Positions 1 to 39,050 of a stretch of DNA of 39,050 nt are shown here, piece by piece. Source of the DNA: Nanobdellota archaeon (GTDB lineage: Archaea > Nanobdellota > Nanobdellia > Pacearchaeales > GW2011-AR1); NCBI GenBank assembly GCA_027858295.1, contig JAQICZ010000055.1:1-39050 (forward strand), in the 5' to 3' direction. The notes beneath the pieces are model-generated. The model was not told where the DNA came from. It worked only from the letters and a program-made list of their open reading frames with translations, and did no database searches. Made by a program: the position numbers and the translations under genes. Every line of letters begins with the position of its first letter. The first letter of the stretch is position 1.

Positions 1-168
1 GAAAAGTTTTGACGAAATTTTGTATCGGAAACGATCGCCCTTCGGGTGCCATAATATCGAAAAAAAGACATCCACACCCTAGTGGTTTTCCATTCGCTTT
101 GGCGTATGGGAAAGCAAAATTTCTTGGGAATTTTTACTTAAAGGGATGTGGTTTCAATAAGAAGACAT
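1..168 (+). repeat. Family B structured repeat, copy 1 (cut by window start)
   Basis: The right part runs from CCACACCC (72-79) to GGGATGTGG (143-151), which pair as a stem, then ends TTCAATAAGAAGACAT (153-168). The apex holds a second hairpin (TTTTCCAT with ATGGGAAA). The first 60 bases match two other repeat contexts: TTTTGACGAAATTTTGTAT, as in the family C copies near 24670 and 27115, and the CGCCCTTCGGGTGCCATAAT block, as at 8313-8332. The 3' edge reaches into the end of the convergent OmpA-like gene. Hairpin plus TTCAA tail resembles right ends of IS200/IS605-type elements, which is an inference. Confidence 0.7.
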
Positions 169-699
169 ATGAGATTCTAAGCCATTTTTAATCGAACTAT
201 TGGAAGGTACTATTTGAGATATTCTGTTCTCTGCAAGGTTTCCATCTCCACCGGATTCTCCGACAACAACTGTCTCAATGTTTGAGGAGGGAAATCTTGA
301 AGAAATTAATCCTTTTACACTATTTGCTCTTCTTAAACTCAAAGCATAATTCTTTTCTAAATCTCCTCTTATGTCTGCTATTCCCTTTACAACAAATGTA
401 CTTGATGCTTTTTCAAAGGATTCTAGATAATTTCCGATATCTGTCGAGTCGTTCTTGTATAAGTTATTTTTACTTGTTTGATGGAATACGTTTAGGTCGC
501 CTCCATTCATAGAGTTCTTTAATTCGCCTTTTTGTGGTTCACCAAAATTAAACGATGGTTTTTCGTATTTTGTTTCAACACTAGTCAGATGGCTTCCATT
601 TACTTCCTTAATATATCTGTAATTTTGAGCGCTTGCTGCTCCTGCTAAACCTAATATCATTCCTAGTGTAAGTGTTAAATTTTTTAGATTTCCTTTCAT
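154..699 (-). CDS. Secreted protein with OmpA-like C-terminal domain
   Basis: This 181-residue protein has a clear signal peptide: a basic start, a hydrophobic stretch at about residues 8-20, and an AASAQ cleavage-like site near 24. Residues about 100-165 resemble the OmpA/MotB peptidoglycan-binding fold, with GIADIRGD, then N and LS..RRA..V at 117-128, the hallmark spacing of that family. OmpA-like domains are usual in bacterial envelopes; in an archaeon without murein the ligand is unknown. The last four residues (MSSY) and the TGA stop are encoded by the end of the family B repeat, so the tail may have been changed by that insertion. The ATG directly abuts a long palindrome (700-747) and has no Shine-Dalgarno sequence. 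Secretion is well supported, the OmpA call moderately so. Confidence 0.75.
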   Translation of the reverse strand: MKGNLKNLTLTLGMILGLAGAASAQNYRYIKEVNGSHLTSVETKYEKPSFNFGEPQKGELKNSMNGGDLNVFHQTSKNNLYKNDSTDIGNYLESFEKASSTFVVKGIADIRGDLEKNYALSLRRANSVKGLISSRFPSSNIETVVVGESGGDGNLAENRISQIVPSNSSIKNGLESHMSSY

Positions 700-747
700 T
701 TTTTTAGTCCCGCATATGAAAAATATTTCATATGCGGGACTAAAAAA
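700..747. repeat. 22-bp perfect inverted repeat abutting a start codon
   Basis: Arms 700-721 and 726-747 are perfect reverse complements around a 4-base loop. The arm contains TTTAGTCCCGCATATGAAA. It ends exactly at the ATG of the OmpA-like gene on the minus strand, and the other arm also runs into an ATG. The TTTAGTCC/GGACTAAA stem recurs in the family K hairpins at 34046-34071 and 35257-35294. In RNA it would form a strong hairpin immediately 5' of the start codon. Confidence 0.85.
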
Positions 748-800
748 TGACTTTTGGGTTTATGAGACCTTGTAAAAAGAATTGGTCAATTGGTCGACTT

Positions 801-922
801 TATTATTGCACTCACGATTGCCTTGACCCGCGCAAGGCAGGGGCAATGCAATCTCAGTTGGGATATCAAATTAATATTGCGAGGGTCTATGTTATTTGCT
901 GGAGGTTAATATCAACTGAGTT
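801..922 (+). repeat. Family K structured repeat, copy 1
   Basis: It begins TATTATTGCACTCACGAT and has CCC-GCGCAAGGCA-GGG, a variant of the GCACACGGCA loop seen in other K copies. An outer pairing CTCAGTT (853-859) with AACTGAG (914-920) closes the right half, which contains TTTGCTGGAGGTT, also found near 35335-35347. A 68-codon frame crosses this block but looks non-coding. Confidence 0.6.
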
Positions 923-994
923 TAGAAAAAGAGAAGATTGTACTAAGTATTAAATATTAAGCATTATCTATACTATAACAGATATAAAAAAACA

Positions 995-1906
995 TTACTT
1001 ATTTTTGATGAAGACCCAAAATACCCCACAAAGGAATATTGCTATTAATAGTAATGAAGGAAGTAGATATCCTGCGTTTTGGAAAGGAAGAGAAACGTTC
1101 ATTCCATAGATACTTGAAAGAAGTGTGGGGATTGAGAGGAAAATTGTAGCCATTGTTAATACCTTTACTGTTTTATTTAAATCATTTGAAAGCTTTGTTG
1201 AATAATAATCACGCATATTTGAGATTGTTCTCAATGTTTGTTTACAAAGGTTTAATGTTTCATTCAAATCAATAATCAAATCTTCAATTACCTTTTCATC
1301 TTTTCGAATAAACTTAATTGATCTGTCTCTCAGGATTCTTTGATAAGTTCCGATTGTTGTACCAAAAGAAGTTATGTAATTATTTAGTTGATCTTCGTGA
1401 TTAATCAATCTCTCAATATCTTGAGTTTTTAACTTTGACAAATCAGTTCTATTTTCCTTTGTCTCTTTAAGTATCTTATGAACTGCCATCTCAAACATTC
1501 TTGAAAGAACAAATAAAATCTTTACTATGTTTCTCGAGTTGTCAAATTTCTCAAATTGTATTTTTGATTTTAGAATTTTATCGAAGAGCTCTAAAGAATA
1601 TTTTGAGACTGTCATGAAATAATCTTTTGCATAAATGATCAGAAATGAGGAGTCATATTCTTGAACTACTTTACTTGTTGGAGCAGTTAGGTAAATATAG
1701 GTCTTTTTGTCTTCGATTTCAAAACGTGGGTTTTCATGAATATCTAAACCATCTATTAACTTTGGTTCTGAAACGTTGAATTTTTCTATAATAAATTCAA
1801 TTTCCTCCTTGCTAGGATTAACTACGTTTATCCAACTTCCTTTAATGTATTCTGAAATTTTCTCAATTTGAGATTTAAATTTCTTTTTGTAATAATATTC
1901 TATCAT
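995..1906 (-). CDS. corA: CorA-family Mg2+/divalent cation channel
   Basis: At 303 residues it has normal CorA length. The long N-terminal alpha/beta and helical cytoplasmic funnel is followed by two C-terminal membrane helices (about 248-266 and 281-300). The family-defining GMN motif lies at 268-270 (YGMNVSLPF) in the loop between them, where it forms the selectivity filter of the pentameric channel. The C-terminus ends with KNK just after the last helix, as usual in CorA. It would import Mg2+ (or Co2+/Ni2+) across the cytoplasmic membrane. It stands alone, with repeats on both sides. Function is confident, metal preference is not readable from sequence. Confidence 0.95.
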   Translation of the reverse strand: MIEYYYKKKFKSQIEKISEYIKGSWINVVNPSKEEIEFIIEKFNVSEPKLIDGLDIHENPRFEIEDKKTYIYLTAPTSKVVQEYDSSFLIIYAKDYFMTVSKYSLELFDKILKSKIQFEKFDNSRNIVKILFVLSRMFEMAVHKILKETKENRTDLSKLKTQDIERLINHEDQLNNYITSFGTTIGTYQRILRDRSIKFIRKDEKVIEDLIIDLNETLNLCKQTLRTISNMRDYYSTKLSNDLNKTVKVLTMATIFLSIPTLLSSIYGMNVSLPFQNAGYLLPSLLLIAIFLCGVFWVFIKNK

Positions 1907-2141
1907 GCGGAAACAAGCAAATTTTGAGTTATAAAGTTTGTTTTTGAGCTGGGAGCTAGAGGGCTTGGGGTTATGGAAAGGAAAAGGACAGTTCGAAGAC
2001 AGAAGGCAGGGGAAATTGATATAGGGGCAGTTTAATTAATAAAAATGCATATCTGGTTGGAGGCTAGTGGTTGTAATAGTTCATAAAGATAGAATAGTTA
2101 ATATAAGCAAGTTTCAGAACACTTTACAACGAAAAAGTATA
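1907..2141. repeat. Gap with heptamer units and an E/F-like module
   Basis: Two heptamer units (GAGCTGG, GAGCTAG) lie at 1946-1959. Around 2027-2075 is GGGGCAGTTTAATTAA then AATGCATATCTGGTTGGAG, a block found again near 13670-13695 (AAATGCATACTTGGTTGGAG) and, less exactly, at 12830 and 37105. No gene is seen. Confidence 0.5.
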
Positions 2142-2444
2142 TTATTCCTTATATAGTAAATATTGTCCAAAAGACTCAGTCTCCCAACCGGTTCCCCTAG
2201 GAGAATAAACGAATACCATATATTCGTCATCTAACCTTTTACCGATACGACAAGTATAAAGACCCTCTTGGAAATTTGGATTATCAAAAGACCTAGACAT
2301 TTCGACTGTTTTTAGATTTGAATCTGTTTTAAGAATTTCAACAAGAGAGGAAAATGATTTTGAATTTACTATTAAATCAGATTCTTCCTTAATTGCAGGC
2401 TGACAATCAATCCAACTAAACCCATCAGGTAATTTATTTTCCAT
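2142..2444 (-). CDS. Hypothetical small protein
   Basis: I do not recognise this protein of about 100 residues. I place the start at the ATG at 2442-2444 (MENKLPDGFSW), not the upstream ATG at 2495, because a TATA-like AAATATATTTAAG lies about 25-35 bases before it, the spacing of leaderless archaeal genes. The upstream ATG would put coding sequence over that box. The protein is soluble, with a mixed alpha/beta pattern and a tryptophan-bearing C-terminus (SPRGTGWETESFGQYLL). Its 5' side faces the dnaG terminator. A real gene is likely; function unknown. Confidence 0.6.
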   Translation of the reverse strand: MENKLPDGFSWIDCQPAIKEESDLIVNSKSFSSLVEILKTDSNLKTVEMSRSFDNPNFQEGLYTCRIGKRLDDEYMVFVYSPRGTGWETESFGQYLLYKE

Positions 2445-2540
2445 GATTTTCGAACAGATATAACACTTAAATATATTTCGAGTATTTTGAAGCACTCTTA
2501 TGAATAAAATGATAAAAAAATAATCTCAAATCGAGATTAA

Positions 2541-2580
2541 AAAAAATATTAATAAAAAAATAAAAAAGGCCCAATGGGCC
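2541..2580 (-). terminator. Intrinsic-type terminator after dnaG
   Basis: Read on the minus strand, GGCCC-ATT-GGGCC (2580-2568) is followed by TTTTTTATTTTTTT. A second hairpin, AATCTC/GAGATT, with another T-run lies just beyond (2522-2537). The first hairpin is 38 bases past the dnaG stop codon. Hairpin plus U-tract is unusual as an obligate signal in archaea, where T-runs alone often suffice. Confidence 0.75.
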
Positions 2581-2617
2581 GTTAAGTCGAGTCATTGACT
2601 AAACATTAAATTAGGAA

Positions 2618-3778
2618 TTATAAACTCATTAATTTAATCTTTGTGTCAGTTGTTTGGAAATTCTTCGCAACGATAATTTGAACTTGAAGGTCTTCAGCAG
2701 CTCTGATAATTGTTGTTGTTGCGTTACCATCAATTACGATAGCTGCAACTCCTCTAATTCTCTTTAGTGCACCGGAAACGGTTTTTGCTGATACTTCTTT
2801 AAGTTCTTTTAAGTCGCCATCCAAAAGAACTGCAGATCCTTCACCATCAACATCTTTTGAAAACTTCTTTAACTTTGCTTTTGCATCGTCATCTAAAGTA
2901 ATCTCTTTTGTTTCTACTGGTGTTGGTTCTTCTCTTCTACTAAAAGATCGCCTGGTTCTATCTTCTGATAAAAAGTCTGAGGGTTTAACTTTCTTTCTTA
3001 AATTCATAAGAATTTCTTTAGATGTTAATTCTTCAACTTCTTTACCATCAGGAGCACATGCAATGTATGTAACATTAACATTAGCACAAACGTTTTTTGC
3101 AATCAACTTTCCACCTCTGTCTCCATCAACATAAAGGGTAACAATTTTACCTTCTGCTAAATCTTTGATTTCATCAGGGAGTTTTGTTCCGTTCATTCCA
3201 ATAACGTTTTGAATTCCTGCTCTTACCATGTTTACAACATCTGCTCTTCCTTCTACGATAATTAGTTCGTTTGAGTCTAAATCTCCACCATAAGCCAATT
3301 TACTTTTACCGTATTCTTGAACTATCGAAGTCTTTGTTGAATCTTTGATTTCGTTTGAGATTTCTCTTGAATCACTAGAACCTTTGATTTCCATCATTAG
3401 TTTCTTTGCTCTATCAAGAATGTAGTCTCTTTTTCCTTGTCTCACATCTTCAATTCTTTCGATTTCAATTTGTGCGTCACAGGGACCAACTCTTTCAATT
3501 GTTTCAATAGCGGCTGAGATTAATGCTGTTTCTGACTGATCTAATGCAGTAGGAATTTGGACTGTTCCAATTGTTCGCCTATCTTGCTTTTGCAAATTAG
3601 CTTCAATTCTACCAATCTTACCTTCCTTTTGGAGTTCTCTCATTTCGAGTTCTGCTCCAAGCAATCCTTCTGTCTGTCCGAATAAAGCTCCAATTACATC
3701 AGGTTTCTCTAAAGTACCTTCTGCAACTAAACTTGCGTGTATCATATATTTGATTGATACTGGACTAACTTTTGCCAT
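2618..3778 (-). CDS. dnaG: Archaeal DnaG-like primase / exosome-associated protein
   Basis: The 386-residue protein matches the archaeal DnaG family. It opens with the conserved SPVSIKYMIHASLVAEGTLE region and GALFGQTEGLLG (about 31-41), followed by a TOPRIM domain with acidic motifs EGRAD (176-180) and DGDRGG (218-223). It lacks the bacterial zinc-binding domain, as all archaeal members do. In archaea this protein is found both with primase activity and as a subunit of the RNA-degrading exosome. A Shine-Dalgarno-like AAAAGGAG lies about 14 bases before the ATG, and an intrinsic-type terminator follows. The neighbours are not replication genes, so context does not decide between the two roles. 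Confidence 0.95.
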   Translation of the reverse strand: MAKVSPVSIKYMIHASLVAEGTLEKPDVIGALFGQTEGLLGAELEMRELQKEGKIGRIEANLQKQDRRTIGTVQIPTALDQSETALISAAIETIERVGPCDAQIEIERIEDVRQGKRDYILDRAKKLMMEIKGSSDSREISNEIKDSTKTSIVQEYGKSKLAYGGDLDSNELIIVEGRADVVNMVRAGIQNVIGMNGTKLPDEIKDLAEGKIVTLYVDGDRGGKLIAKNVCANVNVTYIACAPDGKEVEELTSKEILMNLRKKVKPSDFLSEDRTRRSFSRREEPTPVETKEITLDDDAKAKLKKFSKDVDGEGSAVLLDGDLKELKEVSAKTVSGALKRIRGVAAIVIDGNATTTIIRAAEDLQVQIIVAKNFQTTDTKIKLMSL

Positions 3779-4424
3779 TTTTTATATTTTATTCTCCTTT
3801 TCAATTGTATTTTATTAGAAATAACTAAAAAATTGTCTCATTTACAGACTTGTCGCTTTCTCTACATAGAGAATTTTGAATGTGATATATTGATAATGAT
3901 ATTAAACAATCTAGTGACTTCTAACAAATAATGATGCACAAACTAACTTTTAAAGGTTTTGTATGAAAAATGGACAAACGTAGACCGCTAATTGGGAAAG
4001 TATAAGGAAGAGTTAATTGTTACACACTCGCTATGTTTTAATGAAGGAACTGGTGATTGATATTATGTACCCGCTGCACTTCGTCCGCCTTTCGGCAGGA
4101 CGAGTTGCTATGCTAAGGTACCAATGGCATGACCCGATATGGGAAGCTGGGCCTCAATTGAGTTAAGTGGTACTCCCTTCGGGATTTGGGGAATTGTTTG
4201 AGAAAAATAGAGTTTTAGGGCAAAGAATACATCTGAGTTGTTGAGATTAACAGAGGAGCTTGAATAAAGAATGAAGAGATGAAAAATACTTCGTTTTGCT
4301 CAGTTATTGAGACAATTGAATTATCTGTTCGTGCGGCGTGCATGTGTATTGTCGATTAGCAGAGAAGTTTATAAAAACAGCAGAGGTAGTAGAAGAGATA
4401 ATATAACACTAAATATTCTGGAAA
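3779..4424. repeat. 646-base gap with K, D and E repeat modules
   Basis: No convincing gene is seen. A family K hairpin (CGTCC 4082-4086 with GGACG 4098-4102) sits next to a family D copy (4117-4156, GGTACCAATGGCATGACCC...GGGCCTCA). A CCCTTCGGG hairpin follows near 4175, and a family E copy at 4291-4367 contains CTCAGTTATTGAGACAATTG and CGTGCGGCGTGCA. Bases 3779-4060 hold no recognised feature beyond the dnaG ribosome-binding site. The 72-codon plus-strand frame at 4307-4525 is a shadow of these repeats and the next gene. Confidence 0.65.
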
Positions 4425-4979
4425 TTAATTCATTGACTTTAAGAAGTTGTACTCTTTTGTTTTTCCTAATTTTTCATAAAGAGCTAGTAGTTTTTCTTTT
4501 ACCTGTGCTTTATCTTTATCTGTGATTTTCATTCTTATTAGTTTTTCATACAACTTAGTTGATTTTCCTGGAAGGCCTGCTTTCTCAAAGTCTTCTCCAA
4601 CTTTTTTATAATAGTTCAAGAAATCTTTATACATTTCGTTTCTTTTGTCTTGATTTGCTTCTGCGAATGCTTTTTTCAATGCACTTCCGGCATCTTCGAA
4701 TTTTAATGCTCTAATGTAACATTTTGCTTCTTTCATACAATTTTCTTGTTGCTCTTTGAAAACAACTGAATTAATTGCTGCATTTCTAAAGGATTTTGCG
4801 GCGTCAACAAACATTGCACGATTTAGATAGACTCTGGCTAATCTTAAGTTAGCATATTTTCTCATGTCAATTGGTGGCTGCTCTTTGATATATTTTGTTA
4901 AATAATCTATTTGAACAAAGTCATCCTTGTCTGCTAGAGCATCTTCAATTTCGTATTTTTTCATCCCTCTTGATAACAT
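4425..4979 (-). CDS. TPR-like helical-repeat protein
   Basis: The 184-residue soluble protein is almost entirely alpha-helical with TPR-like spacing. Segments such as ANLRLARVYLNRAMFVDAAK, KEAKCYIRALKFEDAGSALK and GLPGKSTKLYEKLIRM look like successive helix-turn-helix units (A..Y...G/F..A.). Such scaffolds mediate protein-protein contact. A TATA-like TACTTAAAAACC lies about 22-30 bases before the ATG, supporting the first ATG as a leaderless start; the second Met at residue 6 is an alternative. No partner is suggested by the neighbours. TPR-like structure is moderately sure, specific role unknown. Confidence 0.75.
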   Translation of the reverse strand: MLSRGMKKYEIEDALADKDDFVQIDYLTKYIKEQPPIDMRKYANLRLARVYLNRAMFVDAAKSFRNAAINSVVFKEQQENCMKEAKCYIRALKFEDAGSALKKAFAEANQDKRNEMYKDFLNYYKKVGEDFEKAGLPGKSTKLYEKLIRMKITDKDKAQVKEKLLALYEKLGKTKEYNFLKSMN

Positions 4980-5035
4980 GGTAGAATATAGGGTATGAGG
5001 TTTTTAAGTATTATGAAGACAAATGGAGAGAATTG

Positions 5036-5129
5036 CTGAGCAAAACTCAGTTATTAGGGCAAGTTGAATTATCCGCTGCGCTGGCGGGCATCGCTTGTTT
5101 TAGATAGAAAACAATTGAGACTAGCAGAA
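5036..5129 (+). repeat. Family E structured repeat
   Basis: ACTCAG (5045-5050) at the left faces TTGAG (5115-5119) at the right. Between them lie AGTTGAATTAT and the small hairpin CCGC...GCGG. The tail CTAGCAGAAAAGCTAAGG resembles the GCTAAGG that precedes the family D copies at 4117 and 16467. It fills the gap between two minus-strand genes. Confidence 0.6.
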
Positions 5130-5140
5130 AAGCTAAGGTA

Positions 5141-6154
5141 TTAATCCTCAAGCCCAAAATCCAGTTCATTATTACCTTCTCTATTTTCTAGTCCTCTATT
5201 ATATTTTAGAAAAGCTTCTGCAGAATTTATGTGTTCTTCAGACATAAAATCATTTAATGTCAGATCAACAAGCAATGGATTAACATAAGGATTATTGTAA
5301 ATTAAATGTTTAAATTCATTTTTCAATTCCTCACGACTAGACTCAATTTCCCATTCTTTAACAAAATCAGAACCTCTTTTAGAACCGAAGAATATATAGA
5401 AAGAATCTATCAAGCTTTCTTTATTTATAACTCCAACTCCCCAATCATCTCTAGAATCAGGTCTTTTTCCTATATTCATTTTTTCAGACAACTCTTCCAA
5501 TAAACTTTGAGATACTTTATTTCCGCTTAAATCTTGAAGAAGGCTCTGATATTTCATCTTTATTGATTTTTCTTTCCTATTCTCTGATATTAACCCATAA
5601 TCAAAATCTTCTAAACGATGATCTTCATCGGAGGATTCTATCATAATTTTATGATAAGATTTTATATATTCAGCATCATCGATAATTGATGAAATCAATC
5701 TAATCGGAGAACAGAAAGAATAAGATAAACTTAAAGAGCCAAATGTCAATAAATCATTTTCTGTATTTCTTATTTTTTTATTCTTTTGATTAAAAAAAAC
5801 GGGGTCTTCAGACATATCTTTGTATTGTTTTAGAGCACTTACATAATCACTCTTAAAATAATCTAATGCTAAGCCTAATTCATTTAATAGATTCTTTCTT
5901 TTGGCAATATTGATTATTGCTTTTGACTGTCTTTCTGACAAACCTAATTCTATAGGGGTATTTTCTATTTTGATTATCCTTTCTTCTAAAGATTTCCTTT
6001 CTTCTATTTCTCTCATGCTTTTATAGGCCAAACAACTTTCTGGCATCTCCCAAAGCTCTGCTTTAACTGTATCTCTTTCTATTTTATTGAATTGTTGAGA
6101 ATAGTCTACAAATTCACTTAGATACTTATCGCTCCAAAGTTTTAACTGTGACAT
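5141..6154 (-). CDS. Hypothetical protein, mostly helical
   Basis: This 337-residue protein is not recognised. It is charged, largely alpha-helical, without a signal peptide or membrane segment. Distinct features are an N-terminal ELWEMPESCLAYKSMREIEERKSLEERI stretch suggestive of coiled coil (split here: ELWEMPES, then about 30 helical residues), a central hydrophobic LLTFGSLSLSYSFCSP segment, and an acidic C-terminus. TATA-like ATATTTATATTTG lies about 30 bases before the ATG. The two plus-strand frames inside it are shadows. Its length and lack of frame damage support a functioning gene. Confidence 0.65.
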   Translation of the reverse strand: MSQLKLWSDKYLSEFVDYSQQFNKIERDTVKAELWEMPESCLAYKSMREIEERKSLEERIIKIENTPIELGLSERQSKAIINIAKRKNLLNELGLALDYFKSDYVSALKQYKDMSEDPVFFNQKNKKIRNTENDLLTFGSLSLSYSFCSPIRLISSIIDDAEYIKSYHKIMIESSDEDHRLEDFDYGLISENRKEKSIKMKYQSLLQDLSGNKVSQSLLEELSEKMNIGKRPDSRDDWGVGVINKESLIDSFYIFFGSKRGSDFVKEWEIESSREELKNEFKHLIYNNPYVNPLLVDLTLNDFMSEEHINSAEAFLKYNRGLENREGNNELDFGLED

Positions 6155-6200
6155 AAAAGATGAAAAATCAAATCAAATATAAATATTTATATTCAAAAAA

Positions 6201-6226
6201 CATTATCCGCTGCACTGACGGACATG
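6201..6226 (+). repeat. Partial family E hairpin
   Basis: CATTATCCGCTGCACTGACGGACATG contains the CCG...CGG hairpin and ATTATC lead of the E family, without the flanking CTCA/TGAG arms. It lies in the 110-base gap between two minus-strand genes. Confidence 0.4.
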
Positions 6227-6264
6227 AAATGTTAAAGCATGGAAGAGAAGTCTAATATCTGCTA

Positions 6265-6618
6265 TTAAAAAAATAGATTATAATTTTTTATACAAATTCC
6301 GAGAACTCCATACTTTAGTTCATCCTCTTTAGAATAATATTCCCTACATGAGTCTACTGCTTCATTAATACTCCAACCTTTAGCATTCCAATAAGCTAAG
6401 TCCACATTTAAAAATAATTGTTCAAATGTTTTATATTTCAAAAGTCCTACAATTTTAACATTCACTTTTTCTTTTTCATTTAGAATTGAAGAAAATTCAA
6501 TTACATCTCCTAATTCAAATAATTGCCTCTTTTTATCATTTAATCTAACTTCTAATGTTTGAAGGCCTTCTTTAATTCCAGTAAAAGCAGATTCTTGCAA
6601 CCTCATAAAGTGTCTCAT
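6265..6618 (-). CDS. ASCH-domain (PUA-like) protein
   Basis: The 117-residue protein carries the ASCH signature. LQESAFTGIKEGLQTLEVRL (residues 7-26) matches the conserved start in which a Lys-Glu-Gly turn and E.RL strand bind nucleic acid, followed by the family's GDVIEF (38-43). A VKIVGLLKYKTFEQL strand-helix and terminal GVLGICIK complete a small beta barrel. ASCH proteins are PUA-like RNA-binding or RNA-modifying domains; some hydrolyse modified nucleosides. TATA-like TTAAAATA lies about 29 bases before the first ATG; Met5 is the alternative start. The specific substrate is unknown. Confidence 0.8.
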   Translation of the reverse strand: MRHFMRLQESAFTGIKEGLQTLEVRLNDKKRQLFELGDVIEFSSILNEKEKVNVKIVGLLKYKTFEQLFLNVDLAYWNAKGWSINEAVDSCREYYSKEDELKYGVLGICIKNYNLFF

Positions 6619-6663
6619 AATTATATAAAGAAATTAGCATATTTTAATATTTACTATTAAAAT

Positions 6664-6809
6664 AGACTTACGTCCTAATTCTAAAAAAATAATTTATCTT
6701 AAATGGAACGCTTCGCCAATTCTCTGCAACGAACAAGAATTAGCAAGTACTCCCACTAACGTAAAGCACTGTGGCTTTATCTCCTCCAATAAATTGGAGA
6801 GTGGGAGCA
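6664..6809 (+). repeat. Family A three-way-junction repeat, copy 1
   Basis: The core folds as P1 CTCCCACT (6750-6757) with AGTGGGAG (6800-6807), P2 TAAAGC (6762-6767) with GCTTTA (6774-6779), and P3 CTCCAAT (6784-6790) with ATTGGAG (6793-6799). Upstream arm AATTCT/AGAATT brackets CTGCAACGAACA. The left 50 bases (AGACTTACGTCCTAATTCTA...) recur almost exactly at 8107. The copy sits just before the cysteine-rich gene. Confidence 0.85.
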
Positions 6810-6872
6810 TATCACTTCAAACAGATTAGAAGTTATGATATAATTTATATAATCTATAATATCCTATAGTGT

Positions 6873-8087
6873 ATGCGCTCAACAAAAAAAATCAGCAATA
6901 CGAAACAAAAGATTCTGTTTTTATTTCTCACGATGGCTTTACTTCTAATTACGAACGTCCTTGCAGAAGATACTGCATGTAAAGTGCCTATTTGTGGAGA
7001 GGATCAGATTCTAACGGGAACAGGAGAATATGATGTCAATACTAATTGCGAGAGATATGAATGTGGAGATATTATAGAAGAAGAGGTCTGTTGCAGATAT
7101 ACTATTCTTGGTGAGGCGGGATTAGACTATACCAATAAATTGGTAGGTAAAGATGAATGTAATCTAGGAAGAAAATCACAAATAGTTGATTTAGTTGAAT
7201 GTTCAAAACCTGGACCTGTGTGTGAGGTTATACCAAGCTGCATGAAAGAGTATGTTCCGTCATATATTGGGAAAAATGAGCAGGGGTGTAAAACATTTAC
7301 ATGTGTAAAATCAGACTTGGCTTGTGAACTGCCTATCTGTGAAGAGGGTGAAAATCCATCCTATTTGAAAACAGATAATAATGGGTGTAAGGTATACAAG
7401 TGTGCAATTACAGGACCTACTTGCGCTGAACCTATTTGTGAAAAAGATGAAGACTTAACATATTTTGGAATAGATGAGAGTGGATGCAAAATACTAAAAT
7501 GCTCAAAATCAGAAATGACTTGTTCAATGCCAGTATGTGTGGAAGAGGAAAGGACTACTTTTACTGGAAAATATAACAAAGATGGATGTAAAATATTTGA
7601 ATGTATAGAAGGTACAACACCAATGCCTCTTATTAAAGAAATGGAAAAGGAAGTAATTTGGGTTGGGGGAGCGACTGAGAGGGATTGTATTGAATATCAA
7701 GCTGGCTGCGAAAAGGGTTATGAGAGATACTGTTTGAAATGGAATTTTAATTGCCAAGTTAAAAACATGACTAGCGATAAAGAATTAATTATTGAAGGAG
7801 AAAGAGCCTATCTCAATAATACAGAAATAAAGATAATGCCAAATGTTGCTTCAGAAAAAGCAATAGAACAGTTGTCAATTAAAGAGGAAATGACTATTGA
7901 ATTAAAATTCATGAAGAAACCTGTTTACGAAATTGAAGGGACTAAAGAGGGAAAACTTTTTGGATTATTCAAGAAGGATATGATAATAACAACTGAAATT
8001 GATGCAGAAACCGGAAATGTTATTTTAACAAAAAAACCTTGGTGGTCTTTTATCCATAAAGGTTACTCTCAATCTAGGTTAAATTGA
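6873..8087 (+). CDS. Secreted cysteine-rich repeat protein
   Basis: The 404-residue protein starts with a basic N-terminus and a hydrophobic segment (about 13-30, ending near VLAED) that reads as a signal peptide. Five units of about 28-30 residues follow, beginning at C36, C117, C151, C184 and C217 and ending at C64, C144, C177, C210 and C244. Each has C-x3/4-P/S-x-C, a variable middle with D/N..GC(K), and a final C. The pattern resembles antistasin-like four-cysteine knots and suggests two disulfides per unit. After about residue 250 comes a beta-rich domain without repeats. A TATA-like AATTTATATAATC precedes the ATG by about 25-30 bases. The gene lies between two direct family A repeats. 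Function is unknown; an extracellular binding role is a guess. Confidence 0.8.
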   Translation: MRSTKKISNTKQKILFLFLTMALLLITNVLAEDTACKVPICGEDQILTGTGEYDVNTNCERYECGDIIEEEVCCRYTILGEAGLDYTNKLVGKDECNLGRKSQIVDLVECSKPGPVCEVIPSCMKEYVPSYIGKNEQGCKTFTCVKSDLACELPICEEGENPSYLKTDNNGCKVYKCAITGPTCAEPICEKDEDLTYFGIDESGCKILKCSKSEMTCSMPVCVEEERTTFTGKYNKDGCKIFECIEGTTPMPLIKEMEKEVIWVGGATERDCIEYQAGCEKGYERYCLKWNFNCQVKNMTSDKELIIEGERAYLNNTEIKIMPNVASEKAIEQLSIKEEMTIELKFMKKPVYEIEGTKEGKLFGLFKKDMIITTEIDAETGNVILTKKPWWSFIHKGYSQSRLN

Positions 8088-8105
8088 ATAAATACTTGTA
8101 TCAAC

Positions 8106-8430
8106 TAGACTTACGTCCTAATTCTAAAAAAATAATTTATCCCAAATGGAACGCTTCGCCAATTAATTGCAAAGTTCGAGTGATTCACAAGTACTCCCAC
8201 TAACGTCAAATTTTTGCTAAAAGTCTCGCTGACCACACCCTTAAGGGTGTGGCTTGACGCGGGACTTTCTTAACGCAAAAATCATCCACTCCCTCTCTTT
8301 TCGGAAACGGTCGCCCTTCGGGTGCCATAATATCGAAGGCATCCACACCCTTAAGGGTGTGGCTTCAATAAGAAGACATGTAAAACGTTTCAGCGTTTTA
8401 TCTCCTCCAATAAATTGGAGAGTGGGAGCA
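8106..8430 (+). repeat. Family A three-way-junction repeat, copy 2, interrupted
   Basis: The left half matches copy 1 through P1 CTCCCACT (8194-8201) and AACG (8202-8205). The right half resumes at 8381 with P2 TAAAACG (8381-8387)/CGTTTTA (8394-8400), P3 CTCCAAT (8405-8411)/ATTGGAG (8414-8420) and P1 AGTGGGAG (8421-8428). The 175 bases between are a family B element. P2 differs from copy 1 (TAAAGC/GCTTTA) yet still pairs. Confidence 0.85.
8206..8380 (+). mobile_element. Family B element inserted into family A repeat
   Basis: It starts (G)TCAAATTTTTGCTAAAAG and ends TTCAATAAGAAGACA(T), the same ends as the copy at 15441-15594. It contains two identical 20-base palindromes CCACACCCTTAAGGGTGTGG (8233-8252 and 8343-8362). 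The first tops a long hairpin closed by ATTTTTGC (8210-8217)/GCAAAAAT (8275-8282) with AAAGTC and CGC pairs in between. It codes for nothing, so it would be a non-autonomous (MITE-like) element. The IS200/IS605-type interpretation rests on subterminal hairpins, the TTCAA tail and lack of a clear target duplication. Confidence 0.65.
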
Positions 8431-8477
8431 ATAAAAAAAATAAAAATAAAAATAATTTTTACTAAAACAAAGTCGAA
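8431..8477 (-). terminator. T-rich terminator after EF-1A
   Basis: On the minus strand the EF-1A stop codon is followed by several T-runs (TATTTTTATTTTTATTTTTTTTATT), the usual archaeal termination signal. No hairpin precedes them. Confidence 0.6.
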
Positions 8478-9764
8478 TTATTCTTTCTTCTTTGTGATTT
8501 CCAAACACATACCAGCTGCTACTGTAGCACCTGCGTCTCTAACTGCGAATCTTGCCATAAACGGATTTTCTTTTTGTGTTTCAATTACAAGATTTCCTTT
8601 CGGAGCTAATCTTACTTTTGCAACGTCTCCATTCTTTAAAAAGTCTGGATGTTCTTTGATAACTTCACCTGTTCTGGGGTCGACTTGAGCAATTAATTCC
8701 ACGAATTGACATGGAACTTGAGCTGTATGAATATGGAATACCGGAGTATATCCTTTAGCGAGTACTGTAGGGTGGTTGATAACTGCAATTTGTCCAATAA
8801 ATTCTTCAACTACTGGGGCTGGGTAAGCTGCTTCACAGATTACGTCACCTCTTGCAAGATCTTTCTTTCCTACTCCTCTTACGTTAACACCAACGTTCAT
8901 TCCTGATGGAGCCTCTTTGTGAGTCTCGTGATGAGCTTCGATAGTCTTAATTTCACCATCAATTCCTTTACCTGTTCTACCGGGTAAAATCTTCACTTTT
9001 TGGCCAACTTTCATGATACCTGTTTCAATTTTTCCTACTGGAACTGTTCCGATACCTGTGATTTCGTAAACATCTTGAATTGGCATTCTCATTGGTAAGT
9101 TAGTTGGTAGTTCTGGAGCTGGGAAAACGTCAATTTGTTCTCTAATACTTGGTCCTTTATACCAAGCCATATTAGTCGACTTATTAACAATATTATCTCC
9201 CATTAGCCCTGAAGCAGCAATAAATGCTGTTGTTTCGGGGTTGATTCCAACTTGTTTTAATAAAGTTGAGACATCTGCTTTAACTTGATTGAATCTGTCT
9301 TCTTTATATTCAACAGCGTCCATCTTGTTAATTGCAACTGATAAATTCTTTACACCCATTGTTCTTAATAACCATAAGTGTTCAGTTGTTTGTGGTTGTA
9401 CACCACCAGTTGCTGAGATAACCAAAAAAGCAGCGTCAGCTTGAGATGCACCAGTAATCATATTTTTAACAAAGTCTCTGTGACCAGGAGCATCAATAAT
9501 AGTAATTGAAAACTTCTCTGTCTCTAACTTTTTATATGATAAATCGATAGTAACTCCTCTTTCTCTTTCTTCCTTAACGCTATCCATAACGTAAGCGAAT
9601 TCGAAACCGGCTTTACCATTCTTTTCTGCTTCTTCTTTTAGCTTCTTCATTTCCTGATCAGTAATTGCACCACCATCGAAAAGCATTCTACCAACTGTTG
9701 TTGATTTTCCTGCGTCAACGTGACCTACAAATACTACATTCATGTTAGGTTTTTCTTTTGCCAT
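8478..9764 (-). CDS. tuf: Translation elongation factor EF-1A (aEF1A)
   Basis: The 428-residue GTPase delivers aminoacyl-tRNA to the ribosome. G1 GHVDAGKST is at 14-22, the switch I RGVTID at 69-74, G3 DAPGH at 91-95 and G4 NKMD at 146-149. The insert around residues 30-60 and the two C-terminal beta barrels (GTVPVGKIETG, then GMNVGVNVRGV) are archaeal/eukaryotic in style, distinct from bacterial EF-Tu. A strong Shine-Dalgarno AAAGGAGGAT sits 8 bases before the ATG, so it has its own leader. It belongs to the str cluster but is separated from EF-2 by about 800 bases holding a pseudogene and repeats. Confidence 0.98.
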   Translation of the reverse strand: MAKEKPNMNVVFVGHVDAGKSTTVGRMLFDGGAITDQEMKKLKEEAEKNGKAGFEFAYVMDSVKEERERGVTIDLSYKKLETEKFSITIIDAPGHRDFVKNMITGASQADAAFLVISATGGVQPQTTEHLWLLRTMGVKNLSVAINKMDAVEYKEDRFNQVKADVSTLLKQVGINPETTAFIAASGLMGDNIVNKSTNMAWYKGPSIREQIDVFPAPELPTNLPMRMPIQDVYEITGIGTVPVGKIETGIMKVGQKVKILPGRTGKGIDGEIKTIEAHHETHKEAPSGMNVGVNVRGVGKKDLARGDVICEAAYPAPVVEEFIGQIAVINHPTVLAKGYTPVFHIHTAQVPCQFVELIAQVDPRTGEVIKEHPDFLKNGDVAKVRLAPKGNLVIETQKENPFMARFAVRDAGATVAAGMCLEITKKKE

Positions 9765-10150
9765 AATTATTATCCTCCTTTGTCTCCTATATTTTTATAA
9801 TAGCATATGCGGAACTTATATTTCCTTTAGCTATGATTAAATAAATCAAATTTATATTTATAAAACTTTCCTGCGATATGAAACTTCGAAATAGTCGATT
9901 AAATGGGGGATTTGGGGAAATTCTTAATATCTGGGAAATAAACGACATAATGCAACGCACACGCTGCACTTCGCCTAATGAAACTCCGTAAATCTTTTGA
10001 GTTTACTACGGTCCTCGAAATCTCTATGGATATTTCTGCGAAAAACATTTCTTCCAGAAATATTTAGGCCGGGCGCGCTTGCTCTGCTGGGACAGTTGAA
10101 TTAATGTTGCCCTTCTGATGAGAGAATTGTTGGAGAGCGAAATGGTAATT
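9765..10150. other. 386-base gap upstream of EF-1A
   Basis: It contains the EF-1A leader with its Shine-Dalgarno and AT-rich promoter candidates (TTATAAATATAAATTTG near 9850-9866). Between 9950 and 10140 are K-like CACACGCTGCACTTCG, a hairpin GTAAA...TTTAC near 9990, ATATTTCTG...CAGAAATAT (about 10029-10064), and an E-like GGGACAGTTGAATTAATGTTGCCCTTC (GACAGTTGAATTAATGTT core) block ending GAATTGTTGGAGAG. No gene is convincing. Confidence 0.5.
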
Positions 10151-10516
10151 TCAAGGAAAATGTCTTTCATCCTGCATTTTTCTAAAAAATTCTGGATAAT
10201 AATCATGACCTAATAATTTTTCTAACTCTCTTCTTTTAACATTAAAATCTGCTTTATCTTCTATTCGATACATCTGAGTTCCATAATTTTTATTTAGAAA
10301 CATAAAAGCGGCTTCAAATTCTGGAGATATTTTATGCTCTTCTTTGGTGTAGCTAATTGTATCCTTAATATAAATCTTAGATGTGTGTTAAACATTCTTT
10401 CTTAGTTCTACTAACTCAATTAAACTTAATTTTAATCCTAATTGTTTCTCAGTCCAATTTCTTGCAGTTTTAAAATTTTCATTAACAAATTTTTGATAAT
10501 TAATTTTTTCATTCAT
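10151..10516 (-). pseudogene. Small pseudogene with one in-frame stop
   Basis: From the ATG at 10514-10516 a single frame runs 122 codons to TGA at 10151, broken only by TAA at codon 43 (10388-10390). Before the stop it reads MNEKINYQKFVNENFKTARN..., after it HTSKIYIKDTISYTKEEHK..., ending FFRKMQDERHFP. Composition is uniform on both sides, as expected for one protein hit by a nonsense mutation. I do not recognise the family. It lies between EF-2 and EF-1A on the same strand. Alternatives are two tiny genes or a sequencing error. Confidence 0.6.
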
Positions 10517-10559
10517 GAAAATTTAAGAAATGGTTTACTTAAAAGAATTGTTATAGAAA

Positions 10560-12710
10560 TTACTGGTTTTCTGCCAAGCCCTTTCTTTCCCTGATAGTCT
10601 TGATAATCTTATCTTGTATACCTTGAGGAACTCTTTCAAAAGTTTGGTCTGTAATGGAAGATGTACCTTTACCTTCTGTAGTTGACCTTAAATCGTTTGA
10701 CCATCCAATCATTTCTGCTACTGGAATCTTTGCTGTGATTTCGGCTGTGTCTTCGTCTTGTTGCATATCAAGCATTTGACCTCTCTTTGAACCTACTAAC
10801 TTAGTTACTGCTCCCATATATTCTCCTGGCATATCAATAACATGAACTTGTAATGGCTCAAGCATTGCTGGGCTTGCACTCCTCATAGCCTTTGTAACCC
10901 CATCTCTTACAGCTGGGTATATTTGTGCTGGACCTCTATGGATTGCATCTTCATGAAGCTTAATATCAACTAGAGTCACCTGCATTTTCATACATGGGTC
11001 TCTTGCTAGTGGACCTGCGTCCATAACCATCTCAAAAGCATCCATAACCATTTCAATTACTTCACCAATATGAACTTCACCACGAGTTTCGTCGAAAAGC
11101 ATATTTCCTTTGTAGATATCCCTAACATTTCTAATATCATCTGAGCCCCATCCCATATCAGTTAAACATTTAACAACAGAGTCATCTTTTTTCTTTACTC
11201 TTCCTTCTCTTAGGTCACCAGATAAAATCTTTTCATGTAATTCTTCTGGCAATGGTTCTACCTTAATAAAAAATGAGTTATGCTTGTTTGGACTTCTACC
11301 TTCTGCAGGACTTGATTCTTTTGTTGCTGATTCTCTATAAACTATAATTGGAGCTGACGTTTTAACAGCTAAGCCCTTTTCAGTCTTAATTCTGTTCTCA
11401 ATAATTTCTAAATGTAATTCTCCCATACCTGAGATTAATGATTCACCAGTTTGTTCGTTAATTGTAATTTTTAATGAAGGATCTTCTTTTCCGACTTGTC
11501 TTAATACTTCAACTAATTTTGGTAGGTCTGAAGCTTTTGTTGCTTCAATTGATTTTGTAACAACAGGCTCAAATAGGTGGGTAATTGCTTCAAATTGTTC
11601 AATTTCTGTAGTTGCAACTGTTTCACCAACAGCAACATCTCTCAAACCAACAACACCAATAATATTTCCAGCAACTGCTTCATTAACTAAAATTCTTTTA
11701 GCACCTTTGTAAACTGACACTTGTTGAACTCTAACAGTCTTCTTTGCAGATGCCATGTAAACTTCATCACCTTGTTTAAGTGTTCCTGAGAATAATCTAC
11801 CTGCAGCAACTTCACCTGCGTGTTTATCTACTGTAATCTTAATTGGAACAAATGCAATATTTCCTTTAGGGTTACATTCCATAATTGACCTTCCTGGTTC
11901 AACTGTTACGTCACCATGCCAAATTCTTGGAATTCTATATTTTTGAGCACTTACTGGATCTGGATGATTCTTTACAACCATACCTAAGACAACTTCATGA
12001 AGTGGAGCTTTCTTTGCTAATTCTTTATGAGTGTCATTTTCATAAGCATCAATAATGTCTTTGAATGTGATTCCATGTTCTTTCATATATGGTACAGAAA
12101 GAGCCCAGTTATGAAATGCTGATCCAAAAGCAACAGTTCCGTCAGCTACTCCAACCTTCCATTTTTCTTTGTAACCCTCTGGAGCAATCTTTTGAATTAA
12201 TGCATTTACTGAATCAATGATTGAGATAAACTTGGCTTGCATAGCTTCTGGAGTTAATTTCACTTCTTTAATTAATCTGTCTACTTTATTAATAAACAAT
12301 ACTGGCTTAACTAGCTCTTTCAAAGCTTGTCTTAGAACTGTTTCTGTTTGAGGCATGATTCCTTCAACTGCACAAGATAAAACAACTGCACCATCAACTG
12401 CTCTCATTGCTCTTGTTACATCACCACCAAAATCTACGTGACCTGGAGTGTCAATTAAGTTGATTAAATGTTCTGCACCATTTACTTTATGAATCATAGA
12501 TACTGAAGCTGAATCAATTGTAATTCCTCTTTCTGCTTCATCTTCGTGAAAATCTAAGGCTCTTTGTTTTCCAGCAGTTTCTTCTGAAAGCATACCAGCA
12601 CCAGCAAGTAAATTATCTGAAAATGTAGTTTTACCGTGATCAATATGTGCACAAATTGCAATATTTCTAATCTTATCTTGTTGATTCATTAATTCTGAAA
12701 TTTCTGTCAT
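10560..12710 (-). CDS. fusA: Translation elongation factor EF-2 (aEF2)
   Basis: The 716-residue translocase GTPase has G1 AHIDHGKTT (21-29), RGITID (61-66), G3 DTPGH (87-91) and G4 NKVD (141-144). Domain III-V features follow, including GMGELHLEI and, in domain IV, DAIHRGPAQ with His591 at the position modified to diphthamide in archaea and eukaryotes. The size and absence of the bacterial G' insert fit archaeal EF-2. TATA-like CTTTTATAAACT lies about 25-32 bases before the ATG and shares TAAACTAAAATT with the uS12 promoter region. It therefore seems to have its own promoter, not to be read only from the uS12-uS7 transcript. Confidence 0.98.
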   Translation of the reverse strand: MTEISELMNQQDKIRNIAICAHIDHGKTTFSDNLLAGAGMLSEETAGKQRALDFHEDEAERGITIDSASVSMIHKVNGAEHLINLIDTPGHVDFGGDVTRAMRAVDGAVVLSCAVEGIMPQTETVLRQALKELVKPVLFINKVDRLIKEVKLTPEAMQAKFISIIDSVNALIQKIAPEGYKEKWKVGVADGTVAFGSAFHNWALSVPYMKEHGITFKDIIDAYENDTHKELAKKAPLHEVVLGMVVKNHPDPVSAQKYRIPRIWHGDVTVEPGRSIMECNPKGNIAFVPIKITVDKHAGEVAAGRLFSGTLKQGDEVYMASAKKTVRVQQVSVYKGAKRILVNEAVAGNIIGVVGLRDVAVGETVATTEIEQFEAITHLFEPVVTKSIEATKASDLPKLVEVLRQVGKEDPSLKITINEQTGESLISGMGELHLEIIENRIKTEKGLAVKTSAPIIVYRESATKESSPAEGRSPNKHNSFFIKVEPLPEELHEKILSGDLREGRVKKKDDSVVKCLTDMGWGSDDIRNVRDIYKGNMLFDETRGEVHIGEVIEMVMDAFEMVMDAGPLARDPCMKMQVTLVDIKLHEDAIHRGPAQIYPAVRDGVTKAMRSASPAMLEPLQVHVIDMPGEYMGAVTKLVGSKRGQMLDMQQDEDTAEITAKIPVAEMIGWSNDLRSTTEGKGTSSITDQTFERVPQGIQDKIIKTIRERKGLAENQ

Positions 12711-13083
12711 AACTAAGTGTTACAAATTTTAGTTTATAAAAGTTTTGTTGTATCGAGGACAAAAAAATATTTTATTTGTGAGAATTCCTTCGCTTTCGCG
12801 AAGTTATTGAGGCAATTGAGTTAATCTAAAAACATACTTGGTTTGATGTTGGTGGTAGATATTGAGATTGATTATTACTTATTTGAGTTGCTCAATTTAT
12901 GTCTGCTAACACAGTGGATAACATTATGCCTTCATTCCTGAGCTTGCGAAGGTGTTTTTAAGATTACTCCGCTGTTGTGCATTATTGATATTAGGGCAGT
13001 TGAATTATCCGTCGCGCGACGTGCAAATATTATTTAACAGCTAAGGCGCTCAGAAATATTATTTTAAGAATATTTAATGAATT
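12711..13083. repeat. 373-base gap: EF-2 promoter plus E, F, G modules
   Basis: Next to EF-2 is its promoter with AATTTTAGTTTA (12725-12736, plus-strand reading). Further on come CTTCGCTTTCGCGAAG and an E-like GAGGCAATTGAGTTAATC followed by ACATACTTGGTTTGATG. A family G copy is at 12893-12928, and a second E core GGCAGTTGAATTATCCGTCG...CGTGCA at 12995-13025, whose CGTCG/CGACG stem is perfect. No gene is seen. Confidence 0.6.
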
Positions 13084-13584
13084 TTATAATTCTCTAAATT
13101 TAGGAGTAATTCCAAGAATGTGATTGTCTTTAAAGAATTTTTCAATATTATTATTTCTACTAGGCCGAGAAGAGGGATGCAGACTTAATGATATTAATTC
13201 TTTTTCCATACGTTCAAAGACTCCTCTATAAGTTGGATGTGTTTGAATCAAAGATTCATGAGTTCTTTCAGATTCCTCTACTTGCTCAGCCCAATAATTC
13301 AAATCATGATAAGTTCCATTAATTGCCATTTCACTAACCTCAAGAGAAAATCTGGTGTTCGCAGGGTCATAGTTAACTTTAAATTTCAACAAAGAATCTT
13401 TCATGTTGTCATCCATCAAAATACAAAACTCATTTTTCCTATTTTTCTCCACTCTCTTAATTAATGAATTAACTTCAGAAAAATAACCTTCTTTTAATTT
13501 CTCTGCAGCTTTGGTATATTCTACTCTAGCTTCATGATATTTTTTACCTAAAGACAAAAACATATTATCCTTTCTAATATTCAT
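13084..13584 (-). CDS. Hypothetical protein in the str region
   Basis: The 166-residue charged, helical protein is not recognised; it has no signal peptide or membrane segment. The first ATG is chosen because an ACACATTTATTTTTAAAGT box lies exactly 20 bases upstream, identical in sequence and spacing to the one before the frameshifted gene at 14078. A Shine-Dalgarno-like AAAGGA precedes Met8 (13563), which is the alternative start. It lies between uS7 and EF-2, where archaeal str operons are normally continuous, so it is likely an insertion. The 75-codon frame on the other strand is a shadow. Confidence 0.65.
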   Translation of the reverse strand: MNIRKDNMFLSLGKKYHEARVEYTKAAEKLKEGYFSEVNSLIKRVEKNRKNEFCILMDDNMKDSLLKFKVNYDPANTRFSLEVSEMAINGTYHDLNYWAEQVEESERTHESLIQTHPTYRGVFERMEKELISLSLHPSSRPSRNNNIEKFFKDNHILGITPKFREL

Positions 13585-13603
13585 ATAAAACTATCAGTTC
13601 AAG

Positions 13604-13622
13604 ACTTTAAAAATAAATGTGT
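13604..13622 (-). promoter_or_regulatory. TATA/BRE-type promoter, copy 1
   Basis: ACACATTTATTTTTAAAGT on the minus strand ends 20 bases before the ATG at 13584. The same 19 bases occur at 14098-14116 with the same spacing. This suits a leaderless transcript starting at or next to the ATG. Confidence 0.7.
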
Positions 13623-13699
13623 GATAAAAATTACTTCGCTGTCGCTCAGTTATTAGGACCGGGTTCCGTTAATCTAAATGCATACTTGGTTGGAGATTA

Positions 13700-14078
13700 C
13701 TACTTCATCCTTCTATCTCTGCCTTTAGACAATTCAATCCTTTGCACTTCCTGCACCCAATCTTCCACAGACTTAACATGATCAATCATATTAGTCACGA
13801 TTGTTGTCTCAAGTCCTCCATCTATAAGAATAGAATCTTCGCCAACCTCAATGATATTTTTAGGGACAAGTTTACACCTTTTAATATAATCAGGTTCCTT
13901 TAAGTGTTTGTCTCTTTCACTAAAATAATAAAATGTTTCCCACTCTTTACCATTATTCCAAAACTCTTTCCCAACATAGATGGGGGGCATTCACCCCATT
14001 GAGACCATAAATTCTATTCTTATTTGATTTAATATTATAAGACTTCCCTTTCTCCAATTCAAAATTACCCTTATTCAT
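13700..14078 (-). pseudogene. Hypothetical gene with frameshift in a C6 tract
   Basis: The open frame from 13990 (MPPIYVGKEFW...) lacks a promoter at proper distance. A better start is the ATG at 14076-14078, 20 bases after the box at 14098-14116. It reads MNKGNFELEKGKSYNIKSN, continues to YGLNGVNA, then leaves frame at the run of six C (13982-13987 as G on the plus strand). Removing one C joins it to PIYVGKEFWNNGKEWETFYY and on to a GRDRRMK end. The joined product is about 125 residues, of unknown family. Either a true frameshift mutation or a homopolymer sequencing error fits; if an error, this is an intact gene. Confidence 0.6.
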
Positions 14079-14097
14079 AAAATAAAATTCATTTTAA

Positions 14098-14116
14098 ACT
14101 TTAAAAATAAATGTGT
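14098..14116 (-). promoter_or_regulatory. TATA/BRE-type promoter, copy 2
   Basis: The 19 bases ACACATTTATTTTTAAAGT are identical to 13604-13622 and lie 20 bases before the proposed start at 14078. The duplicate promoter ties together two accessory genes inside the str cluster. Confidence 0.7.
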
Positions 14117-14148
14117 TCTAGAATATATTTTCATCTTCCACGATTTTG

Positions 14149-14229
14149 ATTTATTTTTTATCAAGATGCTGTAAAATTAATTTTTGTAAATCGTCTGATT
14201 GCAAAAATTGATTTTGCAGTATACAGGTG
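14149..14229 (-). repeat. Family H 3' hairpin after uS7
   Basis: Read on the minus strand: TTTCTTTTTCACCTGTATACTGCAAAAT (split: TTTCTTTTTCAC, then TATACTGCAAAAT), an apical stem AATTTTTGCAATC/GATTTACAAAAATT, then ATTTTACAGCATCTTGATAAAAAATAA. CTGcAAAAT pairs with ATTTTaCAG. The same 5' and 3' arms with other apices lie after two other genes (18250-18332 and 30203-30290). The T-rich 5' part is a likely transcription terminator for the uS12-uS7 unit. Confidence 0.75.
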
Positions 14230-14258
14230 AAAAAGAAACAAAATTAAAAATTAAAAAA

Positions 14259-14864
14259 TTATCGAGCTGCATCAGCTTGCTTTTCTGATTCATTCTTTTT
14301 CTTTAGAGATGAAGATTCACCATTTCCTTCGTAAGCTAATATGATTTCTTCAGCTAATCCTTGAGATAATTTTTTCTTCTTTCCAAAGGACCTATCTGAC
14401 GCTGCATGAACAATATTTCTTAATGATAAATTTATTCTTCTAATTGGAGAAACATCAACAGCTTGTGGATATCTTGCACCACCATATTCTACAACTGTTA
14501 CTTCATCTCTTGGAGCTACTGCTTCAATTGCTCGAACTAGAACTTCTACAGGGTTTTGACCTGTTCTTTTTTCAATAATCTTAAAGGCATCAATAACAAT
14601 ATTCATATTCTTTGAATATTTACCAGTTGCATGGCCTACTTCTAATCTATGCTTTTTGTTTCTGTGTCCACAAAGAGCTAATTTATTCATTAATCTTTCA
14701 ACAATATTAACCTTTGTTTGACCATACTTAACAACATTTCTACCATGAGATTTTACAATTAATCTTGGTTCTAAGTTAATAGATGTTCTTAAACCGACAT
14801 CTTTTATTTCAATTTCTGAGATATCCCATAAATCGAAAATCTTGAACTTTATTACTTCTGTCAT
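14259..14864 (-). CDS. rps7: Small-subunit ribosomal protein uS7
   Basis: The 201-residue protein matches archaeal S7, which nucleates the 3' major domain of 16S rRNA and contacts the E-site. Recognisable are INIVERLMNK-like VNIVERLMNKLALCGHRNKK (about 52-71), the GQNPVEVLVRAIEAVAPRDE helix, GGARYPQAVDVSPIRR (about 129-144) and NIVHAASDRSFGKKKKLSQGLAEEII. A Lys/Glu-rich tail extends past the family core. It starts one base after the uS12 stop, so the pair is co-transcribed. A T-run and family H hairpin follow. Confidence 0.97.
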   Translation of the reverse strand: MTEVIKFKIFDLWDISEIEIKDVGLRTSINLEPRLIVKSHGRNVVKYGQTKVNIVERLMNKLALCGHRNKKHRLEVGHATGKYSKNMNIVIDAFKIIEKRTGQNPVEVLVRAIEAVAPRDEVTVVEYGGARYPQAVDVSPIRRINLSLRNIVHAASDRSFGKKKKLSQGLAEEIILAYEGNGESSSLKKKNESEKQADAAR

Positions 14865-14865
14865 T

Positions 14866-15288
14866 TTATCTTCTACCCTTCTGTATCTTACCAGTTACTA
14901 ATCTATGCAATGGTTGATCATTTACTTTTAAAATTTTATATCTTACACCAGGAATGTCTCCTTTAGAACGTCCTTGTTTTCCACCAATTCTTTCAATCAT
15001 AACTTCATCATGCTCATCTACAAACTTTTGAGCTAAATTCCCAGGAATAAAAGCTGATACTTGTTTCCCATTTTTAGTCAATTGAACTTTACAACATTTT
15101 CTCATTGCTGAGTTTGGTTGTTTTGCTTCTTTTTGAAATTTTGATAGAATAATTCCTTTCGCTTGATTAGCTCCTGCTAAAGGATCTGACTTTGCATAAA
15201 GATCTAAAATTTGGACCTTGAATTTTCTAGATTTCCATCTAAACTTCTTTCGGTCATTCATTTTTTTGATTGCGTTTTTTAATCCCAT
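14866..15288 (-). CDS. rps12: Small-subunit ribosomal protein uS12
   Basis: The 140-residue protein is archaeal S12, the decoding-centre protein. It has [15 protein letters not shown] (about 76-90), the [17 protein letters not shown] segment and [18 protein letters not shown] near the C-terminus, corresponding to the conserved accuracy loops. It heads the str cluster and is followed at one base by uS7. No Shine-Dalgarno sequence is seen; TTTTTAAACTAAAATT upstream (about 27-43 bases) shares TAAACTAAAATT with the EF-2 promoter. Neighbouring rpo and L30/nusA genes usual in archaea are absent. Confidence 0.97.
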
Positions 15289-15440
15289 TTTCGTTGTTTA
15301 TTAATATTGTTAAGAATTTTAGTTTAAAAACGTTTGCATCTTTTTTACCTGAATTTACTGAGCTTGCGAGAGTTTATTCTCGAAAACGATTTTATTTTAC
15401 TACACAGCACGACATATTTACCTTCTATAAAAATATTATT

Positions 15441-15594
15441 GTCAAATTTTTGCTAAAAGTCTCGCTGACCACACCCTAGTGGAATTCCATTCGCTTTGGA
15501 ATATAGGAAAACGAAATTCTCAGGCAGATAAAATAATTGGAAAATATTTTATTGGAGAATTTGTTTAAAGGGATGTGGTTTCAATAAGAAGACA
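15441..15594 (+). mobile_element. Family B element, copy 3
   Basis: It has the same start (GTCAAATTTTTGCTAAAAGTC) as the copy at 8206, split here as GTCAAATTTTTGC plus TAAAAGTC, and the same end TTCAATAAGAAGACA. CCACACCC (15469-15476) pairs with GGGATGTGG (15570-15578). Unlike the 8.2-kb copy, the stem apex carries about 90 extra bases with sub-hairpins (ATTCCATTC...GAATATAGGAA; AAATAATT...AATATTTTATT). It lies upstream of uS12 and separates it from whatever gene came before. Confidence 0.7.
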
Positions 15595-15819
15595 AATCAG
15601 ATGTCCAGAGAGATAAACTTACAATTTCAAACCTAGAATTCTCTTTACTAACAATTTCAAATGACTTTAAACTTAAGGTATTCAATATCCATGAATTCAT
15701 AAGAGACCAAATTAGCCTTTATTTTTTATTGAAATTTTGATTATTATTGTCTTGTTAAAAATTGGAAGAAAATCTCGGTTACTAGTTATTAGTAAAGCTA
15801 TAAGAAAAATTAAAAAAAA
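15595..15819. other. Gap with a possible gene remnant ended by a B element
   Basis: A minus-strand frame starting at an ATG near 15700 (MNSWILNTLSLKSFEIVSKE...) runs about 39 codons and ends in the B element with SSY-stop, just as the OmpA-like gene does. It may be the start of a gene cut off by the insertion; it is too short to be sure. The rest is AT-rich with no other feature. Confidence 0.3.
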
Positions 15820-16167
15820 CTAGTAGCCTGCTCTTTGTTTTCTTTCTAAGACTTCGAGTCTTTGTTTCAAATTAGTTATATCTTTTTCTTGTTCTTCAAG
15901 CATGTCACTCATTTGCTTTATTCTTGTTCTTAGTTTTTCTCTTCTGTCTTCAACTGATGAGGTTGAGGAAGATTGGACTTCTGAAGCAGTAGCGGAACCT
16001 CCAAAAAAACCGCCCATAAATCCGGAAGATTGACTTTCAGGTGCTGAGACCCTAGATTCTGGCTCTGGTTGCATATTTGATCTAAAACTTTCTAATTTAG
16101 CTTCTTGGGTCTCTAATCTCTTTCCTAAATCTACATAACCTGGTGCCTTTTTTTTGAATAATGCCAT
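15820..16167 (-). CDS. Coiled-coil protein with Ser/Gly-rich linker
   Basis: The 115-residue protein has a basic start (MALFKKKAPGYVDLGKRLE), a helical segment, a low-complexity middle rich in S, G and F (about 40-70, with GFMGGFFGGSA), and a strong coiled coil at about 72-112 (REKLRTRIKQMSDMLEEQEK...). It could be a small structural or adaptor protein. No family is recognised. It is well formed, with U-rich sequence after the stop, and stands alone between repeats. Confidence 0.7.
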   Translation of the reverse strand: MALFKKKAPGYVDLGKRLETQEAKLESFRSNMQPEPESRVSAPESQSSGFMGGFFGGSATASEVQSSSTSSVEDRREKLRTRIKQMSDMLEEQEKDITNLKQRLEVLERKQRAGY

Positions 16168-16242
16168 AGAGAGAATAGGGGAGAGGAATTATTTAAGCTT
16201 TCGGGTGGGAATGAGAAGAATATCAGGATTTAATTAATATTA

Positions 16243-16556
16243 TTACACACCCGCGGCGTTTTGGACATAAAAAAAAGGAAGCCCCCACGGAGTTTCGCCC
16301 GCACACGGCAGGGCACGCTTCGCCAATTTTCTGCAATGAACAAGAACTCGTACCAATGGCATAAGAACCTGAGTTGACTAAGGCAAGTACCTATTCTAAT
16401 GTAAAGCGTTCCATCGCTTTATCTCCTGCAATCAATTGCAGAGACTAGGCAAACTTGCTCCGCTAAGGTACCAATGGCATGACCCGATATGGGAAGCCGG
16501 GCCTCAGTTGAATTAAATGCCCATCGCTTCGCGATTTGGGTTAAGGTGTCTAACAA
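16243..16556 (+). repeat. Composite K-A-D-E repeat block
   Basis: K hairpin GCCC (16297-16300)-GCACACGGCA-GGGC (16311-16314) leads into family A copy 3: P1 CCTATTCT (16390-16397)/AGACTAGG (16442-16449, one mismatch), P2 TAAAGCG (16402-16408)/CGCTTTA (16415-16421), P3 CTGCAAT (16426-16432)/ATTGCAG (16435-16441). Family D follows at 16467-16506, then CAGTTGAATTAAATG and hairpin CCCATCGC/GCGATTTGGG. The order shows how the modules join. Confidence 0.8.
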
Positions 16557-16611
16557 ATAGAACAAATTATAGAAAGAGAAGATAATAAGAAGCGGATTTC
16601 TTATTGCGAAT

Positions 16612-16620
16612 GTTTTTTAA
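16612..16620 (+). promoter_or_regulatory. TATA-like box fixing the start at 16643
   Basis: GTTTTTTAAG ends about 22 bases before the ATG at 16643, matching the leaderless spacing seen at 13584 and 14078. Confidence 0.5.
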
Positions 16621-16642
16621 GTTTAATTTGCTATATTTTATT

Positions 16643-18238
16643 ATGGTGATAACTATTCCTGAGATAATTGCAGCTGTATGCCCTGAAAGATATCTTGATA
16701 GCGGTGAAGATAATGACTTTGCTCATAAACAAAAGGTTAAGAGATTTAAAGCAATAATAGATAAACATCTAAAAGAAGCTGAAGGAAAAGCAAAAAAAGA
16801 AGACAAGAAAGAAGAAACTGAAAAAAGAAATGGTCTCGCCTTAGTTGCTGGAATCAAAGAAGCTCAAGGGGAAGGTCTTTCAAAAGGAAAAGCCGAAGCG
16901 ACCCATGTCTTAAAATATGATTCTCCTACTGAAACGCTTGAACCTATTTACTTTTTTATTCTGGATTTGATTAATGACTTTGGATTTAAAACTGAAAAAC
17001 TTGTTGATAATTTTGTTTCGTCGCCTGGGTCTGGACATTTTGGAGAGATGGGGCAAAGGTCTTCGATTATGCAACAGCAAGGTTCGAAATTACTTGCCGA
17101 TATTAATATGGTGATTAGAAGTATTCTCAATGTGGTTTATGATTTAAGAGATTTTGCCACTAGACTTGAGAGTTATAATGATTATAGAGGGAAGGATAAA
17201 GAAAAAGTAGAGAGTGCTTTACTTAGCCTGAAACAGGTTTGGATGGATAAGGTTGATATTAACAAAGGAAATTCTTCACTAAAAGCGATGGGGCTCGGAC
17301 AGGCTGGATTCACAACTCTTTTAGATGCATTTTTGGTTTGTGATAACGAAGCAGAAGTTGATAAACTTGATTTGAATGCTACGGTAAAGAGAATATTGAA
17401 GCCTAGAATTGCGGAGTTTAATCATTGGATTAAATATTCTGAATCGGAGCTTCGTAAAAGATATGAGATTGAGAAAACTTATTTGAAGAGTCAGGTTAAT
17501 AGTATGCATCTTTATATTGGATGGGCAAAGCCATATCTCCGAGCTGCACAACAACTTCAAATGTCTGAGAATGATAGGCACCCAGCGCTTGTAAAGATGT
17601 TTAATACTATGCTTCTTGAGTTAAGCTTAATTGCGAAGAGAGAATTTAAGGCTGGAGATTTTAAATATGCTGAAACTGGTGTTCAGGATATCCCTGCCTC
17701 TTGGGGATATAAGCCTAAGAAAAAATATTTTGAAGTTGTTTTTGTTGATTTTGATTTTAGGGGGATTCCTCAAAGAACACAGCAGGGATTTGTTGCTGGT
17801 GGAAAAACTGCGATTTCATTTAAAGCATATGCCTTAGATGAAAATCAATTGAAATTGTTTGACTTAGCATTTAAGAGCACAAACTTGACAGATGCTTTTG
17901 ATTTTGTTGAGGGAGCAACAACTGAGAGTATGGAGCAATTAACTAAAGATATTAATTTTTTCTTGTATGACGAAGAGACTGAAGAAGAAGTAAAGGCAAA
18001 AGAGACTAAGAAGAAGAGTACAGGTACTAATCCTTTTTTGGCTTTATTTGGTGCATATAATTCGGGAGCTGGAGAGAAGAAGCCTGCTAAGAAATCGGGT
18101 GGTTCGAATTGGACTAAAAGAGATAAGGAAGCTGAGAACAAATATATTATACCTGCACTTCAGTGGAATGTTAAGAATGATACATTTACTTTCTTTGAGA
18201 TCTATAAGAAAGTGCATGGAATGCCAGCCTTCCCTTGA
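16643..18238 (+). CDS. Large protein of unknown function
   Basis: I choose the ATG at 16643 (MVITIPEIIAAVCPERYLD, 531 residues) over an upstream TTG at 16604, because a TATA-like box lies at 16612-16620 inside the longer frame. The shorter start also removes a spurious hydrophobic leader. The protein is soluble. After a charged Lys/Glu-rich helix (about 35-65) comes a long helical body, then a beta segment KKYFEVVFVDFDFRGIPQRT (about 362-381), and a low-complexity GEKKPAKKSGG linker before an ending NVKNDTFTFFEIYKKVHG. I cannot assign a function. Its length and clean frame argue for a conserved gene. A family H hairpin follows its stop. Confidence 0.75.
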   Translation: MVITIPEIIAAVCPERYLDSGEDNDFAHKQKVKRFKAIIDKHLKEAEGKAKKEDKKEETEKRNGLALVAGIKEAQGEGLSKGKAEATHVLKYDSPTETLEPIYFFILDLINDFGFKTEKLVDNFVSSPGSGHFGEMGQRSSIMQQQGSKLLADINMVIRSILNVVYDLRDFATRLESYNDYRGKDKEKVESALLSLKQVWMDKVDINKGNSSLKAMGLGQAGFTTLLDAFLVCDNEAEVDKLDLNATVKRILKPRIAEFNHWIKYSESELRKRYEIEKTYLKSQVNSMHLYIGWAKPYLRAAQQLQMSENDRHPALVKMFNTMLLELSLIAKREFKAGDFKYAETGVQDIPASWGYKPKKKYFEVVFVDFDFRGIPQRTQQGFVAGGKTAISFKAYALDENQLKLFDLAFKSTNLTDAFDFVEGATTESMEQLTKDINFFLYDEETEEEVKAKETKKKSTGTNPFLALFGAYNSGAGEKKPAKKSGGSNWTKRDKEAENKYIIPALQWNVKNDTFTFFEIYKKVHGMPAFP

Positions 18239-18249
18239 TTTTAATTTCT

Positions 18250-18332
18250 TTTTCACCAATATACTGCAAAATAATTTCTCGCGTAAAGCACTACGCCACG
18301 AAATGATTTTACAGCATCTTGATAAAAAATAA
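18250..18332 (+). repeat. Family H 3' hairpin after the unknown gene
   Basis: TTTCTTTTTCACCAATATAC is followed by CTGCAAAAT (18264-18272), ATTTC (18274-18278), a variable tip CGCGTAAAGCACTACGCC, GAAAT (18300-18304), ATTTTACAG (18306-18314) and CATCTTGATAAAAAATAATC. Arms match those after uS7 and trxB; the tip differs but still pairs. It starts about 10 bases after the stop codon. Confidence 0.75.
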
Positions 18333-18370
18333 TCTCAAAATTGGAGACGAGGAACAAGACAGAAGTCAAA

Positions 18371-19282
18371 CTATTTGAAGAAGATTTCTTTTAGTTCTTC
18401 TATATCTTTTACTCTTATTAGTTTTTCTCTCTTTCTACGGCTTCCTCTATCTCCCTTCGTAAATTGCATTGCTTGAAACTTTATTATTCTCCATGGGACA
18501 TTGTATTTTTCTGCTAGAATGAGGTAATCTTTGAAACCAAGACCAACGGGGCGTTGACGATTGACGGTTGACGTTTGACTGTTAACAATATGATAGAATA
18601 TCTCTGGATGGCCTATTGCTTTTCTACCTATCATTACGTAGTCGAAGGTTTTTAGAAATTCTTTATAGTTTATTTCATCTACATTTCCTGAATAGATTAC
18701 GGGAATTTTTGTTTTTTTCTTGAAAGCTTTTGCCCATTTTATGTCTGGCTCGCCAGAGTAACCTTGTTCTCTTGTTCTTGGGTGAATTGATATTGCATCA
18801 CAATATTTTTCTGCTATTTTTAGGAAATCATCTGATAATGGGGATTTCCTAATTTTCATTGAGAGGTGCTTTTTTGTTTTGGAGCGCATGAATTTTATTA
18901 TTTCTTCTACTGCTTTTACATCTGTCAGGTATGCTCCGAAGCTTCTTTGTTTTGCGTTTGTTGCTGGGCAGCCTAGGTTGAAGTCCCAGCCGGAGACTTT
19001 AGAATCGTACCGATTCATAAAGTCAGCTAGAAGCTCTAGGCTAGAGGCCTGAAGCAATTCTTTTGGGCCAAAGATTTGTAGGATTGGTTTGTCTTCTAGA
19101 ATTATTGGGACCGGGGAAAGTGGGGAGTATAATGGAGTGCAGGTTAGAGCTGCTCCTGCTTTTTTGCAAATCATTCTGAAGGCTGGATCGTTTACTTCTT
19201 CCATGGGGGAGAGGAGGACTGTTGGCCGTTGACTGTTGGCCGTTGACGGAAGCAGGGGAATTAGTTTTCTTTTGGCTGTCAT
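18371..19282 (-). CDS. dus: tRNA-dihydrouridine synthase (Dus)
   Basis: The 303-residue FMN-dependent TIM-barrel enzyme reduces uridine in the tRNA D-loop. SPMEEVNDPAFR (25-36) is the conserved start, followed by FNLGCPATNA (101-110), SIHPRTREQGYSGEPD (165-180), PVIYSGNV (194-201) and VMIGRKAIGHPEIF (216-229). Two stretches are not family-like: PSTANSQRPTV (12-22) and VNSQTSTVNRQRPVG (233-247). Both are translated heptamer arrays in the DNA (19221-19248 and 18553-18587), so the gene tolerates simple-repeat insertions at a terminus and a loop. Function is confident. Confidence 0.93.
   Translation of the reverse strand: MTAKRKLIPLLPSTANSQRPTVLLSPMEEVNDPAFRMICKKAGAALTCTPLYSPLSPVPIILEDKPILQIFGPKELLQASSLELLADFMNRYDSKVSGWDFNLGCPATNAKQRSFGAYLTDVKAVEEIIKFMRSKTKKHLSMKIRKSPLSDDFLKIAEKYCDAISIHPRTREQGYSGEPDIKWAKAFKKKTKIPVIYSGNVDEINYKEFLKTFDYVMIGRKAIGHPEIFYHIVNSQTSTVNRQRPVGLGFKDYLILAEKYNVPWRIIKFQAMQFTKGDRGSRRKREKLIRVKDIEELKEIFFK
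18553..18587. repeat. Heptamer array inside dus
   Basis: Five 7-base units on the plus strand: GTTGACG, ATTGACG, GTTGACG, TTTGACT, GTTAACA. They encode an extra Ser/Thr/Asn/Gln-rich loop in Dus on the other strand. Confidence 0.85.
19221..19248. repeat. Heptamer array at the 5' end of dus
   Basis: Four units, GTTGGCC, GTTGACT, GTTGGCC, GTTGACG, form a 14-base direct repeat. They encode the PSTANSQRPTV stretch near the Dus N-terminus. Confidence 0.8.
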
Positions 19283-19603
19283 GGGAAGGGGAATAAATTA
19301 AGGGTTAAAAGTTTTGGGGAGGGGGCATTAGGATAGAGGGTACCAATGGCATGACCCAATAGAGGAAGCTGGGCCTCAGATTGATATATTTAGCTAGCTT
19401 CGGGCCAGTTGAGTTAGTCGTTCGCGCTGCGTGCATAAACTGAGATTAACAATATAATGTTTAAACTATGAAACTTAGTACTGTCCCATTATAATATGGA
19501 GGAGTTATCAATCTTAACACCTAATTATCTTACTAATTGTTGAGGATAGTGGTGGCTAGGAAATAAATTTACAGGACTAAATTAAGAGATTGTAAGAGAT
19601 CAA
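19283..19603. repeat. Gap with D and E modules
   Basis: A family D copy (19339-19378, GGTACCAATGGCATGACCC...GGGCCTCA) runs into CTCAGATTGATAT, a TAGCTAGCTTCGGG stretch, and an E core CAGTTGAGTTAGTCG then TTCGCGCTGCGTGCA and TGAGATTAAC (19405-19450). Bases 19451-19603 show nothing recognisable. Confidence 0.6.
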
Positions 19604-19819
19604 TTATTTTCTGAAGAAGCTTAGGACTATTGTAACAATTGTTGTTATGATTATTGCCCAGCCGATTATGTTTGAGAATAAGTGGTTTCCTAATATTTCT
19701 GGTAATTGAATTGGTCCGGCCAGAACTGCATAACCTACAACTAATGATACCAACATTCCTGAAAACCAGGCGAAGAAGGACAGGTAATTTTCTAGATGGT
19801 TTGATTTTTTAGTTTTCAT
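19604..19819 (-). CDS. Small two-helix membrane protein
   Basis: The 71-residue protein has a charged start (MKTKKSNHLEN) and two hydrophobic helices (about 12-35 and 47-68), ending RK. A TATA-like GATTTATAATTTAA lies about 25-35 bases upstream. The gene points away from a repeat-filled gap. No family is recognised; being short, it could be spurious, but promoter and topology favour a real gene. Confidence 0.6.
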   Translation of the reverse strand: MKTKKSNHLENYLSFFAWFSGMLVSLVVGYAVLAGPIQLPEILGNHLFSNIIGWAIIITTIVTIVLSFFRK

Positions 19820-19933
19820 AAAGATTAGATGATGTATTAAATTATAAATCTGCTGATTGCTTATTATCGTTCGATATTAATGTAACATTATCGCTCCGGC
19901 GGGGGCATGGGGTGATTGGGGTTGACAGAGAAG

Positions 19934-20638
19934 TTAGGATTTTATTTCCCAGAATGTATCAAAATATCTTTTATGGGTTTTTGTTATTTCTTTATTTTGT
20001 ATTTTTATTATTGTTATTGGATCTGTAAATACGAATTGAGCTGTTGTATCTCCATAAATTATTGTTGGGGTTGGTGGTATCAATGATTTATCTATTGATT
20101 TATATTGTCCGCCTTTAATTTTATTTATAGATTCTCCTTTTGGGTAAATAATTTTTTCTTTGACTCCTCTTCCTTCTAGATATTCTAGAAAAGTTTTTAC
20201 AACAGGGATGTATTTTTTATCTGATATAAATGGCGAGATATTTCCGAATGAATAATGCATTTGCTTTTGACTTATTATTTCTAAGAAGATTGTTTTTAGG
20301 CCATTTACACCCTTTAAGACCTCTACTTTTGCTTCATCCTTTTTTTTATCTAAAGAATTTAATTGTGGTATTATCTTTTCAAATTTAGATTTTCTTTCTT
20401 CGAATTCATTCAGAATTATCTCTGGGTTTGTTGGTAGATATATTTTCTTTTTGTTCTCTTCAAAATAGCTTACAAATCCTTTCTGCATTAGCCTTTCTAG
20501 GACATCATAGATTGTTCTTCTTTCTATTGATGTTCTTTTTGTTAAGTCTAGTATCGTTGCTTTTCCTGACTTCATTAATTCTAAATATATGTCGGCATCT
20601 TTATTTTGGAAACCTATTGCTAATAGTTCTTTTTTCAT
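19934..20638 (-). CDS. TrmB-family transcriptional regulator
   Basis: The 234-residue protein starts with a TrmB-type winged helix (about 1-68). Helices LLAIGFQNKDADIYLELMKSG, split as LLAIGF and ADIYLELM, are followed by ATILDLTKRTSIERRTIYDV and a wing GFVSYFEENKKKIYLPTNPE. A coiled-coil-like ERKSKFEKIIPQLNSL linker follows, then a C-terminal effector-like domain. TrmB proteins regulate sugar uptake and central metabolism in archaea. The C-terminal region is shorter than in sugar-binding TrmB, so the ligand is open. Its upstream region has TATATATAAATAAAC close to the start. No sugar genes lie nearby. Confidence 0.87.
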   Translation of the reverse strand: MKKELLAIGFQNKDADIYLELMKSGKATILDLTKRTSIERRTIYDVLERLMQKGFVSYFEENKKKIYLPTNPEIILNEFEERKSKFEKIIPQLNSLDKKKDEAKVEVLKGVNGLKTIFLEIISQKQMHYSFGNISPFISDKKYIPVVKTFLEYLEGRGVKEKIIYPKGESINKIKGGQYKSIDKSLIPPTPTIIYGDTTAQFVFTDPITIIKIQNKEITKTHKRYFDTFWEIKS

Positions 20639-20727
20639 ATTTATATTATGAGAAGTTTATTTATATATATTATGGGTGATAATCTCCCACATAGGATTAA
20701 GTAGTCGTTATTTGTTGTTATTTTACA

Positions 20728-21459
20728 ATGAAAAACAAAAGAACTAAACTAAACTTATTAGCCACTATGAGTAAAAGCTATGCAGAAGATTGCTATATAA
20801 TTTCTGATCTAAAAAAGGAAGACAGAAGAGACAATGGAGCATTTCCAAGTGATAGCATAAAAGAGGCAGAACCTGATTGGCCAATCGCCCACTATATTGG
20901 CGCAAACAGTTATAACTTTAATGGAAAGGAATCACAAATAGAAACAGCTATTGGTCTGGCTGGATATCTACCAGTTGCACATAAAAGTTTTAATGATTTT
21001 TATGGATCACTCAAAGGAGGAGAGGATAATTACCTTAAATTTAATAATTTAGAGAGAAGGTCGAAGATGACTAAGAGTTATTGCAGTTCAAAAGATATAA
21101 TTATTTGCCCATGGGACTCTCACTATAAGCCAGTCAGAGATTGGGAGTTATTTAAAAAAATAGAGTCTGAAGAAATAATGCTAGATTCAATAGAACTTGC
21201 AAAAAAGATAAATAAACGTGGATTGAAAAATAAAGTTGATTTAATAATCTATGATAAAAGCTTTTATATTAGCCCACTGAGAGAATTAGTTAATGATGAA
21301 ATGGGAGAATATGAAGAGGATCAGGAGGAGATTCAAAGAATGAAGAACATTAGTAAAAAATACGGAATTAATTTTGTTGAAAAAATAGAAGAATTGCCAT
21401 TCCCTTATTTGCTATATGAACATTTAAGAAATAATAATAAGGATCTTTTTTGGCATTAG
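20728..21459 (+). CDS. Hypothetical protein
   Basis: The 243-residue soluble protein is not recognised. It has mixed alpha/beta structure, with ATMSKSYAEDCYIISDL near the start, DIIICPWDSHYKPVRDWELF in the middle (about 123-142) and LPFPYLLYEHLR at the end. It is transcribed divergently from the TrmB-like regulator, with about 90 bases between the starts, so the regulator may control it. The IICPWD and VDLIIYDKS strands suggest an alpha/beta fold, but no motif decides a function. Confidence 0.65.
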   Translation: MKNKRTKLNLLATMSKSYAEDCYIISDLKKEDRRDNGAFPSDSIKEAEPDWPIAHYIGANSYNFNGKESQIETAIGLAGYLPVAHKSFNDFYGSLKGGEDNYLKFNNLERRSKMTKSYCSSKDIIICPWDSHYKPVRDWELFKKIESEEIMLDSIELAKKINKRGLKNKVDLIIYDKSFYISPLRELVNDEMGEYEEDQEEIQRMKNISKKYGINFVEKIEELPFPYLLYEHLRNNNKDLFWH

Positions 21460-21507
21460 GTATTTTTCATACAAAGATCCATTTAAACAATAAGTATAAT
21501 TGCATGT

Positions 21508-22557
21508 CTACTTCTTAACATGGACATCCATTTGAGGAAATGGAATTTCTATCTTTGCTTTATTTAGTGCGTTGTATATTTTTGTGTTTGCTTCATCAAT
21601 TGCACCGAATCTTTGCTCAAAAGATTCTACAAAAAAGAATGCTTTGAAGCTTAGAGAGGAATTCCCCATTTCTAGGAATTTTACTGTTGGTTCTGGATCA
21701 TTTGTAAAACCAGTAATTGTCGGTATTTCTTTCATTACTATTTTTTTTACTTTTTCTATATTTGACCCATAGGCAACTCCAAAGGGTATTACTACTCTTG
21801 ATTTTGGTTCTGGTTGAGCTATGTTTTGGATGTTTGAATCTGCTAATTTTGAATTTGGAACTATTATCATTTCATTATCGAATGTTTTTACTTTTGTGCT
21901 TCTTAATCCGATATTTAAAATTTTTCCTGTTACACCACCTTCGAGCTTAACTAAATCTCCAACCTGGACAGACTTATCTAAAATAATTGAAACTCCTCCA
22001 AAGATATTTGCAAGGGAAGACTGCATTGCAAAAGCAATTGCTAGCCCACCAATACCTATCCCTGTTAATAATGGACCAATCTCAATACCCCAAACTTTCA
22101 GAATATAAAGAATTCCGACTAGAACTAAAACAACTTGGAGTGTTGATTTTACTAATTGCAAAAGGGCTTCATTCTGTGAAGTTTTTGTTTTACGTGCAAC
22201 TTTCTTTATTATTCGTGTGGATGATATACTAAATATTCTATAAAACAGAACCAGTATGAATAGTCCGATTAATGTGTCCATTGATGTATTGAATATTTTA
22301 ACTAATTCTTCTTTCCAAGGTAATTGACCTAATGCAATCTTTATTCCAAACAACAATGCAATTACGGTTACTGGCTTTGCAGATTTTTCTATTATTAAAT
22401 CATCTAAATCTGTCTTTGATTTCATTGTTAATTTTAGAATTATTTTTTCAACAATAAAAACTCCTAATTTAATAATTATAAAGAATACCAATAAATAGAT
22501 TAAAGCTACCATATACTGATTTGTTGTTAAGTTTGTTGTGATGAATTCTTTTAACAT
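21508..22557 (-). CDS. mscS: MscS-family mechanosensitive channel
   Basis: The 349-residue protein has three to four N-terminal membrane helices (about 14-40, 62-80, 93-112, 137-157) and then the glycine/alanine-rich pore helix GIGIGGLAIAFAMQSSLANI (167-186). The cytoplasmic beta domain follows (VQVGDLVKLEGGVTGKILNI; DNEMIIVPNSKLADSNIQN), then the C-terminal vestibule. MscS channels open when membrane tension rises and release solutes. It follows argS on the same strand, 34 bases after its stop, so co-transcription is possible. Confidence 0.95.
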   Translation of the reverse strand: MLKEFITTNLTTNQYMVALIYLLVFFIIIKLGVFIVEKIILKLTMKSKTDLDDLIIEKSAKPVTVIALLFGIKIALGQLPWKEELVKIFNTSMDTLIGLFILVLFYRIFSISSTRIIKKVARKTKTSQNEALLQLVKSTLQVVLVLVGILYILKVWGIEIGPLLTGIGIGGLAIAFAMQSSLANIFGGVSIILDKSVQVGDLVKLEGGVTGKILNIGLRSTKVKTFDNEMIIVPNSKLADSNIQNIAQPEPKSRVVIPFGVAYGSNIEKVKKIVMKEIPTITGFTNDPEPTVKFLEMGNSSLSFKAFFFVESFEQRFGAIDEANTKIYNALNKAKIEIPFPQMDVHVKK

Positions 22558-22591
22558 TTTTTATTTTTTAACTACAGATTGTGAACCGCAA

Positions 22592-24295
22592 CTACATTAC
22601 CTCTATTACTTGTATTCCTAATAAGTTCAAGGCATTTTTTAAAACTTGTCTAAAAGAATCTGTTAATTCTAATCTTAAGCCTTTGTAAATTGAGTCGATT
22701 ACTGAACATGAATGATAGAATTCGTTGAATACTTGTGATAATTTGTAAGCGTAATTTGCAACGAGTGCTGGGTTCATTGTTCTGTAGGCGTCTGCTACTA
22801 CTTTTTTGAATTCATTTATTTTTAGGATTAGCTCTGCTTCTTTGTCTTCTAGTTCTTCTGGATAGATTACTTCTGGTTTTTCTCCGGCTTTTCTCATAAT
22901 TGAGGAAGCTCTTGCGTAAGAATATTGACAGTAAGGCCCGGTGTCTCCTTCGAAAGAAATTGATTCTTCTGGATTAAAAACCATGTCTCTTTTTACATCT
23001 ACTTTCAATAAGAAATATTTTAATGCTGAAAGTGAAATTTTAAGAGATCTATTTTCTAACTCTTTTTCTTCTAGAGTATCTCTTGCTTCTAATTCTTTTT
23101 TTACTAAAGACTGAATTTCACTGATTAAGTCATCTGCATCAACAACTGTTCCTTCTCTTGACTTCATTCTACCATTCGGCAAGTTCACCATACCATAGGC
23201 GAGATGTTTTAATTTTTCTTTGTCTGTTAACCCTAATTTATCTAGGACTGAGAATAAAACTTTGAAATGGTATTCTTGTTCGTTTCCTGTAACGTAAACT
23301 GATTCATCTGGATTAAAGTCGTCAAATTTTACTTTTGCTAAATAGATGTCTTGTGTAATATAAATTGAAGTTCCGTCTGACCGCAATAAAACTTTTTCTC
23401 CTAATTTTTCATCTTCTAGATTAATTACAATTGCTCCATCTTCTCTTTTTTGGAAAATTCCTTTTTCTAAACCGCCTAGAATAATGTCTTTACCTTCTTT
23501 GTAAATTTGACTTTCAAAATATTCTTTATCAATTGTAATCCCAAATTTTTTGTAGGTTTGTTTGAAACCGTCTAAGGCCCAAGCGTTCATTTTTTTCCAG
23601 AGAGCGATTATTTCTGAGTCTCCAGCTTCCCATTTCTTTAACATCTCTTGAGATTCTTCTTCTAATTTTGAATCTTTCTTTAATTCTTCTGCAAATTTAA
23701 CATAAAAATCTCCAACAAAATGGTCTGATTTTTCTTCAGCATCTATTGGGGTTTTTCCTTCTCCCCATCTTTGATAAGCAAGCATGGATTTACAAATATG
23801 AACTCCTCTATCGTTGTTTAAATTTGCTCTCACGACTTCGTAACCATTTGCTTGTGCAATTCTTGAGATTGATTCTCCAATTGCCATATTTCTTAGATGA
23901 CCTAAATGTAATGGTTTGTTTGTGTTTGGCGAAGGAAATTCGATTACTAATTTTTTATTCAATGCTTCAGCCGAGCCGAAGTCGTTTCCCTTGTCTTTGA
24001 TTTCTTGGATTAGGTTTTGTGCTAATAGTTTTCTGTTTAGGTAGAAGTTGATGTAAGGACCAGACGTTTGAATTTCTTCAAATTCTTCTGGTGGATTGTG
24101 CATAAGTTCTCTCAAATCCGTTGCAATTTGTTGTGGGGATTTTTTTAATTCTTTTGCAAGAGAAAAGCAGGCAAAAGCGAAGTCTCCGTTTGTGTAATCT
24201 TTTGGTGTTTCAATTAGAGTTGACAGATTTTCTGGTACAGAGACATCTAATTCTTTTAATGCGTTTTCTATGATTTCTATTACTATTTGTTTCAT
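22592..24295 (-). CDS. argS: Arginyl-tRNA synthetase
   Basis: The 567-residue class I synthetase has the N-terminal Arg-specific tRNA-binding domain (about 1-110), the HIGH-type HLGHLRN (130-136) after EFPSPNTNKPL, and a KMSKS-like loop GRMKSREGT (375-383). The C-terminal helical anticodon-binding domain runs from about 450, with YARASSIMRK at 456 onwards. ArgS needs tRNA for amino-acid activation. Length is typical. No Shine-Dalgarno sequence is seen; AT-rich sequence lies upstream. Confidence 0.97.
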   Translation of the reverse strand: MKQIVIEIIENALKELDVSVPENLSTLIETPKDYTNGDFAFACFSLAKELKKSPQQIATDLRELMHNPPEEFEEIQTSGPYINFYLNRKLLAQNLIQEIKDKGNDFGSAEALNKKLVIEFPSPNTNKPLHLGHLRNMAIGESISRIAQANGYEVVRANLNNDRGVHICKSMLAYQRWGEGKTPIDAEEKSDHFVGDFYVKFAEELKKDSKLEEESQEMLKKWEAGDSEIIALWKKMNAWALDGFKQTYKKFGITIDKEYFESQIYKEGKDIILGGLEKGIFQKREDGAIVINLEDEKLGEKVLLRSDGTSIYITQDIYLAKVKFDDFNPDESVYVTGNEQEYHFKVLFSVLDKLGLTDKEKLKHLAYGMVNLPNGRMKSREGTVVDADDLISEIQSLVKKELEARDTLEEKELENRSLKISLSALKYFLLKVDVKRDMVFNPEESISFEGDTGPYCQYSYARASSIMRKAGEKPEVIYPEELEDKEAELILKINEFKKVVADAYRTMNPALVANYAYKLSQVFNEFYHSCSVIDSIYKGLRLELTDSFRQVLKNALNLLGIQVIEVM

Positions 24296-24726
24296 AGAAA
24301 AAAAACATTTCCTGGGTATAAAAATGTTTTTCAGTTGGGGGTTTGAAGTTTGAAGCCTGAAGCTAGGGAGAAAGAGGGCAAAGAGGGGAAAAGTGGGGGG
24401 TTTTGGCTATGAGGATTTTGGGGGAGGGCGAAAGGCAATTGTAAAAATAAAAATCAGGAGGCAAATTGATATTCGGGCCAGTTGAATTATCCGCTCCGCT
24501 GGGGGCCTCGTTTGTTGGAGAAAGTGGTGGGTTAAAAATTACAAGCTTCTCAATTGAGGTTGATTGAGCAGAGTATTGCCCCCTATAATCTGGGCTAATC
24601 CCGGCACCATTCGCTTGAGATTATGGGCGCCAAAATTTCAGACAGGTCAAAACCATTGGAAAACTTTTGACGAAATTTTGTATGGGAGTTATCGATCTAA
24701 ACATACAATTGACTTATTTATACAAA
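24296..24726. repeat. 431-base gap with heptamers, E and C modules
   Basis: Heptamers GTTTGAA, GTTTGAA, GCCTGAA, GCTAGGG lie at 24341-24368. An E core CAGTTGAATTATCCGCTCCG is at about 24479-24498. A family C fold spans about 24590-24680: ATAATC/GATTAT closes the left hairpin and CAAAATTTC (24631-24639) pairs with GAAATTTTG (24672-24680). No gene is seen; the 70-codon frame here is a shadow. Confidence 0.6.
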
Positions 24727-25074
24727 TCACAGAACTAGTAGCTTTAGTTTTATTGCCGAATAGAAGAGTATTGTAAATCCACCCAGAACGATTGAGGCAA
24801 TCATTGCGGTTCTTGTATATTCTTCTTTCATAAATAATCCAAAGAATTTCTTTTCGTCGCCCAATTTATTATGAATGTCGTGAAGTGGGCAATCCCATTT
24901 ATTTATCATTACTGCCATTGCTTCTCCACATAAGGCTATAAAAGATATCGGAAGAATTGAAAATTGTCTTCCTGTGAAACCTGAATATAACAATAAGAAG
25001 ATTGAGGTATATATGAATAAAGCTCCTACGATGTGGAATATTCTTAAGGAGTAAACTTTTGTTTTGTGATTCAT
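24727..25074 (-). CDS. Small membrane protein, three helices
   Basis: The 115-residue protein has hydrophobic helices at about 10-30, 38-58 and 88-110. Between helices 2 and 3 lies a loop INKWDCPLHDIHNKLGDEKKF (Asn-Lys-Trp-Asp-Cys-Pro-Leu then a His pair), which could bind a cofactor or metal. The Cys-Pro-Leu loop recalls small DUF2784-type membrane proteins, but this is weak. A solitary gene between repeat-filled gaps. Confidence 0.65.
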   Translation of the reverse strand: MNHKTKVYSLRIFHIVGALFIYTSIFLLLYSGFTGRQFSILPISFIALCGEAMAVMINKWDCPLHDIHNKLGDEKKFFGLFMKEEYTRTAMIASIVLGGFTILFYSAIKLKLLVL

Positions 25075-25149
25075 GAAGTGAAAAAGAAAAAGTTGGTTAT
25101 TAAGGTTTGGTTAGGGATTGCTTTGAAGAAGGTAACAGATTAATATTAA

Positions 25150-25245
25150 GGTACCAATATCATGACCCGATAGGGGAATCTAGGCCTCCGTTGAATTAAT
25201 GTTAGCCTTCGGCTTCTGGAGTTGTTGGAGATAGACAGAGTAGTT
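25150..25245 (+). repeat. Family D plus E-like module
   Basis: GGTACCAATATCATGACCCG begins the D part (25150-25189), with several changes from other copies. It continues CGTTGAATTAATGTTAGCC, hairpin AGCCTTCGGCT, GGAGTTGTTGGAG and GACAGAG. The D-to-GTTGAATTAA junction is the same as at 16500 and, with changes, 4156. Confidence 0.55.
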
Positions 25246-25269
25246 GAATAGATGATTTAAAATAGACAA

Positions 25270-25812
25270 CTACTTTAAAGCTTTTAATGTTTCTTTAAAG
25301 ATTTCTTTTACGTCTGGTTCGCCTGATATTTTGTAGTATTTGAAATTCTTTTTTAGATATTTTAAGACTGGCCTTGTTTCTTTTTTGTAGACGTCAAATC
25401 TGTGTTTTATTGCTTTGGGGTTGTCGTCTGTTCTACCTTCGTGCCTATTTAGAAGTCTTTTTATCGCTGTCTTCTTTGAGACTTTGTAGAAAAGGACTCT
25501 ATCAACCAAGTTGTGTTTTTTTGCGTATTGTGCTTGGGCCAAGGTTCGAACGGCACCATCTAGAATATATCCTTTTGCGTCTTTTGGGAGTTTTTTTATT
25601 TCTTCTTTTAGGATTTTGAATATTAATTCGTCTGAGAGGAGGTCGCCTTTTTTTACAGCTTCCTTGTAGGGGGTAAGTGGGGACTTCTTTTTCTTGAACT
25701 CTTTTCTTATAACTTCACCAACAGAAATTTCATAGATTTTCTTTTGTTGGAGAAGATGGGCTTGTGTTCCTTTTCCTGCACCGGGCATTCCCATGAAGAG
25801 TATTTTTTTCAT
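25270..25812 (-). CDS. adk: Adenylate kinase (short form)
   Basis: Starting at the ATG at 25810-25812, the 180-residue enzyme interconverts AMP + ATP and 2 ADP. The P-loop GMPGAGKGTQ is at 8-17, an NMP-binding region covers about 28-60, and YILDGAVRTLAQAQ (about 84-97) matches the family's GfiLDGfPRt segment with Ala-Val in place of Phe-Pro. RHEGRTDDNP is the compact lid of short adenylate/UMP kinases. The frame extends 47 codons further upstream, but that leader has no kinase similarity. The bacterial/eukaryotic-type fold is common in small archaeal genomes. NMP preference is not proven. Confidence 0.9.
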   Translation of the reverse strand: MKKILFMGMPGAGKGTQAHLLQQKKIYEISVGEVIRKEFKKKKSPLTPYKEAVKKGDLLSDELIFKILKEEIKKLPKDAKGYILDGAVRTLAQAQYAKKHNLVDRVLFYKVSKKTAIKRLLNRHEGRTDDNPKAIKHRFDVYKKETRPVLKYLKKNFKYYKISGEPDVKEIFKETLKALK

Positions 25813-25966
25813 AGAAGAGGAAGGAAGAGGGTTCTTATAAAAGTTGGGGGAGGGATTGCTGAACCAAGCGCAGATTGATATGTTGAAATAGTCGTGTTGC
25901 AGGGTTACACACCTGGAGTGTTTGTTTTTGGTAGCTAGAAATTTAATTATCAATGAAGGACTTTAA

Positions 25967-26665
25967 TTAATTATCTTCTGAGAGAAATTCTCTTATTTTT
26001 TGAATTTTATTTTTATCTTTTTTTTCTATTAGTAAGTTTCTGAAGATGATTGCATTTTTGTAATATTCTTTTGTGTGACTACATGTGGTTGATTTTTCGA
26101 ATTCGTCTAAATTGTTTAATTCATTTGTTCTATAATGGTCTATGTATGTAACTAATCCTTCATTGTATTTCCAATTTTCTGGACGAATGTTATTGTTTTC
26201 TAATAGAACATGAATCCATTCATGACCTAGAATTCTATTCATTAAATTTTCCTTTTCTTCCTCATTATTTGTTTCTGTCAAAACTGCAATTTTTTCCGAA
26301 TTTCCAATAGTTGTATTTATTCCACTTTGGAAATCTATTAATTTATTTTTTATTTCTTTATTGTTTATGTAATCTGCAAGTTTTTTGTATTTAGGGAGTG
26401 ATTCTTTGTAAATTACTTGCCCGCCATATTCTTTTATTAATATCTGATACTCTTTTGATTCATAGAATTCCTTAATATTGTCTAGTCTTTTTTGAATATT
26501 ATGCCCGTATTTTTCATAAGTTGGCCGTCTGCAATCGCTTAGATAAGTCGTTAGAACTTCTTGCTCTTTTGTTATCCATGCTACTTTGAACCAATTCTTA
26601 TTGAAGTTTAAATTTAGTTTTTCTGATACTTCCTTTAGTTCTTCAAGGACTTTCTCTTCTAACAT
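25967..26665 (-). CDS. Putative zinc metallopeptidase (HExxH)
   Basis: The 232-residue protein contains HEWIH (148-152) after a hydrophobic-charged helix LMNRILG, and an E at 169 in NEGLVTYID, about 17 residues later. HExxH plus a downstream Glu is the gluzincin arrangement for binding one Zn2+. There is no signal peptide or membrane helix, so it appears cytoplasmic. The N-terminal half is helical and charged. The family is not recognised beyond the motif. It precedes adk on the same strand, but 150 bases separate them. Confidence 0.65.
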   Translation of the reverse strand: MLEEKVLEELKEVSEKLNLNFNKNWFKVAWITKEQEVLTTYLSDCRRPTYEKYGHNIQKRLDNIKEFYESKEYQILIKEYGGQVIYKESLPKYKKLADYINNKEIKNKLIDFQSGINTTIGNSEKIAVLTETNNEEEKENLMNRILGHEWIHVLLENNNIRPENWKYNEGLVTYIDHYRTNELNNLDEFEKSTTCSHTKEYYKNAIIFRNLLIEKKDKNKIQKIREFLSEDN

Positions 26666-27215
26666 ATTTATTAATATTTTTGTTGATATAAAAATATATA
26701 TGGGGTTGGAGAAGAAGGGGAAGCTTTAATTTTTATTGAAGGATGATTGCTTCGCTATTGCTCAGATATTAGGACAGTTGAAATAATCGTTCGCGCTGTG
26801 TGCATAAATTGAGATTAATTGACAGAGGAGTTCAAAGCAATAATGAGAAGAAAAAAAATTTCTAAGTAAACTCAGTTATTACAACTGTTAAATTCTCGGT
26901 CACGCCGTGTGCAGGAATGATACCAATATTAATTTGAACAAGCCTGAACCAAAAAGGCAAAGACAATTGAATTAATGTTAGCCTTAGCCCCATTCATTTG
27001 GGAATATGGATGCCAAAATTTCAGACCGGTTAAAACCCTTGTGGACAACTTTACGGGCGATTGAAAACCCTTGGAAAAGTTTTCAATGTAAAGTCGTCTG
27101 GGCAAAGTTTTAACGAAATTTTGTATCGGCTTCGGGAATTGCTCGCAATGGCAGAATAGTCCCAGAATACAATAAATAAAATAAATTATATAAAGATGTC
27201 TTCTTTTGACAAATT
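26666..27215. repeat. 550-base gap with two E copies and a C fold
   Basis: E copies lie at 26761-26830 (CTCAGATATTAGGACAGTTG, then CGTTCGCGCTGTGTGCA, TTGAGATTAATTGACAGAGG) and 26871-26913 (CGGTCACGCCGTGTGCA). The C fold spans about 27014-27123: CAAAATTTC/GAAATTTTG outside, and inside it GACAACTTTAC (27044-27054)/GTAAAGTCGTC (27088-27098) and ATTGAAAAC (27060-27068)/GTTTTCAAT (27079-27087). The Nudix promoter TATATAAAG is at about 27187. Confidence 0.7.
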
Positions 27216-27659
27216 ATGGAACCAAAATATAATGATGAGGATATGAAAAATCATGATGCTGTTGCTGCGGTTATTAAAAATGATGAGGGAATGATTTTAA
27301 TGCAGAAGCATAATAAATATGGGTTTTGGACTATTCCTATTGGAAAGGCAGGGAAAGGTCAAAGTCCGGAAGATGGATTAAAACAGGAAATATTTGAGGA
27401 ATGTGGGTTAATTATTGAGGAGTCTGATCTGATAAAACAAAGAGATTATGAATATATTAGAAATCAAAAGGACATTAGACTAACATTATTCTTATATGAG
27501 ATTACTAAATCTTCTGGAGTTTTAGAAAATAAAGAACCTCACAAACATGCTGAACAGAAATTTGTTTCGATTGATAAAATTGCAGAACTCCCTTATTTAT
27601 CTGATGCTACCATTTTATTTTTAGAAAGTATTGGGATTATTAGGGAAGCTAGGATTTAA
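27216..27659 (+). CDS. Nudix hydrolase
   Basis: The 147-residue protein hydrolyses a nucleoside diphosphate linked to another group. The Nudix box occupies 43-65; the catalytic E58 and E61-E62 and G64 are kept, but the usual first Glu is Gln (position 49) and the Arg of REUxEE is Gln57. Strands around FWTIPIGKAG precede it. TATA-like ATTATATAAAG lies about 25-30 bases before the ATG, consistent with a leaderless start. The gene converges on the cupin gene with one base between stops. Substrate unknown; altered box residues may alter metal use. Confidence 0.87.
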   Translation: MEPKYNDEDMKNHDAVAAVIKNDEGMILMQKHNKYGFWTIPIGKAGKGQSPEDGLKQEIFEECGLIIEESDLIKQRDYEYIRNQKDIRLTLFLYEITKSSGVLENKEPHKHAEQKFVSIDKIAELPYLSDATILFLESIGIIREARI

Positions 27660-27660
27660 T

Positions 27661-28002
27661 CTAATCTACCAACTTGTGTTGTTCGGGAGACCACTTTGGA
27701 GAGTTTACTAATACTACAAATAAGTTGGTTCCATCAACCCAATATTTTTCATTCTTTTCAAAGAAATATAAATCACCTTGAGATATTTCAAAATCTCCTT
27801 TATCTGAGTGGATTATTCCACTCCCGGAAATACATAAATATATTTCGTCACATTCTAGATTTACTGACCTACCACTATCTGGATAGCGGCCGCTAATTAA
27901 TGCTGTTGCGCAACCTAGATTTTTATTTGGAAAATCATAATTCCAAACTGTGCAGGATTTTGTATTTTCGTATTTATCTGAATCTGATTTTTTTATTAAC
28001 AT
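27661..28002 (-). CDS. Cupin-fold protein
   Basis: The 113-residue protein is a single beta-barrel cupin. SGRYPDSGRSVNLECDEIYLCISGSG (split: SGRYPDSGRSVNLE, then CDEIYLCISGSG) covers motif 1, and GDLYFFEKNEKYWVDG covers motif 2. The metal-binding His residues of motif 1 appear replaced (N, E, D), so enzyme activity is doubtful and a small-molecule-binding role is likelier. It converges with the Nudix gene. Substrate unknown. Confidence 0.8.
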   Translation of the reverse strand: MLIKKSDSDKYENTKSCTVWNYDFPNKNLGCATALISGRYPDSGRSVNLECDEIYLCISGSGIIHSDKGDFEISQGDLYFFEKNEKYWVDGTNLFVVLVNSPKWSPEQHKLVD

Positions 28003-28111
28003 TCTATTTTATAGTATAATTAGTATATAATCTTTTGTTTATTTATTGATGATTTAATTTTTATTGTTGCTATGAGGGTTTTATTAATAAGCCTAAAAGG
28101 AATTGTTGAGT

Positions 28112-28175
28112 AAACTCAGATTGATATGTGAATTATCGGTCACGCCGTGTGCATGAATTGAGTTTAATTAAGAGA
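28112..28175 (+). repeat. Family E repeat with 7-bp outer stem
   Basis: AAACTCA (28112-28118) pairs exactly with TGAGTTT (28159-28165). Between are GATTGATATG, AATTATCGGTCACGCCGTGT (CGG/CCG hairpin) and GCATGAAT. The tail TTAAGAGAGGG resembles the ACAGAGG end of other copies. Confidence 0.65.
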
Positions 28176-28213
28176 GGGGTTAAAATAGATAACATATTCT
28201 GATTTTATTTATC

Positions 28214-28531
28214 TCAATAGTTAAATCGCTTCTCGTAGCTTTTATGATCTAGCCATTCTAAAATTATTGAGACTACTAAAATTTCTTGGTTTTCTATAGA
28301 ATATAATAATTTCCAAGCGTTTGGCAAATTGTATTTCTATAGATTATTTATTTTGTACTTTTCTTTATACTCTTTCGGGATTAGTCTTTTTGGTATTTGA
28401 ATTCCACAAAAGGCATTTTCTTCGATATCATTAAAGGCTCGTACTAATTTTTACTTTAAATTTTCATCTAGTTGTTCAAAAGAATTTTTTATTTTATTAT
28501 CTTTAAATCTAATTTTGGAATTTAATTTCAT
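28214..28531 (-). pseudogene. RelE/ParE-like toxin pseudogene, two nonsense codons
   Basis: From the ATG at 28529-28531 one frame of 106 codons runs to TGA at 28214, broken by TAA at codon 27 (28451-28453) and TAG at codon 65 (28337-28339). The C-terminal half reads KYNLPNAWKLLYSI then VVSIILEWLDHKSYEKRFNY, characteristic of RelE/ParE-superfamily mRNA-interferase toxins (LpnaWrL.Y, iil.w.dHk.Ye.rf). The TAG falls just before KYNLP, where a Trp would be natural (TGG to TAG). The start overlaps the antitoxin-like stop as ATGA, so this was one operon. Confidence 0.8.
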
Positions 28532-28800
28532 TTACTCCAAAACAGATTTTTGTTCTTTATATTCTCATCTTTGTTTTTTGGATAATAGATCCAACCTATT
28601 TTAGCTTCGGAGTCTATTGATATTTTTCTTGAATAAAGAAGATAATCAATTATTACACAGAAAGTTTGATACATCATTTTTTTTGGAAGATTTTCCCAGA
28701 GTGCTCTCTTCTTGTATTCTCCATCGTATTCTTGAATAAATTTTTCGACCATCAAAACTGTGTCCAGTCTGGGAAATCTTAAGATTTGTTTTGCATCCAT
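28528..28800 (-). CDS. Winged-helix antitoxin-like protein
   Basis: The 90-residue protein resembles winged-helix proteins paired with RelE-like toxins in small archaea. FPRLDTVLMVEKFIQE (9-24), LWENLPKKMMYQTFCVIIDY (34-53) and a wing ISIDSEAKIGWIYYP give a wHTH. It would bind its operon promoter and the toxin. It is intact, whereas the overlapping toxin gene downstream has two stops. It may persist as a neutral relic, an anti-addiction protein or an ordinary regulator. The RelE pairing is strong; the antitoxin role is inferred. Confidence 0.72.
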   Translation of the reverse strand: MDAKQILRFPRLDTVLMVEKFIQEYDGEYKKRALWENLPKKMMYQTFCVIIDYLLYSRKISIDSEAKIGWIYYPKNKDENIKNKNLFWSK

Positions 28801-28859
28801 GTTATATTAGTTGATATAACAATATTTAAGGGTTTTGATTTTGAGAATTACTTCGCAGG

Positions 28860-28927
28860 CTCAGTTATTGAAGATAATTAAAATAGTCGTTCGCGCTGCG
28901 TGCATAGATTGTGAATAACAGACAGAA
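28860..28927 (+). repeat. Family E repeat
   Basis: CTCAGTTATTGAAGATAATT is followed by AATAGTCGTTCGCGCTGCGT, GCATAGATTGTGAATAACA and GACAGAA. The CGTTCGCGCTGCGTGCA core is identical to that at 19419-19435. Confidence 0.6.
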
Positions 28928-28934
28928 TAATCTT

Positions 28935-29153
28935 TTATTTTTTCTTAATTAAATTATTATAAATTAATTCTAAAATATAAATTACTACTCCAAAAATAAT
29001 TGCCCAAACTATTATTTTTGGCATTGGAGAGGGGCTTGGACAAGGGGTTTGAATACAATAATGTATTGTGCGATTAAAATAACCAACATAAGCGCCCGCA
29101 AGTGAACCCAAAACCAGAATCAATGATTGTACTCTATTTATTTTAAATCTCAT
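28935..29153 (-). CDS. Small two-helix membrane protein
   Basis: I start at the ATG at 29151-29153 (MRFKINRVQSL, 72 residues), not at a TTG six codons upstream. Two hydrophobic helices (about 8-24 and 44-66) flank an outside loop with HYCIQTPCPSPSPMP, two cysteines and a proline-rich stretch. The end is NNLIKKK. No family is recognised; its sequence resembles short proteins of unknown function. Confidence 0.6.
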   Translation of the reverse strand: MRFKINRVQSLILVLGSLAGAYVGYFNRTIHYCIQTPCPSPSPMPKIIVWAIIFGVVIYILELIYNNLIKKK

Positions 29154-29288
29154 ATATTCTATTGGGCTCAATCTATTAATACCTTCTTATGACTTCCAAA
29201 CGAATTGAAATGATGATATACTGCAAAAAAATGACAGCCAAAATCCATTCTGAAAAATATATTTAAAGGAAGTTGTTTTAGAGTTGTT

Positions 29289-30200
29289 ATGGAAACACAT
29301 GATTTAGTTATTATTGGTGCAGGACCTGGTGGATATTCGGCGGCGATTTATGCGGCTCGTTATCAGATGGATGTTTTACTTATTGGTGAGATTCCTGGTG
29401 GAATTGCTGGAACTGCTCATGATATTCGGAATTATCCTGGGTTTGCCAAGGTGTCTGGAATGGAATTGATGATGAAGATTATTGAACAGGCCAAGTTACT
29501 CGAGGTTCCTGTTAAGCAAACTATTGTTCAAAATATTTCCAAGGGTGATGGAGGATTTTTTATTAAGACTGGCAAAGAGGAATTTTTTGCCAAGAAGATT
29601 TTGATTGCTACTGGAACTGCTAGACGTGAATTAGGAGTGCCTAGGGAAAAAGAGTTAACTGGTAGAGGTGTTAGTTATTGCGCTACTTGTGATGCTGGAT
29701 TTTACAAGGATAAGATTGTGGGTGTTATTGGTGGTGGAGATGCTGCTTTGACTGCTGCTCTTTTGCTTGCGAAGTTTGCTTCTAAAGTTTATATTTTTTA
29801 CAGAAAAAAAGAATTTACTAAAGCTGAGGTTGCTTGGGTTACTGAGGTTGAAAAGAATGAAAAGATTGAAGTTATGTTTGAAGAAGAAGTTTCTGAATTA
29901 ATTGGTGAGGAAAAACTGACTGGTGTGAAAATGAAGTCTGAAAAGGAAATTTCTATGGATGGTTTGTTTATTGAGATTGGTGGGACTCCAAACACTAAGC
30001 TTGCTGAAGAACTGGGGCTTGAGTTGTCTGGTGGATCTATTGTTGTTGACAAGGAACAGAATACTAATGTTTATGGCATTTTTGCTGCGGGTGACGTGAC
30101 TGACAGACCTTTCAAACAAATTGCTACGGCTAGTGGAGATGGGGCGACGGCGTGTTATACAGCGTTTAAAGAATTGCGTTCAGAGAAGGCAACACTTTGA
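29289..30200 (+). CDS. trxB: Thioredoxin reductase-like flavoprotein
   Basis: The 303-residue enzyme passes electrons from NAD(P)H through FAD to a thioredoxin. The FAD-binding GAGPGG is at 10-15, the redox CATC at 131-134, the second Rossmann motif GGGDAA at 148-153, and GIFAAGDV (about 263-270) near the end. The usual NADPH-specific HRRxxxR reads FYRKKEFTK, with the last Arg missing, so NADPH preference is uncertain. TATA-like AATATATTTAAAGG lies about 20-30 bases upstream. A family H hairpin follows the stop. No thioredoxin gene lies nearby. Confidence 0.93.
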   Translation: METHDLVIIGAGPGGYSAAIYAARYQMDVLLIGEIPGGIAGTAHDIRNYPGFAKVSGMELMMKIIEQAKLLEVPVKQTIVQNISKGDGGFFIKTGKEEFFAKKILIATGTARRELGVPREKELTGRGVSYCATCDAGFYKDKIVGVIGGGDAALTAALLLAKFASKVYIFYRKKEFTKAEVAWVTEVEKNEKIEVMFEEEVSELIGEEKLTGVKMKSEKEISMDGLFIEIGGTPNTKLAEELGLELSGGSIVVDKEQNTNVYGIFAAGDVTDRPFKQIATASGDGATACYTAFKELRSEKATL

Positions 30201-30202
30201 TT

Positions 30203-30290
30203 CTTTTTCATCTATACAGCATTAAATGATTTCTTCCGTACAGGAAGTACGCTACGAAATGACTTAATATTATCTTGATAAAAAATAATT
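30203..30290 (+). repeat. Family H 3' hairpin after trxB
   Basis: TTCTTTTTCATCTATACAGC leads to ATTAAAT, ATTTC, a tip CCGTACAGGAAGTACG, GAAAT, ACTTAAT, then ATTATCTTGATAAAAAATAA. It begins three bases past the stop codon. Flanking T-run and tail agree with the copies at 14149 and 18250, but the closing stem has changed. Confidence 0.7.
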
Positions 30291-30312
30291 CAAAGTTTGG
30301 GAGAAGGAGGTA

Positions 30313-31269
30313 CTAAAAAGGCAGAAAGTTTAGAACCTCAAATGATTTTAGGAACATAACTGAATCATATTCTACTATTGAATCTCCGAATTTTGATTTT
30401 AAATCTGATATTATTTCATATAGTTCTTTTATGTTTTTTATGCAAATTCTAAATTCTAAATCTGCATAGCCTAGATAATTCATCACACTAATTACTCTTG
30501 GCAGGCCTTTTAGATAATCTCTGATTTTTTTATCTACACCTGGAAGAGTCTTAAGGAAAATTCTGTAATGCATTAATCCCAAATTCTCATAGTTAACATT
30601 TATTTTATAGCCTGCGATTATTCCTGATTTTTCGAGTCTTTTAATTCTTTGAATAACTGCTCTAGCTGTAAGACTTAATTCTTCAGAAATTTCTATTGCA
30701 GAGATTCTTGAATTTATGGAGAGTTTTTTTATTATTGCTTTATCGATATCATCAATTTTTGTTTGAAATAGACTATCTCCTATATCTACTGATTTGAATT
30801 TTTTATCATGTAAGAAATCCCAGCTTAAATAATCTGAATTCATTTCGAAGGTGATTAAATTTTCTTTTAGATATTGTTTAAATTCCTCTGATAATTTGTC
30901 ATATCTTTTTTTGAATTCAAATATATCTTTAGACCAGATTCCTAAAACCATATCCCATTTCCCATAGAGTCGGATTGTCATTCCTACATTTTCTGAGTTG
31001 GTTATTTTTTTTATTATCTTTCTTTCTATTTCTTCGGTAGTATTATGAAATTTAATCCAAACAATTCCAATTTGATATCCTAATTTTAGATTATCAATTA
31101 GTGCATAGCAATTTTCTAGAATGCCTCTCTTCTTTAGACTTTCAATTCTGTATCTCACAACTTCCTTACTTGCCTTAATTTTTTTGGCGATTGCTGCGTT
31201 TGTTTGTCTTGAATTATAATCTAATTCTCCTAATATCTTCTTATCAATTTTGTCTATCTTTTGTTCCAT
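30313..31269 (-). CDS. Tandem Lrp/AsnC-family regulator
   Basis: The protein of about 318 residues is two Lrp/AsnC units in one chain. HTH 1 (about 2-50: KIDKKILGELDYNSRQTNAA, IAKKIKASKEVVRYRI) is followed by a RAM-like ligand domain. HTH 2 (about 170-220: IDDIDKAIIKKLSINSRISA, IEISEELSLTARAVIQRI) is followed by a second RAM-like domain. Usual Lrp proteins are one unit that dimerises; this one may be a pseudo-dimer. I choose the ATG at 31269 because a TATA-like TTTATATA ends 22 bases before it; the other ATG is nine bases further up. It is divergent from the radical SAM gene, with about 100 bases between starts, so mutual control is plausible. Confidence 0.87.
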   Translation of the reverse strand: MEQKIDKIDKKILGELDYNSRQTNAAIAKKIKASKEVVRYRIESLKKRGILENCYALIDNLKLGYQIGIVWIKFHNTTEEIERKIIKKITNSENVGMTIRLYGKWDMVLGIWSKDIFEFKKRYDKLSEEFKQYLKENLITFEMNSDYLSWDFLHDKKFKSVDIGDSLFQTKIDDIDKAIIKKLSINSRISAIEISEELSLTARAVIQRIKRLEKSGIIAGYKINVNYENLGLMHYRIFLKTLPGVDKKIRDYLKGLPRVISVMNYLGYADLEFRICIKNIKELYEIISDLKSKFGDSIVEYDSVMFLKSFEVLNFLPF

Positions 31270-31368
31270 TATTACCATGTGGAACTATTGATATATAAAT
31301 ATTTCTTATTGGTAAAATATATTCTCCGATGTTTTATTTATTTGTCATAATAGACAATAGTAACAAAA

Positions 31369-32763
31369 ATGGGAAATGAAAAAATAATCGTTGCAATTCC
31401 ACAAAAACCAATTCTCAAAGGAGAACATGGAAGGTGGGGAATTCCTTATGGTGCGATGAAGATAACTCAAGAACTGAAAGAGAATGGATTTGATGCTACG
31501 TTATATGATTTTGGAGCAACGAACAATAAAGATTCTGAAATAACTCATGACCTTATTCCTCAACATGGAACTTCGACAGAAGAGATAAAGAATATATTAG
31601 GAGAAGAGAAACCAGATGTATTGGCAATTAGCTCACAATTTACTTATTTATGGAAGAATACTGAACACATGATAGATATTGCTAAGGAGATTTCTCCCGA
31701 GACAAAGATTATTCTTGGTGGAAATCAAGCTGAAGCATATGGGGAAATTCAGGGACTTCCAGTTGGGGGAAATATTGATGCAATCGTTCGAGGGACTAAT
31801 CCGAAAAGTTTAGTTGAATTATTGAACTCAGACGAGATAAATAAATCAAAAGAGATGATTATCACAAAAAAGGGCAAAACTAATGTTGAACAATTTACTC
31901 CACATGACTATTCTATAATAAACATTGAAAATTATTCTGGGAAGAATCATATGAATTTACCCACGGAAGGTAAGGCTGCAAATTATCTTTTTACTGTTGG
32001 GTGCAATAATGCTTGTACATATTGTCAAGCGCCTGTTATGCATGGAAAGCAAAAGGGTCGGAGAATGGAAGTCATTGAAGAGGATTTCAAAAATCTGAAG
32101 TCGCGTGGAATTGAGGAATTGGTAATATTTGATGATAATATTGTAGATTTATCAATAAATATGGTGAAAGAATTACTTGAATTATCTGGGAAATATTTTA
32201 CAGGGTTGTATTTGGAAGGGGGGATTGAAACGTCTAAATTGAATGAGGAGTTTGCAGATTTATTTAAGAGTACTAACGTTAAAGGAGGATATTTGGCTGT
32301 TGAAACTCCGAATATTTCTTTAATGAAAAAGTTAAGTGGGAAGTTTAATTCGACTAAAGATTACATGGCTCATATAGAGAAGACGACAAAGCTTTTACAT
32401 GATAGAGATATTTATTTTTATACAAACTCTATGTGTGGCTGGCCAGGAGACACTAGGGAGAACATTCAGAGTGAGATTGATTTTCAGAAATGGCTAAAGG
32501 ATGATTGTGGTGCGGGATGGTCAACTTTTTCAACTGTGAAGCCTTTTCCTGGAACTGGATTTTATAATGTAAATAAAAATAAAATTGCTAAGGGCATGGA
32601 TTGGCAGACGAATTCTAAGGCATATTATCTTTGTGGAGAGTCTGCTATTTTTGATGGGAAAGATATATCTGCACAAGGAGTTGGTAATATGGTCCGAGGA
32701 GCATATGAAAAGATTAATGGGAAAGGTTTACCAATGAGTCCCAATCCTTATTGGAAGAAATAA
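31369..32763 (+). CDS. Radical SAM protein with B12-binding-like domain
   Basis: The 464-residue protein combines an N-terminal Rossmann region of the B12-binding type (about 5-150: PYGAMKITQELKENGFDATL, PDVLAISSQFTYLWKN, IILGGNQAEA) with a radical SAM barrel. Its cluster motif is C212-x3-C216-x2-C219 in GCNNACTYCQAP. Such proteins resemble the BchE/P-methylase class. The N-terminal domain lacks an evident DxHxxG cobalamin-binding His, so B12 may not be bound. Later segments (YLEGGIET, GYLAVETPN, WPGDT) are typical of the barrel. Substrate unknown. The divergent Lrp regulator and downstream MGMT gene (24 bases away) are its neighbours. Confidence 0.87.
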   Translation: MGNEKIIVAIPQKPILKGEHGRWGIPYGAMKITQELKENGFDATLYDFGATNNKDSEITHDLIPQHGTSTEEIKNILGEEKPDVLAISSQFTYLWKNTEHMIDIAKEISPETKIILGGNQAEAYGEIQGLPVGGNIDAIVRGTNPKSLVELLNSDEINKSKEMIITKKGKTNVEQFTPHDYSIINIENYSGKNHMNLPTEGKAANYLFTVGCNNACTYCQAPVMHGKQKGRRMEVIEEDFKNLKSRGIEELVIFDDNIVDLSINMVKELLELSGKYFTGLYLEGGIETSKLNEEFADLFKSTNVKGGYLAVETPNISLMKKLSGKFNSTKDYMAHIEKTTKLLHDRDIYFYTNSMCGWPGDTRENIQSEIDFQKWLKDDCGAGWSTFSTVKPFPGTGFYNVNKNKIAKGMDWQTNSKAYYLCGESAIFDGKDISAQGVGNMVRGAYEKINGKGLPMSPNPYWKK

Positions 32764-32787
32764 GAACCTAGAGTCATTCTATTTCTT

Positions 32788-33060
32788 ATGAAAAGTTTTA
32801 GCGAGAAATGTTCTGATGCGGTTCGGATGATTCCGAAGGGGGAGGTTTCTACTTACAAAGATGTTGCTAATGCGATTGGGTCTTCCGGGTGTCGGGCTGT
32901 TGGGACTGCTATGAAGAAAAATATTGGTCGAAATGTGCCATGCCATCGGGTTATTAATTATAGTGGCCTTGTGGGTGACAAGGTTGAGGCTTTGGAGAAG
33001 GAAGGTGTTGAGGTTGTGAAAGGGAAGATTGATTTGGGGAAGTTTAGGTTTAGGTTTTAG
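32788..33060 (+). CDS. ogt: Minimal O6-alkylguanine-DNA alkyltransferase
   Basis: The 90-residue protein contains only the MGMT active-site domain. IPKGEVSTYKDVANAIG (15-31) and CRAVGTAMKKN (35-45) form the DNA-binding helix-turn-helix with the Arg finger (R36). PCHRVI (51-56) contains the acceptor Cys52. The usual N-terminal domain is absent and the C-terminus after about residue 70 is short. Because the Cys is kept, suicidal alkyl transfer is possible; alkyltransferase-like proteins instead have Trp there. The end FRFRF is unusual. It starts 24 bases after the radical SAM gene. Confidence 0.87.
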   Translation: MKSFSEKCSDAVRMIPKGEVSTYKDVANAIGSSGCRAVGTAMKKNIGRNVPCHRVINYSGLVGDKVEALEKEGVEVVKGKIDLGKFRFRF

Positions 33061-33065
33061 GTTTT

Positions 33066-33234
33066 AACAAAAAAGTTTTGAGAAACTTTTTATGCAGCTC
33101 AATTTTTCTTTGGGATTTTGTCTCCCGCAGGAGCATCGACAAAATCTTTATTGAAAATTGGCAGCATACATTTGTTATTTTTGGATTAGTTTGAATTTTA
33201 GGATTTTTTGTAAATCGTCGGATTACAAAAAATC
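33066..33234 (+). repeat. Three stacked hairpins after ogt
   Basis: First, AAAAAGTTT-TGAG-AAACTTTTT (33070-33091). Second, a long stem from ATGC (33092-33095) to GCAT (33164-33167) with GATTTTGTC (33114-33122)/GACAAAATC (33138-33146); it is like family H but with other sequence. Third, GATTTTTTGTA-AATCGTCGGAT-TACAAAAAATC (33202-33234), the family I hairpin. The first could terminate ogt; the third reads, on the other strand, as a 3' hairpin of the tRNA-Leu fragment. Confidence 0.65.
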
Positions 33235-33269
33235 ATAACAATTCAAAATAATCAAAAAGAACAAGTGTA

Positions 33270-33300
33270 TGCGAGGGACAGGGTTCGAACCTGCGTAAGC
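33270..33300 (-). pseudogene. tRNA-Leu 3' fragment
   Basis: These 31 bases are identical to the T-arm and 3' acceptor strand of the intact tRNA-Leu at 33537-33567. What follows on the minus-strand 5' side is two hairpins (GAAGTTC/GAACTTC; AAAAGTTT/AACTTTT) and CTTATGCTTA, not a proper tRNA body. The shared 3' flank, including the family I hairpin, shows a duplication of the tRNA 3' half with its trailer, later decayed. A functional split-tRNA half is possible but less likely. Confidence 0.65.
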
Positions 33301-33469
33301 GAAGTTCTTTTGGGAACTTCTCATAAACCAAAAGTTCGCTAAACTTTTGATTTAAGCATAAGTTCTCGCTGTGGCGAGGTCTCTTCTGGAATTCACTATG
33401 TAACACAAGTTAGAACATATTGGTCCATCACATTTTTTTACTTTTTATTAGACTAGTTTGGATTTTATG

Positions 33470-33501
33470 GGTTTTTGGAAATCGTCTGATTGCAAAAAAC
33501 C
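33470..33501 (-). repeat. Family I hairpin downstream of tRNA-Leu
   Basis: On the minus strand GGTTTTTTGCAATC-AGAC-GATTTCCAAAAACC forms a hairpin (arms GGTTTTT and AAAAACC, and ATC/GAT inside). It lies about 36 bases past the tRNA 3' end, after T-runs. The GCAATCAGACGATTT core recurs in the uS7 trailer (14179-14209) and, with changes, at 33202-33234. Confidence 0.65.
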
Positions 33502-33536
33502 ATAAGAATTCAAAATAGTCAATAAAAATAAAAAAA

Positions 33537-33619
33537 TGCGAGGGACAGGGTTCGAACCTGCGTAAGCATAAGCTACCAGATCTTAAGTCTGGCCCGTTTG
33601 ACCACTCCGGCACCCCCGC
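33537..33619 (-). tRNA. tRNA-Leu (UAA anticodon)
   Basis: On the minus strand this 83-base class II tRNA has acceptor GCGGGGG paired with CCCTCGC (one G-U), a D-arm GCCGGAGTGGTCAAACGGGC, anticodon stem CCAGA/TCTGG with loop CTTAAGA (anticodon TAA), a long variable arm TAGCTTATGCTTACG and T-arm GCAGG-TTCGAAC-CCTGT. The CCA end is not encoded; T-runs follow. A decayed 3' copy lies 240 bases downstream. The identity rests on anticodon and variable arm. Confidence 0.95.
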
Positions 33620-33696
33620 ATAAGAGGTATAAAACCCATAAGGGTTGGATAAAAAAAATAATAAGATTTAACTTAAAAACTTATCTAATAACTAGA

Positions 33697-33936
33697 TTAT
33701 TTTTTTGTCTGAACTTTTACGCCCATTTGTTCTAATCTTTGAATGTGCATTCCCATAATCTTCTCAACGTTTTGAATCATTGTGTTTAATTCTGCTCTTT
33801 CAGAAGCTAAAGTGTTTAATGCACCTTGATGAAATCCAATCTCCATTTCTGCTGACATTGGAGGAGCTTGTTGTGTTTCATTCGGTTGAGCACTATTGTT
33901 TAATGCGCTTTCTAGGTTTTCGTTATTAATATCCAT
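33697..33936 (-). CDS. Small helical protein
   Basis: I start at the ATG at 33934-33936 (MDINNENLESALN, 79 residues), because GCAAAGGAGG lies 8 bases upstream as a strong Shine-Dalgarno sequence; the frame extends 14 codons further. A polar Asn/Gln/Pro-rich N-terminus is followed by a long helix (about 30-75, GFHQGALNTLASERAELNTM and on to RLEQMGVKVQTKK) likely to form a coiled coil. The family is not recognised. Strong SD use is shared only with EF-1A, dnaG and the surface gene at 37490, hinting at good expression. Confidence 0.72.
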   Translation of the reverse strand: MDINNENLESALNNSAQPNETQQAPPMSAEMEIGFHQGALNTLASERAELNTMIQNVEKIMGMHIQRLEQMGVKVQTKK

Positions 33937-34025
33937 ATTATTTTCCTCCTTTGCTTTGTTATAACTATTAAGTAACAATATCGTTTAAATAGTTTTTGGG
34001 TGGGAAATTTCTGCTTCGCAAGATT

Positions 34026-34147
34026 GATATTACACTCACGACAATTTTAGTCCGCACACGGCAGGACTAAATTTATCTTCGTTAGAGATATTGAGTTAGG
34101 TGCTCGAGGACCGGAAGTCGTTTGCTTAAGATTAACATCAACCGAGC
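34026..34147 (+). repeat. Family K structured repeat, copy 2
   Basis: TATTACACTCACGACAATTT leads to TTTAGTCC (34046-34053)-GCACACGGCA-GGACTAAA (34064-34071). A right half follows with TTGAGTTAGGTGCTCGAGG and GATTAACATCAACCGAGC. Loop GCACACGGCA is identical to that at 16301-16310. Confidence 0.7.
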
Positions 34148-34201
34148 TAATGGATAAAGTAAAATTTAATCTGAAATTCGAGGTGAAGGTGGATAGCAAC
34201 A

Positions 34202-35176
34202 TTATTCGAATAGTTTAGAGATTGGGTGATTGTGCTGAGTTCTAAAGATTGCTTCTGCGAAGAGTTGGCTAACATCAATCACTTCTATGTCCACAGCATT
34301 TGAGTAATGGGTGTTACTTGTAAACACTTTGTCGAAAACTGCACATAATTCTTTTATTCCCTTTGTAAATAAACCATGAGTAGCATAACAAAATAACTTA
34401 TTTGCTCCACCCTCCCTTAATCTTTCTGCATTTTTGCAAAGCGTTCCCCCAGAATCAACAATATCATCTACTATTAAAATATTTTTTCCTTTGAAATCTG
34501 GGCCGACATATCTAATTGACCCCACTTCTCCTGCTTTTGATCTTTCTTTTATCATAAACCCAATGTCATATTCTAAATCTGTGATTCTTTCAAATCTTGT
34601 CAAAAATGCTTTTACTCTATCTACCCCTCCAGCATCTGGTGAAAGTATTAATAAATTTTTCAATTCTGATGAATAATTTCTATTAAGATATCTTGTGACT
34701 TCTGGAAAACTATAGAGGTTTTCAACGGAGACATTTTCTGGGTAGAAGCCTTGTATTTGAGCTGCGTGTAAATCCATTGTTATTATTCTTTTTACTCCTG
34801 GCGAAATTGTTGCCGCCAGTGCTCTTGCGGAAATTGGAACACGGGATTTGTCTTTTCTATCTTTTCTTGAATACAGAATATCTGGAAGAACAAAAGTTAG
34901 ACTATTTGCTGAGGATCCTAGAATTAAATCTTTTGCCAATATTAATTCTACCCACCAATCGTTTGGGGTTTTTGTTGAGTCGTGAATAAAATAAACATCT
35001 TTTCCCCGAAGGCTTGAAGTTCCTGATAATTCAGATTCCCCGTTTCTAAATTTTGAAATCATTAATTCTTCTAATGGGACATCTAGACCTTTTTCTTTTT
35101 TTATGTATTCTTTTATTTTTTCAGAGAATGCCCAAGCATGTGAATTTTTATCAGAAAGAAGAATCATTTTAGTCAT
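34202..35176 (-). CDS. prs: Ribose-phosphate pyrophosphokinase (PRPP synthase)
   Basis: The 324-residue enzyme makes PRPP from ribose 5-phosphate and ATP for nucleotide synthesis. The N-terminal ATP-binding half includes KFRNGESEL (42-50) and YSRKDRKD (102-109, the flexible loop). MDLHAAQIQGF (134-144) is the metal-ATP motif, and DDIVDSGGT (237-245) is the PRPP loop. SPDAGGVDRVKAF (179-191) matches the family's central SPDxGG segment. Length is typical. It is alone between two family K repeats. Confidence 0.95.
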   Translation of the reverse strand: MTKMILLSDKNSHAWAFSEKIKEYIKKEKGLDVPLEELMISKFRNGESELSGTSSLRGKDVYFIHDSTKTPNDWWVELILAKDLILGSSANSLTFVLPDILYSRKDRKDKSRVPISARALAATISPGVKRIITMDLHAAQIQGFYPENVSVENLYSFPEVTRYLNRNYSSELKNLLILSPDAGGVDRVKAFLTRFERITDLEYDIGFMIKERSKAGEVGSIRYVGPDFKGKNILIVDDIVDSGGTLCKNAERLREGGANKLFCYATHGLFTKGIKELCAVFDKVFTSNTHYSNAVDIEVIDVSQLFAEAIFRTQHNHPISKLFE

Positions 35177-35237
35177 AGGATAGAATGAACTGATTTCTTT
35201 AAATTAATTTTGGTAGTTTTGGGAGATTGGATTGCAA

Positions 35238-35360
35238 TTATTAATATTACGCTCACGATAAATTTAGTCCGTACACGATAGGACTAAATTTATCTCCGCT
35301 GGGAGAATTGAGTTAGTTCTACTAAGGAGGCAGTTTGCTGGAGGTTGATATTGATTGAGC
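35238..35360 (+). repeat. Family K structured repeat, copy 3
   Basis: A perfect 14-bp stem GATAAATTTAGTCC (35257-35270)/GGACTAAATTTATC (35281-35294) carries loop GTACACGATA. The preceding TTAATATTACGCTCAC and following TTGAGTTAGTTCTACTAAGG and TTTGCTGGAGGTTGATATTG match copies 1 and 2. Confidence 0.75.
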
Positions 35361-35432
35361 CCTAAGATAAAACTACAACCCATTATTTCTCAGATTGTTA
35401 ATATTTAATAAGAATATAAGATTAAGATTGCT

Positions 35433-36131
35433 ATGCAAAAACATGGATATCGGGATTTGGCAAAAATTTATGATTTAATAAATCAGAAAAAGGATTATGC
35501 TGGCGAAGTGGATTTCCTTAAAGCTTTATTTGAAAAATATAATGTGGAAACAGTACTTGATGCTGGGTGTGGGACTGGCACTCATATGAAATTATTAGAA
35601 GATTATGGATTTAGATGTGAGGGGATTGATATAAATAAGGAGATGCTTGACATTGCTAAAGAGAAAGTAAAGGGTTCTCTAACTCAAGCAGATATGACTG
35701 ATTTTAATTTGAAAAAGAAATATGATGCTATAATCTGTATGTTTGCAGCGTTTAATCATTTGACAGAACCAGATTCCGCAACAAAAGCGATTAAATGCTT
35801 TGAAAAACATCTAAATCCAGGTGGAATTTTATTAATTGATTTACATAATCCTAAGGGTAATGGAAAGAAGATTGATACATTTGGGAAGATACAAAGACAA
35901 ATGAAATGGGATTATAATATTAAAACTCAAATTGAAACATCTTCTGTTATTTTTAATGTTGATGGGAAAAAGATAGAAGACGACCATATGATGAAGATTT
36001 ATTCTGTAGAGGAGATTTTAGATATGTTTGAAAAGGCTGGATTTTCAAAATCAACAGCATATGAAGGTTATGGATTTAATCCTGCTAAACCGACATCAAA
36101 GAATTTAGAGATATTTGCTAAACTAAATTAA
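35433..36131 (+). CDS. SAM-dependent methyltransferase (class I)
   Basis: The 232-residue protein has the Rossmann SAM-binding motif VLDAGCGTGT (41-50), then GIDINKEMLDIA (about 64-75), an acidic DMTDF (about 88-92), and AIICMFAAFNHL and NPGGILLIDLHNP strands of a class I methyltransferase. The N-terminus MQKHGYRDLAKIYDLI is like small-molecule methyltransferases (YdaC/ubiE-like class). There is no target-recognition domain, so the substrate is not readable. The next gene starts 55 bases on. Confidence 0.87.
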   Translation: MQKHGYRDLAKIYDLINQKKDYAGEVDFLKALFEKYNVETVLDAGCGTGTHMKLLEDYGFRCEGIDINKEMLDIAKEKVKGSLTQADMTDFNLKKKYDAIICMFAAFNHLTEPDSATKAIKCFEKHLNPGGILLIDLHNPKGNGKKIDTFGKIQRQMKWDYNIKTQIETSSVIFNVDGKKIEDDHMMKIYSVEEILDMFEKAGFSKSTAYEGYGFNPAKPTSKNLEIFAKLN

Positions 36132-36186
36132 TAACTGGATAATTTTTTTTGATTAATGTTTTAATTGTTAATAAGAATGTTTTTTG

Positions 36187-36993
36187 ATGAAAGATGGATG
36201 GGCATTATTATTGTTGATTATTGGAATGATTTTTATTAATTATTCTATAATTGATTCTTTTTTGGTTCGGAGTTTTGAAGATGTGGAGTATGGTGTTATC
36301 GAGAGGGTTGTTGATGGGGATACTATTGTGGTTGCGACCACAAGGAAGTTGACAGTTGACAGTAAACAGTCTACAGTAAACGGACAACAGTTGACGGCTG
36401 ACGACGAACAGCTTACGTACAAAGTTCGTATGCTTGGGATTAATACTCCAGAGAAGGGGGAATGGTTGTATGATGAGGCTCGGGAATTTATGGATGGGTT
36501 TAATGGGAGTGAGGTTGTGCTTGAGTTTGGAAGTGAGAAGTTTGATCGTTATGGTCGGACTCTTGCGTATGTTTTTGTTGATGGGGTGAATTTGAATTTG
36601 GAGATTGTTCGTCAGGGGCTTGCTAATGCTTATTTTCCTGCTGGTCGCGATAAGTATTATGATGAATTTTATTATGCTTGGGAGGAGTGTATGCAGCGTA
36701 GTGTTGGATTTTGTGCGACTGCGGAGGAGGAGTGTTTGGAATTTGATTGGAAACCTACGGAGGATTATGTTTTGATTCGGAATGTTTGTTCTAGCGGGAT
36801 TGATTTTAGTGGTTGGAGTATTAAGGATGAAGGGCGGAAGAAATTTGTTTTTGAGGGGCGGAAGATTAATGGATATGAGGAAATTGTTATTAGTAATGAG
36901 GATTTTCTAGAGGATTATGTTTGGACTAGGTCGGGGGATAGTATTTTTGTTAGAAATGCTGAGGGTGGAATTGTTTATTTTGATAAATATTAG
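36187..36993 (+). CDS. Secreted/anchored thermonuclease with lamin-tail domain
   Basis: Starting at ATG 36187 (268 residues). A short N-terminal hydrophobic helix (about 6-27) acts as signal or anchor. A staphylococcal-nuclease fold follows with VVDGDT (41-46), VRMLGINTPE (80-89) and DRYGRTLAYV (120-129). The three catalytic residues R81, E89 and R124 and the calcium-binding acidic residues appear kept. Residues about 55-78 are an inserted loop encoded by a heptamer array (36348-36417). The C-terminus (about 190-265) looks like a lamin-tail domain (DYVLIRNVCSSGIDFSGWSI). The protein would cut DNA/RNA outside the cell; nutrient scavenging or defence is a guess. Confidence 0.88.
   Translation: MKDGWALLLLIIGMIFINYSIIDSFLVRSFEDVEYGVIERVVDGDTIVVATTRKLTVDSKQSTVNGQQLTADDEQLTYKVRMLGINTPEKGEWLYDEAREFMDGFNGSEVVLEFGSEKFDRYGRTLAYVFVDGVNLNLEIVRQGLANAYFPAGRDKYYDEFYYAWEECMQRSVGFCATAEEECLEFDWKPTEDYVLIRNVCSSGIDFSGWSIKDEGRKKFVFEGRKINGYEEIVISNEDFLEDYVWTRSGDSIFVRNAEGGIVYFDKY
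36348..36417 (+). repeat. Ten-unit heptamer array inside the nuclease gene
   Basis: Units in order: GTTGACA, GTTGACA, GTAAACA, GTCTACA, GTAAACG, GACAACA, GTTGACG, GCTGACG, ACGAACA, GCTTACG. The last three bases are AC(A/G) in every unit. Seven is not a multiple of three, so the frame changes through the array; still, no stop occurs in the used frame over 70 bases. Confidence 0.88.
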
Positions 36994-37489
36994 GAAATCA
37001 TAGATTTTCTAGTTGACAGTTATCAGTTATCAGTCAAAAGAGAAGGGCAGAGAAATTAATACAGGGGCATGTTAATATGAAGGCTGGGGTCTATTAATAT
37101 TGGGGCATACTTGGTTCGTAATTGACATAGCGGATTGGGAGATAGTGGTGTGGATTTATTTAAATTAAACAATTTATGTCTGCTAACGCAGTGGATAATA
37201 TTATGTCTTATGGGTGGGGTTTTCTATCAGTGCCATTAAAAAAAAACTGGGGGAATTGTGTCGGGAGGGGATAACAAAAACTGATAAGTTTTTGAGAATT
37301 CTGCGAGTTTGTTATATTGAGTTTAAATATTGTGTACATTATTGGTTAATTAAAGCTTGATGTTATCCTAATGGTAAAAATTTATTATCTGTGGATAAAA
37401 AATCTTCATAGACATATTAATGGCGTTGTAAAAAAATGTTATATGTCTAGAGATGGATTATACAATTGAAAAGGGAGGATGAATAAAAA
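36994..37489. repeat. 496-base gap with heptamers and family G
   Basis: Heptamers GTTGACA, GTTATCA, GTTATCA, GTCAAAA lie at 37012-37039. F-like GGGGCATACTTGGTTCG is near 37104. Family G copy 2 is at 37170-37205. Further on, AAAAACTGATAAGTTTTT forms a small hairpin (about 37276-37293). The Shine-Dalgarno GGGAGG (37473-37478) precedes the ATG at 37490. No gene is seen. Confidence 0.55.
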
Positions 37490-37975
37490 ATGAATAAAAA
37501 TATGTTAGGTGTTATGATACTTGGTGTTTTTTTGATGAGTGTAGGCTTTGCGAGTGCTGTGGATTATGACACTTCTCAAAATTCTAGTTCTATGTTTGTA
37601 AAGGTTAATGTCTTGGAATCAACTGTTAGTATTTCTGTGCCAAATAATTTATTAATTAAAGATATGGCTGCTGGATATATGTCTATAGAGCAGGGTTTTG
37701 ATATTATTAATACTGGAACTACTGATATTCAGGTTATTCCTGAGCTTTCGGATTCGACTAGTTCTGAGTTTTTTAGTAATTTAGGATTTAAGAGAGTTCA
37801 AGCGGATGATTTAACAAAGGTTGGATTTTTTGATGTTGAAATTTTGAAACCGACTATTGTTGGTGGAGAGAGAGCTCAGAATGTTTATGCTCAGTTAGAT
37901 TTAACTGAATATGATGGAAATATAACAACCGGTGAAAATAATGCGACTATAATTTTTACAGCAGTTCCATTATAA
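37490..37975 (+). CDS. Secreted beta-rich surface protein
   Basis: The 161-residue protein has a signal peptide (basic start, hydrophobic about 5-20, cut near FASA-VDYD at 23). The mature part is rich in Ser, Thr, Val and Asn and in beta segments (FVKVNVLESTVSISVPNNL, then TIIFTAVPL), as in archaeal beta-sandwich surface or pilin-like subunits. A strong GGGAGG lies 11 bases before the ATG. It is followed after 4 bases by the anchored protein, so they form an operon. The family is not recognised; structural or adhesive roles are guesses. Confidence 0.72.
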   Translation: MNKNMLGVMILGVFLMSVGFASAVDYDTSQNSSSMFVKVNVLESTVSISVPNNLLIKDMAAGYMSIEQGFDIINTGTTDIQVIPELSDSTSSEFFSNLGFKRVQADDLTKVGFFDVEILKPTIVGGERAQNVYAQLDLTEYDGNITTGENNATIIFTAVPL

Positions 37976-37979
37976 TAAG

Positions 37980-38519
37980 ATGAGAATTAAATATATTACT
38001 TTTTTTTGTTTTGTTTTGTTTGTGAGCTTTGGCTCGGCTGTTACTTTGTCTATGTCTCCTCCGCAGATTGATTTTGTTGGAAGAACGGGAGAGGTTATTT
38101 GCCAGAATATTTCGATTGAGGTTGATGGGATTGAAACTTTGGTTGGACAGACTAAGTGGGCGGAGGAAGGTTTTAATGAACGGAAGTTACTCCGTCATTC
38201 TTTGGCTGGTGAGGATTTGAAGTTGTTTGTTGATTTTCCTGAGTCTGTTGAGATTGATGAAGTGAGAGAGGTTGAGGTTTGTATTGAAGGGAAGAGTACT
38301 GGTGCTTTTCATGGCTTGTTATTATATAAGGTTGAGAATAAACCGGTGCAGGTTGGAATTTGGATTAATGTTAGTTTGTCTAAGGGTAGTGCGGTTAATC
38401 GGTTGACTGGCAAAGCTATTGAAGTTTCGGATGATAAGGGTGGTAGTTGGTTTGTTTTGACAGTTGTGTTATTGGTTGTTTTAGGTGGGCTGGTATTTTT
38501 GTCTCGAAGACAAAAATAG
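37980..38519 (+). CDS. Membrane-anchored secreted protein
   Basis: The 179-residue protein has a signal peptide (about 5-20, cut near GSA-VTLS) and a C-terminal membrane helix (about 155-174, WFVLTVVLLVVLGGLVFLS) ended by RRQK, so the body faces outside and is held at the membrane. The ectodomain is beta-rich with two cysteines (CQNISIEV, VCIEG) that could form a disulfide. The pair with the previous gene may be a secreted subunit plus its anchor. The family is not recognised. Confidence 0.72.
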   Translation: MRIKYITFFCFVLFVSFGSAVTLSMSPPQIDFVGRTGEVICQNISIEVDGIETLVGQTKWAEEGFNERKLLRHSLAGEDLKLFVDFPESVEIDEVREVEVCIEGKSTGAFHGLLLYKVENKPVQVGIWINVSLSKGSAVNRLTGKAIEVSDDKGGSWFVLTVVLLVVLGGLVFLSRRQK

Positions 38520-39050
38520 TCGTGAGTTGACGGTTGAAGGTTTATAATTAAGACAGGGAGCAATTTAGCTCGCGAATAGAACAAATTTTACGGATTAAGG
38601 CAGAAGATAGATTGATATTGAATGTCGTTTGGATTAATGCTACCCGTTGGGTGAGGGAATTGTTAGAGCTTACTTAATAATTGAGTTGATTAAATAATGA
38701 GAGTATCTAAATTTGGCTCTTCTCCCAATTTTGACTAACTCAAAAGTTTAATTCATTGATATTTAGCAACATTAGCTCATTAAAGACAAAAAAAGACCTT
38801 CACTACCGCCGTTTCACAAGTACCTCTACTAACATAAATCGCTTCGGGATTTATTCCTTCAATAAATTGAATAGAGAAGGCATCAGAATAAAGACACTTT
38901 AATTATCGACTCCGTCAGGGGCAAATATTATATTTCAAACAGAAAAATACCATCAATTTTAAAAAAATAATTTACACTATTTGGTTCTGCCAGCGGCGAT
39001 AATTCAAAATTTATATGAGCGGAGCGAACAATTTTTTCAGGTTATGTAAG
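38520..39050. repeat. 531-base right end with heptamers, family A and E parts
   Basis: Heptamers GTTGACG, GTTGAAG, GTTTATA at 38526-38546. A GCTACCCGTTGGGTGAGG hairpin lies near 38640. Family A copy 4 spans about 38810-38882: P2 ATAAATC (38834-38840)/GATTTAT (38848-38854), P3 TTCAAT (38858-38863)/ATTGAA (38866-38871), P1 weaker (CTCTA/TAGAG). An E core AATTATCGACTCCGTC is near 38901-38916. TTTTAAAAAAATAATTTACA (38957-38976) recalls the left flank of A copies. No gene is seen. Confidence 0.65.

What the first reader, a model, noticed from the sequence alone, without database searches (positions are those of the whole stretch)
6750..6807. Dispersed three-way-junction element (family A) with compensatory base changes
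Four copies (6750-6807, 8194-8428 interrupted, 16390-16449, about 38824-38876) share one layout: an outer stem P1 and two inner hairpins. P2 reads TAAAGC/GCTTTA, TAAAACG/CGTTTTA, TAAAGCG/CGCTTTA and ATAAATC/GATTTAT. P3 reads CTCCAAT/ATTGGAG (twice), CTGCAAT/ATTGCAG and TTCAAT/ATTGAA. Both sides change together, so the fold and not the sequence is kept. P1 is perfect in two copies, has one mismatch in a third and is weak in the fourth. This may be an undescribed structured RNA or a single-stranded-DNA fold used in transposition. Covariation is seen; function is inference.
Basis: seen in the sequence. Interest (0 to 1): 0.82.

Follow-up and report, generated by a model that had tools for sequence, protein, structure and literature searches.

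The report
Mobile folded DNA repeat in archaeon
An archaeon's genome carries about 45 copies of a short DNA repeat that can fold into a three-armed shape and that has inserted itself cleanly into other repeats, so it is most likely a tiny, previously unreported mobile element rather than an RNA gene.

Summary
All four window copies share a three-way-junction layout. A covariance model built from 16 copies finds about 45 convincing copies in this 1.35 Mb archaeal genome. It finds none in the other members of the family, order and phylum samples (179, 199 and 370 other genomes, overlapping). Covariation is strong: 145 double-change cells against 42 in shuffles, and far above slid controls.

Copies of the host repeats without the element define exact ends: 5' CG[C/T]TT... 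and 3' ...GCA. The unit is 73 nt, or about 104 nt with a longer leader. Insertions are clean in at least six host repeats, with no target-site duplication, no terminal inverted repeats and no fixed target. Units also join head to tail. P2 is optional, and a P2-less sister family exists.

On the strand given, G·T and A·C departures are equally common (55:55), against 19:0 in the genome's own tRNAs. No shared gene context was seen. These argue against an RNA gene. Best reading: a non-autonomous mobile hairpin element moved as a folded single strand, analogous to REPs, Rickettsia palindromic elements and mitochondrial double-hairpin elements, but a proven member of none. The enzyme is unknown.

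The parts
6709..6809 (+). Family A element, intact copy with long leader (CGCTTCGCCAATT...GTGGGAGCA); P1 CTCCCACT/AGTGGGAG perfect, P2 TAAAGC/GCTTTA, P3 CTCCAA/TTGGAG with UAAA loop
   Evidence: (E=1.4e-17)
8152..8206 (+). 5' part of the second family A copy (leader, P1 5' strand, CTAACGT)
8207..8380 (+). Foreign repeat (family B, CAAATTTTTGC...AAGAAGACATG) inserted in the P2 base of the copy; at most 1 nt (T) duplicated
   Evidence: (family D4); other copies at about 62-170 and 15443-15602
8381..8430 (+). 3' part of the second copy (rest of P2 TAAAACG/CGTTTTA, P3, P1 3' strand, GGGAGCA)
16316..16451 (+). Third family A copy (CGCTTCGCC...GACTAGGCA), with an extra module of about 32 nt in its leader (next row); core 16382-16451
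   Evidence: (E=5.1e-19)
16351..16382 (+). Extra module TACCAATGGCATAAGAACCTGAGTTGACTAAG in the leader; nearly the same module sits in the copy at C58:6192
38810..38882 (+). Fourth copy, short 73-nt form (CGTTTCACAAGTACC...GAGAAGGCA), inserted in a longer repeat (host D, ...CTACCGC|TCAGAAT...); the same host repeat without the element at L098:10338-10456 is 97% identical
   Evidence: (E=2.5e-14)

Best explanation
Family A is a non-autonomous miniature mobile element of a single archaeal lineage. It is 73 nt (about 104 nt with a longer leader): a leader of about 13 nt starting CG[C/T]TT, then a bulged stem (P1, 8 positions) that encloses an optional hairpin P2 and a hairpin P3 (6 bp, UNAA loop), then a short ...GCA tail. 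It has inserted into other intergenic repeats and next to its own copies without target-site duplication. Shown: copy number, ends, clean insertion relative to element-free host repeats, modular gain or loss of P2 and of a second hairpin, covariation. Inferred: a trans-acting enzyme recognises one strand folded into the three-way junction (ssDNA peel-and-paste or rolling circle, or less likely an RNA copy) and joins its ends to a poorly specific target; paired arms are kept complementary because only foldable copies move, or because one arm is recopied from the other.
For: About 45 convincing copies in G000 (47 at E<0.003), mostly intergenic and in both orientations relative to genes. Host repeats with and without the element give the same ends in at least six contexts with no TSD: D CTACCGC|TCAGAAT, F TTTGTTTC|TTTTTGA, G GTTTGTTGG|AGACAGA, E GGACAGGACG|AGTTTGCT, CGCAGTAG|TCGGTTA, AATTTAGC|TCACGGAT. 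Exact head-to-tail units at C22:2644-2953 (x3) and C48:1071-1259 (x2). P2-less copies at C59:3742 and C40:36802; a sister hairpin family inserted into P3 of three copies. Strong double changes. Absent from all other genomes searched, so a lineage-restricted expansion. No TIRs and no TSD suit single-strand mechanisms; a degraded IS91-type HUH transposase gene exists in the genome at C6:11356-11846.
Against: Empty sites are paralogous repeats within one MAG, not orthologous loci in a sister strain; precise loss would look the same. Several near-identical copies (C6, C17:38815, C22:8523, C7) were spread together with host repeat D, so copies are not all independent insertions. No intact enzyme was found: no Y1, no TnpB/Cas12f-type domain PF07282, no IS110; the Y2 relic is frameshifted and has no family A ends nearby. 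The MAG is only 88% complete.
Confidence: 0.72

Rival explanations
1. A multicopy structured small RNA or cis-regulatory RNA: the + strand transcript folds into the three-way junction and binds a protein or acts in UTRs.
For: Strong covariation on a three-helix fold; UNAA loops; one subset lies 13-21 nt downstream of stop codons on the coding strand, and some of those are followed by T-runs.
Against: G-T and A-C cells equal (55:55; 12:24 after leaving out the fourth and fifth P1 pairs and the P2 junction pair) against 19:0 in eight tRNAs of the same genome (Fisher p about 5e-7). No shared upstream promoter or terminator apparent by eye (not tested formally); mixed orientation and distance to genes; the stop-codon subset is explained by insertion into a 3'-UTR host repeat. 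No Rfam match and no relative carries it.
Confidence: 0.12
2. An RNA-mediated mobile element: a folded transcript is reverse-transcribed and inserted, as suggested for Allomyces mitochondrial double-hairpin elements because they lack flanking duplications.
For: No TSD and hairpin architecture match that case (PMC2800124); the genome encodes reverse transcriptase.
Against: The reverse transcriptase belongs to a diversity-generating retroelement (template/variable repeats with 13 of 14 changes at adenines), not a known mobility enzyme; no poly-A tails or 5'-truncated copies stood out; no G-U bias.
Confidence: 0.13
3. Not mobile by itself: an old intergenic repeat spread by recombination and gene conversion together with larger repeats; the 'empty' copies are deletions.
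For: Near-identical copies share long flanks; intergenic regions here are mosaics of many repeat families.
Against: Identical ends in at least six unrelated host sequences and exact head-to-tail tandems need an end-specific process.
Confidence: 0.1

Closest known systems
Double-hairpin and repetitive hairpin-forming elements of mitochondria (Allomyces DHE, sponge RHE; PMC2800124)
   Same: Short intergenic elements with one or two hairpins, complementary changes in stems, tandem insertion, no flanking duplication in Allomyces, enzyme unknown.
   Different: Mitochondrial and eukaryotic; here an archaeal chromosome, an outer stem P1 encloses the hairpins, and leader and tail are conserved.
REP / RAYT-mobilised palindromes (GTAG and CGTC families; PMC3733652, PMC2817692)
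   Same: Short extragenic palindromic repeats with conserved flanking letters, presumed moved in trans as folded DNA.
   Different: 73-104 nt three-way junction rather than a 20-40 bp hairpin; no GTAG or CGTC end tag; no Y1 transposase found.
Rickettsia palindromic elements (RPE; own knowledge)
   Same: Lineage-restricted hairpin repeats, some inside protein genes in frame; a possible family A copy lies in the open truD linker.
   Different: No sequence relation shown; nearly all copies here are intergenic.
IS200/IS605-derived MITEs and IS91-like elements (own knowledge)
   Same: No TSD, no TIR, hairpins near the ends, single-strand transposition.
   Different: No conserved target tetranucleotide at the insertion sites; Y1 absent; only a degraded Y2 gene without matching ends.

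Membership tests
REP (RAYT-associated) | GTAG (or CGTC) tag at one end of a 20-40 bp palindrome | tested here: not met
   Ends are CG[C/T]TT... and ...GCA, unit 73-104 nt
REP (RAYT-associated) | Y1 tyrosine transposase (PF01797) in the genome | tested here: not met
   No match in own genome, which is 88% complete
IS200/IS605-derived MITE | Insertion without TSD, subterminal hairpin | tested here: met
   fold
IS200/IS605-derived MITE | Fixed short target sequence on the 5' side | tested here: not met
   5' flanks CCGC, TTTC, TTGG, GACG, GTAG, TAGC
IS91-like (Y2) element | Y2 HUH transposase present | tested here: inconclusive
   Frameshifted relic at C6:11356-11846; no family A ends around it
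IS91-like (Y2) element | GAAC/CAAG target next to the end | tested here: not met
   Not present at the verified sites
Mitochondrial double-hairpin element (analogue) | Two hairpins with complementary stem changes, clean insertion without duplication | tested here: met
Mitochondrial double-hairpin element (analogue) | Mitochondrial location | tested here: not met
   Cellular archaeal-type genome: EF-1A- and EF-2-type factors and S12 in the window
Rickettsia palindromic element (analogue) | Insertion inside protein genes, read in frame | tested here: inconclusive
   One copy in an open frame in truD; no homolog without it could be found
Structured RNA gene | Covarying fold | tested here: met
Structured RNA gene | G-U tolerated, A-C avoided on the transcribed strand | tested here: not met
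   55:55 against 19:0 in tRNAs
Structured RNA gene | Discrete transcript | not testable with these tools
   No RNA-seq available
Known Rfam family | Covariance-model match | tested here: not met
   No family A match
IS110 bridge-RNA element | IS110 transposase (PF02371) | tested here: not met
   No match in own genome

The most novel reading that the evidence does not exclude
A new class of archaeal mobile element: modular three-way-junction hairpins that move without a fixed target, inverted ends or target duplication through an unidentified enzyme acting on the folded strand, gain and lose whole hairpins, and keep their arms complementary by copying one arm from the other.
Probability: 0.3. 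Interest if true: 0.72.

Novelty: new variant of a known kind. Interest (0 to 1): 0.52.

Why it matters
It would add an archaeal case to the small set of hairpin elements that spread without target duplication, whose enzymes remain unknown in fungal mitochondria and for CGTC-type REPs. With about 45 copies, filled and empty sites and a tandem array in one genome, the mechanism becomes testable. It is also a warning that strong covariation in intergenic DNA can come from mobile hairpins rather than functional RNA, which matters for automated discovery of non-coding RNAs.

Tried and rejected
Rfam: no relevant match. Y1, TnpB/Cas12f-type and IS110 families: absent. The reverse transcriptase turned out to be a diversity-generating retroelement, not a group II intron. 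The genome contigs pattern scan gave five single hits that score only 15-21 bits with the model, judged chance; viral contigs, phages and plasmids gave none. truD homologs in relatives, sought to prove an in-frame insertion, were absent, and the matching linker is not alignable to solved TruD, so that case stays open. A loose regular expression for P2-less copies gave only chance matches; a targeted one found the sister family. Integron attC, Helitron and group II intron ends were considered from own knowledge and rejected by the ends seen (no GTTRRRY, no TC...CTRR, no GTGYG).

Full report
OBSERVATION. The four window copies are as described. The core reads CAAGTAC, P1 5' strand, TAAC, P2, TCC, P3 with a UNAA loop, P1 3' strand, GCA. 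The second copy is split by another repeat (8207-8380), whose removal restores P2 (TAAAACG/CGTTTTA). A blastn search of the genome and a covariance model from 16 copies (R1) find 47 matches at E<0.003 in G000, about 45 of them convincing. A tandem array of three units lies at C22:2644-2953 and a pair at C48:1071-1259.

COVARIATION. On 16 hand-collected copies 90.6% of cells pair, with double changes in 12 of 22 pairs. No shuffle of 500 reaches this, and slid structures pair at only 41-55%. On 44 distinct rows 19 of 22 pairs have double changes: 145 double-change cells against 42 in shuffles. That second alignment was fitted to the model, and shuffles do not control for relatedness, but the slid controls keep relatedness and stay at 9-25 cells. 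P1 is the weakest helix: its fourth pair is unpaired in 34 of 43 scored rows.

WHICH MOLECULE. G-T and A-C cells are equal on the + strand (55:55). After leaving out the fourth and fifth P1 pairs (reciprocal A-C and G-T) and the P2 junction pair they are 12:24. Eight tRNAs of the same genome give 19:0 (Fisher p about 5e-7). Cells are not independent, yet the RNA-like excess of G-U is plainly absent. Copies lie mostly between genes, up- or downstream and in either orientation. One subset sits 13-21 nt after stop codons, but this is the position of a 3'-UTR host repeat that also exists without the element.

ENDS AND INSERTION. Joining the two flanks of each copy and searching about 360 kb of the same genome found the uninterrupted host sequence for at least six different hosts. 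Examples: CTTCACTACCGC|TCAGAATAAAG (window 38810-38882 against L098:10338-10456, 97% identical), AATTTTGTTTC|TTTTTGATTTATAC (C40:36802 against L044:2181), GTCGTTTGTTGG|AGACAGACAGAGTTT (C32:38726, host G; element-free relative L084:1036), GGACAGGACG|AGTTTGCTCTGCT (C48:22300 against L069:1313), CGCAGTAG|TCGGTTATTGGGG (C4:1935 against window 5031) and GGCAATTTAGC|TCACGGATTAGGGC (C16:3850 against L090:8120). In all of these the inserted piece starts CG and ends GCA, and nothing is duplicated or lost. The left flanks share no tetranucleotide. Some host copies carry the element by common descent (C6, C17:38815, C22:8523 and C7 share long flanks), so the number of independent insertions is smaller than the copy number.

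MODULARITY. Copies C59:3742 and C40:36802 lack P2. Three copies (C40:8935, C48:1071, C12:14635) carry in P3 a second hairpin, TGGTAAACCATACTTTCACTTAGCTTCAGAAAACTGAAGAGTGAAAACA. This belongs to a P2-less sister family found on its own at L083:4864, L083:19020, L084:12345, L095:6738 and (more diverged) on the minus strand of L064, whose arms also change together (CTTCAG/CTGAAG against CTCCAA/TTGGAG).

DISTRIBUTION. Nothing in 54 relatives by blastn, nor with the model in 179 other genomes of the family, 199 of the order or 370 of the phylum sample (overlapping sets). No credible match in GTDB species genomes, viral contigs, phages or plasmids (the contig scans used one specific pattern and leave out the window's own records).

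MECHANISM. Absence of TSD and TIR, a foldable strand with short conserved ends, and clean joining fit single-strand transposition. The enzyme is not identified: no Y1, TnpB/Cas12f-type or IS110. A Y2 (IS91-type HUH) gene exists but is frameshifted and unlinked to family A ends. Reverse transcriptase is present but belongs to a diversity-generating retroelement. An RNA intermediate, as proposed for Allomyces hairpin elements because they too lack duplications (PMC2800124), is a live rival.

VERDICT. A real, mobile-looking, lineage-restricted hairpin element; a new variant of a known kind, with its mobilising enzyme open.

Noticed in passing
window 8207-8380, 15443-15602, about 62-170: Family B: longer structured repeat (GTCAAATTTTTGC...CCACACCC...GGGTGTGGCTTCAATAAGAAGACA) inserted inside a family A copy with at most 1 nt duplicated; probably another TSD-less element.
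   Followed up: partly
L083:4864, L083:19020, L084:12345, L095:6738, L064 (minus strand): P2-less sister hairpin family (TGGTAAACCATACTTTTACTTAGCTCCAAAGAATTTGGAGAGTAAAAACA) with compensatory arm changes and apparently clean insertion.
   Followed up: partly
L101:1294-3508 and L102:1269-3035 (C51, C20): Two diversity-generating retroelements: reverse transcriptase, template repeat and variable protein; 13 of 14 template-to-variable changes at adenines in the first; the second has a broken reverse transcriptase.
   Followed up: yes
C45:23702-23757 (L082, truD gene): A shortened family A-like sequence lies in an open frame within the variable linker of truD, reminiscent of Rickettsia palindromic elements inside genes; not provable because relatives lack truD.
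   Followed up: partly
L103:1295-1971 (C6:11356-11846): Frameshifted IS91-type Y2 HUH transposase gene.
   Followed up: partly
window 4105-4211, 16455-16561, 19336-19388, 25147-25199 and many others: Intergenic regions are mosaics of many further repeat families (e.g. GGTACCAATGGCATGACCCGATATGGGAAGC), some nested in each other.
   Followed up: no
window 14145-14248, 18235-18344, 30248-30300: Repeat family that sits directly after stop codons in several loci (TTTTTCACCAATATACTGCAAAATAATTTC...), a possible 3'-UTR or terminator repeat and a frequent host of family A.
   Followed up: partly
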